A stretch of 64,000 nt of DNA from Aeoliella mucimassa (GTDB taxonomy: Bacteria > Planctomycetota > Planctomycetia > Pirellulales > Lacipirellulaceae): contig NZ_CP036278.1 of NCBI RefSeq assembly GCF_007748035.1, forward strand, positions 4,836,001 to 4,900,000, in the 5' to 3' direction. Of the stretch, positions 1 to 64,000 are shown one piece after another. The notes under the pieces were generated by a model. It was not told where the DNA came from, did not search any database, and was given only the letters and a program-made list of their open reading frames with translations. A program made the position numbers and the translations under genes. Numbering within the stretch: position 1 is the stretch's first letter; each line of letters begins with the position of its first letter.

Positions 1-60
1 GCGAAACGGCTTACGCAGTGGCACTCGCAGAACGTTGGCCGAGATGCTTTGCACGTGCAT
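1..60 (-). CDS. Partial N-terminus, probable enolase-superfamily (muconate cycloisomerase / dipeptide epimerase-like) enzyme
   Basis: Only the first 20 codons are inside the window. An ATG at 60-58 opens a frame running to the edge, 11 bases after the stop of the SDR gene upstream of it on the same strand. The peptide ends with the pattern LRVPLRKPF. This resembles the first strand of the capping domain in enolase-superfamily enzymes of the muconate-lactonizing/dipeptide-epimerase type, which often begin with a hydrophobic strand followed by PLxxPF. I see no clear Shine-Dalgarno sequence, so translation may be coupled to the gene before it. The family call rests on very few residues and is tentative. 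If right, the cluster includes an epimerase or cycloisomerase. Confidence 0.4.
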   Translation of the reverse strand, partial: MHVQSISANVLRVPLRKPFR

Positions 61-71
61 GACAAGCTGGC

Positions 72-1106
72 CTACGTTGCGGACTGGCCGCAAAGATCGT
101 CGAGGGCTTCGTGAATGCCTTCGCGAAAATCGACTTGCGGACGGTACCCCAACACCCGCTTCGCTTTCGCAATCGAGTAATCGAGGTTGAGAGTCATGAA
201 CTTGATACGAGCCCCAGTAAGCAGCGGAGCCTCGGTGGCGCCGCGGAGCTTGGCAATGCGTTCGATCGGCCGGACAAGCAGTCGAGCCAACCACTCGGGC
301 ACGTGCTTCGGGTGTGGCTTGCCCAGGTAATCGGCAATCGTGTTGATGTACTCTTCGCGAGTCACCAACCGAGCGTCGCGAATGTTGAAGGTCTCGCCGA
401 TGGCGGAATCGCTTTCGATGGCCAGCAGCACCGCGTCGGCCAGGTTGCCGACGTACGTGTTATTGAGCACTTTGTCGCCGGGGCCGATGAACTTCATCGA
501 GCCGTCGTTGAGCTTCTCGATCACCCGCGGAATCGAGTGTCGCTCGCCAGGCCCGTAGATAAAGCCAGGTCGCAGGATGACCGCCCGCAAGCCATGCTCC
601 TCGATGTACTGTCGGATGAGCACCTCGGCTTCCGCCTTGGTGCGAGTGTAACCATCGAGCCCAGTAAGGCTGGGAGGCGTCGACTCGTCGGTTCCGTGAT
701 GGTGCTGAGCGGGATAGACACCGAGCGAGCTAATTTGAATCCAACGCTCGAGCTTGCCGGTTCGCATGGCAGCGTTCAGCAGATACTCGAGTGCCATTAC
801 GTTGATCGCCCGGTACTTTTCGGCCGGGCCCCAATCCCCAATATGAGCGGCCGCATGAACCACGACCTCCGCCTGTTGCACCACGGCTTCCAGCGATTTC
901 GTATCGGCCAGATCGCCGACCACGAACTCGACGCCGGTTCCTTCGAGCGAGGATCGATCGGAGTTCGCCCGTACCATGGCTTGCACGTGGTAGCCCGCTT
1001 CGCAGGCTTTTTTGACAACGCACTGCCCAACCAGACCTGTCGCTCCGGTAACGAGAACGGTTTTTCCAGACACTGTGGTGGCTCCAGGATGCAAAGCCCA
1101 ACGCAC
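72..1106 (-). CDS. Extended SDR, NAD(P)-dependent epimerase/dehydratase (3-beta-HSD-like)
   Basis: A 344-residue Rossmann-fold oxidoreductase of the extended short-chain dehydrogenase type. The nucleotide-binding motif GATGLVG is at residues 21-27 and a GDLAD acidic motif at 64-68. The catalytic set is SS at 126-127, then Y153 and K157 in YTRTK. A C-terminal substrate domain follows, as in 3-beta-hydroxysteroid dehydrogenase, dihydroflavonol reductase or NDP-sugar epimerase relatives. The start is GTG at 1106; the next in-frame ATG would remove the dinucleotide-binding motif. It lies 18 bases after the GH3 gene and is probably cotranscribed with the desaturase, reductase and GH3 genes. Its substrate cannot be read from the sequence; an acyl, sterol-like or sugar substrate is possible. 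Confidence 0.8.
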   Translation of the reverse strand: MRWALHPGATTVSGKTVLVTGATGLVGQCVVKKACEAGYHVQAMVRANSDRSSLEGTGVEFVVGDLADTKSLEAVVQQAEVVVHAAAHIGDWGPAEKYRAINVMALEYLLNAAMRTGKLERWIQISSLGVYPAQHHHGTDESTPPSLTGLDGYTRTKAEAEVLIRQYIEEHGLRAVILRPGFIYGPGERHSIPRVIEKLNDGSMKFIGPGDKVLNNTYVGNLADAVLLAIESDSAIGETFNIRDARLVTREEYINTIADYLGKPHPKHVPEWLARLLVRPIERIAKLRGATEAPLLTGARIKFMTLNLDYSIAKAKRVLGYRPQVDFREGIHEALDDLCGQSAT

Positions 1107-1124
1107 GGCGAGCAGCCCTGTTGG

Positions 1125-2819
1125 CTACGACGCGACCCGGGCGGACGCCGATTCAAGGGGAGATGGCAAATTATCGGCGAAGTGCATGTCGCCGACCAGA
1201 CAGGGTTGCTTGAACTCTTCGAAATTGCCGCGGGCTCGGCTGCGATTCGCCCGAAACGCTTCCCAGGTTCCCGGGGGAATCTCAAGGATAGCCACTGGAT
1301 CAATCCGCCCACTACGACACTTGTCGGCGTACTCTTCGTTGACGAGCGACAGGTGGTGTTGCAACCGGGTGGCCAACTGCTGCGCTTGCTGCAATTGCGG
1401 GCCAGGCTCGATCAACAACTCGTAACGGGGCTTTTCGGCCATGGTCGGAGCAAGCGTAAACGTGCAGGTCGGCAATCCCAGATCAGCGAGGGTATTCGAG
1501 ACCGCAGTGACCACTTGGTGCTCACTAAGCTTCTCGCCGGTAACGCTGGAGAAATGCCGGCCTTTGTTCAGGAAGCGGAGGGTCGGCATCTCGCCAACAA
1601 AGCCACTGCAGTGCACCATGTCGTGAATATCGTAGCGATACAATCCGCCAGAGGTCGTCAGCAGAATAAAGTAGTTATGCCCGGCGGTGAGTTCATGGGC
1701 GGCCAGCACTGTAGGGTCGGGCGAGCCATGTTCTTCGGCCGGAATGAACTCGAAGAAATGGTGCGAGTAGTCAAGCAATCCGTCGGGGGTGTTGTCGGAA
1801 AACGGAATGGTCATGCGACCTTCGCTGGCCGAGATGCCATGATCGCGAATCGCCACGTCGCCGTAGTATTCGGGAAGTTGCGAGAGATAGACACCGACCG
1901 ATCCACCAGTCCACGTCGCTGCGAGCCCCAATCGAGGCCACACATCTTTCGGCCGCAGTTGGCCTGTTCGGTCGAGAATACGCTGCAGTTGCCGCGCACG
2001 CTTGGGACTTGCTCGCAGCCTGGCCCGCAGTTCGCTGCGAACATCTGCCGGAATCTCGTACGCTTCGGAGAGACCACCATCATGAATATCGCGAATCAGC
2101 GACTCGGCCTCGTTTGTCGCCCGGCGAGCGAACTCAATCAACGTGCTGGGATTGGCCGTGATGAACATGCCAACGTTGTTGCTAGCCATGCTCAGCCGCA
2201 GCGAAGTGTAATGCTTGGCCGCAAAGTCGCGAATCTTGATCACGCAGGCAGGCAGGGCAAAAATCCGCTTCATGTAAAACGGTCGCGAGGTGGCCGCCAA
2301 ACCGCTGATGTTGCCGCAGAAGACTCCACAAGGAGTCGGTTCTTGCTGCCAGTCGCTGGAGAGTTGCAACGTTTGCCGACGAAGCAGCGACTCGTGGTCG
2401 CGATAGACTCCGGTGCCCCAGAGCTGCCAACTCTCGCGGTATTCCTTGTAGAATTTCTCGGTAACCGGCAATCGCTTTGGTTCGTTGGTGGTGCCGGAAG
2501 TCATGGCAAACATCAGCACCCGGGTGTTCGGGGCGAACATCGCCTCGACGTTGCCTTCCATCACTTTCTGGATGAAGGGACGGTAGTCTTCGTAGGTGGT
2601 GATCGGCACCTGACGGCGAAAACTGTCGATGTCGTGAATCGCATCGAATCCGTACAGTTTGCCAAACTCGCTGGACGAGGCCCGCCCCACTTTGTCGAGC
2701 AATGCCTTTTGCTGGATAGCCCGGCCGCGGCTTGCGCCGGCGACGAAGCGATCGACCTGACTGCATTTATAACGCAGTATTGCCGAACGAATTGGACCTT
2801 GCATCGCTAGTACACTCAT
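1125..2819 (-). CDS. GH3-family acyl-adenylating / acyl-amido synthetase-like protein
   Basis: A 564-residue member of the GH3 (auxin-responsive promoter) family of the ANL adenylating enzymes. Visible hallmarks are the phosphate-binding motif TSGTT at residues 107-111, an ISASEG motif near 330 that binds the adenylate, and GLYRYDIHD near 395 at the hinge before the C-terminal subdomain. Length matches plant and bacterial GH3 proteins (about 500-600). Plant GH3 enzymes activate a carboxylic acid as an acyl-AMP and pass it to an amino acid; bacterial substrates are largely unknown. It lies between the ketopantoate-reductase-like and SDR genes with gaps of only 18 and 35 bases, suggesting one operon. 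The neighbouring desaturase and ATP-grasp ligase are compatible with a fatty or other carboxylic acid substrate, which is inference. Confidence 0.85.
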   Translation of the reverse strand: MSVLAMQGPIRSAILRYKCSQVDRFVAGASRGRAIQQKALLDKVGRASSSEFGKLYGFDAIHDIDSFRRQVPITTYEDYRPFIQKVMEGNVEAMFAPNTRVLMFAMTSGTTNEPKRLPVTEKFYKEYRESWQLWGTGVYRDHESLLRRQTLQLSSDWQQEPTPCGVFCGNISGLAATSRPFYMKRIFALPACVIKIRDFAAKHYTSLRLSMASNNVGMFITANPSTLIEFARRATNEAESLIRDIHDGGLSEAYEIPADVRSELRARLRASPKRARQLQRILDRTGQLRPKDVWPRLGLAATWTGGSVGVYLSQLPEYYGDVAIRDHGISASEGRMTIPFSDNTPDGLLDYSHHFFEFIPAEEHGSPDPTVLAAHELTAGHNYFILLTTSGGLYRYDIHDMVHCSGFVGEMPTLRFLNKGRHFSSVTGEKLSEHQVVTAVSNTLADLGLPTCTFTLAPTMAEKPRYELLIEPGPQLQQAQQLATRLQHHLSLVNEEYADKCRSGRIDPVAILEIPPGTWEAFRANRSRARGNFEEFKQPCLVGDMHFADNLPSPLESASARVAS

Positions 2820-2854
2820 AATGAGGGGGCGGACGGGCGCCGTAAATGCGGATC

Positions 2855-3910
2855 TTAGGATGCAGTTAACTTAGAAATACGGTCTATCACGTCCTGTCGG
2901 GCATAAAAAGTTGCGGCAGCTTGTTGCTCGAGTTCGTGAGTCATGCTCACGATCTCTCGATTCACCGGCGCATGGATGCCCGCACTTTCCGCCAAGCGAA
3001 CAACCTGCCCGTTAATATGCTCGACCTCGGTCGGTTTTCCCCGTTCGAGGTCCTGGTAAAGAGAAAAGACGATCGGCGAGCGTTCGAATTTCCCCCTCAA
3101 TCCAAGCTGTACCACTTTATCCAGTATCGGCAATTCCAATGCTAGCATCAAGTTTTCTAGGCGGGAAAGATCGGATCTCCCTGGAATACGAGCAATTTGA
3201 ATGCCAACAGCTGAATAGACACGCTTGCACTCATCCACAATCGCGCGTCCCACAACCCGACGCCATGGTCGGTGAAACAATGCTTCGGTCATAAAGTTCG
3301 AAGCCGACAAGCACGACGCGTAGCCTAACGCATTGATAGTGAGTTTGTTATAGCGAATCCCCAAAATGTTTGAGTGCGGCAAAAATTCGAGGCCTGGTAC
3401 ATGAATACGGTTCAACAGTTCGACCACTTTTTCAGCGGCAGCAATACTATTGAGCCCAATCGGCGGACCAAACAGTGTACACCCGTCAAGCTGCATGCTC
3501 ACGGTACCTGGTTCGCGGACTGCCATGTTGGTCGTTGTCATGCCCATCACCAGTCGTTCGGGCGCGACATGGTTGGCGTAAGCCTGATCGTTAATGCCGT
3601 TTTGGATCGACACCACTACGGCGTCGCCAATGGCATCGCCAGCTTGCTGCAAAGCCTCGGCGGTACCCTGCGATTTGACCGTGACAAACACGAAGTCGGA
3701 GCCCGCAACGTCGGCTGGATCGAAGCTCCAGGCAATCGGCACCGAGCGGGTCCCCCACGGCCCGAGCGTACGGATCTCGCCCGATTCGGAGATGGCTTGC
3801 CCGTGAGCCCCCCGCACGACGACCAGCACATCCAGATCAGGCGCATAGTGCTTCAAGAGCGCGGCGAACATCGATCCGATGGCCCCGGCTCCGAGAAAAC
3901 TGACTTTCAT
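2855..3910 (-). CDS. Ketopantoate reductase-like (ApbA/PanE) oxidoreductase
   Basis: A 351-residue NADPH-dependent 2-oxoacid reductase of the ApbA/PanE family. The N-terminus has a Rossmann motif GAGAIG directly after the first strand. The family's catalytic lysine block appears as YNKLTINA, and the C-terminal signature is SLYQDLERGKPTEVEHING, equivalent to the SMxQDxxxGRPTEIDxxNG of ketopantoate reductases. I place the start at ATG 3910 rather than the upstream TTG at 3925, because it leaves the usual few residues before the first strand. The canonical role is reduction of 2-dehydropantoate to pantoate. Located between a desaturase and a GH3 enzyme, it may instead reduce another 2-keto acid for the cluster. 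It is somewhat longer than E. coli PanE (about 300). Confidence 0.85.
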   Translation of the reverse strand: MKVSFLGAGAIGSMFAALLKHYAPDLDVLVVVRGAHGQAISESGEIRTLGPWGTRSVPIAWSFDPADVAGSDFVFVTVKSQGTAEALQQAGDAIGDAVVVSIQNGINDQAYANHVAPERLVMGMTTTNMAVREPGTVSMQLDGCTLFGPPIGLNSIAAAEKVVELLNRIHVPGLEFLPHSNILGIRYNKLTINALGYASCLSASNFMTEALFHRPWRRVVGRAIVDECKRVYSAVGIQIARIPGRSDLSRLENLMLALELPILDKVVQLGLRGKFERSPIVFSLYQDLERGKPTEVEHINGQVVRLAESAGIHAPVNREIVSMTHELEQQAAATFYARQDVIDRISKLTAS

Positions 3911-3967
3911 GTTGCGATCCGTCAACTACACAAACAAATTCAGCGACCAACGATCCACTGTTGGAAA

Positions 3968-5110
3968 TCAAGATTCGCCTGGCAAAAGCTGTCCCACGCC
4001 GTTGTCGTTGGCACCGATCTCATCGACCGTCGACCGGCGGATATCGGCTGCGTCGGTTGTCTGCCCTCCACGCAAATAGGCGTGCGAAGGCTTCGACAGC
4101 ACATCGAGCACGGTGGGGTACTCTTGTCCCATATGGCCTTTGAACAAGTATCCGTCGCAGATCACCACGTTGTCGCGATACGGTGGGTACCGCATCATCA
4201 CATGATGAGCCTTGCGCATCTTGTGCCAAGGAATGGTCGGAAACATATGGTGCAGCACATGATTCCACTCGCCAAAGGGAAAGAAAATTTCCCGCTCGAA
4301 CCAAAGTCCTTCGTACACGCGACTGTTGGTGAAGTCGCCGTTGTCGGGATAGTTACCGTGGTGGGCGATCTCGCGCAAAAACAACGAGCAAGGGTAAACC
4401 GTAACCAACGGCAACACCCAGTACAGGAAGTACTCGGGAATCCAGCCGAACCACCACAGCGCAGCGGCCATACCGAGGTAGTAGACCGCCCGCAAAAGAT
4501 TAAGCGAAGTTTTGGAGAGAGGGCTTTGGTCTTTGATACCATCCTCTTCCTTCATGAACGCGACGTACTCGGCCCGTCCCTTCAGATAGCTAAACGCTTT
4601 GTGTGGCGAGAGTTGCAGGATGATGTACTCCCAGATGAACCGTGCCCGCGTGAGCGGAAATTCACGATCCTGATGCTTCATCAGGCGAATCAAGTCGGGA
4701 TCGTGTTCAGGATCGTTCACGTTGCGATGATGCCCCCAGTGACCAATGCGGTAGTTGCCTACCTTGCCATAAAACGGGAACACCACCAACAGGTTGGCCA
4801 TCACGTCGTTGAGCAATCGATTCTTGAACAACAGATAATGACTCGACTCGTGAACCAACGTTGCCAGGCGTGTCTGCGACCAGAAACCAATCGCCAGGAT
4901 GGTGACTGCATAGACTGGCAGTTGCCACCAAATCGCCCAACCTGCTTTGGTCATCAAGCTTGTCGCCCAGACACATGCACCCACGATCGCGGCGTACACC
5001 ACGTACTCGCGAGTAAGTACGTACCAGTTCGTGAAATTATCGGGCGCACAGAGCTTGCGAATCTCGGCGTACATTTCCCGCCGCGACAGATCTACACTTG
5101 CTTGAGCCAT
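3968..5110 (-). CDS. Membrane fatty-acid desaturase/hydroxylase-like di-iron protein
   Basis: A 380-residue integral membrane protein with the three histidine boxes of fatty-acid desaturases: HESSH at 87-91, HWGHH at 124-128 and HVLHH at 284-288, plus an extra HH at 250-251. Hydrophobic segments lie around residues 35-75, 100-115 and 205-245, giving a four-helix-like topology. Such enzymes bind two irons and insert double bonds or hydroxyls into acyl chains, or act on carotenoids or sphingolipids, at the cytoplasmic membrane. It is the first gene of the minus-strand cluster, sharing a 238-base divergent intergenic region with the ATP-grasp gene. The acyl position and carrier (CoA, ACP or lipid) cannot be deduced. 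Confidence 0.88.
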   Translation of the reverse strand: MAQASVDLSRREMYAEIRKLCAPDNFTNWYVLTREYVVYAAIVGACVWATSLMTKAGWAIWWQLPVYAVTILAIGFWSQTRLATLVHESSHYLLFKNRLLNDVMANLLVVFPFYGKVGNYRIGHWGHHRNVNDPEHDPDLIRLMKHQDREFPLTRARFIWEYIILQLSPHKAFSYLKGRAEYVAFMKEEDGIKDQSPLSKTSLNLLRAVYYLGMAAALWWFGWIPEYFLYWVLPLVTVYPCSLFLREIAHHGNYPDNGDFTNSRVYEGLWFEREIFFPFGEWNHVLHHMFPTIPWHKMRKAHHVMMRYPPYRDNVVICDGYLFKGHMGQEYPTVLDVLSKPSHAYLRGGQTTDAADIRRSTVDEIGANDNGVGQLLPGES

Positions 5111-5348
5111 GGTAAAACTCAGTGGGACCTAACTAAACCGAGGATAAAATAAACAAACTAGAATCTTTGGGCAACAGAATACAGCGACCCATTTTGCACG
5201 GAAACAACGTGATTTCAACACAATATGATGCAACTTGCCACCTTTTGCTAGCAAGACTTGAAAGCGACAATTCTCAATATTGGCCTGCAAACCGCCGATG
5301 CCATGATTTCGTTGGGTACCTTCTGAGTTCATCCCCTCTGCAATAGCC
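5111..5348. promoter_or_regulatory. Divergent intergenic region between desaturase and ATP-grasp genes
   Basis: A 238-base AT-richer gap between two start codons pointing away from each other, so it should contain promoters for both transcripts. I could not identify a convincing -35/-10 pair or operator by eye. No open frame here looks like a gene. Confidence 0.45.
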
Positions 5349-6623
5349 ATGCCTGCCGACTCGCTCCGAATCCTACTTACCGAGGGAACCAGCCTTTCGG
5401 CCCGGCAGACGCTGTACGCCTTGGGAGGGCTGCATACGATCGACGTGATCGACCCGAACCCTCTATGCCAGTGCCGATTTTCGCGGTTTGTCCGTCGATG
5501 GCGCAAGTCGCCCCACTTTGCGAAAGACCCTTCCGATTTCCTGCACTTTCTTGCAGACCTCATCCAACGAGAAAAATACGACGTCATTCTGCCGACTCAC
5601 GAGCAAGTTTATCTACTCAGCAAATTTCGCGAAGAGGTCGGGCTGGCTTCGAACATTGCCTTGCCGACGTTCGACGCCTTAAAGCAGGTGCAGGACAAAG
5701 CTGGTTTCACCAGAACGCTCGAAAAACTCGAACTTCCGCTGCCCGATACCACGATTGCGACCACCGAGGAGGAGCTTCGCCATAACTGGAGCTATCCCTT
5801 TTATCTTAAGCTGTCGCACAGCACCGCCGGGATGGGGGTGTTCCATATTACAGATGAAGAAGAACTCGAACACCGTATCGAGTTACTCAAGGCTGCTGGA
5901 CAGTTGGATGGCAACACCGAGATTTTGGTGCAACAACCAGCGAAGGGAAATCAGTCGACCGTGCAAGCGGTGTTCGACTATGGCAAACTCGTTGCGCTGC
6001 ACATGTTCGACGCCCGCCAGCTCGGCGTCGGTGGAATGTCGGCCGCACGCACGGGAGCGCACCATCCGGTAGTCGAGCAGCACGTGGAGCGTTTGGGCAG
6101 CCACCTCGACTGGCATGGAGCGATGTTCCTCGACTACTTCTACGATTACGAAACCGAGCAGCCCGAATACATCGAATGTAACCCGCGAGTCGGCGAGACC
6201 GTGAACGCCTGGCTCTCGGGTAACAACCTGCCGGAGCAGTTAGTGCGAGTCTCGTTGGGTGAACACCCCGAGCCGCTTCCGCCAAGTAAAGTTGGCGTAC
6301 GCACGCAGAGCTTCTTCATGATTCTGCTCACCATCGCGTACAACGGGGGGACTCGTTGGGAGCTGCTAAAAGAGATCGTGCAGTTCCGCCTGCGTCGCGG
6401 GATGTACGCAGATAGCCAGGACGAGCTTACCCGACTAAGCGACGACTATTGGAGCATCATACCGCTGTGGGGAATCGCCGCGCAGTTGCTTGCCTGGCCA
6501 AGGCTCTCGCGCAAGATCGTCGCTGACACGATTGAGAATTACGCGTTGCCGGAGTCGGCGATTCAAGCGATGGAAGCGCTCGACCCGGCGGCATTTGGCA
6601 AGTTGTTCACCCCACCGACCTAG
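5349..6623 (+). CDS. ATP-grasp carboxylate-amine ligase-like protein
   Basis: A 424-residue ATP-grasp protein. Residues 8-100 form a Rossmann-like preATP-grasp domain (ILLTEGTS, DVIDPNP, then LPTHEQ). The middle has the ATP-binding elements FYLKLSHSTAGMGV (lysine and glycine-rich loop) and ILVQQPAKG. The metal-binding signature YIECNPRVGETVN (E..N.R) lies near residue 278. These enzymes join a carboxylate to an amine through an acyl-phosphate. It diverges from the desaturase-GH3 operon, so both sets may be made together. The last 110 residues, beyond the ATP-grasp core, are hydrophobic in places (FFMILLTIAY, IIPLWGIAAQLLAW) and could touch the membrane. Alternative: a carbamoyl-phosphate-synthase-like or pseudo-ATP-grasp protein; substrate unknown. 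Confidence 0.82.
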   Translation: MPADSLRILLTEGTSLSARQTLYALGGLHTIDVIDPNPLCQCRFSRFVRRWRKSPHFAKDPSDFLHFLADLIQREKYDVILPTHEQVYLLSKFREEVGLASNIALPTFDALKQVQDKAGFTRTLEKLELPLPDTTIATTEEELRHNWSYPFYLKLSHSTAGMGVFHITDEEELEHRIELLKAAGQLDGNTEILVQQPAKGNQSTVQAVFDYGKLVALHMFDARQLGVGGMSAARTGAHHPVVEQHVERLGSHLDWHGAMFLDYFYDYETEQPEYIECNPRVGETVNAWLSGNNLPEQLVRVSLGEHPEPLPPSKVGVRTQSFFMILLTIAYNGGTRWELLKEIVQFRLRRGMYADSQDELTRLSDDYWSIIPLWGIAAQLLAWPRLSRKIVADTIENYALPESAIQAMEALDPAAFGKLFTPPT

Positions 6624-6648
6624 CGAAGCTAAATCGGTGGGGGTGAAC
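6605..6648. terminator. Inverted repeat between convergent genes, probable bidirectional terminator
   Basis: The 3' end of the ATP-grasp gene (from 6605) and bases up to 6648 form a long inverted repeat, GTTCACCCCACCGA against TCGGTGGGGGTGAAC, with a single extra G. The ATP-grasp stop codon lies in the loop. It sits between two convergent genes, as expected for a shared terminator; there is no clear T-tract. Confidence 0.55.
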
Positions 6649-6655
6649 GAGTGGC

Positions 6656-8095
6656 TTAGACTTCAAACTCTTTTTCGTACTCGGCAGTGCGGTACTCGCG
6701 TTTGACGAGTTGCTCGGCCGCGTCGGAATCGAGTTCGGCGATTTCGCCGGTTTGATCGTTGATGGTGATCTTGCCCGCTCCGGAGGCAGTTTCGCCGCTG
6801 TCCCAGGCTTTGACCTGCGACTTGAAACCGTTGTACAGCGAGTCCCAACCTGCGGGAGCCGCACCGGCTGCTTCGCTGGCAACGCCTTCTAGGCCGGCAA
6901 TGCTGGCGAAGTGACACCAAGCAGTCGAACGATGGCCGATAGCCACTTCGGCCGCGAGGTCGTCGAGCTTACGACTACGCACGGCATCCAAGAAGCCCCT
7001 TTGGTGTCGATTACCCGAGCCACCCGAGAGCTTCTTGATTTCCTTGCCATCGTTATCGACGAATCGACCTTGGCCGCGAGTGCCTTCGTATCGGCCACCT
7101 TCGCAGAACACGGTGTATCCGGTATTAAAGCCTTTGTAGTCGGCTCCCTTCATGAGCTGCTTGAAGGGAACCACATTGCTCATGATATACGTGAGCGGAA
7201 GCACCTCGTTTTCGTACTGGGCGACTTGGATGTTTGGCGTGTTGCCAGCGTCGTCCCAAACGGCCCGCATGCCGGCCGAGGTCACTGCAGAAGGCCAGCC
7301 GAGTTGGTCCTTGAAGGCCACGTTCAGAGCGTCGTCCATCACATGCACGCCCCAGTTGCCCATCTCGCCGTTGCCGGTGTTGAAGTCCCAGTGCCAGTCG
7401 TAATGCAACTCGTTGCGGTACAGCGGTTGATCCAGCGCGGGGCCGAGCCACAGGTCGTAATCGACCGAAGCAGGCGGCTGCAGCGGGGTATCCCGTTTGC
7501 CAATCGGCTTTCGCTCGCCGACACGACTCACCACCACCCGCTCGGGCTTGCCGATAATTTTCTCTTCGTGCAGCAGTTGTTTGATCTGAGCTTGGATGGG
7601 GCTCGAACGCTGCTGGGTGCCAACTTGCACCATGCAGTTGTTGGCCCGAGCGGCTTTGACCAGTTGCTGTTGTTCCCACAAGTTGTGCCCCAGTGGCTTT
7701 TCGACGTAGACGTCTTTACCCGCCTTGCAAGCACGCACCGCCGCCAGGCAATGCCAGTGATTACAAGTGGCTACCACCACGGCATCGACTTCGGGGTGCT
7801 CGATCAGCTTGCGCATGTCGGCAAAGCGTTCGGCGTTGGCCAGCTTGCCGCGGAGCTTCTCAGGAACACGGCTCAGATTCTGCAGGCGATCCTCGTCCGG
7901 ATCGCTCAGGGCGACAATTCGCATGCCGGGCAAGCTACTGAAGGCATCGATCAACTGCCCACCGCGCCAACCGACGCCGATGAATCCGAGTCCGATGGTG
8001 TCGTTTGGCGAATCGGACTGAGCCGATGCGCGACGTGTGATAGCAGCGCCGGCGGCAACTGCGGAAGTGGCAAGAAACGTGCGACGATTAAGCAT
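6656..8095 (-). CDS. Tat-exported Gfo/Idh/MocA-family oxidoreductase
   Basis: A 479-residue NAD(P)-dependent oxidoreductase. It starts with a twin-arginine signal (NRRTFLATSAVAAG) ending near the ASA motif, so it should be folded in the cytoplasm and exported. The Rossmann motif GFIGVGWRGG follows, then the family signature YVEKPLGHN with its catalytic lysine. The C-terminal domain contains a WDWNT-like sequence (WHWDFNTGNGEMGNWGVHVMD) common in planctomycete members. I chose ATG 8095 over the longer frame because GAGG lies 6 bases upstream and the Tat motif then sits at residues 3-5. Relatives oxidise or reduce sugars and their 3-keto forms; the two DUF1080 genes next to it fit a 3-ketoglycoside pathway. 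Confidence 0.9.
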   Translation of the reverse strand: MLNRRTFLATSAVAAGAAITRRASAQSDSPNDTIGLGFIGVGWRGGQLIDAFSSLPGMRIVALSDPDEDRLQNLSRVPEKLRGKLANAERFADMRKLIEHPEVDAVVVATCNHWHCLAAVRACKAGKDVYVEKPLGHNLWEQQQLVKAARANNCMVQVGTQQRSSPIQAQIKQLLHEEKIIGKPERVVVSRVGERKPIGKRDTPLQPPASVDYDLWLGPALDQPLYRNELHYDWHWDFNTGNGEMGNWGVHVMDDALNVAFKDQLGWPSAVTSAGMRAVWDDAGNTPNIQVAQYENEVLPLTYIMSNVVPFKQLMKGADYKGFNTGYTVFCEGGRYEGTRGQGRFVDNDGKEIKKLSGGSGNRHQRGFLDAVRSRKLDDLAAEVAIGHRSTAWCHFASIAGLEGVASEAAGAAPAGWDSLYNGFKSQVKAWDSGETASGAGKITINDQTGEIAELDSDAAEQLVKREYRTAEYEKEFEV

Positions 8096-8163
8096 GCTGG
8101 ACCTCAACTTAGGTACTTTCACTAGCAGAAAGTGCTTTAGACTTGTTCATCTAATTATAGTCG

Positions 8164-8203
8164 GACCGCAAGCGGCTTACCAAGAAGTAAACCGCTTGCG
8201 GTC
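8164..8203. terminator. 12-bp perfect inverted repeat between Gfo/Idh and DUF1080-ThuA genes
   Basis: GACCGCAAGCGG (8164-8175) pairs perfectly with CCGCTTGCGGTC (8192-8203) around a 16-base loop. It lies downstream of the DUF1080-ThuA gene and upstream of the Gfo/Idh start on the minus strand. No T-run follows on either strand. It could be an inefficient terminator or an mRNA-stabilising hairpin tuning the downstream gene. Confidence 0.5.
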
Positions 8204-8268
8204 GTCGTGGGTTACCTGCATCGTCCCAAAATCCAGAGTTTGGAACGCTGTTTTTCAGCCGCCTCGCG

Positions 8269-9762
8269 TTATTTCGCTTCGGCTTCTGCCGATTTTGCCA
8301 GATCGTTTTCTGCCGCATCGACTTCGGGGTTGGGGGTCGCGTCGCCGTCGATCTGGCCAGCCAGCCAGCGGATGCCGTTGAGTAGCGACTCCTGATAGGT
8401 GGGGTTGGTCCACACGTCTTCGCGATGGCCAAGGCTCATGTGCATCACGCGTCCCTTACCGTAGTCCTTCACCCAAAGCACAGGTACGTGATAGGGCTTC
8501 TTGAGTTCGGTCTTCTCCATATCCAAGCTCATCAGCACCCGTACCTTCTTGGGTTGCCAATGGTTGAACTGGTAGATCTCGTCGGTAATCACGAAGCTCG
8601 ATCCCCAGGGTTCCGAAGCGGGATGATCTTGGTCGTGCACCTTCACAGTCACCGTAGTGTTGGCAGTCCAAGGGTGGCCATTGAAGCTGCCGCCGATCAT
8701 GTCCCAATAGGGTTCGTAGTCGGCAAAAGTATCGGCTGCCGAGTGAACGCCAAGAAAACCATGGCCTTGTTCTTTGATGTAGGTATCGAGGAACCACTTC
8801 ATCGTCTCTTCGCTGATGGGCAACCGCGATCCGTCGTCGTACATCTTGCCAGTGGTGAAGAACATGACGATGTCGTAGTTCTCAATCAATTCGGGCTTGA
8901 AGTCGTTCTCGACGTCTTTCGTGCAGTCCATGTGAAACAGTCCGGTGCTGATACCGAGCTGAGTCATGATCTTCTCGGTGTGCGAGAGATCGGTCGACTT
9001 GCGGGTGATGGTCGAGTGCTGGAAACCACCGCTCTGGGTGACAAGCAGGATGCGCAACGGCCCCTTCTTTTCGGCAGTCTTCTTCTCGCCTAGCGAGCGA
9101 ATCTTCATGTTGCGGAACCAAACCTGGTGGCCATGGTCCTGCAAGGCGATGTGGCCATTCATTTGCTTAGCAAATGCTTTCCAAGCAGCGAACTTGGTGC
9201 CTTCGATTCGCTTGTTCCAATCGTCGCTGCCGATCTCGGCATCCACGACCTTCTTGCCATTCAACCAGTGCTCCACGTGGTTTCCGTCGACAAGAATGCG
9301 CCCGGTGTTCCACTCGCCGGCTGGTTTCGCGACATCTTCCGAAGGACCATACAGACCGTACAACGAGCCGGAAGCGGTGGTATCGGTCGCTTTGAGATTC
9401 CAGCCTTTGTTGTCGAGCACCTGATATTCGGGGCCAGTGACATAAGAAGGTTGATCAGTTACCTGTACCCCGTAGATGAGTCCGCTGTTCCCCCCTTCGG
9501 AGATCTTCCACTCGAACTTAAGTTCGTAGTTCTCAAACTTCTCCTTGGTCATCAGATCGGGACTTTGCGCGGTACGCGTAAGCACGTCCCCTTCGATCAC
9601 CCAACCTTCTGGAGCCGAGTCGCCTTTGGTGTTGTATCCGCACCAAGCATCAAGCGAGGTGCCATCGAACAGTACCTTCCAATCCTTCGCTTCTTCGGCT
9701 GCCGCAACCTGAGTGAGCCCCAAGCATAAAAAGAGAACCCATGCCAAACGATGGAGACGCAT
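8269..9762 (-). CDS. Secreted DUF1080 (3-keto-disaccharide hydrolase) / ThuA-like fusion protein
   Basis: A 497-residue exported protein with two catalytic-type domains. A signal peptide covers about residues 1-22 (LAWVLFLCLGLTQVAAA). Residues 26-225 are a DUF1080 concanavalin-like domain (WKVLFDGTSLDAW, EFEWKISEGGNSGLIYGV, QDHGHQVWFRNMKIRSL), the fold of bacterial 3-keto-glycoside hydrolases. Residues 238-470 are a ThuA-like, glutamine-amidotransferase-like domain (ILLVTQSGGFQHS, GFLGVHSAADTF, GHPW). I use ATG 9762, preceded by AGGAGG at 8 bases, rather than the TTG just before it. It is followed on the same strand by the Gfo/Idh gene. Together with the separate DUF1080 gene upstream, the set suggests extracytoplasmic processing of oxidised sugars; the exact sugar is unknown. 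Confidence 0.85.
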   Translation of the reverse strand: MRLHRLAWVLFLCLGLTQVAAAEEAKDWKVLFDGTSLDAWCGYNTKGDSAPEGWVIEGDVLTRTAQSPDLMTKEKFENYELKFEWKISEGGNSGLIYGVQVTDQPSYVTGPEYQVLDNKGWNLKATDTTASGSLYGLYGPSEDVAKPAGEWNTGRILVDGNHVEHWLNGKKVVDAEIGSDDWNKRIEGTKFAAWKAFAKQMNGHIALQDHGHQVWFRNMKIRSLGEKKTAEKKGPLRILLVTQSGGFQHSTITRKSTDLSHTEKIMTQLGISTGLFHMDCTKDVENDFKPELIENYDIVMFFTTGKMYDDGSRLPISEETMKWFLDTYIKEQGHGFLGVHSAADTFADYEPYWDMIGGSFNGHPWTANTTVTVKVHDQDHPASEPWGSSFVITDEIYQFNHWQPKKVRVLMSLDMEKTELKKPYHVPVLWVKDYGKGRVMHMSLGHREDVWTNPTYQESLLNGIRWLAGQIDGDATPNPEVDAAENDLAKSAEAEAK

Positions 9763-9789
9763 CAAACCACCCTCCTGATTTCTGAGTAG

Positions 9790-9843
9790 TAAAAAAGAAA
9801 AGCCCAGCGAATAGCCCGCTTTGTCTGGGGGGATCCGCTGGGC
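9790..9843 (-). terminator. Rho-independent terminator after the DUF1080 gene
   Basis: On the minus strand GCCCAGCG and CGCTGGGC (9836-9843 and 9802-9809) form an 8-bp stem followed directly by a T-rich run (complement of 9790-9801). It lies just after the 9865-10554 gene and separates it from the DUF1080-ThuA gene. Confidence 0.7.
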
Positions 9844-9864
9844 GTGGTCATCGAATCAACGCGA

Positions 9865-10554
9865 TTATTCGTCCAGCGGCTTCACCAAAATCTTGCGGAA
9901 GTGCACCTCGCTACCAGGATCGTGGCCCTGGATGGCAAAGGTACCCGACGACAAAACGCGACCCTTGAAACCGTTGGGGCGTTCGACGTCTTCTGGCTCG
10001 GTGTAATCGCAGGTGACTTCGCCGTTTACCTTGATCACAACGTGATTGCCTTTGACGATCACATGCTGGGTGAACCACTCGTTGTCTTTGTGAGGAGCTT
10101 TATCGAGCACGTCCTCCACTGCGTACAGGCCGCCCGACTTCTTGTTGTCGCCATGGCTGCAGTTTACTTGCACCTCGTATCCCTTTTCGGGCCAGCCCGA
10201 TTCCTGGAACTTGGTGTGGAAGTACATGCCGGAGTTCGACTTCGGCTTGGTCATGATCTCGCACTTCCACTCGAAGTTAGTGAAATCGTGATCGCAGACA
10301 TCGCCAGTGTAGAACAGGTGAGCGCGATCGCCGTTAACGATCAGCTCGCCGTCGACCACCTTGAAGGTCTCAGGATTCTCATTGGCTTCCCAGCCGGTCA
10401 GATCTTTGCCATTGAACAGGCTGATCCAGCCTTCTTCTTCGGCGGCTTCTTTGGTTTCGGCAACTTCTTCGGCCGTGAGCCGCCCCGCCCCCAGGGCGAC
10501 GACCCCAACCAGGGCCAAACCCCACATCCAACGCATGCGTACTAGTTCGCTCAT
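9865..10554 (-). CDS. Secreted DUF1080 (3-keto-disaccharide hydrolase) domain protein
   Basis: A 229-residue single-domain protein. A signal peptide covers about residues 1-29 (MWGLALVGVVALGAGRLTA), a short Glu-rich linker follows, and then a DUF1080 domain: GWISLFNGKDLTGWE near the start, FEWKCEIMTKPKSNSGMYF in the middle and GTFAIQGHDPGSEVHFRKI at the end. This is the usual order of motifs in the family, a jelly-roll fold whose studied members hydrolyse 3-keto-glycosides or bind sugars. I prefer ATG 10554 because AGGAG lies 10 bases upstream; the longest frame begins at 10572. It has its own terminator, so it is probably a separate unit from the DUF1080-ThuA gene. Confidence 0.82.
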   Translation of the reverse strand: MSELVRMRWMWGLALVGVVALGAGRLTAEEVAETKEAAEEEGWISLFNGKDLTGWEANENPETFKVVDGELIVNGDRAHLFYTGDVCDHDFTNFEWKCEIMTKPKSNSGMYFHTKFQESGWPEKGYEVQVNCSHGDNKKSGGLYAVEDVLDKAPHKDNEWFTQHVIVKGNHVVIKVNGEVTCDYTEPEDVERPNGFKGRVLSSGTFAIQGHDPGSEVHFRKILVKPLDE

Positions 10555-10957
10555 CTTCTCGAGACTCCTCATAAATGGTGCTCTGAATACTGGAAAAACT
10601 CATGGAGGCAGTGGATTTGATTGTAGCTTCCGCGAATTGCCGTGTCACGCAGCTCAATGCCCCTGTGACAAACAGGCAAATTAGCCACTTTGGGCGACAT
10701 TCGTCTTCGGCTGCCTCGCCCTCCCGGCGGCGGAATCGCATCTGCCTTAAAAGCCTAACACCTAAGTTGTGTGGGTACTTTTATTTTGGTAAGATCACAG
10801 GCTTATCGAAAAGCCGCTTTCCAGGCCTTGGGAGAGTCCCCGAGCCCGGCCAATCGATGTAACCCCTATCACTCAGGTTGGCGACCGGCCTTTTCCTCCC
10901 CCTGCACCGCCCCGTCGGCGTTGCCTCTCGTTTCGCCGCTCGCCAAACAGGTATTTC
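10555..10957. promoter_or_regulatory. Divergent intergenic region upstream of rpsA
   Basis: About 400 bases without a convincing gene, between the DUF1080 start (minus) and rpsA (plus). It should hold both promoters and the rpsA leader. I see no riboswitch-like architecture or terminator. The ribosome-binding region before the rpsA ATG is weak (AACAGG), as is common for S1 genes. Confidence 0.4.
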
Positions 10958-12784
<1,827 letters not shown>

Positions 12785-12850
12785 TCGCCAACCTCACAAT
12801 CGGATCGGCTGTTGCAATCGCACACCGCTCCGCATGAGTGCTAATCACAA

Positions 12851-12887
12851 AGCGGCTCTTGTCCTACGACAAGAGCCGCTTTTTTTG
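12851..12887 (+). terminator. Rho-independent terminator after rpsA
   Basis: A perfect 13-bp stem, AGCGGCTCTTGTC (12851-12863) with GACAAGAGCCGCT (12868-12880), a 4-base loop and seven T residues directly after it. This is a textbook intrinsic terminator 66 bases past the rpsA stop. Confidence 0.93.
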
Positions 12888-13025
12888 TGCGCTGGTTCGA
12901 AGGCCGATTGTTCGTCAGTGTCCGCGCCTTACGCATAATCGGTCCAGGCTACGTCAATCGCAAGGGTTTACAGATTGGCGAGTATCAGGGTCGATACCTA
13001 AAGTATCCTCGCCCACCGTACAAGG

Positions 13026-13071
13026 TGCACGTACCGCCGACGCCCTCCCGCCTTGATCGGCGGTACGTGCA
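13026..13071 (+). promoter_or_regulatory. 15-bp perfect hairpin in the leader of the sigma factor gene
   Basis: TGCACGTACCGCCGA (13026-13040) is exactly complementary to 13057-13071, around a 16-base loop. It has no T-run and ends 26 bases before the sigma factor ATG at 13098, so it is not a normal terminator. It could be an operator for a dimeric repressor, or an mRNA hairpin controlling access to the start codon or stability. Confidence 0.6.
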
Positions 13072-13097
13072 CAGCCTCCAATCGATCCGACCTTATT

Positions 13098-13979
13098 ATG
13101 CCCTCTACCAAGAAGCGCAAATCCAGTTCGTCCGTGCAAACACCGCTGGAAACCTACTTGCGCGAAATCAATGAGACAGCGCTACTAAACGCTGAAGAAG
13201 AAAAGGAACTGGCCATTCGTATTGGCGAAGGGGACGTGACAGCGCGCGACCGAATGGTTCGTGCCAATCTGCGTCTCGTGGTGAATATCGCCCGTGGCTA
13301 CTCCGGCAAAGGCCTCAGTCTGCAAGACTTGATTGAAGAAGGCAACCTTGGTTTGCTGCGAGCCGTCGAAGGATTCGATCCTGCGATGGGTACTCGTTTC
13401 AGCACCTATGCCAGTTACTGGATCAAGCAGTCGATCAAACGAGCTTTGATCAACACCGGCAAGACGATCCGCATTCCCGCGTACATGGTAGAGCTGCTCT
13501 CGAAGTGGCGGCGCGCTACCGCGCGTCTCACCGAGGAGTTGGATCGCACGCCGACGCCGGAAGAGATCGCCCGCATTCTGGGTCTGCCCAAGAAGAAGTT
13601 GCCGATCATCAAGAAGGCGATCAAGATCTACAACGCGACTCCGCAAACGGATCAGGCGGAAGCGGGCTGGAGCCTCGGCGACCTAGTAATGGATGAGCGC
13701 CAACGAACTCCTGACGACACGCTGGTTGAGTCCGACAGCCTGCACCATGTGATGCAGATGCTCTCGTCGATGGACACCCGCGAAGCCACGGTGTTGAAGA
13801 TGCGGTTTGGCCTAGAAGGTCACGAACCGAGAACCCTGAAGGAAATCGGTGAGCAGTTGGGGCTGACTCGCGAGCGAGTTCGCCAGATTGAAACCGAAGC
13901 ACTCAAGAAGATGGCCGCAGGTTTGGAAGATCCTCGCGATCGCAAACTCCTGTTCGGAGCGGTTCGCAAGGACGACTGA
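13098..13979 (+). CDS. RNA polymerase sigma-70 family factor (RpoD/SigA-type)
   Basis: A 293-residue sigma factor with regions 1.2, 2, 3 and 4 but no region 1.1. Region 1.2 is TPLETYLREINETALL. Region 2 includes DLIEEGNLGLLRAVEGFDP and the promoter-melting segment TRFSTYASYWIKQSIKRAL. Region 4.2 contains the helix-turn-helix TLKEIGEQLGLTRERVRQIE. I start at ATG 13098 (MPSTKKRK) because the longer frame's extra 15 residues do not resemble any sigma region. Its motifs are those of primary or closely related group 2 factors; which of these it is cannot be decided from one locus, as planctomycetes usually have several. A striking hairpin lies just upstream. Confidence 0.93.
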   Translation: MPSTKKRKSSSSVQTPLETYLREINETALLNAEEEKELAIRIGEGDVTARDRMVRANLRLVVNIARGYSGKGLSLQDLIEEGNLGLLRAVEGFDPAMGTRFSTYASYWIKQSIKRALINTGKTIRIPAYMVELLSKWRRATARLTEELDRTPTPEEIARILGLPKKKLPIIKKAIKIYNATPQTDQAEAGWSLGDLVMDERQRTPDDTLVESDSLHHVMQMLSSMDTREATVLKMRFGLEGHEPRTLKEIGEQLGLTRERVRQIETEALKKMAAGLEDPRDRKLLFGAVRKDD

Positions 13980-14117
13980 TAGCACCCAGCCCCTACTACT
14001 GCTTGCACTGGCGGCTGATCAGGGGTGGATTGCAGCCTATTTTCTTGACGTTCGGCTTTTTCGCTGCCTAGCATGGAGGATGTGAGTGAACTTTCCGACT
14101 TAGAAAGCATAGACAAC

Positions 14118-14570
14118 ATGAGTCGACTTTACGGGTGCATCATGCTAGCAGCAGTGGTGCTGACAGCAATCGAAGTTGATAATGTGCGCGGGCAAGCGCC
14201 CACTTATCAGCGGCACCGCGATCAGGCGACTCCGAGTCGAGCGGAACCTACCGGCAGGCAGTACGGCGGAGCGATGGATAGCCCCTATGCTGGCCGCAGA
14301 GGTTCCAACTACCAACGACACGGATATGCGGACTCACCGCCGCGTTACCGCGAACCACAAATGTCGGGAGGCTATTTTCAGCGTCCCTACCCTTATCACC
14401 TCGACTACTACCGAATGCGTTGGGGCGGCAGTTACGCTCCCTACTTTGGCAACCTCTATGGTCCACCCAATGTGATCCTGGGAGTTCCCAACTACTACTA
14501 TGGCAACGGCGGCTATTACAGCCCGATGCCGGTCATGCCTTATGGGGCAACACCGGAACCGATGCCATAA
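14118..14570 (+). CDS. Small secreted Tyr/Pro/Gly-rich protein, function unknown
   Basis: A 150-residue protein with a probable signal peptide (LYGCIMLAAVVLTAIEVDNVRGQA). The mature part has low complexity and is rich in Tyr, Pro, Arg and Gly, with repeated YQRH near residues 30 and 70 and tracts such as YYYGNGGYY towards the end. I start at ATG 14118 so that the signal peptide is at the N-terminus; the longer frame starts at 14073. I recognise no domain. The composition suggests a disordered, surface or matrix-associated protein. A second small secreted protein with similar composition follows 27 bases later, so the two are probably translated from one message. Confidence 0.65.
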   Translation: MSRLYGCIMLAAVVLTAIEVDNVRGQAPTYQRHRDQATPSRAEPTGRQYGGAMDSPYAGRRGSNYQRHGYADSPPRYREPQMSGGYFQRPYPYHLDYYRMRWGGSYAPYFGNLYGPPNVILGVPNYYYGNGGYYSPMPVMPYGATPEPMP

Positions 14571-14597
14571 ACGAGACACCGAGCAGGAGGCTCGACC

Positions 14598-14858
14598 GTG
14601 AAACGACTCGTCACTTTTGCCGTACTGCTAGCGCTATCAACCAGCGTGCAAGCAGCACCGCCGCAATCGTTTTCGCCGCCGGCATACACAGCTCCGCCGA
14701 TCGTCGCCCCGTATCCGCAGTACCCTGCGCAACCCATGCAGGTGCAGCCGACCCCTACGTTTCGTTGGGGATGGTTTGGCGCCGATTATTATCGCCCTGC
14801 GACGATCAAACAGCGTGATTACAACGGTGGGTACCGCCAATGGGGTTACCGCTGGTAA
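14598..14858 (+). CDS. Small secreted Pro/Tyr-rich protein, function unknown
   Basis: An 86-residue protein beginning at GTG 14598, with AGGAGG seven bases upstream, a strong ribosome-binding site. The signal peptide is clear (RLVTFAVLLALSTSVQA, cleavage after residue 19 or so). The mature part is rich in Pro, Gln and Tyr (APYPQYPAQPMQVQP) and ends with Trp/Tyr/Arg (YNGGYRQWGYRW). No domain recognised. It follows another low-complexity secreted protein with the same kind of composition; the pair may be structural cell-envelope proteins. Confidence 0.68.
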   Translation: MKRLVTFAVLLALSTSVQAAPPQSFSPPAYTAPPIVAPYPQYPAQPMQVQPTPTFRWGWFGADYYRPATIKQRDYNGGYRQWGYRW

Positions 14859-14870
14859 GCATGGCTATAC

Positions 14871-14899
14871 CCGAACGCGTGACTACTTTCCGCGTTCGG
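14871..14899. terminator. Hairpin overlapping the end of the GH5-like gene, probable shared terminator
   Basis: CCGAACGCG (14871-14879) pairs with CGCGTTCGG (14891-14899), an 11-base loop between them. It spans the stop of the minus-strand hydrolase and lies 12 bases past the plus-strand stop, the usual place for a bidirectional terminator. No T-run. Confidence 0.5.
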
Positions 14900-16019
14900 T
14901 GAGTTGCTTGATCAGCTCGACTTCTTCCTGGCTGTAAGGCTTGCCATCGGAGTAGAACACCTCGTGGTGCCATGGCTTGGGCTCGCCCATGATTGGCATT
15001 TGCCAGGTCTGCCAGGGATAGTTGGTTTGCGTCTTGCCGGCAACCAATCCCCAGTTGTAAGCCCCCACGTTTTCACTCTTCATGATCGGTAGCGCCATGC
15101 GAAAGGTGCTGCCGTTGCCGCGGGCCATGTACTCGGTGCACATGATGGGTCGCCCGTAGGTCTTCAGAGCGTCGATGCGTCCGCGCAACGAATCTTCGTC
15201 GCCATAGTCGTGAAAAGTAATCACGTCGCTCAACTCCGCCGCTGCGGTATGGGTGAGATTCAACTTCTCCGAGTCATCCCAGGGACCACCTTGCCAGAAG
15301 CCGACCGTCAGAGGTTGGCTTGGTCCCACTTCGCGGGCCCAGGCAAATGTCTTGCGGACTAGTCGCTCTGCCCGCTCGTCTTTATTCGGTAGCTCTAACG
15401 GTCCATAGCTGCTAGCGTTGGTATTGCATGGCTCGTTGAACAAGTCCCAAATCAACACCCGCTTGTCGTTGGCGTATCGCTTTACCACTGCTTTCACGTA
15501 GGGCTCAAGGGCATCTTGCCGCTCGTCGTTCGACAGGATGTAGCGACCGGGACTCTGCAGCCATCCGCTGTTATGCACCCCAGGACGAGGGCGGCGCTGT
15601 GGCCCGGCTTGCGAATCGGGATCCCAGACTCCGTCGAAAATCACCACCATCGACCGAATGCCATGGCGGTCGGCAATCTCGAGAAACTTGTCGACCCGCT
15701 TGAAGAATCCATCAGGGTCTTCCTTCCAAGCGACATCGTGCAGGAAGACACGCACTGTGTTGAAGCCAATGTCGCTCGCCCAGCCGAGTTCTATGTCGAT
15801 GGTCTCGGGGTCGAAGGTGTCGGCCTGCCACATCTCGAGCTGATTGATGGCCGTTGCTGGTGCGTAGTTGCAGCCGACCATCCAGGGTAGCTCGTCGTAC
15901 CACTCGTTGGCCTTTTCCGCCGACCATTGCTCGGCCGCAGAAACACTAGAACCACCAAAGCTACCAACTAGTGCGACCAAAGCAGCACAACACGACAACA
16001 AGCTGACCATTCGACTCAT
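14883..16019 (-). CDS. Secreted glycoside hydrolase, GH5/cellulase-like
   Basis: A 378-residue exported TIM-barrel hydrolase. The signal peptide runs through VSLLSCCAALVALVGSFGGSSVSAA. Clan GH-A features are visible: WDLFNEP with the acid/base Glu near residue 200, and IMCTEYMARG with the probable nucleophile Glu near residue 310. GFNTVRVFLHDVAW near residue 85 and RSMVVIFDGVWD are typical barrel strands. I use ATG 16019; the longest frame would add residues overlapping the 3' end of bamA that do not look like a leader. It probably cleaves a beta-linked glucan, mannan or similar; family GH5 is the best guess, but other GH-A families are possible. It begins 62 bases after the bamA stop on the same strand. 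Confidence 0.82.
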   Translation of the reverse strand: MSRMVSLLSCCAALVALVGSFGGSSVSAAEQWSAEKANEWYDELPWMVGCNYAPATAINQLEMWQADTFDPETIDIELGWASDIGFNTVRVFLHDVAWKEDPDGFFKRVDKFLEIADRHGIRSMVVIFDGVWDPDSQAGPQRRPRPGVHNSGWLQSPGRYILSNDERQDALEPYVKAVVKRYANDKRVLIWDLFNEPCNTNASSYGPLELPNKDERAERLVRKTFAWAREVGPSQPLTVGFWQGGPWDDSEKLNLTHTAAAELSDVITFHDYGDEDSLRGRIDALKTYGRPIMCTEYMARGNGSTFRMALPIMKSENVGAYNWGLVAGKTQTNYPWQTWQMPIMGEPKPWHHEVFYSDGKPYSQEEVELIKQLTERGK

Positions 16020-16080
16020 AGGAACCTCGCAATCAAGAAAAGGGTGCGAAGTCCAGAATAATCGAGACCCTGCCGGAATG

Positions 16081-19000
16081 CTACCGGAGGAAGCCAATGC
16101 TGAAGCTGAAGACCTGCGTATCGTCGAAATCGGCCTTGGCCACCGGGAAAGCGAAATCCAACGCAATCGGTGCCGGGCCCATTGCGGGTACTGTAATCCG
16201 GAATCCGAAACCAGGGCTCACCCGGAAGTCGTTGATCTCGACTTTAGGTTCCACGGTACCGAAATCGCAGAACACGACGCCGTGGAACATGTCGTCGGCA
16301 GTGATCGGGAACATGTATTCCACCGAGTTCAACCATAGGAACTCACCACCCACGATTACCCCATTCGAGACCGGCGAAGCTCCTCGGAAGTCGAAACCAC
16401 GCATCGTCGAAAAACCACCGGCAAAGTATTGATCGTAAAGCGGTGTGTTGCTTCCCGAGTAGTCGACCTGACTGGTCAAACTCACCACGTGACGGCCCGA
16501 GTGGTCGGCCCGCTCATGCACCAGGAAGTACTTCTTCGCATCGAATCCGATACGAGGATAGTCGTAGGTGCCAATCACTTGCTCGCCATAGAACTCCAGG
16601 CGATGACCTTGCGTCGCGAGGAACGTGCTATCGCGGGTGTCGTTCACCACCGCGGCTTTGAACCCATGCAGCACGTTGTCGCCTAGCACTTCGGCGAGTT
16701 GAGGCTCGGCCGAGTTCGAGGGATTGCTAATGTTGACGCTCTCGCCGCGGTAGGTGAATACCGTGGAGACATCGCTTTGCACCCACTGGTAACCAAGCGA
16801 GATCTTGCCGCCCAAGCGGCCTTCATCCCAGTCTTCGTACCGACGATCGTAGTAAGAACCAGAAAGTCCCAGACTGATAGGAGTTCCCATCAAGAAGGGT
16901 TCCTGGAAATTCACAAGGTAGCGATTTACTTGCGAGCCAGGAGCTGCCTCGATACGCAGCCGCTGACCACCACCGCGCCAGGCAGTGCCGTTCACGACGT
17001 CTTGCCAGCTACGTGGAGGTCGCCGCCAGTCGAAGTTGCGTTCGTCTAACAAGATCTGTCCAACAACACCAGCGTCGGAGTTGATACCTACGCCGAGCAT
17101 GAAACGACCAGTCTGGGTTTCTTCGAGATCCAGAAACACATCAACGGTAGGATCTAGACTCGTCGGCAGACCATTGGTGCCAGGCACGATCAAATCGTCC
17201 TGAGGATAGGGGGTAATGGGACTGACATTCGTCGGGGGAACTGGAGGAGGTCCAAACGGTCCCTGCTCGTTGTACTGCACCTGATTCACTTGGTTCGCAC
17301 CAGCAGGCACCGCACTCGGCCCGGTCGCTTGTACCACTTGCCCCCCCACTCCAGCTGGCATCAATTCCGAAGCCGAGCGAGGCTCCGGAGTACTACCGCT
17401 GGCCCATCCCACCGTTATGGGATCGGGGGACTGCCCCCGTATGACAGTGTCCTGCAAAGAGGGCACCGTGGGAGCCTGATGGTATGGACTGGAAGTTTTA
17501 AAGTTCAACCCACTGTAAGCTTTGTTTCGAATACCGGAATCGCTAGCTGTCGAACCAACGGGCGTTTTATGTACCGTATACACCGATGGTTTCACTGCAG
17601 TAACTTCCGGTTCCGTCGAATCTCCATCGAAATACAAGTGCACGTCCATATTGCTACCAGGCGTACCAGGAATGCTGGGACGCTCCACCATGTAGGTGCC
17701 CGGCTTTCCTTGCACGGGTACTACTGGATCAGCAGGTTCAGGCGCAGGATTCTGCCCCCGATACACAGGATCGTCGCTGGCAAGCATTTCGTCTTCTACT
17801 TCCGGAATGCGGAAGGAAATCGACGGGAAAACGTTTCGGGAAGGGTCAGCCAAGAACAGGCTACTCGCCTGCAACCGGCGTTCGCTCGCATGGATTTCGC
17901 GAATATCCATGATCTCCCCCGGTTTGATCGACAAACGATTGAGGGCAGTACTGATACGAGTATGGGGATTCTCGCCGCCGATGTGAACGAAGATTCGTCC
18001 GACGCGGTAACGCTCCCCTTCGTCGATCGTGTAGACCAAATCAACCTGACCAGGCTCGTCGAGGTAGCGTACGTCGGCCTTCACGTCAGTAAACACATAG
18101 CCTCGGCTGCCATAGAGTTCCTTGAGCCATTCGACGTCGCCAGTTAGCTTGGCTTGTTCGTACTGGTTGGTGTCTTGCAGCTTCAGGCCTGCTTTCAGAT
18201 CCGTCGTCGCAAAAAGCTCGTTGCCGAGAATGCGAACTTGCCGCACCGACGATTGCGGTCCTTCGTTGATAATCCAACGAATGGTGACTCTGCTATCGTC
18301 GTCGCTCCATTCCAGGATGGGACTGACACGCGCCTGGAAGAAACCAAACTGGCGATAGTAGTTCGTCAGACGGTTTTGATCCGATTCGAGACTCTTCGGA
18401 TCGATGTACCCTTTGAACAAACCAAACAGCATTCCGGGTTTGGTTTGAATCTTGGTCTTCAAGCGGCCATCGCTGGCAAACTGATTGCCTTCGAACTTAA
18501 CCGCCCCGACCTTCTGCTGGGGTCCTTCGTTGATATCGAACACAATCGCCCGATCGCCAGACTGATCTCCCTCTACCACGCGCACCTGCACGCGATTAAA
18601 GCCATTTTCTTTGTAGAGCTGTTCGATTCGGCTACGGGCTTCTTCCACCTGATAGGGACTCAAGGCTCCCCCAACATTCAGCCCTGTTTCCTTCAGCAGC
18701 TTCTTGTCCTTGATGCTGTTGTTACCCAGGAATTCGATGTACCGAACCGTGGGACGTTCGACGACCTTAAAAATGACGACGACACCATCGTTGCTTTGGT
18801 CGGTATAGGTTTCCACGTTCACAAACCAAGGGAGCGTAAACAGTCGCTTCACGTCAGCTTGTACCAACAGTGGATCGTAGGGACGACCGATACGAGTCTT
18901 GAGTTCTTTAAGCACCGTAGGGGCAGGTACCGAGCGGGCTCCTTCGATACGAATATCAGCAACCACCTGATTAGTGGCGGTTATCGAAGGCCCTGCTCCT

Positions 19001-19176
19001 TCTGCAGGTTTTTCATCTTTACCAAATAGGCTTCCGGCAAGTTGGCCAGCACTCATCCCAGCCTGCGCGCGGACCACCGAATTCGGCAGGCACAGCGTAG
19101 CGAGTAACGCCAACCAACAGAGGTGGCGAGGGATGCTTCGATTGTCTGGTAAGTGTTTTGCGTATTCAGCGTGCAT
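16081..19176 (-). CDS. bamA: BamA/Omp85-family outer membrane assembly protein with long linker
   Basis: A 1031-residue Omp85 protein. A signal peptide ends near residue 38 (LPNSVVRAQA). Five POTRA units follow, at about 68-143, 144-220, 221-308, 309-388 and 389-460, with starts such as VVADIRIEGARSV, VRYIEFLGNNSI, VGAVKFEGNQF and VRQVRILGNEL. The barrel begins around residue 690 (FMLGVGINSDAGVVGQI) and contains the motif LYDQYFAGGFSTMRGFDFRG, equivalent to the VRGF/Y loop of Omp85 proteins. It ends in an amphipathic last strand. Between POTRA5 and the barrel are about 230 residues rich in Pro, Gly, Ser and Val with no counterpart in E. coli BamA (810 residues). It inserts beta-barrels into the outer membrane, which supports a Gram-negative-type envelope. 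Confidence 0.9.
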   Translation of the reverse strand: MHAEYAKHLPDNRSIPRHLCWLALLATLCLPNSVVRAQAGMSAGQLAGSLFGKDEKPAEGAGPSITATNQVVADIRIEGARSVPAPTVLKELKTRIGRPYDPLLVQADVKRLFTLPWFVNVETYTDQSNDGVVVIFKVVERPTVRYIEFLGNNSIKDKKLLKETGLNVGGALSPYQVEEARSRIEQLYKENGFNRVQVRVVEGDQSGDRAIVFDINEGPQQKVGAVKFEGNQFASDGRLKTKIQTKPGMLFGLFKGYIDPKSLESDQNRLTNYYRQFGFFQARVSPILEWSDDDSRVTIRWIINEGPQSSVRQVRILGNELFATTDLKAGLKLQDTNQYEQAKLTGDVEWLKELYGSRGYVFTDVKADVRYLDEPGQVDLVYTIDEGERYRVGRIFVHIGGENPHTRISTALNRLSIKPGEIMDIREIHASERRLQASSLFLADPSRNVFPSISFRIPEVEDEMLASDDPVYRGQNPAPEPADPVVPVQGKPGTYMVERPSIPGTPGSNMDVHLYFDGDSTEPEVTAVKPSVYTVHKTPVGSTASDSGIRNKAYSGLNFKTSSPYHQAPTVPSLQDTVIRGQSPDPITVGWASGSTPEPRSASELMPAGVGGQVVQATGPSAVPAGANQVNQVQYNEQGPFGPPPVPPTNVSPITPYPQDDLIVPGTNGLPTSLDPTVDVFLDLEETQTGRFMLGVGINSDAGVVGQILLDERNFDWRRPPRSWQDVVNGTAWRGGGQRLRIEAAPGSQVNRYLVNFQEPFLMGTPISLGLSGSYYDRRYEDWDEGRLGGKISLGYQWVQSDVSTVFTYRGESVNISNPSNSAEPQLAEVLGDNVLHGFKAAVVNDTRDSTFLATQGHRLEFYGEQVIGTYDYPRIGFDAKKYFLVHERADHSGRHVVSLTSQVDYSGSNTPLYDQYFAGGFSTMRGFDFRGASPVSNGVIVGGEFLWLNSVEYMFPITADDMFHGVVFCDFGTVEPKVEINDFRVSPGFGFRITVPAMGPAPIALDFAFPVAKADFDDTQVFSFSIGFLR

Positions 19177-19685
19177 TCGACGAGGCTCTTTTTCAGAAGA
19201 GGTTCGCTAGGACCAGGCAGCCACAATCCGTTGCGCATCTGCCGGCCAAACCCTACGGGGCGGGCAAGGGATACTACAATCGCCCGAACCTGACAAGACA
19301 GATTCGCCGCGAACCGCATGCAAGATGTTTCACTGCGGACACACGAATGGCCCACCCCGCCCTGTTTTCTCGTGTTTTTCCGTTCCAGAGACCCTCTCGA
19401 CAGCACTACCAGCAGACGGACATCTAGCCTGGTGTGAGCATCTCGAGGGTAGGCGCTTAGTGCAATCATTGGCTGCGAACAAAAGAGGAAAACGGACTCT
19501 CCGAGGCCACTTTCTGCTGGAAATTGGCCACTGACAGTGTTCTAATGAACAGGCAACTAAGGCTGTCAGCTTTCCGCTATCGGCCATTGGCTTCGTTGAT
19601 GATTGGAGGTGATTGGGATGTGATACCTGCGATGAACTCGAACTCTTAGCGACACGCAGGCGAAGGGATGCTTGCGTGGGCGCAG
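19177..19685. promoter_or_regulatory. Intergenic region upstream of bamA
   Basis: About 500 bases with no supportable gene; short frames here lack codon structure and ribosome-binding sites. It should contain the bamA promoter. The adjoining repeat begins near 19686. Confidence 0.35.
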
Positions 19686-20062
19686 GCTGCTGCGCGGTCG
19701 TCAAAGCCGTAGGCTCCAAGCTTTGAGCTGCAGGCGAGATTCTTCAGTCTCTGGCAGCTCTCCCAAAATGCCCCCCATCTACCCCTTGTCCCCTGACCCC
19801 TCACTCCTGAATCCTCCCTAGAATAGTTTCCCACCCATGGGAATCTATTTTGGGCAACTATCGCGGAGGTGTTGATGTAACCTGTTTACTACAAACGACT
19901 TACGATCGCCAGGCATCGCGAAAATAGATTCCCACTCGATGCGTTTTCGGAAATGGGAATCTATTCGAGGCCGAAAACCACTGGTTTTGTAGTGTGCACG
20001 CAGATTCAATTTTCCCATCGGTGGGTAAATTGGGAATCTATTCGTAAGCGGTGGGAATCTAT
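19686..20062 (+). repeat. Dispersed intergenic repeat, copy A
   Basis: This block matches 38618-38975 in reverse complement. The core (19850-20042) aligns without gaps to the other copy, with roughly five of six positions identical by eye. The outer arm (19686-19720, GCTGCTGCGCGGTCGTCAAA and onward) also matches. The 12-base word TGGGAATCTATT occurs at 19838-19849, 19954-19965 and 20031-20042, in part at 20052, and inverted at 19923-19934 and, with one change, 19822-19833. Neighbouring opposed words can form hairpins. The block carries a minus-strand open frame conserved in the other copy, but differences fall as clustered amino-acid changes, so it does not look like a gene under selection. 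No transposase or target-site duplication seen. Confidence 0.8.
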
Positions 20063-20306
20063 CCCACCTGGAGTGGGAAAACTGGCCCCTACGGGTACCT
20101 GCACAACTGGGTAAATCAGGGAGCAGCAGGGAAGAAGAAATCAAAGATGATGACTAACGCCGAGTTACGTTCCATTTATTCTCGTGATGCCTGTACTCTT
20201 GCCTACCAGTGGCAAACCTGCGAAAGTCGAGTGATAGCAATACTGACCTTGGGGGCCGGGTTTCCGAGCACCGAATACTGATACCACCGAATAAGTAACT
20301 GTGTTC
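20063..20306 (+). promoter_or_regulatory. Leader region of the potassium transporter operon
   Basis: About 240 bases between the repeat and the TrkH/KtrB gene, containing the likely promoter. I looked for a c-di-AMP (ydaO-type) riboswitch, which often controls potassium transporters, and did not find a convincing match. Confidence 0.3.
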
Positions 20307-21725
20307 ATGTTTTCTCGACCCCGAATACCGGGAGCCAAGCCTCCTCGCTTTCAAGGCTTCCTACGTGGAATCCGCCGACTTTGGAGTTCGCTCAAGAACA
20401 CCGAAGTCTTTGTCGGCTCGTTCGCGCTACTGATCGTGCTAGGCACCATCGGACTGAAAGTACTACCAGGCATCTATAAAGAGGCTCCTCTGGGGTGGAC
20501 CGACGCGGCCTTCACCGCAACCAGTGCTGTGTGCGTCACGGGGTTGATCGTTGTCGACACGGCGACGTACTTCACGTTTCAGGGCCAACTGTTCTTGCTG
20601 CTGCTTATTCAGTTGGGTGGCATCGGCATGATGAGCTTGGCGACGCTGGTCATCATGGCGCTGGGAGGAAGGCCGTCGCTTCGCTCCGAGGCGGCAGCCA
20701 CGGTCATCAATCCGGGACTCTCTGAGATCACCCCTCGCAAGCTAGTACTAGCAGTCATTCGCTTTACGTTCGCTTTCGAAAGCATCGGCGCGCTACTGCT
20801 CTATATCTTGTGGGTTCCCAAAATGGGCTGGCGCGAGGCCATCTGGCCTGCCATCTTTCATTCGGTCAGTGCATTCTGCAACGCTGGCTTCTCGACCTAT
20901 AGCGACTCGCTGGTACAGTTCAGCGAATCGCCCGCAACGCTGCTCGTGATCTCGTGCTTGATCATTAGCGGTGGACTCGGTTTTGTTGTGATGGAAGAAC
21001 TGATTCGCTACTTTCAAAAGCCAAAGCACAAACGACGCACGCTCTCACTCCACACCAAGCTGGTACTCTGGAGTACGATGCTGTTGATTTTCGTCGGCGC
21101 CAGTTTGTTCCTGCTATTCGAGTGGAACGAAGGCCTTAACAAGCTTTCGGTGACCGATCGAATCGTCAATGCGTTGTTCCTGAGCATCACTCCGCGTACT
21201 GCCGGATTTAACACGGTTGATTACGCGTCGATGACCACCAGCACGAACTTTCTCACGATCTTATTAATGACCGTCGGCGGGGCCCCTGGATCCACGGCCG
21301 GCGGTTTTAAAGTCACCTCGCTCGCAATTCTCGTGCTGCTGGCTTCGTCCCGGCTTCGCGCTCGACAGTCGGTTACGTTCGCTGAGCGTTCGATTCCCGA
21401 CGAAACCGTTCAGCGGGCAGTCGGCCTGCTTGTGGTCGGAGGTGGCATCATCGTATTTGGTATTTTCCTGTTAGCGGGCATCGGCGATTTGTTTGGACAA
21501 CACGAACTGTTTCTCGTGGAAGCATTCGAGGTCGTGAGTGCCTTTAACACGGTTGGCCTTTCGATGGGAGCAACATCCCATCTATCCGTTCAAGCGTGCT
21601 GGGTAGTCATCTTCCTCATGTTCATTGGTCGCGTTGGCCCCTTGTCGCTGGCAGCGGTACTGCAGGTTCGATTCGCCCAACGAGGCACCTTCCGCTACGC
21701 CCACGAGGATGTCATCGTTGGCTAG
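20307..21725 (+). CDS. TrkH/KtrB-family potassium uptake membrane subunit
   Basis: A 472-residue polytopic membrane protein of the Trk/Ktr/HKT superfamily. Four pore-loop filter glycines are visible in the expected order: SAVCVTGL near residue 70, SAFCNAGF near 190, TPRTAGFN near 295 and SAFNTVGLS near 410, each between hydrophobic helices. The overall length suits KtrB or a short TrkH. It imports K+, probably with Na+ or H+. Start may be ATG 20307 or GTG 20301; neither has a clear ribosome-binding site. The next gene encodes the cytoplasmic RCK subunit, 66 bases downstream. Confidence 0.92.
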   Translation: MFSRPRIPGAKPPRFQGFLRGIRRLWSSLKNTEVFVGSFALLIVLGTIGLKVLPGIYKEAPLGWTDAAFTATSAVCVTGLIVVDTATYFTFQGQLFLLLLIQLGGIGMMSLATLVIMALGGRPSLRSEAAATVINPGLSEITPRKLVLAVIRFTFAFESIGALLLYILWVPKMGWREAIWPAIFHSVSAFCNAGFSTYSDSLVQFSESPATLLVISCLIISGGLGFVVMEELIRYFQKPKHKRRTLSLHTKLVLWSTMLLIFVGASLFLLFEWNEGLNKLSVTDRIVNALFLSITPRTAGFNTVDYASMTTSTNFLTILLMTVGGAPGSTAGGFKVTSLAILVLLASSRLRARQSVTFAERSIPDETVQRAVGLLVVGGGIIVFGIFLLAGIGDLFGQHELFLVEAFEVVSAFNTVGLSMGATSHLSVQACWVVIFLMFIGRVGPLSLAAVLQVRFAQRGTFRYAHEDVIVG

Positions 21726-21791
21726 AGATACTCAAAGCTTCGCCATTCGCCCTGCTCAATCTGTTTTGTAAGAGATGGATAGGTTTAACTC

Positions 21792-22448
21792 ATGAAACGC
21801 TTCTTGGTCATCGGACTTGGAAATTTTGGCACCACGGTCGCTCTCAGCCTGGCTGAGAATGGGCATGAAGTGATTGCGGTTGATCAAGATGGAGTGCTCG
21901 TAGACCGCGTTGGTCAGGTAGTCGCGAGGGCGGTGGTGGGCGACGCCACTGATATCGAAACGCTCAAGCGACTAGGGGCCGAAGGTTCCGACGCGGCAGT
22001 CGTTTCGACTGGCGACGACATCACCGCTAGTGTGCTCACGTCGATGGCCTTGCTCGACATGAAGATCACTAAGATCTGCGTAAAGGTGGTTTCGCAGCAA
22101 CATGCTCGAGTGATGGAGCGATTGGGCGTGCATCAAACCATTTTCCCCGAACATGACACCGCGATCGAACTCGCCGCGCAGCTCACCAAGTCGGGACTCC
22201 TGAACTACGACAAGTTGGGAGCCGATTTCGGGATTCAGGAAATGAGCGTGCCAGATGCCTGGGTTGGCAAAACCATTCGCGAGCTAAATGTAAGACAGAA
22301 GTATTCGCTTACCATTGTCGCGTTACACGATTGCCTTACCGGCGAAACGCACCCTTCGCCAGATCCCGATCATCGGCTGACCGATTCGGAAACGCTATTC
22401 GTCGCGGGCAGCGACAACTCGCTCGATCACGTTGCTCAGATCAAGTAA
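21792..22448 (+). CDS. TrkA/KtrA-family potassium channel regulatory (RCK) subunit
   Basis: A 218-residue RCK protein. Residues 1-125 form the nucleotide-binding RCK_N domain: FLVIGLGNFGTTVALSLAENGHEV with the glycine-rich loop, then AVDQD, the acidic residue that binds the ribose. Residues 140-218 form the RCK_C ligand-binding domain (DAWVGKTIRELNVRQKY, DPDHRLTDSETLFVAGS). The single RCK unit is KtrA-like rather than the doubled E. coli TrkA. It gates the membrane subunit encoded just upstream in response to ATP/ADP or NAD(H). Its 3' end converges on dnaB with only 28 bases between stops. Confidence 0.93.
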   Translation: MKRFLVIGLGNFGTTVALSLAENGHEVIAVDQDGVLVDRVGQVVARAVVGDATDIETLKRLGAEGSDAAVVSTGDDITASVLTSMALLDMKITKICVKVVSQQHARVMERLGVHQTIFPEHDTAIELAAQLTKSGLLNYDKLGADFGIQEMSVPDAWVGKTIRELNVRQKYSLTIVALHDCLTGETHPSPDPDHRLTDSETLFVAGSDNSLDHVAQIK

Positions 22449-22476
22449 CGGATCCGCGAAACAGAGAGCAGCGAAT

Positions 22477-23937
22477 CTAAAATTCGTCTCCACCACCACC
22501 GCCGCCGAAGCTGGCGAATTCTTCGTGTGGCTCCGGAGCCGCATTGGTGAAGCGTGTGAAGTCGTGCAACCAGGTCAGCTTCACGTCGCCTGTCGGACCA
22601 TTACGCTGCTTGCGAATCAACAGATCGGCTTCACCACGCACGCGCGCCCGATCTTCTTCGTTGGTTTGATAGTATTCTTCACGATGCACAAACATCACGA
22701 TGTCGGCATCCTGCTCGATGGCTCCCGACTCACGCAAATGGCTCAACTGTGGTTTATTGTCGCGGGTCGATTCGACCTGACGGTTGAGCTGTGCAAGGCA
22801 CAACACTGGCACCGAAAGTTCACGTGCCAAGCCCTTGAGTCGGCGAGCGATCTTCGACACCTGTTCCTGACGAGGGTCGCTCGAGTTATCGGGCTCGATC
22901 AGCTGTAAGTAGTCGATCACCACCAGCGATAATCCATGCCGACGCTTCAAGCGTCGTCCCGCAGCGGCGATTTCGGTCATCGTACGACCAGGCGTGTCGT
23001 CGATGTACAGCGGGGCCGAGCTAATCTCGTTCGCGGTGCGAATGAGCAACTGACTCTCTTCTTTGCTGATATGACCGTTACGCAAGCGGTGACCATTCAC
23101 ACGAGCCCGCGAACAAAGCAGACGATCGCCAAGTTCGAGCTTCGACATTTCGAGGCTGACGAACAGCGTGGGTGCCTGACAATCGATGGCGGCGTGTTCG
23201 GTGATGTTCATCGCCAGGGCTGTTTTACCCATACTCGGGCGAGCGGCCAAAATGATCAACTCGTTCGCCCGCAGACCGCCCGACATTTCGTCGAAATCTT
23301 CGAACCCGGTTTCGACACCGCCGGCAGTGTGGTCACTCCGCATCCGAGCGTCGAGTCGGGCGAGCGACTCCTGCAGCACCTCGCGAATCGAGGTCACCTG
23401 CGAGTTGCCCTTCTCTTCCAGGATGGAGAACACACGTTCTTCCGCCCGGCTCAGCATTTGTCGCGAGTCGATCGTTGGATCGTAGGAGTCGCGGATGATG
23501 TCGGTGCTCGCTTGGATGAGCGCCCGCAGGGTGGCCTTCTCCTGCACTTTCTGAGCGTAGAACTCCGCGTGGGCGGCCGTGGGGACCGATTCGCCTAGCT
23601 CAGCGATGTACGCGGCTCCACCGATGCGTTCGTAATCGCCTGCGTCGCGGAGGTGCTGCACCAACAGCATCGGATCGATCTGCTTGCCGCTATCATGCAT
23701 CTCGATCAAGTGATGATAGATGCACGCATGCGAATCGTCGTAGAAGTCGTCGGGGCGAAGAATCAGCGCGACTTCGTCGAACTTCTCCGGCAGCAGCAGC
23801 AAGCTGCCCAGCACGCCCCGCTCGGCATCCACTGCCTGAGGCATCTGGCGCTCTAGCAGCCCTTCGGCGCTATCGACGCGGTGCTTTCCCTTACGTGACT
23901 TCTTATGATCGACATCAGAACGGTCGTGGTCGGCCAT
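22477..23937 (-). CDS. dnaB: Replicative DNA helicase DnaB
   Basis: A 486-residue hexameric replicative helicase. The N-terminal domain starts around residue 25 (LERQMPQAVDAERGVLGSLLL). The RecA-like motor has the Walker A motif ARPSMGKTALA near 220, Walker B VVIDYLQLI near 325, and the SKIARRLKGLARELSVPVLCLAQLNRQVE segment after it. There is no intein. The C-terminal 20 residues are Gly-rich (FGGGGGGDEF). I start at ATG 23937, preceded by AAGGAG, rather than the longer frame at 23961. It is the last gene of a minus-strand run with rpsF-ssb-rplI, a common bacterial arrangement linking replication and translation genes. Confidence 0.96.
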   Translation of the reverse strand: MADHDRSDVDHKKSRKGKHRVDSAEGLLERQMPQAVDAERGVLGSLLLLPEKFDEVALILRPDDFYDDSHACIYHHLIEMHDSGKQIDPMLLVQHLRDAGDYERIGGAAYIAELGESVPTAAHAEFYAQKVQEKATLRALIQASTDIIRDSYDPTIDSRQMLSRAEERVFSILEEKGNSQVTSIREVLQESLARLDARMRSDHTAGGVETGFEDFDEMSGGLRANELIILAARPSMGKTALAMNITEHAAIDCQAPTLFVSLEMSKLELGDRLLCSRARVNGHRLRNGHISKEESQLLIRTANEISSAPLYIDDTPGRTMTEIAAAGRRLKRRHGLSLVVIDYLQLIEPDNSSDPRQEQVSKIARRLKGLARELSVPVLCLAQLNRQVESTRDNKPQLSHLRESGAIEQDADIVMFVHREEYYQTNEEDRARVRGEADLLIRKQRNGPTGDVKLTWLHDFTRFTNAAPEPHEEFASFGGGGGGDEF

Positions 23938-24130
23938 CGCGCACTCCTTTTTGCGTAACAAGACATAACGACCGCGCAGTGCAATACACTACGCACAAGC
24001 AAATGCTTGGTATTCCGCACTCTGATGCCGAGCCAGCGACTATCGCAAGTTGCACACCGAGGCTTTCACGTGCCCGATCTGTTTCCTGCGACTCTCAAAC
24101 GTGATCCGAAACCGCAGTTTCGGAGACGCT

Positions 24131-24655
24131 TTAGTCGTCGACGCCAACGCTGGGAACCACCCACACCTTGACTTCGCCTTCGACTTCCGAAGACAGGCGA
24201 ATCTTCACGGTGTACAGGCCGAGTTCCTTCAACACACCATCCAGACGGATTTGATCGGCGTTGAGGTGCACGTCGTTCTTCTTGAGAGCAGCCAGGATCT
24301 CGACTGCACCGACGCTACCATAGAGATGCCCGTCTTCGGTAGCGTTTGCCTCGATGGTAACGCTTTGCTTCGAAATCTCGGCAGCGTAGCTGCGAAGTTC
24401 CGCCTGACGGGCCAGTTCGATTTGTTGCAGCTTGGCCTTGTGCTTGTCGACCATCCGCTTGTGATGATCGGTGGCAATCGTGGCCAGTCCCTGTGGAATC
24501 AGGTAGTTCAGCGCGTAACCACGCTTCACTTCTACCACTTCGCCTTGCTTGCCAAGGTCGGCAACCGACTGAATCAGCAGCAACTGGACTCCGCCGTGCT
24601 CACCGCGAGGAAGACGCTTGAAACCCTTGTTTTTGTGCTTGGCTTTGGTTTGCAT
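24131..24655 (-). CDS. rplI: 50S ribosomal protein L9
   Basis: A 174-residue L9. After a short basic N-terminal extension comes the conserved N domain (VQLLLIQSVADLGKQGEVVEVKRGYALNYLIPQGLA), which binds 23S rRNA. The long connecting helix and the C domain (YGSVGAVEILAAL, then LDGVLKELGLYTVKIRL) follow. E. coli L9 has 149 residues; the extra residues here are at the N-terminus (HKNKGFKRLPRGEHGG). It lies between ssb and dnaB on the minus strand. Confidence 0.95.
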   Translation of the reverse strand: MQTKAKHKNKGFKRLPRGEHGGVQLLLIQSVADLGKQGEVVEVKRGYALNYLIPQGLATIATDHHKRMVDKHKAKLQQIELARQAELRSYAAEISKQSVTIEANATEDGHLYGSVGAVEILAALKKNDVHLNADQIRLDGVLKELGLYTVKIRLSSEVEGEVKVWVVPSVGVDD

Positions 24656-24733
24656 GGCTGACGTGGTAGCTAAAGTTAGTAATGATTCGGAAAGATTATA
24701 ATCGGAAACAGCGGCTGTCCTCAGCCATGGCCA

Positions 24734-25201
24734 TTAGAACGGAATTTCGTCGTCCGGTGGCATGCTGGGAGCGCTAGAGTAATCGTCGTAGCTGTCGTGG
24801 CTGGCAGGTTGTTGCCGATGGGGAGCGTTGCCGGAGCTTCGACCGCCTCCGCCTCCTCCGCCACCGCCGCCGGCTCCACCACCGCTAAGCATCTGCATCT
24901 TTTCGCCGATGATTTTGACTTTCGAACGCTTCTGACCGTCCTTTTCCCAGGTATCGTACTTCAGGCGGCCTTCGATCAGCACCGATGAGCCCTTGCTCAA
25001 GTACTGATTGACCACTTCCGCAGTACGACCCCACAGGGTGACGTCGAAGAAATTCACCTCATCGACCCACTGGTCGTTGCGCTTTACACGCTCGTTGACC
25101 GCCATCCCGATTTCCGCGACCGCAGTTCCACTGGGAATGTAGCGCAACTCGGGATCGCGGGTCAGATTGCCGACCAGAATCACTCGGTTGAAGCTAGCCA
25201 T
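24734..25201 (-). CDS. ssb: Single-stranded DNA-binding protein
   Basis: A 155-residue SSB. The OB fold spans residues 1-108 ([25 protein letters not shown] at the start, [29 protein letters not shown] in the middle). A glycine-rich linker follows (GGGAGGGGGGGGGG), then the conserved acidic tip DDEIPF, which recruits replication and repair partners. Placed between rpsF and rplI, as in many bacteria. Confidence 0.96.
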
Positions 25202-25314
25202 GATGAAACCTTACGTTTGAAATCCTTGCTTGCCGAAAACTGTACATACGTACCGACAAGCCGCAGTCTATCGTGTCGCTGGTCCGGCTGCAAGCAGAAC
25301 CATCCATTGTCGCC

Positions 25315-25710
25315 TTATTCGGCCGAAGCAGCCACTGGCTCGTCGGCAGTCTCCTCGGCTTCTTCTTCGACTTCCTGAGGAACACCCGCGGCGTGGGCCA
25401 AAATCGGCTCGACCAGGCTGGGATGAATCTTGATCACCAACTGGCGAAGCACTCCGTCGTGGATCTCGCACTTGCGATTGAGAACCGAGATCGCCGAGGT
25501 AGGCGAGCGGAAGTAAGTCAGCCAGTAGGTGCCTTTGCGTTGGCCATTGATGGGATACGCCAAACGACGCTCTTCCCACAGGCGGCTCACCAGAACTTCG
25601 CCACCTTCGCTGGTGATCATCTCCGCCACTTCACCCGGCAGGGCTTCCTGATCGCGAGCAAAACGATTGGAATCGAAAATGAACAGGCCTTCGTAAACTT
25701 GCGTTTGCAA
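25315..25710 (-). CDS. rpsF: 30S ribosomal protein S6
   Basis: A 131-residue S6 with its ferredoxin-like fold: VYEGLFIFDSN at the start, then VLVSRLWEERRLAYPINGQRKGTYWLTYF, which matches the family's central region, and LRQLVIKIHPSL. The C-terminal tail is acidic and Ala/Glu-rich (EVEEEAEETADEP). It precedes ssb and rplI on the minus strand, the classical order. No bS18 gene is present in this run. Confidence 0.95.
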   Translation of the reverse strand: MQTQVYEGLFIFDSNRFARDQEALPGEVAEMITSEGGEVLVSRLWEERRLAYPINGQRKGTYWLTYFRSPTSAISVLNRKCEIHDGVLRQLVIKIHPSLVEPILAHAAGVPQEVEEEAEETADEPVAASAE

Positions 25711-25760
25711 TTTAAGGTCTCCAGGGCAGCGATGCTGTATAGGTGGTAATAGGTTACGTG

Positions 25761-26318
25761 CTAGTTGAACCGGTTCATCGCCGAGCCGATTCCGTCAGTT
25801 AGCCAACACTCCACGGCGTCGGCGGCTCGACGCACGGACTGGTCAGCAAGCTGCTGCTCATCGCGGCTAAACTTGCCTAGCACAAAATCCACTGTGCTCC
25901 ACCGTTCGGGGACCGGCCCAATACCTATTCGCAACCGAGGAACTTCTTGAGTGCCTACCTGCTGGATTATGTTATTGAGCCCGTTTTGCCCGCCTGCAGA
26001 CCCTTTGGGTTTAAGACGGAGCGTTCCGAGCGGTATGTTAAAATCATCGCAGGCGACCAGTAAATCGTCGGCAGTGAGCTTATAAAAGTCCATCACCAAA
26101 CGAACTGCAACGCCTGAAAGGTTCATGAAGGTTTGCGGGGCCACCAGCAACACTTTTTCGCCGGAGTAATTTGCTTCGGCAATGAGCGACTGGTGTTTCT
26201 CGCGGACCGGGTCGGCAAACCAGCGTTTGGCCAGCTCGCCGATCAGGTCGAAACCTACATTATGTCTCGTATCGTCGTATTTTTTCCCGGGATTGCCGAG
26301 CCCCACGACTAGTTTCAT
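25761..26318 (-). CDS. pth: Peptidyl-tRNA hydrolase
   Basis: A 185-residue Pth. Key features are GLGNPGKKYDDTRHNVGF at residues 6-23, with the conserved Asn and catalytic His, then FMNLSG, DDFNIPLGTLRLKPKGSAGGQNGLNNI and LRIGIGP. The enzyme releases tRNA from prematurely dropped peptidyl-tRNAs. It lies between rplY and rpsF; an rplY-pth pair is common in bacteria. Confidence 0.96.
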   Translation of the reverse strand: MKLVVGLGNPGKKYDDTRHNVGFDLIGELAKRWFADPVREKHQSLIAEANYSGEKVLLVAPQTFMNLSGVAVRLVMDFYKLTADDLLVACDDFNIPLGTLRLKPKGSAGGQNGLNNIIQQVGTQEVPRLRIGIGPVPERWSTVDFVLGKFSRDEQQLADQSVRRAADAVECWLTDGIGSAMNRFN

Positions 26319-26381
26319 CGTTGCCGGCCAACCTCAGGTCACTGTGTATCTACCCAACCAACCGCTTCAAGCAACCAAATA

Positions 26382-27014
26382 CTATTCGCTGTCGGCTTCT
26401 TCGCCCTTGTCTCCAACCAATTCGGGCTCGGCACCGGATGCCGCAGCATCCTCTTCTTCGTCGGCGTCGGCCGCTGCAGGAGCAACGCAGTTCAGGATCA
26501 CTCGCTCAGCGGCGGTCACCAACTTCGACCCTTCGGGCAGGTCGAAGATCGCATCGGCCGTTACCGTATCACCCAAATTCACTCCGGCCAAATCGACATG
26601 AAGCTTTTCAGGAATCGCGGCTGGAGTAACCTCAATTTCCACCGAGTGGTTCACCCAGGTGATAATGCCACCTTCAACTTCGCCAGGGGCTTCTCCCTTG
26701 GCTTCCACAGGAATTTCAACGGTCACCAATTCACCGGCATCGACACGCAGCAAATCCACGTGGAGCACATAGCGACCGAAGGTATCCCACTGCATGTCAT
26801 GCAGAATGGCCTGCCCGCTTTCGTCGCCGGTGAGCTGTACCAGCTTTGCACCGTGACGCAAGGTGGCCGACAGTTGATCGTAGGGGACCGACAAATGAAC
26901 CGAGGGTTCGTTGTGCCCATACAACACCAAAGGGCATTTGCCATCGCGACGCAAAGCGTAGCTGGAACGCGACCCGGTGGTTTCTCGCTTCTTAACGGTA
27001 AGTGTTTCGCTCAT
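26382..27014 (-). CDS. rplY: 50S ribosomal protein L25/Ctc (general stress type)
   Basis: A 210-residue L25 of the long TL5/CTC type. The N domain (residues 1-90) binds 5S rRNA: LTVKKRETTGSRSSYALRRDGKCPLVLYGH. The C-terminal beta domain follows (VTVEIPVEAKGEAPG, VEIEVTPAAIPEKLHVDLAGVNLGDTV). The end is a long acidic tail (AAADADEEEDAAA). I start at ATG 27014 because MSETLTV matches the family's N-terminus. It lies between prs and pth, the usual neighbours. Confidence 0.95.
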   Translation of the reverse strand: MSETLTVKKRETTGSRSSYALRRDGKCPLVLYGHNEPSVHLSVPYDQLSATLRHGAKLVQLTGDESGQAILHDMQWDTFGRYVLHVDLLRVDAGELVTVEIPVEAKGEAPGEVEGGIITWVNHSVEIEVTPAAIPEKLHVDLAGVNLGDTVTADAIFDLPEGSKLVTAAERVILNCVAPAAADADEEEDAAASGAEPELVGDKGEEADSE

Positions 27015-27239
27015 CGTCGGTTTATTCTCATGGAGGAGGCCGCCTGCCAAAGGTCGGTGGAAAGGTACCGATCAGGCACGGCCTCATGGGATTGGCAGAA
27101 TCCCTTATTTTGCGAGTTTCCGTCCGGATTTCAAGCGGTCCCTCGGCAGAATTCTCGGATCATTTTGGGCCGGATAGGTAAGCTGCCTGCATTGCCGGGC
27201 GGGGGGATAGCCCCGTGAAACCCGGGTAAACCGCAGGGT

Positions 27240-28190
27240 TTACCGAAATAGCTTACTTACCGACTCGTTTCGGTGGATCGCTTTAATCGCATCCCCCACC
27301 AGGTGATCGACCGGCAACCGAATAATCTGGGGAAGCCGATCCGTGATCTCGGACCCGAGCGGAATGGAGTTCGTGCAGACCAAACTGGTGATATCTGCCT
27401 GCTCCAAGCGATCGAGCGCGGGGCCACAGAACACCGGATGGGTAACACCTACGTGAATTTCCTTCGCACCAAAATCCCGAATCACCTTGGCTGCCCCACA
27501 GATGGAGCCAGCGGTAGAGATCATGTCGTCGAACATCAAGGCGACTTTGCCCTCGACCGAGCCCCCCAGTAGGTTCGCCTGCACGGTGGTTTGGGCGCTG
27601 GTGCGACGCTTATCGATAATGGCCACTTCACCGCCCAGGCGTTTTGAGTGCCCCAGTGCTCGTTTAATGCTTCCTTCGTCGGGACTCACAATCACGATAT
27701 TGTCGAGATCGATACCCGACTCGATAAAGTGCTGATTCAGCACTGGAGCTGCATATAAGTGGTCGACCGGAACGTCGAAGAAACCTTGAATCTGTGCGGC
27801 GTGCAGATCCATGGTCAGCACGCGATCGGCTCCCGCGCGGGTAATGATGTTTGCGACCAGCTTCGCGGTAATCGGCACCCGGCCTTCGTCCTTGCGATCC
27901 TGGCGAGCGTAGCCGTAGTAAGGAATCACGGCCGTAATGCGCTCGGCACTCGCCCGCAGGCAACTGTCGATCATGATCAACAGTTCCATCAGGTTTTCGT
28001 TGACCGGCGGACAGGTCGGCTGAATCAGGAACACATCGCGGCCGCGAATGTCCTCATCGACCTTGCAGGAGATTTCGCCATCGGGAAACCGCCCCAGCGA
28101 GATCTTGCCCAGCGGTACGCCGAGGTACTTGGCAATCTGCTCGCTAAGTTCGCGATTTGCCGAGCCACTAAAGAGTTTGATGTCCTGCAT
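27240..28190 (-). CDS. prs: Ribose-phosphate pyrophosphokinase (PRPP synthetase)
   Basis: A 316-residue class I PRPP synthetase, making phosphoribosyl pyrophosphate from ribose 5-phosphate and ATP for nucleotide, His and Trp synthesis. Motifs include IKLFSGSANRELSEQIA at the start, PYYGYARQDRKDEGR near 95-110, DLHAAQIQGFF (divalent metal and ATP) near 128, and MFDDMISTAGSI near 215, the PRPP-binding loop. ATG 28190 gives the normal length and has AAGGG nine bases before it; the longer frame uses GTG 28211. A 263-base gap separates it from the FAAL gene upstream. A short inverted repeat overlaps the stop. Confidence 0.96.
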   Translation of the reverse strand: MQDIKLFSGSANRELSEQIAKYLGVPLGKISLGRFPDGEISCKVDEDIRGRDVFLIQPTCPPVNENLMELLIMIDSCLRASAERITAVIPYYGYARQDRKDEGRVPITAKLVANIITRAGADRVLTMDLHAAQIQGFFDVPVDHLYAAPVLNQHFIESGIDLDNIVIVSPDEGSIKRALGHSKRLGGEVAIIDKRRTSAQTTVQANLLGGSVEGKVALMFDDMISTAGSICGAAKVIRDFGAKEIHVGVTHPVFCGPALDRLEQADITSLVCTNSIPLGSEITDRLPQIIRLPVDHLVGDAIKAIHRNESVSKLFR

Positions 28191-28453
28191 CACTTGTTGC
28201 CCTTGAAACACCCGCTCGTGCTAGCGGATTCGGTGAACGAGGGGCACGCATCCACCGCGGCCCAGGGCAACATATTTTGCCAGGATTCGTGCCCATTTGA
28301 TAGCCGGGGCGTTGCGATTTCGCCGCGGGCAACACAACAAATTGTCATGCTGGATGGCGGTTGCCAACGGGAATTCACTGCGCGGCTTCGCCCATAATCG
28401 AAACGAATCGCGATGCCCGCCATCCGATTTTATCTGCCACGATTATCCAGCGA

Positions 28454-30673
28454 CTATTCGCCCTCGAGCAGCCGCTCGGCATCTTCGTCGCTAAGGTTTT
28501 CGATTTCGGCGAGCATCGCTTCGAGTTCAGCATCGTCGACTGGCGCTGCTGCTTCGTCAGTCGCCTGTTCGGCCGCTGGCTCTTGCTGGCCGATCGATTG
28601 CTCGGCCAGGTACCGCGAGAGCGCTGCAGGAGTCGGGTAGTTCCAGGCCACGATCGGTGGCAATGGCACGCCGAACTCTTCTTCCAGCTCGTGGCTCAAT
28701 TCCACGGCGGTCAGTGAGTCGACCCCGAACTCAGCAAACGGCTTGTCGCGATGCATTTCGGCTGGATCCAGCCCAATGCGGTCTACCAGCCACTCTTCCA
28801 GCCAGGCTTCGATCCTCTCGGCGGTTTGCTCCACGCCGAATACATCGCCCGCCAAAAGAGTTCCATTCGTCCCCGAACCGTTTTTGCCCGGTCGTTTTGC
28901 TTTGCCGTTGGTCGCGGGGCGCGCTGATTGTTTCCATTCGTGAACAACACGTAATTTCGCCTCCATGTACTGGTCGCGTGTGAGCGACCGTTGCACTTTT
29001 CCACTCGAGGTCACCGGCAACGACGACTGACGAATTAGCACAATGGCGTAACAGTCGAGTTCGTGTTGGTCGGCGATTGCCTGCCGAATGGCGCTAACCA
29101 CTTTGGGGTACTCTGCTTTGCTTAGCTGTCGATCAATCTGATTGACAACCACGAGTCGCTCTTCGTCGCCGACGGTGATGCTAAACGCAGCACCCGGCAT
29201 CAATGCTTCGTGAGCCGCTTCGGCCGTGGTTTCGATATCCTGCGGATAGTGATTACGGCCACGAATAATAATGACGTCCTTTAAACGCCCGGTGACGAAC
29301 AATTCGCCTTCGTAAAAGAACCCCAGGTCGCCGGTGCTGAGGAACTCGCCTTCGACGCCGCGAACTCGGGTGTGGAAGTTACGATTGATCTCTTCGGCGC
29401 GGCCGAAGTAGCCCTGGGCGACACTTGGACCTTGCAGCAACACTTCGCCGACGACCCCTTCGGGGCAGACCGATCCGGTCAGCGGGTGCACGATTTCCAC
29501 GCGGTGCTCGGCCGGCGCGGTGCCCGAGCCAACCAGCTCTTGTGCGTGCTGGCTACTGCCATTCACCACGACTTGCACGTTACCTGCAGCCAGCGATTCG
29601 CGATCGACCCGCAAAACGGTTGGCTCTCGGCGATGCTCACTGCCAGCAGCAAGCAAGGTATTTTCGGCCAAACCATAGCAGGGATAGAACGCATCGGGGC
29701 GGAACTTGCTTACCGCAAAGGCCGAAGTGAACTGCCGCACGGTCTCGGCCCGAATCGGCTCGGCTCCACAGAAAGCAAGCTGCCAGGCCGAGAAATCGAG
29801 CTTCGCCCGTTCTTCCTCGGTGGTTCGTTTTACGCAGTATTCGTAGGCAAAGTTGGGAGCACCACTAATAGTCGCCCCGTACTTGTCGATTGCTTCGAGC
29901 CAACGCAGCGGCTTCTGCAGGAACGACGCGGGAGCCATCAGCACACTGCGTCCACCGACAAACAAAGGAGTCAGGATGCCGCCGATCAATCCCATATCAT
30001 GGTAGGCAGGCAGCCAGAAGACTCCGGTAGCGATGTCGCGGCCAGTGTGATCGACCTCGATTCCAAACGACTGGCGAATCGCCTCGAGGTTGGCAAGCAA
30101 GTTGCCATGCGAGACCATTACCCCCTTGGGGTCGCTGGTCGAGCCGGACGTATATTGCAGGAAGGCCAATTGCTCGCTGTCGAGTCCTGGCGAGGTCCAG
30201 TTCTCAGCTTCGCTGCTGGGGACTTCGTCGGTCGCGAGCCACCGCATCGAGGCCACGGCCTCGTCTTGCTGCGACATATCAACCGTGTCGAGCGTTTGGC
30301 TGGTGGTAAGGGCGACCAAGGCTCCGCTATCGCGGGCGATGCTCGCCATCCGCGGCAACGGCCGGCGGGGCTTCGGGTACGTGGCCGGCACGGCGACCAC
30401 CCCAGCGTACAGGCAGCCAAAGAAGGCGGTGATGAATTCGAGTCCCGCGGGATAGATCAGCAGTGCGCGATCTCCCGGTTCGAGTTCGGTACGCAAGTTG
30501 GCAGCAATCGCTTTGGCGCGAATATCGAGCTCGCGGAAGCTAATGCTAACTTCGCCTTCCTGATCGTCGAGGAAAACGTATGCGGTTCGCTCTCCAAAGC
30601 GGGCCGCCTGCTGGCGAAGCAGGTCCACCATGGAGTCGAGTACTTGAGCACGTTGCAGAATCACAGAGGCCAT
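28454..30673 (-). CDS. Fatty-acyl-AMP ligase (FAAL) fused to an acyl carrier protein domain
   Basis: A 739-residue two-domain protein. Residues 1-590 are an ANL adenylation domain of the FAAL type: FLQYTSGSTSDPKGVM for ATP binding, CYGLAENTL, STGDLGFFYEGELFVTGR, and an IIRGRNHYPQDIE segment near the C-terminal subdomain. Residues about 635-715 are an acyl carrier domain with FGVDSLTAVEL, its serine taking the phosphopantetheine arm. The tail is acidic. FAALs activate free fatty acids as acyl-AMP and load them on a carrier protein, usually to start a lipopeptide or polyketide. No NRPS or PKS lies in the window. The divergent thioesterase and Sfp-type transferase are natural partners: one charges the carrier, the other clears it. 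Confidence 0.9.
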   Translation of the reverse strand: MASVILQRAQVLDSMVDLLRQQAARFGERTAYVFLDDQEGEVSISFRELDIRAKAIAANLRTELEPGDRALLIYPAGLEFITAFFGCLYAGVVAVPATYPKPRRPLPRMASIARDSGALVALTTSQTLDTVDMSQQDEAVASMRWLATDEVPSSEAENWTSPGLDSEQLAFLQYTSGSTSDPKGVMVSHGNLLANLEAIRQSFGIEVDHTGRDIATGVFWLPAYHDMGLIGGILTPLFVGGRSVLMAPASFLQKPLRWLEAIDKYGATISGAPNFAYEYCVKRTTEEERAKLDFSAWQLAFCGAEPIRAETVRQFTSAFAVSKFRPDAFYPCYGLAENTLLAAGSEHRREPTVLRVDRESLAAGNVQVVVNGSSQHAQELVGSGTAPAEHRVEIVHPLTGSVCPEGVVGEVLLQGPSVAQGYFGRAEEINRNFHTRVRGVEGEFLSTGDLGFFYEGELFVTGRLKDVIIIRGRNHYPQDIETTAEAAHEALMPGAAFSITVGDEERLVVVNQIDRQLSKAEYPKVVSAIRQAIADQHELDCYAIVLIRQSSLPVTSSGKVQRSLTRDQYMEAKLRVVHEWKQSARPATNGKAKRPGKNGSGTNGTLLAGDVFGVEQTAERIEAWLEEWLVDRIGLDPAEMHRDKPFAEFGVDSLTAVELSHELEEEFGVPLPPIVAWNYPTPAALSRYLAEQSIGQQEPAAEQATDEAAAPVDDAELEAMLAEIENLSDEDAERLLEGE

Positions 30674-31234
30674 TGTTACTCGTTCTGGGGTCGCAGAGCT
30701 AAGGCGTTGGGAGGAAGGTAAGGCACCCTCAGCCTAGCGACTGAGCGATGGGAAATAGCAACAAGCCAATAGTTCGACTCATCGCACGGTATCGGCTTTC
30801 GGGTTACCAGTGTTGCAGGTTCCAGTGCCGCGCCGTTTTAAGTGGTGCGTCCCGCAGGACAGGACCTAGTCAGTGCCATCCGACCTTGTGCCCTCCCACG
30901 TACACGCGGTTCGGCAGAGTCCATTCCTACGCGATCCCCCTTCCTGGGCAAGTTTTCTATTTTATGTGCCAATTTGCCGCGACGTAAGACCCTTGCAAAA
31001 TACTTGTAGACCTAAAACGCGCTAAAATCATTCTGTTCCGCACCCTCGGCGCTACCCCGCAGCAATGCACCTAACTAGTTACTATGAAGCAGGTTACAAT
31101 AAGTCCTTGCTCTCTCGAGCGATCGTCGAATCAACACCTTCAGAGGCAAACTCCCTGCTCACTACCTATTACGCTTGGGATGTCTATCTGTTACAGGTGA
31201 GATAGAAATTGATTACTGAGCACAAAGCTATCGC
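30674..31234. promoter_or_regulatory. Divergent intergenic region between FAAL-ACP and thioesterase genes
   Basis: About 560 bases with no supportable gene, separating two divergently read parts of the same functional set. It should contain two promoters and possibly a shared operator. I did not find a clear inverted repeat or a convincing sigma-70 promoter. Confidence 0.4.
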
Positions 31235-32014
31235 GTGACACTTCATCCATTACTCCCTGAATCGATACGCCTGGACGCCCCCCGGCGGTTGTTTTGCTTC
31301 CCTCATGCTGGTGGTGGTGCGGCCGTTTTCTATCGCTGGCAACGCTACCTGCCGGAGGATGTTGCGCTCGTGCCGATGCGGATGCCTGGCCGCGAGGATC
31401 GGCTCGCCGCGCCGGTGTACGACGAGCTCTCGCACTTGGCAGACGAGATTACTGAAGCCATTTCCGCGCTCCCCCCTGCTCCGCACCTGTTTGTCGGTCA
31501 CAGTCTGGGAGGATACGTGGCGTTCGAGGTAACCCGCCGGCTGGTGGATCGCCAACTCCCCTTACCCCACAAACTGATTGTCGCCGCCTGCGGCGCACCG
31601 CGCGGCACCAAGCCGAAGTCGCCGATCGGCCAGCTGCCGGATCAGGATTTCATCGACGAAGTCTCGAATCGGTACGACGGCATCCCGGCTGCGGTTCGCG
31701 AGTCGCCCGAATTAATGGCCATGGTGCTGCCGCCGCTGCGGGCTGATATTCAGATGATCGAGACCTACGAATACATCGCCGGCGAACCGCTGCCGGTCGA
31801 CATCCTTGCGCTCGGCGGTACCAACGACCCCGGCGTAGCGGTCCATCGCCTAAACGCCTGGCGGGAGCTGACCAGCCGCCACTTTGCCATGCGTTTGATG
31901 CCTGGCGGACATTTCTTCCTGCACCCCGCCCCGCGGCGCGAAGCGACGTCGAAGGCGGTTCCGCCAGCGATTGCGATGGTTCTCGCCGCGTTGCCAGAGC
32001 TGGGGGACCAGTAA
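31235..32014 (+). CDS. Type II thioesterase (alpha/beta hydrolase)
   Basis: A 259-residue thioesterase of the GrsT/RifR type that edits carrier proteins in non-ribosomal and polyketide synthesis. Visible are LFCFPHAGGGAAVFYRW near residue 19, the nucleophile in FVGHSLGGYVAFE near residue 90, the Asp region ALGGTNDPGV near 200 and the His in MPGGHFFLH near 230. The start is GTG 31235. Its stop is followed at once by the ATG of the phosphopantetheinyl transferase, so the two are translationally linked. The natural partner is the divergent FAAL-ACP protein. Confidence 0.88.
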   Translation: MTLHPLLPESIRLDAPRRLFCFPHAGGGAAVFYRWQRYLPEDVALVPMRMPGREDRLAAPVYDELSHLADEITEAISALPPAPHLFVGHSLGGYVAFEVTRRLVDRQLPLPHKLIVAACGAPRGTKPKSPIGQLPDQDFIDEVSNRYDGIPAAVRESPELMAMVLPPLRADIQMIETYEYIAGEPLPVDILALGGTNDPGVAVHRLNAWRELTSRHFAMRLMPGGHFFLHPAPRREATSKAVPPAIAMVLAALPELGDQ

Positions 32015-32016
32015 CC

Positions 32017-32766
32017 ATGCAGTGTCCCTCCCTGCTCGAAGCAGAGACTGTCGACTGGCAGCAAGCTCCCTGCTCGCTGGCCAGCGACGAGCTGCACGTC
32101 TGGAGCTGGGATACCAACCAGTTTGCTGCGACGAACGAATGCCTCTCGTGGCTCGATGCTGCCGAGCAGCAATGGCACAACCAGCTTGCTACTACTGCTT
32201 TGAAGCAACGCTACGCTGGCGCTCACCTGGGGATGCGACGCGTTCTCGCGAGTTACCTGCAAGTCGCTCCGCAGCAGGTTGCTTACCACATTTCGCAGCT
32301 AGGCAAACCGTCGCTCCCGGGAAGCGAGCTGCACTTCAATCTCAGCCATACCAGCAGCCAAGTGCTGCTCGCCGTGTCGAAGTCGAACGTAGGGATCGAT
32401 TGCGAACAGCTCCGCGAAGTCACCACGCGCGACTCACTCGCAAGCAAACACTTCACCACGGAAGAGCTCGCTGCGTATCACCAGTCGCCCGCTACCGAAG
32501 CGGTACGTTACTTCTTTCAGACATGGACTCGCAAAGAGGCGATCGTCAAGCTGACCGGCTTGGGACTCACTGCGCGAGTCGAACAACTCAACACCCAAGC
32601 GGGCGAGCAGTCGGTCAATACCGTCGCGATTCCTCCGACTTGGAACACCAGTCACTCGGCAGTCGTGCTGATGGATCTTACGAGCCCCTCGCATCTAGCA
32701 GCTTCGCTCGCAGTCGAACAGCAACCAGCTCAAGTTCGCTGCTATCGCATGACCGACCTCGGCTAG
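32017..32766 (+). CDS. 4'-phosphopantetheinyl transferase, Sfp type
   Basis: A 249-residue Sfp-type enzyme that moves phosphopantetheine from CoA to a carrier-protein serine. The motifs FNLSHTSSQVLLAVS, VGIDCEQLR (magnesium-binding Asp and Glu) and FFQTWTRKEAIVKLTGLGL (catalytic Glu and Lys) appear in the family order. Length is typical (about 230-250). It begins two bases after the thioesterase stop and is followed by a strong bidirectional terminator. It probably activates the ACP domain of the divergent FAAL protein, and perhaps others in the genome. Confidence 0.93.
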   Translation: MQCPSLLEAETVDWQQAPCSLASDELHVWSWDTNQFAATNECLSWLDAAEQQWHNQLATTALKQRYAGAHLGMRRVLASYLQVAPQQVAYHISQLGKPSLPGSELHFNLSHTSSQVLLAVSKSNVGIDCEQLREVTTRDSLASKHFTTEELAAYHQSPATEAVRYFFQTWTRKEAIVKLTGLGLTARVEQLNTQAGEQSVNTVAIPPTWNTSHSAVVLMDLTSPSHLAASLAVEQQPAQVRCYRMTDLG

Positions 32767-32810
32767 GCGACGAGATACCGTCACCTGAACGAGTGAGGGC
32801 CTAATCAATA

Positions 32811-32846
32811 AAAGGGTGCCATGGCCTCGCAGCCATGGCACCCTTT
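32811..32846. terminator. Bidirectional intrinsic terminator between the Sfp-type gene and pckA
   Basis: A perfect 15-bp stem: AAAGGGTGCCATGGC (32811-32825) with 32832-32846, and a 6-base loop. A-rich and T-rich ends lie on both sides, and it separates two convergent genes. Confidence 0.85.
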
Positions 32847-32874
32847 GTCGTTTACTTAGCTAATTGCTTGGCAA

Positions 32875-34470
32875 TTAGACAGCGGCTTCCACGTTGGGGC
32901 CAGCTGCTTTGATTTCGTCCGAAGCACCTTCTTCGAACTTCTTGAAGTTCGTCACGAACAAGCTAGCGAGCTTGCCAGCGGTCTTCTCGAAGGCTTCCTT
33001 GTCGGCCCAAGTGTTCTTGGGGACCAGGATCTCGCTCGGCACATTCGCACACTCGGTGGGTACTTCCACGCCGAACACCGGATCGGTGGCGGTGGGAGCA
33101 TCGACCAGCGTACCATCGTGAATCGCATCGATGATCGCCCGAGTGTACTTCAGGCTCATGCGTTCGCCGGTTCCGTAGGCACCGCCGCTCCAGCCGGTGT
33201 TCACCAACCAAGCAGTAGCGCCGTAGCTTCGCATCTTTTCGGCCAACAGCTCGGCGTACTTCGAAGGATGCCATACCAGGAACGGTGCACCGAAGCAGGC
33301 ACTGAACGTCGCTTCGGGCTCGGTCACGCCGACTTCGGTTCCAGCCACCTTAGCCGTGTAACCACTAATGAAGTGGTACATCGCCTGCTCGGGGGTCAGC
33401 TTGCTGACCGGTGGCAGTACACCGAACGCGTCGCAGGTCAAGAACACGATGTTCTTGGGATGACCACCGATGCAAGGGATCTTGGCGTTGGGAATGTGCT
33501 CGATGGGATAGCTCGCCCGAGTGTTCTCGGTAAGCGACACATCGTCATAGTCCACTTCGCGAGTCTCGGGATCGACGATCACGTTTTCCAACACGGTACC
33601 GAACTTGATAGCACCGTAAATCTCCGGCTCTTTCTCGGCCGACAGATTGATGGTCTTTGCGTAGCAACCACCTTCGATGTTCGACACACCGGTTTCCGAC
33701 CAGCAGTGTTCGTCGTCGCCGATCAGGGCGCGATTCACGTCTGCCGAGAGCGTGGTTTTACCTGTACCCGACAGACCGAAGAACAGCGACACGTCGCCTT
33801 TTGGGCCTTCGTTGGCCGAGCAGTGCATCGACAGGATGCCCTTCTTCGGCATCAGGTAGTTCATGATGGTGAACACACCCTTCTTCATCTCGCCTGCGTA
33901 TTGCGAACCGAGAATCACGAACTCGCCAGCGGCAAAGTTCAAGGCTACGCTCGTGGTGTTTTCGACACCTTCGACCGATGGATCGGCTTCGGTGCAACCA
34001 GCGTTGAACACCACGTAGTCAGGTTCGCCGTACGATTCTAGCTGTTCCTTCGTGGGACGGATCAGCATGTTATGCATGAACAAAGCGTGATAGCTTCGCG
34101 AGCAAATGACACGAACTTTGATTTGGTTTTCTGGTTCCCAACCGGCATAGCCATCGAGAACAAATAGTTGATCACAGGTGTTCAGGTAATCGATCGCCAT
34201 CTTGCGATTCTTACCAAACGAGTCCTCAGTAAACGGGATATTTACGTTGCCCCACCATACGTCGTTATCGCTGGAGGCTTCTTTGACAACCCGCTTATCT
34301 TTCGGGCTGCGGCCCTTCTTCGCGCCAGAGTTGGCGTTAATAGCTCCACTGCTTGTTAACTGTTCGCCGTCAGTTTCGACGCCCAGTTCGCACAGTTCCG
34401 CTGGCGAAAGATTACGGAGGACCTTCTTGACTGTTATTCCATAAACAGACAGGTCGACAGGAACATTCAT
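32875..34470 (-). CDS. pckA: Phosphoenolpyruvate carboxykinase (ATP)
   Basis: A 531-residue ATP-dependent PEP carboxykinase, converting oxaloacetate to PEP at the start of gluconeogenesis. The kinase-1a P-loop [15 protein letters not shown] is near residue 230, with [27 protein letters not shown] after it, the kinase-2/metal region. The substrate-binding motif is ARSPKDKR-like near the N-terminus ([12 protein letters not shown]), and [10 protein letters not shown] lies near 430. Length and motif order are those of bacterial PckA. It is a single-gene unit between two terminators or intergenic gaps. Confidence 0.97.
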
Positions 34471-34736
34471 GGCAGTTCTCGGATCCGATCGTGGCTAAAG
34501 TAGAAATGGAAAAGCTGAATTACTTGGCAGCCTACCGAAGCAATAAGCGTGCCACAACCCAGCAAAAAATGAACTGCATGTTTGATCGCTGTTTCGTGCG
34601 ATTACGCACTGAACAACCAAAGCCACGCGCGCACTATCGCACACAAAAGTGTGCCAACGTGCGTCAGTTCGCTCGCACAGCCGACAGCTCAACCACTTAA
34701 AAGCGGGCAAGATGGATAAGCTATCACCTCCGTGGC

Positions 34737-37700
34737 TTACGGCTGCGCGGGTTCCTCTTCGGCTGGGCGGGGATCGTAGCCGGTATCCACTAATAGATAC
34801 CCCGCCCATAGGAATGGGTGCTCTGCGGTCGGCACCTCGCTGGTTGCATCGGCTCGCTTGTATCGCGGCTCCTGATCGGGATCCAAATTGGTCCGTCGCG
34901 CCAGCGCGACACTTCGCCGCCAAGCTTCGTCGGCGGTCGTGTGCGGTAGCTCTAACACTAACTCACGCAGCAGGTCACGTTGGGTCTTGCCGCTGGTTTG
35001 CCAGCGACTCAGCATCACGGTCTTCGCCCCGCTGGCGAGCAGCGTGCAACTGGCGTGGAACATCTCCGGCCCGGGCACTACAGCTTCGGCATTGCGCGAG
35101 CGACTTCGCGCCTTGAGGCCCGATTCGGCGACGGTTCGCATGCCGCCCAGGATGATGCGTTCGCACCCTGGCAGTGGCAACTCGGTCCAGGTTCCCAAGG
35201 TCCCGCGCGATGTCGGCCGATCGAGCGGCATCGGCGTGAACGCATAGGGTTCGCTGGGGTCGATTTCCGCAGTGGCGAGCACCACCAGTTCTTCGGCCAT
35301 GCTGGCGATCAGCGGCGTGGGAGTCGTTACCGGGGCGTTGAGCACCACCGAACCAGTGACGGTGCTGGCAATCTCTTCGGCTGCCTGTTGCGGCAAGAAG
35401 TCGGTCGCTCCTGCGCCGATTTCGGCCGCCACGATCGAAGTGCGAATCGGCCGCATCGGCTTGGCGTTCGGCATTGCGTAGCCGAGGGTCGGCGCGTATC
35501 GCACTGGAGTACGGTCGATCACAAAGTCCTTGTTGCCACCGATCGTAGGCATCAACGCTTCGATCGGCGCGTGCCAGAGCACCCCGTCGGGAATCACGAT
35601 CAGCTCTTTGGTGTTCGTCAGGTTGATCCGCGACTCCTCGAACAACAGGTCGCCGTACTGCATGGCCATCGGCTTCCACAGTTCAAGCGACAGGTCTTCG
35701 GTCGTCAGCGTTCGGCTTTGCGTAAAGTTGCCCATCGCTCGCAGCATGTCGCCGGTGGCTTCGGCCATCACTTCCGCATCCGGCAATCGCCAAAGGTGGT
35801 AGTCTTTGTCGAGCAGCACAAACCCAAACACCGCGTTGCCCGCTTGATGGAACACCATCACGGTTTGCCCCTTATCGAGCTTCTGCTGCAGGGCAGCCGC
35901 ATTCATGCGAGGCGGAACCATCATGTCGGTCGCATCGCGTCGCATCGCCAGGCGACGGATGAGTGCCTCGCGCTGCTCGGCGTTGCTCGCCAGGCGCTTG
36001 AGCAGGTTGTACTGGTTGTTGTCCATCTTGCCCGAGTCGTCGGCCATCGGCTTCGCGTCGATCTCGGCGCGAATCTCCGCCGCTTGCTCCACCAGCTTGC
36101 TGTAATCGGGAGCACGCAGCAGCAGGTCGCGCCGCTCGACCGCCGCTTCAGGCGACAGCAACACGGGGTCGCTTTCCAGCAAGTGACGAATCGCCAGCAG
36201 TCGACCGCCGATGCCTTGGGCGAGCCAGAACCGCCGTCGCTTCGCCAAGTCGGCAATGTCGATCGCATCGGTCACTTGCTCTCGGTCGAGCGCCGACAGC
36301 AACCACCGATTCATCGCTCCCTCGTAGGGGGTCGTCAAGTTCGTAAGCGTTTCCAGTGGACTGTACGCCCAATCCGCAGCCAGCGGCTCTCGCAGCAAGA
36401 TTGCGTACAAGTCGACCGCTTCACGCGTCGGCAACCGGCCGCTATCCACGCGACCAGTCGTGAGCCCGATCTGGAAGTTCCGCAGCGATTGGGCGCGATT
36501 CTGCACGATGGCTTCAGCAATCGCCTTATCGCCTAGCTTCGCATTGTTCTCTTCGTAAGCGATGAAGGCCTCGACGTATCGCCGCCAGGGACCAAGTCGT
36601 CCCGCCTTTAAGTCGCGTCGCCGAGTGCTAATGGCTCCCAGCTTCGCCAACGAAGTGCGAGAATCGCCGGAGGAGACAAGCTGCTCGGCCTCGCCGATCA
36701 AACAGGTTGCCGCCAGGTGATCGAAGTTCTTGCGAGTCGCCCACTGAGCAGCAACGTCGAGCTGTGCCAAGGCACCTTCGCCGCCACCGGCGATGAAGGC
36801 CCGATGCATCAGTTCGAACGATGCACCGAGCAGATCGTAGTCTTCGTAGGCGTAGGCCGCGTAGCTTGCCTCGGTCGCCAGGTTCAGCGCCGCCTGGGCG
36901 TTACCCGACTCCAGGGCGATGGTCGCTTGCCCCAGCAATGCGGCCGCGGTGAGGTCGTGATCGTAGCGACCATCAATCAACGCGGCTCGCGAAAAGTGAG
37001 CGAGCGCTTGCTGCGACTCACCAATGCCCTGCTGAGCAGTCGCCAGCAGCAGTTCACTCCAAACGCCCGACCAGTGATTCCGCTGGGTCGTGTCGCCTCG
37101 TGCGAGGGTGTCGACCAGGCTCTTGCTCATGCGATCGGTCTTGCCGAGCGGCCCGAGAATCTCGTTTCGCCGGCGAATCGCCAGGGCGGTTGCACGCACC
37201 ACCTCGACGACGTCGACCCGCCACATCTGCTGGCTCTGAATCGTGCCGCCTTGCTGCAGCCGCTGCTCGGTAATCATCTCTCCCTGCTGGATCAGCATGG
37301 TATCGGGCAGCTGCCCGTAGGTGACCTGACGTTGCGGGCGCCCCCACGGGGCGATGCGCCGCACGGGGTTCGCATCGGGGCGAATCGCTTGGCGGAAGTC
37401 GACCGATAGCAGCCACTTTGGGTAGCTCAAATACAGTTCGCAGGCCGCATCGAACTCCACCAGGGCCTGGCTCGTGTTGCCCATCTGGTAATAGGTTTCG
37501 CCGAGCATGGTTTGATAGCAGATCGAATCGATCCAACGCGTCAGACCGATGCGGATACCGCCGCGGACTTCGCCCTGGAAATCCTTCAATGCCCCACGAT
37601 AATCCCCCTCGTAGAGCTCCTCGATCGCCATGTAGTAGCCCTGCGTCGGCGTCGTGCTGCCGAGCTGAGCCAGCGCTGGCTGGTGGAGCCCGGCCACAAC

Positions 37701-37763
37701 CAGCAGCGAAGCCCATGCCAGCATTGCAGTCAACGAGCGAGAATCAAAAGGCTGTGCAAGCAT
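34737..37763 (-). CDS. Secreted TPR protein with a C-terminal, apparently inactive CHAT-like domain
   Basis: A 1008-residue exported protein. A signal peptide runs to about residue 32 (LTAMLAWASLLVVAGLHQPALA). Residues 40-560 are helical, TPR-like repeats (MAIEELYEGDYRGALKDF, YYQMGNTSQALVEFDAACELY). The C-terminal 380 residues match the CHAT caspase-like fold: LIVIPDGVLWHAPIEALMP, then GAKTVMLSRW and HPFLWAGYLLV. At the position of the catalytic HG (usually xATHG) it reads ATAE, about residues 830-833, and at the position of the catalytic Cys (usually SACET) it reads GGMRT, about 873-877. So the peptidase dyad seems lost. It may serve as a scaffold or receptor; it ends 266 bases from pckA, apparently its own unit. 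Confidence 0.82.
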   Translation of the reverse strand: MLAQPFDSRSLTAMLAWASLLVVAGLHQPALAQLGSTTPTQGYYMAIEELYEGDYRGALKDFQGEVRGGIRIGLTRWIDSICYQTMLGETYYQMGNTSQALVEFDAACELYLSYPKWLLSVDFRQAIRPDANPVRRIAPWGRPQRQVTYGQLPDTMLIQQGEMITEQRLQQGGTIQSQQMWRVDVVEVVRATALAIRRRNEILGPLGKTDRMSKSLVDTLARGDTTQRNHWSGVWSELLLATAQQGIGESQQALAHFSRAALIDGRYDHDLTAAALLGQATIALESGNAQAALNLATEASYAAYAYEDYDLLGASFELMHRAFIAGGGEGALAQLDVAAQWATRKNFDHLAATCLIGEAEQLVSSGDSRTSLAKLGAISTRRRDLKAGRLGPWRRYVEAFIAYEENNAKLGDKAIAEAIVQNRAQSLRNFQIGLTTGRVDSGRLPTREAVDLYAILLREPLAADWAYSPLETLTNLTTPYEGAMNRWLLSALDREQVTDAIDIADLAKRRRFWLAQGIGGRLLAIRHLLESDPVLLSPEAAVERRDLLLRAPDYSKLVEQAAEIRAEIDAKPMADDSGKMDNNQYNLLKRLASNAEQREALIRRLAMRRDATDMMVPPRMNAAALQQKLDKGQTVMVFHQAGNAVFGFVLLDKDYHLWRLPDAEVMAEATGDMLRAMGNFTQSRTLTTEDLSLELWKPMAMQYGDLLFEESRINLTNTKELIVIPDGVLWHAPIEALMPTIGGNKDFVIDRTPVRYAPTLGYAMPNAKPMRPIRTSIVAAEIGAGATDFLPQQAAEEIASTVTGSVVLNAPVTTPTPLIASMAEELVVLATAEIDPSEPYAFTPMPLDRPTSRGTLGTWTELPLPGCERIILGGMRTVAESGLKARSRSRNAEAVVPGPEMFHASCTLLASGAKTVMLSRWQTSGKTQRDLLRELVLELPHTTADEAWRRSVALARRTNLDPDQEPRYKRADATSEVPTAEHPFLWAGYLLVDTGYDPRPAEEEPAQP

Positions 37764-38090
37764 AGCAATTAGGGGGTAAAGGGATCGACGGACAGACGTT
37801 GCCGTATTCTACCATTCGTAGCCAAGGTGGGCGATTTATCCCGCAATTCTGCAGAATTTCCAGCTCGCGGTAATTACCTATCTTTTCATCGATCGGGCCA
37901 TCGATCGGGTCGACATCCCCTGGCTGCTAGCAACCAGGGTTAAAAAACGTTCCAAATGTTAAACCTTGCCGGTCGAGTGGACGATAACGGTGGTAACGGC
38001 TGGCCGTGCGCCCCGTTTGCATCACAGAATTCCATTTCGGACAGCGGCCTTCCGCGATCGTCCAAACTCATCACAAAAACGGTTCGACGG
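37764..38090. promoter_or_regulatory. Intergenic region between TPR-CHAT gene and small lipoprotein gene
   Basis: About 330 bases between divergent starts. An A-run (TTAAAAAACG) near 37940 is the only notable simple feature. The open frame extending upstream of 38091 has no recognisable protein features. Confidence 0.35.
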
Positions 38091-38315
38091 ATGAATCACA
38101 AACTCAAGCACGCCACTTGCGGCCTTGTTGTTCTCGCTTCGATGGCGCTTACCGGCTGCCAGGGCGTCTACTCCGGTCAGGTGCTGCCGAGCCCCTACTA
38201 CCGTGGCGACGACGTGCAGTACTTTCCCAAAGGCCCTGAAATGAAGCTGGCCCGCGAAGCGGCCGCCATGCAGGAAGCCAAGGCACAAACCGAAAGCACT
38301 CCGCAGAATCGCTAA
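38091..38315 (+). CDS. Small putative lipoprotein, function unknown
   Basis: A 74-residue protein beginning at ATG 38091. The N-terminus is a lipoprotein signal peptide with lipobox LTGC (VVLASMALTGCQG), so the mature protein starts with a lipidated Cys and is about 52 residues. That part is Tyr/Pro-rich at first (LPSPYYRGDDVQYFPKGPE) and then an Ala/Glu-rich helix. A longer frame from 37956 exists, but would bury the signal peptide. Similar small 'GxYSGQVLPSPYYxxDDVQYFPxGPE'-like lipoproteins are, as far as I recall, common in planctomycetes, with no known role. Confidence 0.75.
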   Translation: MNHKLKHATCGLVVLASMALTGCQGVYSGQVLPSPYYRGDDVQYFPKGPEMKLAREAAAMQEAKAQTESTPQNR

Positions 38316-38584
38316 GCCAAGTCGCACCAGCGTCAGCTACTCGGCGCAGTGACTCTCGCTTTGCGACTCTGGCAGATCGCTGCCTGAGTGACGCATAGCA
38401 GGTTGTCGCCGAACAGTGCCAGGCGAGCTGACACGTTGCGCTGCGAGCGAATGCACTGGGCGTGAGCCTTGGTGTTCGACCGCCAGCGATGCAGCACTGG
38501 CAGCGCGATGCCGAGCGATATCGCAGCCGCGCGCCGATATCGCCTTGCTCGAAACATCAGCCCCCAAACTTGGGGGCTATTTTC
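38316..38584 (+). other. Structured intergenic segment ending in a terminator-like hairpin
   Basis: No supportable gene. Two hairpins are visible: GCGATATCG (38515-38523) with CGATATCGC (38535-38543), extended by GAGC/GCTC, and AGCCCCCAA (38559-38567) with TTGGGGGCT (38570-38578) followed by ATTTT. The second looks like an intrinsic terminator 245 bases past the lipoprotein stop. It may end a long 3' UTR or a separate small RNA. Confidence 0.4.
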
Positions 38585-38617
38585 GTGCGCCGCCCGCCTG
38601 AGGAATGGTCCATGGTG

Positions 38618-38975
38618 AATAGATTCCCAATTTTCCCACCGATGGGAAAATTGAATCTCGGGCCAAGCTTAAAAAACAGTGGTTTTCGGGCTCGAATAGA
38701 TTCCCATTTCCCAAAACGCATCGAGTGGGAATCTATTTTCGCGGCGGGAATCAATCGTAAGTCATTGATAGGTAATAAGTTGCATCAACACCTCCGCGGA
38801 AAGTGCCCAAAATAGATTCCCACCCATGGGTAACTATTTCTGGGGAGGGGGGCCGATTGAGGATTTGGGATTGCGGATTACGGAATGTCATCCTGCGGGG
38901 AGCTTCCAGCGACCCGAAGGATCCAGCCTACCGCTTACAGCCCAAAGCCTACAGCTTTGACAACCGCGCAGCAGC
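38618..38975 (-). repeat. Dispersed intergenic repeat, copy B
   Basis: Reverse-complement partner of 19686-20062. The word AATAGATTCCCA (complement TGGGAATCTATT) is at 38618-38629, 38695-38706 and 38811-38822, inverted at 38726-38737 and, with one change, 38827-38838. All opposed pairs match those in copy A at the same spacing, while the stretches between them have diverged. AATTTTCCCACCGATGGGAA forms another hairpin at 38628-38651. The outer arm ending near 38975 (TTTGACAACCGCGCAGCAGC) matches the arm at 19686-19712. A plus-strand frame covers it but seems to be a by-product of the repeat. Confidence 0.8.
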
Positions 38976-39333
38976 GAACCTCGACTGCCTGGAACTTCCA
39001 AGCGCCGTTCTTGCCGTGACTTACCACGCCGACTCAAATTGTCAAAGATCGCCCGCCACTCGGCGAGCATGAACATGCGTCCACACACCCATTAGACCCG
39101 ATTGGGTGGCCAAATGCGAGCAAAAAACCAGCAGTAACCGCCAAGTCGATCGAGTGTTCCCAGCGGCGGCCCTGGCCCCCGAACCGAAGAGTGATCGTCG
39201 CGGTCTTGGAGGGTGAGTCAGGCTCGCCATGCCAGTGGGTTGCGTCCAGATCGATTGCCAATCCCCCGAGCTATCCTGTTTGTACTAATCCTGTTTGTAT
39301 TACCGAAGTTTCTTGCACGAAAAGGTCGCTGCG
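38976..39333. other. Intergenic, no gene identified
   Basis: About 360 bases between the repeat and the GNAT gene. A 75-codon minus-strand frame (39034-39261) has no recognisable motif, no ribosome-binding site and His/Trp/Ser-rich composition; I do not call it. It may be a decayed remnant. Confidence 0.3.
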
Positions 39334-39741
39334 ATGACGATTACCTACGCGGTCGAACCGCAGCTGTCGGTCGAGGAGTTCGTCGGTGTGCTGGAGCGGT
39401 CGACTCTCGCCGCGCGACGCCCGGTCGACGACTTACCGCGCATCGCCGAGATGCTGCGTCATGCCAGCGTGATCGTTACCGCCAGGGATACCGCAGGGCT
39501 GCTGGTCGGCGTCTCGCGGGCGATTACCGACTTCAGCTACTGCACCTACTTGTCGGACCTGGCCGTCGATCAGTCGCATCAGGGGCAAGGCATCGGTCGG
39601 CAACTCATCGACCACACTCACCAACATGCGGGGCTCGCGACCACGTTGCTGCTGCTCTCAGCACCACAGGCCGAAACGTATTACCCTCACATCGGCATGA
39701 AGCCGCACCACTCGTGCTGGCTGCGCTCGCCGCAGCAGTAA
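39334..39741 (+). CDS. GNAT-family N-acetyltransferase
   Basis: A 135-residue acetyltransferase. The acetyl-CoA-binding motif A is [19 protein letters not shown], following the strand TYLSDLAV; the C-terminal part ([18 protein letters not shown]) matches motif B. I start at ATG 39334, with AAAGG 9 bases upstream; the longer frame starts at 39295. GNATs transfer acetyl to amines of small molecules, antibiotics or protein N-termini; the substrate here cannot be told. It stands alone, next to the repeat. Confidence 0.85.
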
Positions 39742-39768
39742 CCAGCAAGTTCGCAATGTACCGCGCAT

Positions 39769-39805
39769 AAAAAACTACCGACTCGGGAAGCTCCCAAGCC
39801 GGAAG
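39769..39805 (-). terminator. Rho-independent terminator after the YXWGXW gene
   Basis: On the minus strand, TTCCGGCTTGGGA and TCCCGAGTCGGTAG pair (two G-T wobbles, loop GCT) and are followed by six T residues (complement of 39769-39774). It lies 33 bases past the stop of the 39838-41634 gene. Confidence 0.75.
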
Positions 39806-39837
39806 TGTTGATCAAGGTGCTAACTCAACACGCCGAG

Positions 39838-41634
39838 TTAGTCTTTGCCTTTTCCTTTGCCGCGCGATTTACCAGAGCCGTTGCTCGACGCTCCTCGGTT
39901 CGAGGAACCTTTGTTCGAAGGCCCTCTATTCGAAGGTGCCTTGTTGGCCTGCCCACGGTTACCGCGGTTGCCACGATTCCCTTCGGCCTGCCCACGATTG
40001 GACTGCTGACGATTGGGCTGCTGTGGCTTGCGGAAATCAGGCCTGCGCATCTCGGGCTTTGCTTGCGGACGAGGCTGCTCAGCTTGCTTCTTCGCCGAGC
40101 CGCGTTGCTGCTCCTGACGTTTTCGGACCGCTTCGCGTTGTTGTTCCTGAATACGCTTGATCGCATCACGCTGCTGATCTTGCATCTTCTGGAACGTGCG
40201 CCGTTGCTGCTCTTGACGCTGTTGGTTGATGTCACGAAGCTGCTGATCGCGGTTTTTAGAAAACTGGCGGATAAAGTCTTGGCGATCCTTCGAAGGCTCG
40301 CGAACTTGCTCCTTCTCCTGCTGTTGCAGCTTCTTCTGATACTCTTCGCGTTTCTCCATGTAGTCGCGGATATCACGGTTTCGCGACTTCTCTTGATCGC
40401 GAAGCTCTTCACGGCGGTCTTTTTCCGCTTCGAGCAGGCGATCACGATCCACGCGTAGCACTTCATGGCGACGAGGCTGGTTATTGAACTCATAACCACG
40501 ACGGCGATTGAAGTACCGCCCGTTGAGTAGGATGTCGGAACCAGCCGCTAGCAAAGCATCTTCCAGGTCGACGCGTCCGTTGCGCTGCCAATCGCGTTGC
40601 GCCTGCCAGGTGTTGCGGGGACGCATATCACGGTGGTCGCGATAGTAGTCGTGCCGAGTTTGGAACTGGCGAAACCGATCGCGGTGGAACGTGGTATAGA
40701 ACATCCGCAGCGGATCGTAGTAGTAGCCTTGGTTGTAGGTAGTCCACGCGACGAAGTTATTGCGCGGCATCCGATAGTCGTAGTAATTGCCAAAGCAGTA
40801 GTGGCCGTAGTTCATGTTGATGAACAGGTGAACTGGCAAACGATCGACCATCACCACCGAAGTCGGCGAGTAGCGATAGCTGCTGGTGACGTTCTCGTTC
40901 ATCACGACCGGAGTGTACAGCACACCGCGGTCTTCGAGTTGGTAATCCCAATAGCCAGGCACCACGACGTAGCCTTGTGGAGTCCAGCTGTAACGCATCG
41001 GCATCCACACCAGACCATCGTAGCCTTGCGCCCAGAAGCCAGGGCGCCACTCAAACCGCTCGCGGCCAGGTTGCCAACAGCCAGGCACCCAGATGTGCGA
41101 CGGCGTGGGCTGCGCGCCGGGATTCTCTTCACGAGGTTCGGGAGGTTGCTCGGCCAGCACTAGCAGGTCGGAACCATCGGACCAATAGCCCGACCCCCAG
41201 GCGTAGCCGCCATCAACGCGCTCCCAATAGCCAGGTTTCCATACTTTGCCCTCGGGCGGAAGCCGCCAAACACCGCTGACCCATACGAATCGCTCGTCGG
41301 CAGGTTCCCATCCCCAGTACCCGGGGATCCATTGGAACTCGCGACTCTGCGGTCCGATGCTGGGAGGGACTTCCGAGACCTTAGCGGGCGGCTGACGGTT
41401 GATCACGAACGACGACTGCGAACCACCAAATGGCTGCGCGAACGCTTCGTGAATCGGGCCACGGCTAAGCTCCGTGAATTGGTGCGACAACTCGTTTTGC
41501 TGCACCGAGTAGTCGGGGGTCGGCGGGGGAGGCAGCTGGGCCACGAGAGTCGCGGCCGGCAAACTGCAACAAGCGGCGACCAACATGAGCGACTTCGTGC
41601 ACCTGCTAACGCAGGAAAATAGGCGAGACATCAA
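39838..41634 (-). CDS. Secreted YXWGXW/WxxGxW-repeat protein with a coiled-coil and basic disordered tail
   Basis: A 598-residue exported protein. A signal peptide ends near residue 32 (LMLVAACCSLPAATLVAQ). Residues 75-240 carry WxxGxW-type repeats: IPGYWGWEP, WVSGVWRLP, KPGYWERV, WGSGYW, WVPGCWQPG, WRPGFWAQG and VPGYWDY. Residues 245-380 are Tyr/Arg-rich. Residues about 390-510 are a long charged coiled-coil of Glu, Arg, Lys and Gln (KRIQEQQREAVRKRQEQQ). The C-terminus is a basic disordered stretch of Asn, Arg, Gly, Ser and Lys (NRGNRGNRGQANKAPSNRG). YXWGXW repeat proteins are envelope or outer-membrane associated in some bacteria, with unclear roles. The basic tail could bind nucleic acid or polysaccharide. 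Confidence 0.8.
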   Translation of the reverse strand: MMSRLFSCVSRCTKSLMLVAACCSLPAATLVAQLPPPPTPDYSVQQNELSHQFTELSRGPIHEAFAQPFGGSQSSFVINRQPPAKVSEVPPSIGPQSREFQWIPGYWGWEPADERFVWVSGVWRLPPEGKVWKPGYWERVDGGYAWGSGYWSDGSDLLVLAEQPPEPREENPGAQPTPSHIWVPGCWQPGRERFEWRPGFWAQGYDGLVWMPMRYSWTPQGYVVVPGYWDYQLEDRGVLYTPVVMNENVTSSYRYSPTSVVMVDRLPVHLFINMNYGHYCFGNYYDYRMPRNNFVAWTTYNQGYYYDPLRMFYTTFHRDRFRQFQTRHDYYRDHRDMRPRNTWQAQRDWQRNGRVDLEDALLAAGSDILLNGRYFNRRRGYEFNNQPRRHEVLRVDRDRLLEAEKDRREELRDQEKSRNRDIRDYMEKREEYQKKLQQQEKEQVREPSKDRQDFIRQFSKNRDQQLRDINQQRQEQQRRTFQKMQDQQRDAIKRIQEQQREAVRKRQEQQRGSAKKQAEQPRPQAKPEMRRPDFRKPQQPNRQQSNRGQAEGNRGNRGNRGQANKAPSNRGPSNKGSSNRGASSNGSGKSRGKGKGKD

Positions 41635-42257
41635 CGGTTACTCCTTACGAATAATGGGTTCGTCGAAGTAAAAAGCAAACGGAGCGCCATTCGCCGACTG
41701 GTTACCCGCAAACAGGGCGAATTCGCAGTTCCCTGACGTTTCGATAGCCTGCCAGGGAAGCGAGAATCTCCTGGCAGAATCGGTCTTTCGCCTGAATACA
41801 GCCGTTTTTTGCCTGGAGTTTGGAAAAGCTCCCGCTTGGCCTTTGTCCGACTTCAGAAGTTGGTCGACCGACGAGCAACCCGCGATCAGACTGGTTGCCA
41901 GAGCATCAAACTGTCGTCAGAACGACGACAGCTGTCTCAAATCGTGATAGCACTCGCGCGCAACGAGCATTCATCTCTCTAGTCGACCTTGGCAACTCTT
42001 GAGAGGTTCTCGCCAGTTCGCCGGAATCGGCTTGGCCGCTAGCAGCTACTCTGCCGGTCGTATGGGCTAAGCGGGGCGACCTTGCCGGTCGTAGCGGTTC
42101 TGTCTGTTGCCTTTTCGTAACTTGCTCGATCCATTGGCAACAAAGTCTTTTTCCATCCGCAACCGGTTGGTAAAGTCGAAATCACGGGAGCGCCGGAGTG
42201 CTTCCATGAATCCAGAAGCCCACTTTGCGCAGCGGTCGATGCCGCTGCAAGCCTGCT
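41635..42257. promoter_or_regulatory. Divergent intergenic region
   Basis: About 620 bases between the YXWGXW gene and the 42258 gene. No frame has supportable gene features. Both promoters should lie here. Nothing else stands out. Confidence 0.35.
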
Positions 42258-42824
42258 ATGTATTTTTCTGAATCTCAGCACGACGAAGTCGACAGCCTGC
42301 TCCGTAACGCACGGTTGCGGGACGAATTGGAACCCTTGTTCGACGAGTCGATCGGTAGTGTCGACTACCGCGCGATGTCGACGCATCGCGAAAACGAATT
42401 CTTGCAGTCGATGCTCGACTGGGAGCGGGCGCCGATGGTGCCGATCAGCCAATGGTTCGATCCTGAACTGGTGCTGCCGCATCCCGATCACCTGGCGGGT
42501 GATCAGTTGAGCGAACTGCTCGATACGGTCGTGGAGCAACTGTACGAAAAGCAAATCGTACTCGACTTCACGAACCACCTCGACGATCGCCAGCTCTACA
42601 CGCTGATCTATCGCGATATTCTGCCGAGCTACGAGAAGAAACTCTCGAAGCGCAACAGCTTCTTGCATTGGGATTGTGCCAATGTGGAAGGCGACCCCGC
42701 CATCTGGTTGCGATACTACGCCAGCGACGAAGAGCGTCAGGTGTGGGCCGACGAAACCGGTGAGCGGCTGCCGCCGCGCGAGGTTCCGCCCCACGCCCGC
42801 CAGTTGCCACGCGCCCCGATGTAA
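42258..42824 (+). CDS. Conserved-looking cytoplasmic protein of unknown function
   Basis: A 188-residue soluble, acidic protein with no signal peptide or membrane segment. I start at ATG 42258 (MYFSES) because the upstream frame is Arg/Cys-rich and atypical. Codon use and composition look like a real gene. Features: EVDSLLRNARLRDELEPLFDESIG near the start, a central DWERAPMVPISQWFDPELVLP, then YTLIYRDILPSYEKKLSKR, and a WDCANVEGDPAIWLRYYASDEERQVWADETGE segment near the end. I do not recognise a family. It converges on hemW, 20 bases apart. Confidence 0.7.
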   Translation: MYFSESQHDEVDSLLRNARLRDELEPLFDESIGSVDYRAMSTHRENEFLQSMLDWERAPMVPISQWFDPELVLPHPDHLAGDQLSELLDTVVEQLYEKQIVLDFTNHLDDRQLYTLIYRDILPSYEKKLSKRNSFLHWDCANVEGDPAIWLRYYASDEERQVWADETGERLPPREVPPHARQLPRAPM

Positions 42825-42844
42825 TCGGGCGGAAGGCCGGAGAA

Positions 42845-43978
42845 TTACAGCATCTCGGGCCACATGGCGTCGCTAACCAGAAGCCCTTCGCGGGTGAGTT
42901 TCACGCGGTGGTCGTCCACCTGCAACAGACCGATGTCGACGAACTTGTCGATCGCCTCGGCTGCCAGTTGCTCGACCGCATAGCCAGTGGCTGCTTGAAA
43001 CTCCTGCCGATCGACTCCTTCCAAGCGGCGGAGTCCGAATACCAACCGTTCGCGAGCGCGAGCTTCGTGGTCGAGCTGTTCCCGTTCTGCGACTGGCGAC
43101 TCGCCTGCCTGCACACGTCGCAGGTAGGTGGTGGTACTGCGATGATTGGTCTCGCGAACGCCGGCCACGTAACGGGCTGCACCGGGCCCAGCGGCAAAGT
43201 ACTCGTCGCCCCGCCAGTAGGTTTCGTTATGCCGACTGCGATGGCCCGGCCGCGCGAAGTTCGAGACCTCGTAGTGCTCGTAGCCCGCCTGATTCAGCCG
43301 CTCGATGGTCGACAGGTACATGTCGCGTTGCAGCTCGTCTTCCGACTCCACCAGCTCACCCCGTAGCAAGCGGCCCCAGTAAGTGGTGCCCTTTTCGAAG
43401 GTGAGCCCGTAGACCGAAATGTGCTCGGGCTGCAAATCGATGGCCTGCTGCAGGTCGCGATGCCACTGGTCGAGCGTCTCGTCCGGCGTTGCGAAGATCA
43501 AATCGAGCGACACCGCCAGCTTGTGCTCGTGGGCGAGCTGCATCGAGCGAATGATATCGCTCGCGGTGTGATCGCGTTCGAGCAGTTTCAGCTTCTCGGG
43601 CCGAAACGACTGCCCACCCAAACTCAGGCGGTTCGCTCCGCTGTTGGCGATCGTTCGCGCCATGTCGGTCGACATATCCGCTGGGTTGGCCTCGATGGTC
43701 CACTCGTAACCGCGGGTGTCGGATTGCAAGAGCGGGTGATGGGCGAGCACGATCTCGCCCAGCCGCTCGAGCCCTTCGCACCCTAATTGGGTCGGGGTTC
43801 CACCGCCGAAGTAGAGCGTGATAACCGGCTGCGGCTCGTCGACCAGCGAGGCCAGCTCGCGATCGATCGCATCCAAGTAAGCCGGCACCAACTCGCCCCG
43901 CCCTGCGACCACGGCAAAGTTGCAGTAGCCGCATCGATGGGCGCAGAACGGCACATGGATGTAAGCAGCCTGAGGCAT
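42845..43978 (-). CDS. hemW: HemW-like radical SAM protein (coproporphyrinogen III oxidase-related)
   Basis: A 377-residue radical SAM protein. The cluster motif is FCAHRCGYCNF (CX3CX2C) near residues 11-20, directly after YIHVPF. The GGGTPTQL motif (SAM binding) lies near 60, and the C-terminal HemW domain has SNFARPGHRSRHNETYWRG and GLRRLEGVD. HemW is a heme chaperone; true HemN makes protoporphyrinogen anaerobically, and the short length and the lack of a HemN N-terminal arm favour HemW. It is followed on the minus strand after 36 bases by nothing of the same pathway; its upstream neighbour is the DUF1573 gene. Confidence 0.9.
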   Translation of the reverse strand: MPQAAYIHVPFCAHRCGYCNFAVVAGRGELVPAYLDAIDRELASLVDEPQPVITLYFGGGTPTQLGCEGLERLGEIVLAHHPLLQSDTRGYEWTIEANPADMSTDMARTIANSGANRLSLGGQSFRPEKLKLLERDHTASDIIRSMQLAHEHKLAVSLDLIFATPDETLDQWHRDLQQAIDLQPEHISVYGLTFEKGTTYWGRLLRGELVESEDELQRDMYLSTIERLNQAGYEHYEVSNFARPGHRSRHNETYWRGDEYFAAGPGAARYVAGVRETNHRSTTTYLRRVQAGESPVAEREQLDHEARARERLVFGLRRLEGVDRQEFQAATGYAVEQLAAEAIDKFVDIGLLQVDDHRVKLTREGLLVSDAMWPEML

Positions 43979-44014
43979 GTTAGCGAGTCGACATTCATTG
44001 CCGCCGGGGCTGCG

Positions 44015-45112
44015 TTACTGATTGCCAGCCAGGCTCGAGTCGGACTCGCGAGCCGCGGTCGAGGTGCCTTCGTCGGGATCCGACTCAGGCGTCGATAGCT
44101 CGATGATGTTGGCGTACGCCGTGCAGGTGGCGTTGTATGTTTCGCCGCGATCGGTGTGAATGCTGATTTGCTTCTTCAGCTGGCCAGGTTGCTCGCCAGC
44201 GCGGAAGTTCAACGATACCACGTGGGTGGTTTTGGCTTCGTCGCCGAACTCGAACGAGAAGCAGTCGTCGCAATCGATCTTGGTGATCGTGAAGGGAGTC
44301 TTGCCGCGGACGATCAGCTTCTTGGAAACTTCGCTACCAGGCTCCACATCGCCCAGCACCCAGTTCTCCGGCATCACCGAAATCTCGGGAGTCACGCGGC
44401 CTTCGATATCGAGCGGGATGCGGGGGTTGTTGCTGTCGTTGGTAACCAGCACCAATTGATCCTTCAGGTAACCAGCAGGTGCGGTCTCCTTCAGGCGAAC
44501 CATCAGCTCGTACTGGGCGACTCCGCCGCGGCGCTGCAGGTCGTTCAGCTCGACTTCGTAGTAATCGCTGCTATCGTTCGAGGTGACGACGTCTTTGATT
44601 TCCCAGCCACTGCGGCCTGCGTAGCGGACGCGGACACTCTTCTCGTGCTGCGCGCCCTGATCGACGGTACCAAAGTTGATACCGCCCGGCTCGAACACCA
44701 CGTCGCCGCGAATGTTGCCGCGGACGCGGAGCTGAATCTGGGCCGGATAAGGCTTATCGATCGTTACGGTCAGCGTTGCACTGTGGTACCCGGTGAACGC
44801 GCGAGTGTTAAACTTGGCGACCACGTAGGCCTTTTCGTAGGTTTTGATCAGGTTGCCTTCGATCGACGGAGTGGTGCAACCACAGCTCGAACGAACGCTT
44901 GCCAGGTGAATGTCTTCGACGAACTTGTTGGTAACTTCAAACTTGTAGACGGTGTCGGACCCGCGAGCGACGGTGCCAAAATCGTGCTCCGTGGTCTCGA
45001 ACATCTTCTTGGGCCACTCCTGGGCGCTGGCGAAGTTCGAGCAGAACAGGTTCGCCTGCAGGCATGCGGCGATACCAAAAATGAACCAAGCAACGCGAAT
45101 TTGGCGAGACAT
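44015..45112 (-). CDS. Secreted DUF1573 (ASH/MSP-like) domain protein
   Basis: A 365-residue exported protein. A signal peptide runs to about residue 32 (VAWFIFGIAACLQANLFCSNFASA). A DUF1573 domain starts around 40: EHDFGTVARGSDTVYKFEVTNK, followed by SVRSSCGCTTPSIEGN with the conserved CGC, typical of the family. A second Ig-like unit begins near 140 (INFGTVDQGAQHEKSVRVRYAG), and a third near 235 (ENWVLGDVEPGSEVSKKLIVRGKTPFTITKIDCDDC). I start at ATG 45112 so that the signal peptide is N-terminal. Probably a periplasmic or surface adaptor; role unknown. Confidence 0.8.
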   Translation of the reverse strand: MSRQIRVAWFIFGIAACLQANLFCSNFASAQEWPKKMFETTEHDFGTVARGSDTVYKFEVTNKFVEDIHLASVRSSCGCTTPSIEGNLIKTYEKAYVVAKFNTRAFTGYHSATLTVTIDKPYPAQIQLRVRGNIRGDVVFEPGGINFGTVDQGAQHEKSVRVRYAGRSGWEIKDVVTSNDSSDYYEVELNDLQRRGGVAQYELMVRLKETAPAGYLKDQLVLVTNDSNNPRIPLDIEGRVTPEISVMPENWVLGDVEPGSEVSKKLIVRGKTPFTITKIDCDDCFSFEFGDEAKTTHVVSLNFRAGEQPGQLKKQISIHTDRGETYNATCTAYANIIELSTPESDPDEGTSTAARESDSSLAGNQ

Positions 45113-45553
45113 GACAATCGTGCTTTCGATGTTAGAGTTCCCCGATGTGGCCAACCGCTATGCGCTTCCCAGCGCTAGTCGGCCCTACCTAGCGACCCCA
45201 CTAGTATTTGGTAGAAGGACGATCGATTTGCCATAACACTGCAATCGAGGCGAATCCAAGTCGGAGTATCGAACCATCCATCTGGCATTATATAGTTTGT
45301 TTGCGGAACTGGTGCAGCAGTCAGTATTGGAATTTAACGTGATTTTCCGTTCAGTGAAGTTTTTCGGAAAGAGCAATTCAGGAGGTGCACATTCGACAGC
45401 TGGTTTAGATTCGCTAAGCAGCGCAGTCGGCTTAACCGGAATCCCGACTCCAGGGCTGGGTGCCCCCCCGCGGCAAGGGTGGACCGCTTTGGTATTATCG
45501 GGGCACAACCCTGTTACCCGTCCTCTTAAAACTTCCCCGTATCTGCACACCCT
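45113..45553. promoter_or_regulatory. Intergenic region upstream of tyrA
   Basis: About 440 bases between divergent starts, with the tyrA-purL promoter expected on the plus side and the DUF1573 promoter on the minus side. No gene, riboswitch or T-box recognised. Confidence 0.35.
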
Positions 45554-46402
45554 ATGCCAAACTTCGATAAGGTTGCGATTATCGGCGTCGGCCTGCTGGG
45601 AGGCTCGATTGGCAAAGCCCTGCAAGAACGGGAACTTGCTAAAGAAGTCATAGGTATCGGCCGCTATAAGGGCAAATTGTCGCATGCTCAGTCGATAGGA
45701 ACCGTGACGGAAGCGACCACCGATCTGGCCGAAGGAGTCGCTGGAGCCAACGTGGTGGTCGTTTGCACGCCAGTCGAGACGGTTGCCGACCAGGTGGCCC
45801 AGGTGCTCGAGCATGTTGGTCCCGACTGCCTGGTGACCGATGTCGGCAGCACCAAGGAAGCGATTATTCGCGATATTTGTGAGAAATGCGGCCCGCGGGC
45901 GTCGCAATTCGTCGGAAGCCACCCGCTGGCGGGGGATCACAACACCGGACCCGATTTCTCCCGGGCCGACTTGTTCGAAAAACGAATGGTCGTGATTACC
46001 CCGAGCGATCAGAACGAGTTGGAACCGACGGTGAAGATCGCTGAGTTCTGGCACGCCCTCGGCGCCCGCACCATCTTGCTGCAGGCCGACGAACACGACG
46101 CCGCGCTGGCGGTCACCAGCCATTTGCCCCACGCCCTGGCAACCGCTCTGGCGCTGACCACACCGCAGGAGCTGCTCGGCCTGGCAGCGACCGGTTGGGC
46201 CGACACCACGCGCGTAGCAGCGGCCGACTCCACGCTGTGGCGACAAATCTTTCTGGCTAATCGCGAGCAGGTGCTCGCTGCACTCGATCATTTTAATGTT
46301 CAGTTAACGGCTCTTCGTACGGCCATTGCGACCGACGACGGAGACAAACTCGAAGAACTTCTCTTCGAAGGGAAGAAAATCCGCGATGCTTTGGGAAATT
46401 GA
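45554..46402 (+). CDS. tyrA: Prephenate dehydrogenase (arogenate dehydrogenase-like)
   Basis: A 282-residue TyrA, converting prephenate to 4-hydroxyphenylpyruvate (or arogenate to tyrosine). The NAD-binding motif VGLLGGSIGKAL is near residue 13, TDVGSTKEAI near 96, and the catalytic His in GSHPLAGDHNTGPDFSRADLFE near 124. The C-terminal helical domain (TSHLPHALATALAL) follows. No chorismate mutase or ACT domain is fused. Its last 17 bases overlap the start of purL, so the two are translationally coupled although their pathways differ. Confidence 0.93.
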   Translation: MPNFDKVAIIGVGLLGGSIGKALQERELAKEVIGIGRYKGKLSHAQSIGTVTEATTDLAEGVAGANVVVVCTPVETVADQVAQVLEHVGPDCLVTDVGSTKEAIIRDICEKCGPRASQFVGSHPLAGDHNTGPDFSRADLFEKRMVVITPSDQNELEPTVKIAEFWHALGARTILLQADEHDAALAVTSHLPHALATALALTTPQELLGLAATGWADTTRVAAADSTLWRQIFLANREQVLAALDHFNVQLTALRTAIATDDGDKLEELLFEGKKIRDALGN

Positions 46403-49301
46403 TGTACTACCGGTCCGCGAGGACCTCGACCGTGACGCCACACAACTGATTGACGAAGCCGCCGAGTTTGGCCTCGCCCAACCGTCTGCTGCTGCCAGTG
46501 CGCGGGCCTTCTTGCTCGAAGGAGCCCACCTTTCGGCCGACGATGCGCAACGTATCACCGACGAACTGCTGACCGATAGGGTCGTGGAACGCTCGGTCGT
46601 CGCTCAGTCGGGCGATGCTTCGCTCACTAGCTCGCCAGCTTGGCTCACTAGTGATAGCGTGCTGGTGCATGTGCTCCCCAAGCCGGGCGTGATGGACCCC
46701 GTGGCTTTGAGCGCTCAGCAGGCGATCGCCGACCTTGGCATCGAACCACCGCTGGTCCGCACCTGTCGCAAGTACTGGATCAGCGGCCTCGACCCAGCAG
46801 GCGTCGACCAACTGGCGACCCGCTTGCTGGCGAACGACGCCATCGAACAGGTGGTGGTCGGCCCGCTTACGCTCGATCACCTCGATGTCGGTCGGCCCTA
46901 CGAGTTCTCGCTGCAGACCGTGGAACTCGACTCGCTCGACGACGAAGGCCTGATGCGTCTGAGCCGCGAGGGTCAGCTCTACCTGCAACTCGCAGAGATG
47001 CAGACCATCCAAAAGTACTTCCGCGATCTCGATCGGAAGCCAACCGACATCGAACTCGAAACCCTCGCCCAAACCTGGAGCGAGCACTGCAGCCACAAAA
47101 CCCTGGCGGGGCGGATTCGCTACAACGGCCCCGAAGGCGAGCGGCAGTTCGAAAACATGCTGAAGGAAACCATCTTCACCGCCACGCAAACGCTGCGTAA
47201 GCAGTGGGGCGACGACGACTGGTGCGTGAGCGTATTTGCCGACAACGCAGGCGTGGTTACCTTCAACGACACTTGCCACGTGGCCTTCAAGGTCGAAACC
47301 CACAACCACCCGTCGGCCCTCGAACCGTACGGCGGGGCCAACACCGGTTTGGGGGGTGTGATCCGCGACATCCTCGGCACCGGGCTCGGGGCCGAGCCGG
47401 TTTGCAGCACCGACGTGTTCTGCTTCGCCCCGCCTGAAACGCCGGCCGACAGCCTGCCGCCAGGCGTGCTGCACCCCCGCCGGGTGATGCAGGGCGTGGT
47501 CGCTGGCGTTCGCGACTACGGCAACCGCATGGGCATTCCGACGGTGAACGGCGCCGTGTACTTCGACGAGCGTTACCTCGGCAACCCCTTGGTCTACTGC
47601 GGCAACGTCGGCGTGATTCCTCACGACAAGGCGTTCGGCACGGCCCAGCCGGGCGACTACGCGGTGTCGATCGGCGGCCGCACTGGCCGCGACGGCATCC
47701 ATGGCGCGACCTTCTCGAGCGCTGAGCTGACGCACGAAAGCGAAGACCTCTCCGGCGGCGCGGTGCAGATTGGCAACGCCATCGAAGAAAAAATGGTGCA
47801 AGACGTGCTGCTCAAGGCTCGCGACCTGCAACTCTACACCGCGGTTACCGACTGCGGTGCCGGCGGGTTCAGCAGTGCCCTCGGCGAGATGGGCGAAAAG
47901 ATCGGCGCCGAAGTCTGGCTCGATCGTGCCCCGCTCAAGTACGAAGGCCTCTCCTACACCGAAATCTGGATCTCCGAAGCCCAGGAACGCATGGTCGTTT
48001 CGGTGCCAGAAGAAAACTGGCAACAGCTGCACGACCTCTGTGCGTCTGAAGGAGTCGAAGCGACGATCATCGGCCGCTTCGAACCCACGGGTCGGCTGGT
48101 GCTGAAGTACCAAGACCAGGTAGTCGGCGACCTGCCGATGTCGCTGCTGCACGATGGCCGCCCGCCGGTGGTTCGCGAAGCTCGCTATTCGCCGCCAGCG
48201 ACCGAACCGCTGAACCCCGCCGAGCAGGACGACTACACCGCCGAGCTCACGAGCATTCTCGGCTCGCTCAACGTGGCCAGCAAGCAATGGATCATTCGCC
48301 AGTACGACCACGAAGTGAAGTCGGGCAGCGTGGTCAAACCGCTGGTTGGTAACCAGTCGGATGGACCAGGCGACGCGGCGGTGGTTTGCCCGGTGATCGA
48401 TAGCAAAAAAGCGATCGTCATCTCCTGCGGCATGAATCCCCACTACGGCAACTTCGACACCTACCACATGGCCGCCAGTGCCATCGACGAGGCGATTCGC
48501 AACTGCGTTGCTGTAGGTGCCGATCCCACGCGCATCGCGATTCTCGACAACTTCTGCTGGGGCGACTGCGAAAAGCCCGAAACGCTTGGCTCGCTGGTTC
48601 GCGCGGCTTTGGCTTGTCACGACCTGTCGCTCGCGATGGGCACCCCGTTCATCAGCGGCAAAGACAGCCTGAACAATGAGTTCAGCTACTTCGACGAGTC
48701 GGGCAACAAGCAAACGATTGCCATTCCTCCCTCGCTGCTGATCAGTGCCATGGGTCAGATGGACGACGCCAGTCAGGCGGTCACCATGGATCTCAAGGCC
48801 GCTGGCAATCCAGTCTATCTGGTCGGCGTTACCAAGGACGAACTCGGCGGCTCGCATTTCGCGCTGGTCCGCGATCTGACCGGCGGGCAGGTGCCGACTG
48901 TCGATGTCGAACTCGCTCCGCAGGTCTTCACCGCGGTGCACTCGGCCATCAAGTCGGGCGCGGTGGCTGCTTGCCACGACCTGTGCGAAGGTGGCCTGGC
49001 GGTCTCGGCGGCCGAAATGGCGTTCGCCTCTGGCATTGGCCTGGAACTTTCGCTCGACGCGATCGACTCGGCAACCTCGACGGCCAGCAAGCTGTTCAGC
49101 GAGTCGAACACCCGCTTCCTGATCGAAGTCAAAGCCGACCGGGCGGGCGAGTTCGAACAAGCCATGGCTGGCGTGCCTTGCGTCAAGCTGGGCCAAACCA
49201 CCGCTGGCAGTAAGCTCACGATCACCTCGGCTGGCAAGCCGGTGATCGATACCGAACTCACCGCGGTCAAGCAAGCCTGGCAACAACCGCTCGCTTGGTA
49301 G
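46386..49301 (+). CDS. purL: Phosphoribosylformylglycinamidine synthase PurL with PurS-like N-terminal domain
   Basis: A 971-residue FGAM synthase synthetase subunit. The first 165 residues hold a PurS-like region, VLVHVLPKPGVMDPVALSAQQAIADLG, in which the PurS motif is plain, followed by RKYWISG. The PurL core follows: ETLAQTWSEHCSHKTLAGRIRY, then AFKVETHNHPSALEPYGGANTGLGGVIRDILG, GRTGRDGIHGATFSSAEL and CDLCEGGLAVSAAEMAF-like ACHDLCEGGLAV. Small PurL proteins have about 740 residues and need a separate PurS; the large eukaryotic/E. coli type has 1290 with glutaminase fused. This one is intermediate: PurS part inside, PurQ separate. ATG 46386 follows AAGGGAAG and overlaps tyrA. Confidence 0.94.
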   Translation: MLWEIDVLPVREDLDRDATQLIDEAAEFGLAQPSAAASARAFLLEGAHLSADDAQRITDELLTDRVVERSVVAQSGDASLTSSPAWLTSDSVLVHVLPKPGVMDPVALSAQQAIADLGIEPPLVRTCRKYWISGLDPAGVDQLATRLLANDAIEQVVVGPLTLDHLDVGRPYEFSLQTVELDSLDDEGLMRLSREGQLYLQLAEMQTIQKYFRDLDRKPTDIELETLAQTWSEHCSHKTLAGRIRYNGPEGERQFENMLKETIFTATQTLRKQWGDDDWCVSVFADNAGVVTFNDTCHVAFKVETHNHPSALEPYGGANTGLGGVIRDILGTGLGAEPVCSTDVFCFAPPETPADSLPPGVLHPRRVMQGVVAGVRDYGNRMGIPTVNGAVYFDERYLGNPLVYCGNVGVIPHDKAFGTAQPGDYAVSIGGRTGRDGIHGATFSSAELTHESEDLSGGAVQIGNAIEEKMVQDVLLKARDLQLYTAVTDCGAGGFSSALGEMGEKIGAEVWLDRAPLKYEGLSYTEIWISEAQERMVVSVPEENWQQLHDLCASEGVEATIIGRFEPTGRLVLKYQDQVVGDLPMSLLHDGRPPVVREARYSPPATEPLNPAEQDDYTAELTSILGSLNVASKQWIIRQYDHEVKSGSVVKPLVGNQSDGPGDAAVVCPVIDSKKAIVISCGMNPHYGNFDTYHMAASAIDEAIRNCVAVGADPTRIAILDNFCWGDCEKPETLGSLVRAALACHDLSLAMGTPFISGKDSLNNEFSYFDESGNKQTIAIPPSLLISAMGQMDDASQAVTMDLKAAGNPVYLVGVTKDELGGSHFALVRDLTGGQVPTVDVELAPQVFTAVHSAIKSGAVAACHDLCEGGLAVSAAEMAFASGIGLELSLDAIDSATSTASKLFSESNTRFLIEVKADRAGEFEQAMAGVPCVKLGQTTAGSKLTITSAGKPVIDTELTAVKQAWQQPLAW

Positions 49302-49367
49302 TCGAGTCGCCTTGCCCTAGGTTCACCCTCCACGCAACTTCCTCCCTTAGCCCTAAGCCAAACGACC

Positions 49368-50165
49368 ATGTCCCCTCGCGTCTTAGTACTTCGCGCCCCT
49401 GGAACCAACTGCGACAAGGAAACCGCGTTCGCCTTCGAACAAGCTGGCGGAACGACTCGCCCTGCGCATGTTCGCGAGTTGCTCGACAACCCTCAGTTGC
49501 TCAATGAGCATCAGGTGCTCGCGATCCCAGGTGGATTCAGCTACGGCGACGACATTGCCTCGGGGCGAATCCTCGGCAACCAGTTGCGATTGCGTCTGGC
49601 CGAGGCGCTGCTCGAGTTCCGCGACGCCGGCAAGCTGGTGCTTGGCATCTGCAACGGCTTTCAGGTGCTCATGAAAACCGGCCTGCTCGATGTCGACGAT
49701 GCCGAAGGCCCGCAGGCGACACTGGCCTGGAACAACAACGGCCGCTACGAAGCCCGCTGGGTGAAGCTCGGTGTCGCTCCTGGGGAGTGCGTGTTCCTCA
49801 GCGGACTCGACGAAATCGAACTGCCGGTGGCTCATGCCGAAGGGAAGTTCGTGGTTCGCGATCAGGCGACGCTCGACGCGTTGGCCGCCAGCGGACGACT
49901 GGTGCTGCGTTACACGCCGGTCGGCGAGCCGGCGCTAGCGACCGCGGCCACGATGGCTCCCGCGGTGCCCTACCCTGCCAACCCGAACGGCGCCTGCGGC
50001 GACGTCGCTGGCATCTGCGACACGACCGGGCGAGTGCTGGGACTGATGCCGCACCCTGAGCGGTTCCTGTTCGCCCATCAGCATCCGCAGTGGACCCGCA
50101 ACGGTCTGACCGGCGACGGAGCTGGCATGAAGCTGTTCGAAAACGCGGTAAAGTACTTCGCCTAA
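49368..50165 (+). CDS. purQ: Phosphoribosylformylglycinamidine synthase, glutaminase subunit PurQ
   Basis: A 265-residue class I glutamine amidotransferase. The nucleophilic Cys lies in VLGICNGFQVLMKTG near residue 98, and the His-Glu pair in GLMPHPERF near 228. The N-terminus (PRVLVLRAPGTNCDKETAFAFEQAGG) is typical. It supplies ammonia to PurL for step four of purine synthesis. It is longer than B. subtilis PurQ (227), closer to the type that pairs with PurS-containing PurL proteins. It begins 66 bases after purL, same transcript. Confidence 0.95.
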   Translation: MSPRVLVLRAPGTNCDKETAFAFEQAGGTTRPAHVRELLDNPQLLNEHQVLAIPGGFSYGDDIASGRILGNQLRLRLAEALLEFRDAGKLVLGICNGFQVLMKTGLLDVDDAEGPQATLAWNNNGRYEARWVKLGVAPGECVFLSGLDEIELPVAHAEGKFVVRDQATLDALAASGRLVLRYTPVGEPALATAATMAPAVPYPANPNGACGDVAGICDTTGRVLGLMPHPERFLFAHQHPQWTRNGLTGDGAGMKLFENAVKYFA

Positions 50166-50610
50166 CCACCGCTCGGATTCCGCGTTTTGCCCCCATTGGC
50201 AAGAAAATCGATGGGTGGGGGCAATTCTTACGTCGCCGGCGATTTCGCTAAGTTCGCTTAGAGCAACCACTTGCGCTGCACGCCCGTGGCGCAAGTGCGA
50301 AACCGTTTTGCCCCCTGGGGGCAAAACAAATCGCGACCGATTCCGGTCCAACGATTCGCTTTGCTGGTGCTACCACTTCTCAATTGTCAAAGAGCATCGC
50401 ACGTCCTCTCGTTCGTGCAATCTCATTAGATCAACCTAGGTGGCCAATTCCCACTCAAATCTGGCGAAGACTAGCAAGGAAAACGAAGTGGCAGAATCTT
50501 CGAATTGGCCTTTGACAACGAACTAACGATGGATGAATTCTCACGCCATCCAATGCTTCAGCTGCGATGCCGGTTTGCGAGTTGCTACTGCCCGCTATTC
50601 ACAGAGCGAC
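50166..50610. repeat. Intergenic cluster of CGTTTTGCCCCC hairpins after purQ
   Basis: No gene supported. The word CGTTTTGCCCCC occurs at 50183-50194 and 50304-50315, each with an inverted GGGGGCAA partner: TTGCCCCCA (50187-50195) with 50216-50224, and GTTTTGCCCCC (50305-50315) with GGGGGCAAAAC (50317-50327). A third hairpin, CACTTGCGC (50268-50276) with GCGCAAGTG (50289-50297), lies between. No T-runs follow, so these are not classic terminators; they may stabilise the 3' end of the purine message or be protein-binding sites. Confidence 0.6.
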
Positions 50611-51336
50611 TCAACCAAACAAGCTGCTCCACAGACTCTTGGGTCGCTGGTAAGCGAACACCGGCAGGGTACCATGGCGCTGCACAGCGGTGCTCGGTCC
50701 GTAGCGCCCCCACGAGAACCCCATGCCAGGCGGGGCGGCCCGCAAATCGATTACCTGCCAGCTCGTATCGAGCCGACTGGCAAACGCTTGCAGCACCTCG
50801 TCGCTTGATTCGTGGCACGCTTCCCAGCTGAGGACCTCGGGGTTGGTCTGCCATACGCGAAACGGCCGGTCGGCGTGCACCTGGCTCACCAGGCTCTCGT
50901 GTGGCGGCCGGCAACCGCGGAGCAACTCGGCGAGGAACTCGGCCAGGGTCGCACTTTGGTACAGCACCACTGGTGGATCGTGGCAGGCGAAGTAGATGGG
51001 GCCGAACGTCGTGCTCTCGGGCGCGAGATCGACCACCCAAAAGTTGCCGCAGCCATCCGAGGCAATCGGCAGGCCATGGGGAAAAATCTCGTCGCACTCA
51101 AAGGGAAAGTGATGCCCGGTGAAGTCGACCACGTCGGTCGTCGTGGGCCCCGAGAAGCCTCGGCCGTGCTGCAGTAACTCGCGAATCTCCGTGGGGAGCG
51201 GGCAGATAAGCTCGCTGGCGAACTGGTCGATTTCCTCCTCCGTCAGCGGAGGCAACCAGGTCAGCTCGATCGCCAGACCATCGACATCGACGAGGTCCAT
51301 CGATTCGGCCGCGCAGATTACTTCGAGAGGTGTCAT
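50611..51336 (-). CDS. SUKH (SMI1/KNR4)-like protein
   Basis: A 241-residue soluble protein starting at ATG 51336. The N-terminus reads LTWLPPLTEEEIDQFASELICPLPTEIRELLQHGRGF, the signature of the SUKH superfamily (Glu-rich helix, LP, then ...ELL...GxGF). The middle (HGLPIASDGCGNFWVVDL) matches the strand region with the usual DGxGN/D motif. SUKH proteins are often immunity proteins against bacterial toxins, but can also be general adaptors. No toxin gene is next to it. The longest open frame runs to 51858, but the extra part overlaps mnmE out of frame and has no protein features. Confidence 0.72.
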   Translation of the reverse strand: MTPLEVICAAESMDLVDVDGLAIELTWLPPLTEEEIDQFASELICPLPTEIRELLQHGRGFSGPTTTDVVDFTGHHFPFECDEIFPHGLPIASDGCGNFWVVDLAPESTTFGPIYFACHDPPVVLYQSATLAEFLAELLRGCRPPHESLVSQVHADRPFRVWQTNPEVLSWEACHESSDEVLQAFASRLDTSWQVIDLRAAPPGMGFSWGRYGPSTAVQRHGTLPVFAYQRPKSLWSSLFG

Positions 51337-51463
51337 GGTCGCTTCCCCCGCGCCCGATGTTCGTTCGCTGCACCCAAAGCTTCCACTACAGCATACTGGC
51401 GATGCGATCTGGCGGGAAGCTTGTTTTCGTCGCTGGCGAGAGTCGCCCAGCTGGGGGGAATGA

Positions 51464-52801
51464 TTACTTGCCGATACAGAAGCGGCTAAACACGCGATCG
51501 AGCACGTCGTCGGTGTATACCACGCCGGCCACCTGGCCGAGTTCGTCGAGGGCCAGCCGTAGTTCGGTGGCCACGAGTTCTTCGGCCCCGCCCAACTCGG
51601 CCAGTTGCTGGGCGGTGGCAATCGCCTTCTCGGCCGCCTGCAGACTGGCAGCACTACGCTGCGCGGTGCTTGGCACCAGGTCGCTATCCTCGCTGGCGAG
51701 TCGCTCGCCGACGGTAGTGGCCAACAATTCGAGTCCCTCGCCAGTGCGGGCGCTGGTAGCCAGGCCATGCAGTGCGGGTCCACCTTGATCGACTTTTGTG
51801 ACGACTGGCAGCACGTTCTCACCAACCGGCAGTGGAGCCTCGCCCGCTTCGCTGGCATCGCTACAAACCAGCAGCATGTCGGCCGCTTCGCGAGCGATGG
51901 TGGTCATCGACTGGGCTTCGCTGGCTGGCGATAGTTCGGCAATGGTCTCGATGCCCGCCGTATCGACGAGCAGACAATCGACCCCCGCCAGCCGCACCTC
52001 GACTGTGAGGTAATCGCGAGTCACCCCGCGCTCCGGCGACTCGATCGCCCGCGTGCGATGCGGCGAGGTGCCGAACCGCTCGGCGAGTGCGTTGAACAAA
52101 CTGCTCTTGCCAGCATTCACCGGACCGACGAGCACCACTTGTGGCCGCGCGGTATCGAGCTTGCGAGCTTCGACCTGTCGGGCCAGGTGGGCGACCTGCT
52201 GGTGCACCACTTCGAGCTGCGCGACAAGCACGTCGGCCGCGATGAACTCGATGTCTTCATCGGCAAAGTCGAGCCCCGCTTCGAGATCGGCCAGGAGCAG
52301 CAACAGTTCTTCGCGGAGTTCGGCCAGCGGAGTCGCGAGTCCCCCCGCGAGTTGCTTGAGCGAAGTTTGTAGTTCGGCCTCGCCGGTGGCGTCGATCACC
52401 CCGAGCACCGCTTCGGCCTGAGTCAGATCGATGCGGCCAGCCATGAATGCTCGCAGCGTGAACTCCCCCGGCTCAGCCAGTCGCGCGCCCGCTTCGCGGG
52501 CCTGGGCGACCACGAGTTCGAGCAAGGGAGCGGAGCCGAGCGTGTGGATTTCGACCGTCGGCTGGCAAGTGAAGCTGCGGGTGCCAGGCCATACCATCCA
52601 GCGAGCCGGCAGCGTGCGTTGCTCCGGCAATTGCAGCGTGACTGGAATGGCCGTGGGGCGCGTGGGCCAGTCGCCGGCCAAGGGTTCGGCCAGTAGCGCG
52701 GTGGCTACCTGGCGAACCTGCTGGCCACTGATGCGGATCACCCCCCGCGGGGCACCCGCGGTGGCCGACGCCACGGCGACGATGGTATCGTCGAGATCCA
52801 T
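51464..52801 (-). CDS. mnmE: tRNA modification GTPase MnmE
   Basis: A 445-residue MnmE, which with MnmG modifies U34 of tRNAs. The N-terminal domain binds the folate cofactor (DTIVAVASATAGAPRGVIRISG). The G domain has the P-loop GPVNAGKSSLFN near residue 225, DTAGIE (G3) and TKVD (G4). The C-terminus ends in FCIGK, the conserved catalytic Cys motif. Size matches the family (about 450). It starts 3 bases after the yidC stop, so the two are cotranscribed, as in many bacteria. Confidence 0.95.
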   Translation of the reverse strand: MDLDDTIVAVASATAGAPRGVIRISGQQVRQVATALLAEPLAGDWPTRPTAIPVTLQLPEQRTLPARWMVWPGTRSFTCQPTVEIHTLGSAPLLELVVAQAREAGARLAEPGEFTLRAFMAGRIDLTQAEAVLGVIDATGEAELQTSLKQLAGGLATPLAELREELLLLLADLEAGLDFADEDIEFIAADVLVAQLEVVHQQVAHLARQVEARKLDTARPQVVLVGPVNAGKSSLFNALAERFGTSPHRTRAIESPERGVTRDYLTVEVRLAGVDCLLVDTAGIETIAELSPASEAQSMTTIAREAADMLLVCSDASEAGEAPLPVGENVLPVVTKVDQGGPALHGLATSARTGEGLELLATTVGERLASEDSDLVPSTAQRSAASLQAAEKAIATAQQLAELGGAEELVATELRLALDELGQVAGVVYTDDVLDRVFSRFCIGK

Positions 52802-52804
52802 GCG

Positions 52805-55174
52805 CTACCGCTTCTTCTTGCCGCCTTTGTTGGCCTTGCTGGTCGCCAGTTTCTTGTTGGCCGTCGAATCGCGATCGGAGTTCTTCGGCTTGTTCGAAAC
52901 CGACGTCTTGGGCACGTTGGTCTTCGGTGGTTCGGGGCGGGGAATCATCTTCCGCTCCGCGATACCCCAGATGCTCGAGGCAATGAAGTACAAGCACAAA
53001 CCAGCAGCCACTTTGAAGAACATGAAGCCCATGAAGAACATCATGAACTTGGTGACCTTCTGCATCATCTCGGCTTGCTCATCGGCCGCCGGGGGCATGA
53101 ACATCTTTTGCTGCAGCAAGAACAACGACACCGTGACCAGCGGCAGAATGTTGAGATAAGGGCCAAGAGCGAACATGCCTTCGCCGTTGAGGAACCACTG
53201 CGGCCACGGCATGCCCGACCAGTCGATCAGCATGTCGGGAGCGGCCAAGTTGGAGCACCAACGTAGTCCGGGAATCAGCGACGCCTGGCGGAGGTCGACG
53301 TCGACCATCAGCGCCCGATAGAGTCCGATGAAGATCGGCAGTTGAATGAACATCAACAAGCAACCGCCCATCGGATTGTAATTATGCTTGGCAAACAGCT
53401 CTTGCTGTGCCTTCATCTGAGCTTGGGTGTCGTCCTTATAACGCTCCTTGATGCGATCGATCTCCGGGCGCAGTTCCTGCATCATCGCCATGTTCTTGGC
53501 TTGCTTGCGGCTGAGCGGAGTCATCAACCCGCGGGCGAGCACGGTCAGGCCAAAGATCGCCAGGCCGTAGTTGCCGAGGAACGAGTAGAAGAAGTTCAGG
53601 ATGCCGACCATCAACTGGGGAATGCCCAGGTTGCCGGAGTAGCCGTAGTACACGAAGTCGTCGAGCGACTGCTGCGGCGCGGCCGGCAACGTGTACTCTG
53701 CCAGCAGGTCGGGATGCTTCGGCCCGGTGAACAAGGTCGAAGCATGCGTTTTCGACGAGCCCGCTTCGTCCTTGGCGGCCAGCTCGAGCATCTGACTGGT
53801 GAGTTTGAAGCTCGAGTTCTGATACTTTTGCTGGTAGCTGTTCTTGTCGTCGATTTTCGTGCTTGCAATGACCGGGGTGAACGTCGTGTACCAGCGTTCT
53901 TCGACCGCCTGCTTGAGCGGCACCATGGTCGCGGCAAAGTACTGCGCGTCGACACCGATGTAAGCGAGCGACTCGCCATCGCCGTACGGGTTGATCTTAC
54001 CTTTGGCGATATTGCGGCACGCAAAGTCTTTCTCGGCACTGCCGTAGGTTCGCATCAGCACGTCGCGAATGCCGTAGCCCGACCATCCGCGGCCGACCTT
54101 ACTGGCGTACCAGAACCCTTCGATCGGCAGCCCGTTAGGACCCTGCAACACGTACTGCACCTGCTGCGGAGTGGAGAGCAGGTTGCGAATCTCGACATCG
54201 AACTCAAAGTGGTAGGTGATTTCGTTGTTGGTATCTTCGGTGGCTTGTTCTTCGCTCACGTCCTTGGCGATCTTCAGCCGCTTCACGACTTCGATGCCGA
54301 GTTCCGGCAGCACCTTGCTGAAGGTCAGTTGGTCGGCCACGGTATCGTCGACTGCCCACACGCCGGTCACGAGCTCGGCGTTGGCCTTGTCGAACGCCTG
54401 CACGGTTCCGTTGTACGGTTCGATGCGGCTGATGGTGATTTCGAGCGACGGGTGGGCCTCGAATTCCGGCGGCAGCTTATCGCTGTGCAGGAAGATGTTC
54501 TCTTGCTCAGGGCGGATCAACTCGAGCGGCCGGCGAATCAGCTTGGCCGTGAGCGTCTTGGCGGCCCCGCCCCGTTGAACGGTTACGGTGACCTCTTCGC
54601 CTGGCTTCGACTTCGCCATGGCAAGCGCGAAATCGGCGACCTCTTTGATGTCGCCGCCGACCATCTTGCTGTTGGCAGCCGGCTGGATGGAGGTCAGCAC
54701 GTCGTCGGCCTCGACGCCGGCCAGGGCGGCTGGGCTGCCGGGCGTGACCGATTGGATCACCACGCCGGTGGGGCTATCAGTGAGTTCCAACTGGCCGAGA
54801 AACCCCGACTGGTCGTGCAAATCGCGGTACTTGGGACTCGCGAGCTGGATGCGGCGGATGGTCGCCCCGTGGGTGTCGAACGTCGCCGCCATGCGGTAGG
54901 GGCTATCGGGATCGATCGATCCGAGCGTGACGAACGGAGGGGAATCGACCTCGGGAGCCACGATTTGCTCGGCCGGCGGAGCCTGGTCGCCTTGCTCTTC
55001 GCCGGATGCCGGATCGTCGCCCTCAGCGCCTGCAGCGTCGCCACCCTCGGCTTCGGCAACCGCATTTGCATCGGCATCGGGCTTGGGCTTCACCACCTTG
55101 GGAGGATTGAAGAGCGTCCATAGCATAAGTATGGCGCAAGCCGTGATGAGAAAGTTGACGTATCTCCTATCCAC
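52805..55174 (-). CDS. yidC: Membrane protein insertase YidC with an inserted PDZ domain
   Basis: A 789-residue YidC starting at GTG 55174, which has AAGGA 13 bases upstream; no ATG precedes the first transmembrane helix (VNFLITACAILMLWTLF). A disordered acidic stretch (about 30-75) follows, then a periplasmic region containing a PDZ-like domain at about residues 135-215: GVVIQSVTPGSPAALAGVEADDVLTSI, then GEEVTVTVQRGG. The periplasmic beta domain continues, and the five-helix insertase core starts near 560: YGLAIFGLTVLARGLMTPLSRKQAKNMAMMQELRPE and NPMGGCLLMFIQLPIFIGLYRAL. The tail is basic. It inserts proteins into the inner membrane; the PDZ domain is not part of E. coli YidC (548 residues). 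Confidence 0.9.
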   Translation of the reverse strand: MDRRYVNFLITACAILMLWTLFNPPKVVKPKPDADANAVAEAEGGDAAGAEGDDPASGEEQGDQAPPAEQIVAPEVDSPPFVTLGSIDPDSPYRMAATFDTHGATIRRIQLASPKYRDLHDQSGFLGQLELTDSPTGVVIQSVTPGSPAALAGVEADDVLTSIQPAANSKMVGGDIKEVADFALAMAKSKPGEEVTVTVQRGGAAKTLTAKLIRRPLELIRPEQENIFLHSDKLPPEFEAHPSLEITISRIEPYNGTVQAFDKANAELVTGVWAVDDTVADQLTFSKVLPELGIEVVKRLKIAKDVSEEQATEDTNNEITYHFEFDVEIRNLLSTPQQVQYVLQGPNGLPIEGFWYASKVGRGWSGYGIRDVLMRTYGSAEKDFACRNIAKGKINPYGDGESLAYIGVDAQYFAATMVPLKQAVEERWYTTFTPVIASTKIDDKNSYQQKYQNSSFKLTSQMLELAAKDEAGSSKTHASTLFTGPKHPDLLAEYTLPAAPQQSLDDFVYYGYSGNLGIPQLMVGILNFFYSFLGNYGLAIFGLTVLARGLMTPLSRKQAKNMAMMQELRPEIDRIKERYKDDTQAQMKAQQELFAKHNYNPMGGCLLMFIQLPIFIGLYRALMVDVDLRQASLIPGLRWCSNLAAPDMLIDWSGMPWPQWFLNGEGMFALGPYLNILPLVTVSLFLLQQKMFMPPAADEQAEMMQKVTKFMMFFMGFMFFKVAAGLCLYFIASSIWGIAERKMIPRPEPPKTNVPKTSVSNKPKNSDRDSTANKKLATSKANKGGKKKR

Positions 55175-55319
55175 TTCGGTTCCAGTCCTTCCGGCGTACG
55201 GCGGGCGTATTGGGGGGTGTTGGCGAGGTCGTCCTGCGACAGGGCAGTTTCGACGCAAAGCGAGCGAGGCGAACGAATTCGCTTATTCGCCATAAGGCAA
55301 CGAATCTTGGACCTTTCTG

Positions 55320-56075
55320 CTAGCGACCTTGCTTAATGCGGTCGCCGAGGAAATTGTCCAAATCGGGAATGTCGTAAATCTTGTTGGCGGTTACATCGCG
55401 ATCGTAATCCACCCGGTGGAACGTGACCTGATGCTCTTCCTGCACCACGTAGCACGAGCGATTGTCGCCATCGCGGGGCTGACCGACCGAACCGACATTG
55501 ATCATGAATTTCTGATCGGTCACGTTGTAAACGTAGTTTGTCTCGTCCGGCGACAGGAAGTTGCGGCTCTCGGTAAACACACCTGGCACGTGCGTGTGTC
55601 CCTGGAAGCAGCCAAGCGTGATCAGGCCGAACAGCTTGTCCATTTTCTTCTGGTTGTAGATATCTTCGGGGAACACATACTCGTTCACGGGGTTACGAGC
55701 CGAACCGTGCACGAACAGCCAGTTGCCATCGCGGTGGACCCGCGGGAGTGCGCCGAGGAAATCCCACCGACGGTCGGTGTCGTCGCGACTGCCGGTGCCA
55801 TTTTCCAGCTGCGCCCGAGTCCAGAAGATCGCCCGTTCGGCCCCGCTGTTGAATCCCTCGGGATCAAACAGAGCACCTTGGTCGTGGTTACCCAAGATGG
55901 TGACCGCCGCATTGTCGATCACCAAATCCAAGCATTCACAAGGATTGGGTCCGTAGCCGATAATATCGCCCAGACAAAAAATTTCGGTCACTCCCTGACT
56001 GCGGATGTGCTCCAATACAGCCTTGAGTGCCTCGACGTTGCCGTGAATATCGCTGATTATTGCCCGCTTCAACAC
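55320..56075 (-). CDS. Calcineurin-like metallophosphoesterase
   Basis: A 251-residue metallophosphoesterase with the five metal-binding motifs: [10 protein letters not shown] near residue 8, [11 protein letters not shown] near 38, LGNHDQGAL near 63, VHGSA near 124 and GHTHVPG near 160. The start is GTG 56075, with GAGG eight bases upstream. Length and motifs are those of the YfcE/PP2A-like subfamily. The substrate (phosphodiester, diadenosine tetraphosphate or phosphoprotein) is unknown. It lies 145 bases upstream of yidC on the same strand. Confidence 0.9.
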
Positions 56076-56277
56076 CGATCGTGCCTCGCGTCAGTTAAAT
56101 ACGCGTCAAACGCGTGTGCCAGGTTGCGAACGCCCGCTCGCGAACAGAACTGCTAATATAACGGATCGAGGCAACTCGCCCCAACCCAACGCTCACCTGG
56201 CCGACGATACTGGGTGATAGTCCTGTCCGAAACTCACAAATCTAAGACTCAATTGAACTTGCGTCAAGCGGGCCGAC

Positions 56278-56982
56278 ATGAATCCACCGATTATCCTTGC
56301 GATCGAAACCTCCGGAAAAATAGCCAGTTTAGCCTTGCTCGAGGCTCAACCGGCCGATTGCCAGCTGCTGCAACAAGTTGCACTCGCTGCCGATCAGCGT
56401 ACCGCCCAGGCGTTGGTGCCTGCAATGCACCAACTGCTCAAATCCCACAACATGGATGCTAGCCAGCTCGGGGCCATCGCAGTGGTGACCGGCCCGGGGT
56501 CGTTCACTGGGCTCCGCATCGGCGTGACCGCGGCCAAAACCTTAGCTTATGCCAGCGAAACCACGTTGGCCGGAGTCAACACGCTCGACACCCTGGCCGC
56601 GCAGGCGCCGGCCCAGGCAGCTCGGGTGTGGGGAGTGGTCGACGCCCAGCGGGGCGATCTATTCGCTGCCTGCTACACGACCGACATGCGGCAAACCCTG
56701 GGCGAGAGCGATCCCACCCAGCTGCTGGCAGCCGAACGTTGGCTCGAGCAGCTTCAGCCGGGCGATGTGGTAATCGGGCCGGCGGCGGCCCGCTATGCGG
56801 TACGTTTGCCAGAGGGAGCCGAGATGGCCCCAGAGGCCGACTGCACCCCTCACGCGGCGACGGTCGGCCAGCTTGGCTGGCAAATCATCAACCGCCAGGG
56901 CGGGGTCGATCCGTTCGCCCTGGTGCCGCATTACCACCGCTTGAGCGCGGCCGAGGAAAAGGCCCTTGCAGCCAAGCGGTAA
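56278..56982 (+). CDS. tsaB: tRNA threonylcarbamoyladenosine biosynthesis protein TsaB
   Basis: A 234-residue ASKHA-fold protein, partner of TsaD in making t6A37 on tRNAs. Signature: LAIETSGKIASLALLE near the start, QALVPAMHQLL, VVTGPGSFTGLRIGVTAAKTLAYA near 68-90, and WGVVDAQRGDLFAACY near 115. It has TsaB length and lacks the metal-binding His residues of TsaD. Only 17 bases separate its stop from the convergent EF-hand gene. Confidence 0.93.
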   Translation: MNPPIILAIETSGKIASLALLEAQPADCQLLQQVALAADQRTAQALVPAMHQLLKSHNMDASQLGAIAVVTGPGSFTGLRIGVTAAKTLAYASETTLAGVNTLDTLAAQAPAQAARVWGVVDAQRGDLFAACYTTDMRQTLGESDPTQLLAAERWLEQLQPGDVVIGPAAARYAVRLPEGAEMAPEADCTPHAATVGQLGWQIINRQGGVDPFALVPHYHRLSAAEEKALAAKR

Positions 56983-56999
56983 CCGAATATCGCGAAGGC

Positions 57000-57596
57000 T
57001 TATAGCTTCTTGAGGTCGAACGTGGGGTTCACCCCCTCGCGCGAGCTGGAGTTCGCTTCGTGCCCGCAGGTCTTGGTTTCCCCACCTGCGGTGATCGTCA
57101 CGTTGTAGAGACCGATGAGCATCAAGTCGCGTCCCTGCAAGCTGCTCGGCAGGTCGGCGTCGGCGTACGTCAGCCGGGCGATGCCTGCGGAGTCGGTCGT
57201 GCCTTGAGCGGGAGAGAGCACGTCGGCCAGGAACTCGACCGGCGCGTAATTCACAGTCGCCCCGGCAACCGGGCGGTTGCTGCTGAGCACCGTGCACGTG
57301 ATGTTTGCCAGCGTTGCATCGCTGGCAAACAGCGTGCTCAGACGACTCTCGAGTTCGTCCTTGGCAATGTTGCCATCGCCGCTGGAGTCGTACAGTTGCA
57401 GGCTGTCGCGCAACGCGGGGCAGCTCTCGAGCTCGGAACTATCGAGCTGACCATCGCCGTTGGTGTCGAGCTTCTCGAACGCACTACTTGCGGCCGACGA
57501 AACGTTTACCGACTTGCTTCGCCAGTCGTCGTTATTCATCCCGCCGCAACCGGTGACTACCAGCAGCAACCCTACACACGCAGCCTGAACCTTCAA
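57000..57596 (-). CDS. EF-hand-containing lipoprotein (TTG start), function unknown
   Basis: A 198-residue protein. I start at TTG 57596, preceded by AAGGAG six bases upstream, which gives a lipoprotein signal peptide with lipobox VTGC (LLLVVTGCGG). Two EF-hand calcium loops follow: DTNGDGQLDSSEL near 45 and DSSGDGNIAKDEL near 70. The second half is an Ig-like or transthyretin-like beta domain (CTVLSSNRPVAGATVNYAP, then DSAGIARLTYAD), as in carboxypeptidase-regulatory-type lipoproteins of planctomycetes. No catalytic motif. It follows the DUF1559 gene by 55 bases on the same strand; such pairs are frequent in this phylum, as far as I recall. Confidence 0.75.
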   Translation of the reverse strand: MKVQAACVGLLLVVTGCGGMNNDDWRSKSVNVSSAASSAFEKLDTNGDGQLDSSELESCPALRDSLQLYDSSGDGNIAKDELESRLSTLFASDATLANITCTVLSSNRPVAGATVNYAPVEFLADVLSPAQGTTDSAGIARLTYADADLPSSLQGRDLMLIGLYNVTITAGGETKTCGHEANSSSREGVNPTFDLKKL

Positions 57597-57651
57597 CGCA
57601 CTCTCCTTCAATGCATCATCGCCGCGAACCGAATTGATCAACCAGCCAGCG

Positions 57652-58701
57652 TTACCGGCGGCCACCACTGTCGCGTTGGGGATTGTAATACTGCTCGTGA
57701 TCCACGGCACCATCCTTACGATTGCAAGCACCACGGAACGCGTAGCTGTCGATGTCGTATTCGATGGCATCCACGCTACCGTCGCAGTAGGCCATCATGA
57801 AAACTGACGGATGTGAGCTCCCGAAACGGGTGTCGTCTGGTACCCCTTCGGTGTCTTGCTGTGGAGCATTGTAGCCGTTGCGGTAGTTGTCGTTGTTGTA
57901 GCCAGTGCACCAAGTTTCGTTGTCACCACCATCGTTGCCAGTGATGTAGTTGGCTGGATTCAGGTACTTTTCGCCGTAGAGGAAAGTCTTGGACGTACCA
58001 TCGGTGATGTGACGAATATCCACTTCGCTGCGACGGAAGCTGATGCCGTTGAGTTCGGCCACTCCCAAACAACTGGAGGTCTTCTTGCCGGTCTTGCTGT
58101 TGCACCAATCAAAATTGGCTGCCGCTGCAATCGTCGATGGCTGATTACCATATTGGTTGTGCAACTGATCGCCGGTGTTGGCCGCGTAGTCGCTGCGACC
58201 AACCAGTCCGCCTCCGGATACGTTCTGAGCATTGTAGGCAATGAAGTCTCCATCCCACGGCTTCGGCATCAACGACGTGACCCGACGCGAGGGACAGCGG
58301 ATCATATCGACCGGCTGCTGCACCACCTGGGTTGCCCCAATTTTCTGCTGTGCAGTGATGTTCTCAGGATCTCCATCCGAGGCCAGATCGTGCAGAGCGG
58401 TCTCTTCAATGAAGGGGAGCAGCGAGTAAATCCACCCACCAGGTTGTTTTTCGCCGTAGCCGCGATCAGCGTCACCGACCCAGAAGTAGTCCCATCCACC
58501 AGAGGGATAGAACTTCATGGTGGATTGGTGATTCATCGCACCCAAAGCGAGTTGCTTTAGATTGTTGCGACAGCTTTCGCGTCGAGCCGCTTCGCGAGCT
58601 GCTTGCACAGCGGGTAACAACAGGGCTACCAAGATGCCGATAATGGCGATCACCACCAGCAGTTCAACCAACGTAAAGGCGGCATTCCGTTTTGTCTTCA
58701 T
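57652..58701 (-). CDS. DUF1559 prepilin-like protein
   Basis: A 349-residue protein of the planctomycete-expanded DUF1559 family. The N-terminus is a type IV prepilin-like leader: [35 protein letters not shown], with the +5 Glu present but Ala, not Gly, at -1. The middle has the family's [12 protein letters not shown] and PSRR motifs, and the C-terminus a typical DG region ([20 protein letters not shown]). A strong ribosome-binding site (AGGAG) precedes ATG 58701. It is probably processed by a prepilin peptidase and assembled in a pseudopilus or held in the inner membrane; role unknown. Confidence 0.9.
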
Positions 58702-58859
58702 TCCAGCACTCCTGCACCAAGAGAATGGGTGGTCGACAGCTTTCCGAGAAACTGTGAAATGTAGTTATAGCTCGAATCGGGCATCTTCTGTCAATCATTT
58801 AGATCGGAAGATGCCGCGATTCGTGCCATTGCGAGTCGGTAAGATGAGTCAATTTCGCT

Positions 58860-61800
58860 TTAATTCTTCCGCATTTTCCAAGCCAGACCACAGGTCGCAG
58901 CCAGCAACAACATCACGAGCGAGGTCGGTTCGGGAACCGCTTGACCAGCAAGCAACTCGCCGAGATTCAACGAACCTGGATCGGGGTGATTGGCCCACAG
59001 GATACTCCAGTCGCTAAAGTCGACCATACCGTCCAAGTTGAAGTCGCCATTTTGCCAAGTGCCAAAGTCGCCCGCGGTCACGGTGTTGTGGGCACCTTGG
59101 AACTGATTGACCGAACGCCAGTTCGAAACGACCGCGTTGACGTCGATGTCGTCGATCACGCCGTCGAAGTTCGAGTCGCCGGGAATCAGGTCGGATCCAC
59201 CGAGTAGCGAATCGAGCTCTGCAGCAATCCAGGCGTTATCTTCAAACAGGTTGAATGTGCCGTAGTTCTTGCCAGCAGGCGAGGTAGTGACGCCGGTGTT
59301 GTCGCCATAGACGTACATCTCGATTTCGTCGACCGCCCCTTCGAAGTACTCACCATGTACCGCGCCGAAACCATCGCCTTCGAGTTCGGCGGCACCGATG
59401 GTGAGCTGCCCAACCCGAGTACCTCCCGAGATAAACGCTTCGGGTGGCTGAGTATCGGCGTTGGCCGAAACCGCGATTCCGTCGACGTAGACTACCGACA
59501 TGAACTCGTTGAAGTCTTTGCCACCATCAATTTCGGGAGCGAAATCGTCGCCGGCGGTATAGATGTGGTGCATCACGTGGTACCAGGTGTCGCCCACCAC
59601 GTCGACCGTGGCTTCGATGTCGGTATCATTCACGTGGTACGAGTTGATCTGAGTCCACTTGCCATCGGCAGTAATGGCAACACCACCGGCGGTCATCGTG
59701 TCCATCAGAACCACTTGACGTTCGGTGCCAAGTTTCGAGCCTGCTTCGGGATAAACCCACATCTGCAGACCACGAGCAGAAATGCCGTCATAATTAAAGG
59801 GGTAAGGATCCTCTCCATTGGGATCGATCAACGGCAGATTGGGAGCGTTGCCTTGTTCACCAAGCTCGGTAGGACCGGCCAAGACATCGGGACGATTCAA
59901 TGGCAGGTTCGTGTAGAGCACATCGCCATCGCCATCGAACTGAGCGCCCAGCGTGTTGCCAGCACCGGGACGATTCAACCCCGAAGCGCCCATGCTCACG
60001 TAGGTTGGATTGCCAATGACTTGCAGATCGATGTAGGCACCGCTCGGACCTTGCGAATCGTAGGTATAGCCGTCGCTCTCCGAACCAATGGTGGTGTTCT
60101 CCGTAGCGGTTTCGTCGTCGCCTAACTGATACCAACGATCGACCGTGACATTGGCTACCTGAGCCGATGCCTGACTGCAGATCGCAACCGCAATCAACAG
60201 AGCAGCGGCAGTTCCCTTTGAGGCTACGCTTGAAAACATCGCGTTCAATACTCCCTTACGTTGTGCGCCAACCACCAAGGCGATCGTGCCGAGCACGGTT
60301 AGCATTAACATCGAAGAAGGCTCAGGAACGACGCTGGAGGCAGCTAAGCTGCCACTAGCGCCTCCAGAGACGTTCCCAAAGTTGGCCTTCCAAAGATCGT
60401 AGTCATCGCTATCGACGGTACCCGAACCGTTGCCGTTGCCCGACAGCAGATCGCCTTCGGGCGAGCCAAGGTTATCGCGCCACACGGTGTAGTCGCCGAG
60501 ATTCACGATGCCGTCGCCGTTGAAGTCGCCATCGAGGCTCGGTGCGACCACGGTAGTGAACTCCACATTACCGGTTCGCATGAGTCCCGAAACTGCATTG
60601 CGGTACAAGAACTCAACGGGCTGCTCGCCAGCACCCGCCTGATAGGCGGCACCGAGGAACATGCTTTGGCCTGCTTCGAGCGACTGGCTGCCAGTCAGGT
60701 GGAATTCTGACAGGAAGCCATTGCTAGCGCCACCGAGCACTTCCCAACCATCGGCATCGCCAGGCCCTGCGTCGAGTGGGCTCCAACCAGCCTCGTTTAG
60801 GCTGTTGTTGGACGAAGAAATCTCGTAGTACTCCATCGGCACTGCAGCAGCGATGGTCGTATCGTTCACGATTTGGGCCAGTCCGCTCGTGGGATCGATT
60901 TCGAGCGTAAGAGCGGTTTCCGCTTCGCTAAGGAAACTCGAAGCGGTGATTTCGATACCAGCAATATTGCTGATACCAGGATTTGTACGAGCCGGAGAAC
61001 TTAGCGTAAGCAAACCAGACAAACCACTGGCGGTAATTGAGTTACCAGAGTCGATCATGCCAGAGCTAATGGCAAATGCTCCACTGGTCGTGTAGTTGGT
61101 GCCATTAATGTCCATATCGAACAGACCAACGGTTCCATCACCAGAGTCGGTGTTGAAGTACACGGTGACATCGTAAGTTGCAGCGGGAATGTCGGCGATC
61201 TCGACGTTCATGCCAGTCGCCCCGTTATCGTCGAGAAAACCACGCAACAGCTTCGCTTCTTCGGTATCTTCGGGACCAGCCGACCAAGTGGTAGCCGAGT
61301 GCCATGAAACGCCAGCACCGGTGCTAATGCCATTTTGATCGACCAAGGTGCTGGAACCGAGATTGCCTGAGAAGTTATTCCAGTTCGTCGAATTGACCTG
61401 TCCGGCAGGACCGTCGACGGCAACGCCGTTGCCGATGAAGTTGATGCTGATTGCCGATTGAGCGGTGGCCACGTTGGCAGACAAGGTGAAAACGGTCAGC
61501 ACGCAAGCGACCAAGGCCAACCCGCGACGCATTTTTCGACCACAGCAAAAACCAGCTAATACCAAGCCAAACAGGGCCAACGTAGTGGGCTCGGGCACCG
61601 AGTTGGCTTGCGGCAATGCGGCAAACGCAGCGGCCGAGTTGTTCGCGATGAACACTTCCTTAAAGGCCAGCAGGTCGTCGATGTCGTTGTCGCCATCGCC
61701 GTCGAAGTCGCCTTGATAGTAAGCTTCAGCCACCGACAAGCCAGTCAAATCGCTCTTATAGCCGTCGCGTTGGGTCGGCCAGTCGAGGGCGTCGATCACG

Positions 61801-62915
61801 CCGTCGAAGTTGTAGTCGCCATACTCGTAGGTGGTGCTACCGTTGCTCGAATCGCTGTCAACGACTTCCATGATACCCTTCGTGGCATCGGCATCACCAG
61901 CAACCAGATACTCAAACGACAAATCCGCTTCCGAGGGGAACTGGCGCCAGAGTGCGGAGCCGAGCGAAATCGACTGCCCTTGGGCGATGGTGCCAGTCGA
62001 TAGAGTCGCTTCGCTCAATTCTTCCTGCGAATCAACGATTTCCATCCAGCTATCATCGCTTCCGATGGTGCCATCCGAGTCGTAGGTATCGGTAATCGAA
62101 GTCCATGCTTCGGGATTCCACGCACCATTGCCTGATAGCAGACCAAGACCGGCAAATTCCACCGTCGAACCGGTGTTGTTGCTGAGCATCACGTCGCCGG
62201 TGTCGCGATCGACACTCAAACGTAGCGCAACGTCGTAGATGATGTCGTCGATCTCTTCGATGATCAAACCGGTGATCGAACCGCGCTGCGAACCGTTGCG
62301 AGGGTTGCCTTGAATCGACAGCGAACTTCCCGAGGAATTGATGGTCCAGTAATTTCCACGGTTAGTTCCGTCGGCTAGCGCCCAGGAGTCGCCCGTCGCA
62401 GCACTGGTAGCGTTGATGCCACCGTAGGCAGGGGCCGTTGCTGCACCAAACACCGAAGCTCCGTTCACGGTGAAGTCGAGCGTGTCGTATTCATCGCCTT
62501 GATCAGAAGCCAGCAAACCGTAAACGCGGTAGCTGGCATAAGGAATACCGGAGACACTGACCGAAATGCCCGAGCCACCATCGTCGAGATAACCGACCGA
62601 TAGCTTGGCTTCGTCGGTGCCGGTACCGTCGCCGTTGTACCAGACATTCGAAGAACTCCAGGTAATCGAAGCACCGGTATCGATTCCGGAATCGTCGATC
62701 AGGTTGCTCATGCTTCCCGAAGCGCTTGCCGTGGATCCATTCCAGTTGGCACTATCGGTATCTAGAGGACCGATCAACTCGCCGCCGTTGAAGATTTGGT
62801 TGCCGTTGTTTTCGCTGAAATTGAAAGAAATAATCTGGGCTTCGGTTTTTACACAGCAGCAGGCCGCGCCAACTATGAGGGCCAGCCATAGATACGATCG
62901 GGCAGGGAACGTCAT
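58860..62915 (-). CDS. Triple PEP-CTERM/dockerin-like exported protein (three exosortase substrates in one reading frame)
   Basis: A 1351-residue single open frame made of three complete units. Unit 1 (1-461): signal peptide (LWLALIVGAACCCVKTEAQ), beta domain, dockerin-like motifs (GDYNFDGVIDALDW, GDFDGDGDNDIDDLL), then PEP-CTERM VPEPTTLALFGLVLAGFCCGRK. Unit 2 starts at Met 462 (base 61532) within the basic end of that motif: signal peptide MRRGLALVACVLTVF..., domain, GDFNGDGIVNLGDY, VPEPSSMLMLTVLG... Unit 3 starts at Met 893 (base 60239): signal peptide, LamG-like domain (VDEIEMYVYGD), GDSNFDGVIDDIDV, and VPEPTSLVMLLLAATCGLAWKMRKN at the true end. ATG 62915 has AGGAG 10 bases before it; unit 3 has AAGGGAG before its Met, so internal starts are possible. 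Exosortase would cut at each PEP motif. Confidence 0.8.
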   Translation of the reverse strand: MTFPARSYLWLALIVGAACCCVKTEAQIISFNFSENNGNQIFNGGELIGPLDTDSANWNGSTASASGSMSNLIDDSGIDTGASITWSSSNVWYNGDGTGTDEAKLSVGYLDDGGSGISVSVSGIPYASYRVYGLLASDQGDEYDTLDFTVNGASVFGAATAPAYGGINATSAATGDSWALADGTNRGNYWTINSSGSSLSIQGNPRNGSQRGSITGLIIEEIDDIIYDVALRLSVDRDTGDVMLSNNTGSTVEFAGLGLLSGNGAWNPEAWTSITDTYDSDGTIGSDDSWMEIVDSQEELSEATLSTGTIAQGQSISLGSALWRQFPSEADLSFEYLVAGDADATKGIMEVVDSDSSNGSTTYEYGDYNFDGVIDALDWPTQRDGYKSDLTGLSVAEAYYQGDFDGDGDNDIDDLLAFKEVFIANNSAAAFAALPQANSVPEPTTLALFGLVLAGFCCGRKMRRGLALVACVLTVFTLSANVATAQSAISINFIGNGVAVDGPAGQVNSTNWNNFSGNLGSSTLVDQNGISTGAGVSWHSATTWSAGPEDTEEAKLLRGFLDDNGATGMNVEIADIPAATYDVTVYFNTDSGDGTVGLFDMDINGTNYTTSGAFAISSGMIDSGNSITASGLSGLLTLSSPARTNPGISNIAGIEITASSFLSEAETALTLEIDPTSGLAQIVNDTTIAAAVPMEYYEISSSNNSLNEAGWSPLDAGPGDADGWEVLGGASNGFLSEFHLTGSQSLEAGQSMFLGAAYQAGAGEQPVEFLYRNAVSGLMRTGNVEFTTVVAPSLDGDFNGDGIVNLGDYTVWRDNLGSPEGDLLSGNGNGSGTVDSDDYDLWKANFGNVSGGASGSLAASSVVPEPSSMLMLTVLGTIALVVGAQRKGVLNAMFSSVASKGTAAALLIAVAICSQASAQVANVTVDRWYQLGDDETATENTTIGSESDGYTYDSQGPSGAYIDLQVIGNPTYVSMGASGLNRPGAGNTLGAQFDGDGDVLYTNLPLNRPDVLAGPTELGEQGNAPNLPLIDPNGEDPYPFNYDGISARGLQMWVYPEAGSKLGTERQVVLMDTMTAGGVAITADGKWTQINSYHVNDTDIEATVDVVGDTWYHVMHHIYTAGDDFAPEIDGGKDFNEFMSVVYVDGIAVSANADTQPPEAFISGGTRVGQLTIGAAELEGDGFGAVHGEYFEGAVDEIEMYVYGDNTGVTTSPAGKNYGTFNLFEDNAWIAAELDSLLGGSDLIPGDSNFDGVIDDIDVNAVVSNWRSVNQFQGAHNTVTAGDFGTWQNGDFNLDGMVDFSDWSILWANHPDPGSLNLGELLAGQAVPEPTSLVMLLLAATCGLAWKMRKN

Positions 62916-63287
62916 CGCTATCAAACTCCTGAAGATACGCGGAAATACTTTAGCGCACTGGTGCAAACTTAATGGTGTACTACTAGCCTCCACTCCCCGA
63001 AGTTGCCAAAGGCAACCTTTTCCCCCGGGCGAGAGAAGCTTCAGGCCGTTCAATGAGGTCGAATCGTTGACGGCCGACAGGCAAAACAGCAAAAGAAATC
63101 TCAAAAGTGCAAGTCATTTAACTCCATAAGCAAACACACGGCTTTCATCAATGAACCGCCGATAGTTTGTCCAAGTACTGAACTTAATTGATCACTCCCT
63201 CCGGCAGTATGTATATTTGTAAAGTAACAATCTTTTTTTCAATTAAGCCAAAATTTCACCAAACCCAAGCGCCTACAGGTGCGTCGT
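62916..63287. promoter_or_regulatory. Divergent intergenic region between the triple PEP-CTERM gene and the XylR-like regulator
   Basis: About 370 bases, AT-rich near 63180-63260, between divergent starts. It should contain promoters for both and may carry the binding site of the regulator. A frame reaching 63104 extends the large gene upstream but lacks signal-peptide or domain features. Confidence 0.4.
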
Positions 63288-64000
63288 ATGCGGAAAAGGC
63301 TAGAACCCCAACTTAAACGCTTGGCTTTTGCTTCTGACGAGCTCAACGACTACATGAGGAAGCTCGCAGTCGGTGTGTGTCACTTCGGAACACCGAAGAA
63401 TGGAATGTTTGTTCGCGACTTCTCACTGCGCGATCCGCAAGCATTCCAAGCGCTATTGAGTTGGTGTCCCCTGGCTGTGGTGAGCTTTGTTGCTTCGGAA
63501 CAAATAGGCTTGCTGAAACCGATTCTCGATTCGGACATCCCTGTCGTGAATGCCAGTCGCTCCCAGCCAAGCGAGAAGATGGCAGTGGTTTTGGGCGACG
63601 CGGAAGAGTTCTACACTTCGGTTACCCGAATATTCCACGACAACCACATTGACCATATCTGCCAGGTAGCGATGGGCGAAGTCCGGGGCCCCTTCAGCAC
63701 TCAGCACCGATACAAGCAATTTGCGCTGAAGCACAACCTTCCCTACAAAAGCTACTGGCTCAAGGAGCCCGATTCGCTCAAAGACCTGCACCTCATGGAA
63801 ACGGTCGACCCGGAGTTCGCCGACTGGCTCAAGCGAGTCCGTAAACCAGTGGGGCTGTTTTCGCAGAATCATATGACCGGCTGCTACATCGCCCGGGCGT
63901 GCGAATTGCTCGGTATCCAAGTGCCGGAAGAAGTGCAGATCGTCGGTTGCGACGGATTCGAAGTGTCTACCTCCACTCGGCCCACGGTCACTAGCCTGCG
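63288..64000 (+). CDS. Partial XylR/LacI-like transcriptional regulator, sensor domain
   Basis: The window ends inside this gene; 237 codons are present. The sequence matches the periplasmic-binding-protein-like sensor domain of XylR-type regulators: a first strand near residue 28 (AVGVCHFGT), IPVVNASR, then RYKQFALKHNLPYKSYWL, PVGLFSQNHMTGCYIARACELLGIQVPEEVQIVGCDG near the end, the family's VGxxxxxxxG...VPEDVxVVGxD pattern. In XylR the DNA-binding AraC domain would lie downstream, outside the window. The start is ATG 63288 or GTG 63279. It could sense a sugar and control the divergently read PEP-CTERM gene; this is inference. Confidence 0.75.
   Translation, partial: MRKRLEPQLKRLAFASDELNDYMRKLAVGVCHFGTPKNGMFVRDFSLRDPQAFQALLSWCPLAVVSFVASEQIGLLKPILDSDIPVVNASRSQPSEKMAVVLGDAEEFYTSVTRIFHDNHIDHICQVAMGEVRGPFSTQHRYKQFALKHNLPYKSYWLKEPDSLKDLHLMETVDPEFADWLKRVRKPVGLFSQNHMTGCYIARACELLGIQVPEEVQIVGCDGFEVSTSTRPTVTSL

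Follow-up and report, generated by a model that had tools for sequence, protein, structure and literature searches.

Three exosortase-substrate units in one open reading frame of Aeoliella mucimassa: a probable bacterial polyprotein

Does a gene that joins three complete exosortase substrates without a stop codon encode one protein or three? The question is raised by a frame in the window, a 64,000-nucleotide stretch of the Aeoliella mucimassa Pan181 genome.

Architecture of the three-unit frame

On the minus strand, positions 62915 to 58860 form a single frame of 1351 amino acids with an ATG start, a TAA stop and no internal stops (58860..62915). The first-pass annotation had proposed three cycles from signal peptide to PEP-CTERM signal in this frame, and the reading is borne out. 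Each cycle runs from a signal peptide through a beta domain and a dockerin-like repeat to a PEP-CTERM tail, and neither unit junction contains a stop codon. The PEP-CTERM model PF07589 matches the protein in three stretches (E 1.3e-12, 47.7 bits against a curated cut-off of 20.7), and NCBIfam TIGR02595 likewise matches three. The frame combines several exported units and internal signal peptides without interruption, as a polyprotein does. It begins with an N-terminal signal peptide, as read from the sequence, and the third tail lies at the extreme C-terminus expected of PEP-CTERM proteins, whereas tails 1 and 2 are internal.

Signal peptide 1 (aa 1-26, 62838..62915, minus strand as for all parts of the frame; boundary read by eye) leads into the unit 1 mature region (aa 27-438, 61602..62837), which has a variable N-terminal part, a shared beta domain and a dockerin-like repeat (alignment A1). 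Internal tail 1 (aa 440-464, 61524..61598) consists of VPEP, a hydrophobic helix and RKMRR; its best PF07589 stretch is 439-461 and it scored 32.3 bits in the genome search. As the first-pass annotation had noted, the basic end of this tail doubles as the n-region of signal peptide 2 (aa 460-485, 61461..61538, ending by eye at ATA before Q), and the Met at 61532 is in frame as M462 within RKMRRG. The unit 2 mature region (aa 486-862, 60330..61460) carries a variable N-terminal part, an Ig-like beta domain and a dockerin-like repeat, as indicated by a structure model, Foldseek and Pfam on 44 alignment members. It is followed by internal tail 2 (aa 863-887, 60255..60329, PF07589) and signal peptide 3 (aa 886-918, 60162..60260, ending by eye at ASA before Q), where the Met at 60239, also named earlier, is in frame as M893 with GGGAG 11 nt upstream. 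The unit 3 mature region (aa 919-1326, 58938..60161) combines a LamG/ConA-like fold with a dockerin-like repeat and ends in the terminal tail (aa 1327-1351, 58863..58937), identified by sequence reading and PF07589.

The beta or LamG-like domains first assigned to the units are LamG-like in unit 3 only; units 1 and 2 have a different beta domain in common. The unit 3 model has a lectin-like fold (LamG/ConA-like by Foldseek, pLDDT 83), and Laminin_G_3 is matched by 12 of the 22 members of the unit 3 alignment, with no Pfam match to it in the window's own unit 3. The domain common to units 1 and 2 is weakly cohesin-like by fold. The unit 2 model (mean pLDDT 68, N-terminal half poor) matched cohesin entries in Foldseek at E 4.9e-4 to 2e-2 and target TM 0.20-0.45, with antibody domains only slightly worse in E. 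The 44 members of the unit-2-like alignment include six matches to the Pfam lamin tail domain and none to Pfam cohesin. The dockerin-like motifs of the first reading are present but weak in the window protein. Dockerin_1 gives E 0.00075 and 20.1 bits on the 1351-aa protein, below the cut-off of 22.9, and E 0.059 on the mature part of unit 1 alone. At E up to 1, it matches 41/44 members of the unit-2-like alignment, where the best relative reaches 2.2e-9, and 16/22 of the unit 3 alignment.

Junctions across the genome and the family

The head-to-tail architecture, at first taken for a single case, recurs in the genome and the family. One hundred stretches of the A. mucimassa genome contain 25 frames with 39 internal junctions, each frame bearing two to five tails and the set carrying many different cargoes. 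A loose scan picked up 249 PEP-like tails, including 47 internal ones, from which removal of eight non-[VI]PEP tails left the 39. This is a lower bound, as 150 of 314 candidates were scored and 100 of 115 planned stretches covered, some of them widened; a further stop-free junction lies outside them at 2905474-2905596. The [VI]PEP rule also overlooks variants such as L167, a frame of three units credited with a single tail because each of its junctions reads TPEP.

All 39 junctions consist of a PEP tail, a basic loop and a signal-peptide-like core. The loops have a median length of 7 aa and together contain 144 Lys/Arg and 4 Asp/Glu, and each carries a net charge of +2 or more. The core (hydrophobicity >=1.5) is found at 39/39 junctions and in 41/815 control segments. 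A hydrophobicity scan resolved two helices at 31 junctions and one at eight, four of which have the missing helix in the scan's extra list, starting just before PEP; six weak segments fell within mature parts. The scores of internal tails resemble those of held-out terminal ones (median 34.6 vs 34.8, p 0.57), ruling out that they are decayed relics. A motif-blind scan shows that hairpins are coupled to PEP motifs: among 90 internal hairpins in 257 frames (>=400 aa with a PEP tail at the end), 88 bear PEP by script, one has VPEP just outside the script window and one has SEP. The first signal peptide is unrecognisable in 4/25 frames (8/39 junctions), which may be decayed. A mobile element splits one of these frames, a second opens with the apparent terminus of that element, a third starts downstream of an in-frame TAA, and the fourth is unexplained.

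The fusion is conserved. The A. straminimaris orthologue (L152/L021; 54% identity) is fused and open across both junctions. Between the two genes pS is 0.73, with near-saturated synonymous sites, against a pN of 0.33, and identity drops to 22-31% at the junctions of the single pair measured. Of 14 reciprocal best pairs with A. straminimaris that include at least one multi-unit frame, 10 have equal unit number. These pairs and the signal-peptide-like cores rule out a chance open frame. At the relatives' loci (L152-L223) 53 internal tails were counted, one of which (L216, 71 aa before the stop of a 280-aa frame) is probably merely a long C-terminus. A phylum sample of 294 genomes contains few junctions outside this genome among the matches listed.

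Clearly separate genes in relatives were the finding that the first-pass annotation had held would count against it. Such genes exist at other loci, but the orthologue of the window gene is fused. Among 38 LamG-type units, 28 are last in a fused frame, two are first and eight are separate genes; because similarity to fused queries guided the retrieval of loci, 28/38 is not an unbiased frequency. Signal peptides were seen by eye in the separate genes, and a VPEP tail was read in seven of the eight. In one gene so labelled (L189) VPKP replaces VPEP, and in another (L170) the N-terminal part lies in a different frame. On the LamG-unit tree the C-fused label changed five times, with at least two changes forced by well-supported branches.

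Proposed processing and alternative readings

We consider it likely that the frame encodes a bacterial polyprotein, a single translation product that signal peptidase and exosortase cleave alternately. One ribosome would make one chain, and the Sec route would export unit 1 until its PEP-CTERM helix halts transfer. The short basic loop would remain cytoplasmic and the following hydrophobic stretch would serve as the signal peptide exporting unit 2, with the cycle repeated for unit 3. Signal peptidase would cleave after each signal peptide and exosortase at each PEP motif, removing the two-helix hairpin and yielding three individual surface proteins whose amounts are linked. Such alternate processing agrees with the junction anatomy. 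The genome encodes candidate enzymes for both cuts: PF09721 (exosortase) has four matches in three frames (best E 1.1e-57), in two of which the Cys, Arg and His motifs can be read by eye, and signal peptidase I is also encoded. That some two dozen further frames of the genome, and relatives too, show the same design suggests that some surface proteins are made as cleavable chains. We lean slightly towards the broader view that, in this family, part of the exosortase-sorted surface repertoire is synthesised as polyproteins and divided alternately by the two enzymes at a fused hairpin signal. Their units would reach the surface jointly in fixed proportion and may assemble via dockerin-like, perhaps cohesin-like parts, and the architecture would have arisen or been rearranged more than once.

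Topology alone would also fit a single chain left uncut at its internal PEP motifs, with or without signal peptidase cuts, whose units are tethered by two-helix hairpins or strung as beads in one multi-pass surface protein. We know of no demonstration that exosortase acts on an internal site. A tether would not need the PEP motif, so its presence at nearly every motif-blind hairpin counts against the uncut chain, as do the full PEP-CTERM quality of the internal tails and the existence of homologous units as single genes; we regard this reading as unlikely. Still less probable is separate translation of the units from internal starts, with the missing stops incidental. Both window junctions do have an in-frame ATG, and initiation of unit 3 on its own is conceivable there because GGGAG precedes the second. 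Under a wide rule (PEP motif to core), 26/39 own junctions contain an ATG, 13 have none and four lack any start codon. Among 85 junctions (39 own and 46 others after removal of copies of L021-L047), however, the loop window is free of ATG at 61 and of ATG, GTG and TTG alike at 32. An SD-like site accompanies the loop ATG at 3/85 junctions (3/24 with ATG), against 59/120 normal starts of single-unit genes. Neither loop of the orthologue contains an ATG, although the second has GTG and TTG, and the compact loops are far below the median 118 nt from stop to next signal core in 123 pairs of separate tandem PEP-CTERM genes.

A different matter is why, rather than how, the units are fused. Fusion could be a neutral accident compatible with the polyprotein reading, as loss of a stop costs nothing where tail and next signal peptide form a workable hairpin, and fused forms would then build up while conferring no advantage themselves. 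The several rearrangements on the LamG-unit tree, the apparently decayed starts and the few junctions among the phylum matches listed favour this account; the equal unit number kept in ten reciprocal best pairs, though junctions are so divergent in the pair measured, and the compact loops speak against it. We find it possible but doubtful. Sequencing or assembly error at the junctions, which the first-pass annotation had proposed to check, is refuted by the closed genome, the independent orthologue open at both and 37 further junctions in the same genome.

Related systems and genomic context

The units resemble known PEP-CTERM/exosortase substrates (PF07589, TIGR02595) in having a signal peptide, PEP motif, helix and basic cluster each, with exosortase genes present; they differ in that tails 1 and 2 lie inside the protein, each followed by another signal peptide. 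Viral glycoprotein polyproteins (flaviviruses, alphaviruses, bunyaviruses) are cut by signal peptidase and, as here, the units of a chain are joined by a helix, a short loop and an internal signal sequence. The Aeoliella frames differ in being bacterial, in the expected role of exosortase, which would make the second cut at the PEP motif, and in bearing several tails and many cargoes. Bradyrhizobium FbcH, a cytochrome b and c1 precursor cut by signal peptidase at an internal signal sequence, is likewise a bacterial polyprotein but comprises two respiratory subunits with one junction and no sorting tail. Cellulosome proteins share the dockerin-like repeats, and their cohesins may have a weak fold counterpart in units 1 and 2; points of difference are the sub-threshold Dockerin_1 score, cohesin TM values of 0.20-0.45 and the lack of Pfam cohesin among the 44 members. 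We know of no tandem polyprotein of sortase/LPXTG, rhombosortase or myxosortase substrates, whose tails have the same design. That three-part C-terminal tail is described in sections of PMC11980579, and the abstract of another paper names a polyprotein precursor for bunyaviruses (PMC7926653).

The sections of the founding PEP-CTERM paper that treat the tail place it near the C-terminus virtually without exception, call very few proteins with much longer tails possibly non-functional and discuss exosortase for C-terminal tails only (PMC1569441). The relevant parts of PMC9850573 and PMC12078418 contain nothing on internal tails, and no prior description of a tandem PEP-CTERM polyprotein was found in searches of open-licence papers. 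If the internal tails are cut, exosortase acts on hairpins bearing a further helix, which would limit models of its action and provide a convenient test case for an enzyme family with little demonstrated cleavage so far. Long planctomycete surface proteins may then each be several proteins, and bacteria would use a virus-like polyprotein strategy for fixed-proportion surface display.

Downstream on the same strand lies a DUF1559 pseudopilin-like gene (57652..58701, minus; PF07596 E 3.2e-41). Relatives of it occur no more than 4 kb from 38/58 multi-unit frames, a raw count without background control. It is followed by a small EF-hand protein with an uncertain start (57000..57770, minus; EF-hand_5 E 2.2e-9 on 57003-57650). 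A divergent regulator (63279..64000, plus), which combines a sugar-binding-like domain with an AraC-type DNA-binding domain (Peripla_BP_3 and HTH_18 when the whole frame is taken), continues beyond the window end. Given the lectin-like fold and dockerin-like repeats, the units probably act as surface proteins in glycan-related functions, under this sugar-responsive AraC-type regulator.

The three-unit frame and its orthologue

The minus-strand frame at 62915-58860 runs from an ATG to a TAA over 1351 codons and carries three PEP-CTERM tails matched by Pfam and NCBIfam profiles. The first-pass annotation had described three PEP-CTERM units in one stop-free frame; this reading holds, and both internal Met codons that it named are in frame. 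The unit 1 tail passes from VPEP through a helix of about 16 residues to RKMRR and directly into a signal-peptide core, with a cut site placed by eye between ATA and Q. The unit 2 tail has the same order with a longer loop, its core ending in ASA before Q (cut site likewise by eye).

Beta or LamG-like domains had also been proposed for the units. Unit 3 is LamG-like: Laminin_G_3 matches 12 of the 22 members of the unit 3 alignment, although not the window's own unit 3, and the predicted model of this unit (pLDDT 83) is similar to lectin-fold domains from proteins that act on or bind glycans. Units 1 and 2 instead have another, Ig-like beta domain in common and differ in their N-terminal parts. 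This beta domain has a weak fold likeness to cohesin and by sequence matches the lamin tail domain in 6 of its 44 alignment members. As to the proposed dockerin-like motifs, Dockerin_1 matches at E up to 1 in 41/44 alignment members (unit 2-like) and 16/22 (unit 3), but the match in the window's own protein is below the cut-off.

The orthologue from Aeoliella straminimaris (locus L152; L021 in genome G001 encodes this same protein) is one stop-free frame with three tails, and with pS 0.73 and pN 0.33 over 1337 aligned codons it rules out a sequencing or assembly slip as the source of the fused frame, an error that the earlier annotation had wished to see checked independently. The two proteins are 58%, 39% and 73% identical in amino acids in units 1, 2 and 3, respectively, but only 31% and 22% identical across the two junctions. 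The junction sequence has thus been largely replaced, while the frame, PEP motif, helix, basic loop and signal peptide were kept.

Junction anatomy, start codons and putative processing

The 39 junctions found in the Aeoliella mucimassa genome have loops of median 7 amino acids, with 144 Lys/Arg against 4 Asp/Glu in all and a net charge of at least +2 in every case, whereas the frames that bear them are acidic overall (12.3% Asp/Glu, 4.7% Lys/Arg). A signal-peptide-like core follows the loop in 39/39; of 815 control segments scored on the same hydrophobicity scale, 41 attain 1.5 and 17 attain the minimum seen among the junctions. The distance from PEP to the first basic residue (median 19) is equal for internal and terminal tails, and terminal tails stop a median of 5 residues past that residue, near the loop length. 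Tail scores are also alike (median 34.6 for internal and 34.8 for held-out terminal tails, p 0.57). A motif-blind search of 257 frames of at least 400 amino acids ending in a PEP tail found 90 internal two-helix hairpins, 88 flagged with PEP, one with VPEP just beyond the script window and one with SEP; hairpin and sorting motif occur together. A simple helix scan of the own-genome junctions gave two segments at 31 and one at 8, in 4 of which the missing helix is among the scan's extra segments, beginning just before PEP; 6 weak segments fell within mature parts.

Both junctions of the window frame contain an ATG, the second with GGGAG 11 nt upstream, so this frame alone would not decide between one chain and several. 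Among 85 junctions (39 own, 46 from relatives), the loop window lacks ATG in 61 and lacks ATG, GTG and TTG in 32, and an SD-like site precedes 3 of the 24 with a loop-window ATG versus 59 of 120 single-unit genes. Under a wider rule, from PEP to core, ATG is absent from 13 of the 39 own junctions, and 4 are free of any start codon. Neither loop of the A. straminimaris orthologue contains an ATG, but the second contains GTG and TTG. In 123 pairs of PEP-CTERM genes that are adjacent yet separate, the stop and the next signal core lie a median of 118 nt apart; the fused form is therefore not simple read-through of such gaps.

We propose that unit 1 would be exported across the membrane until the PEP helix halts transfer, the basic loop would remain inside, and the next hydrophobic core would start a new export; signal peptidase would then cut, and exosortase would remove the hairpin. 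The genome encodes signal peptidase I and four exosortase matches in three frames. Conservation of the PEP motif argues for internal tails that are cut rather than left as a tether. The principle has precedents in viral glycoprotein polyproteins and in Bradyrhizobium FbcH. Our search of open-licence papers for polyprotein, tandem, internal or multiple PEP-CTERM tails found no description. Locus L149 (1-2310 minus; G000:C1 about 1484638-1485399) joins an exosortase domain in frame to a long region that appears TPR-like by eye, and the preceding gene ends in a VPEL-type tail.

Recurrence in the genome, family and phylum

The window occupies 4836001-4900000 of the genome, and its head-to-tail frame is not a lone case there. 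Around PEP-CTERM and dockerin matches in the single-contig genome (6,608,792 bases), 100 stretches (777,383 bases) hold 192 terminal and 39 internal [VI]PEP tails, the latter in 25 frames: 11 three-tail, one five-tail, 12 two-tail and one tail with an alpha-L-fucosidase. By a crude rule, 21 of the 25 have a first signal peptide; the five-tail frame and the frame at 3476704 are scored as having none, since all that the rule catches there is their first PEP tail. The four frames without one hold 8 of the 39 junctions; they are the five-tail frame, in which a mobile element interrupts the first unit, a two-tail frame at 3248066 that opens on what seems to be the end of this element, the two-tail frame at 3476704, whose start follows an in-frame TAA, and a three-tail frame at 3869457. 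Locus L145 (4693-8142 minus) encodes 1150 stop-free residues in which a PEP-CTERM unit comes first, then a signal peptide and an alpha-L-fucosidase that carries an F5/8 type C domain.

Named relatives (72 loci, L152-L223) have 53 internal tails, one of them doubtful, and 198 terminal tails, and junctions were read in loci of at least 11 of the 43 family genomes searched, A. mucimassa included. Among the best matches listed for 294 genomes sampled over the phylum, near-full-length stop-free junctions outside A. mucimassa occur in two, G178 and G095. The cargo of their frames is different: one genome has F5/8 type C and LamG domains, and the other has a sulfatase. In G095, which is outside the family, L228 (1-3111 minus) encodes a sulfatase, an internal PEP-CTERM tail with signal peptide and then a further unit.

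Rearrangement of units and gene neighborhood

Relatives with three clearly separate genes had been named as a counter-case. Separate genes do account for 8 of 38 LamG-type units (one frame-interrupted, one with VPKP instead of VPEP), but the orthologue of the window gene is fused; 28 units are last and 2 first in fused frames, in a set retrieved by similarity to fused queries. The LamG-unit tree requires five changes of the C-fused label, at least two forced by well-supported branches. Some two-unit frames (L127, L171, L173) have a separate LamG gene no more than about 1 kb upstream. Of 14 reciprocal best pairs with a multi-unit member, drawn from A. mucimassa and the retrieved portion of A. 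straminimaris, 10 agree in unit number, one has 5 versus 4, and three (33-39% identity) have 1 versus 2. Two adjacent units of the five-tail frame (L100 8449-10021) are 95.5% identical over 784 nt, a complete unit having recently been duplicated in frame. In three-unit frames at L097 (2568-6758 minus) and L167 (7884-12068 plus, with TPEP at its internal tails), the LamG unit is first rather than last, the units being reordered.

The mobile element of the five-tail frame (L100 7207-8215; G000:C1 about 3721246-3722254) is about 1 kb long and leaves the remainder open; its reverse strand matches an element beside the exosortase in L148. A two-tail frame at L090 (1392-3659 minus; G000:C1 3248066-3250336) lacks its own signal peptide, and its first residues are those found at the border of that element, which possibly marks a second insertion into such a gene.

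Beside the window frame lie a divergent regulator with a sugar-binding-like and an AraC-type domain and, downstream, a DUF1559 gene; of 58 multi-unit frames, 38 have such a gene no more than 4 kb away, a count without background control. We infer that the units likely have a role in glycan use. Past the window end, the gene adjoining the regulator (L118 8295-9935) starts near LEPLEERQMLS, a planctomycete N-terminal motif, and has dockerin-like repeats by eye.
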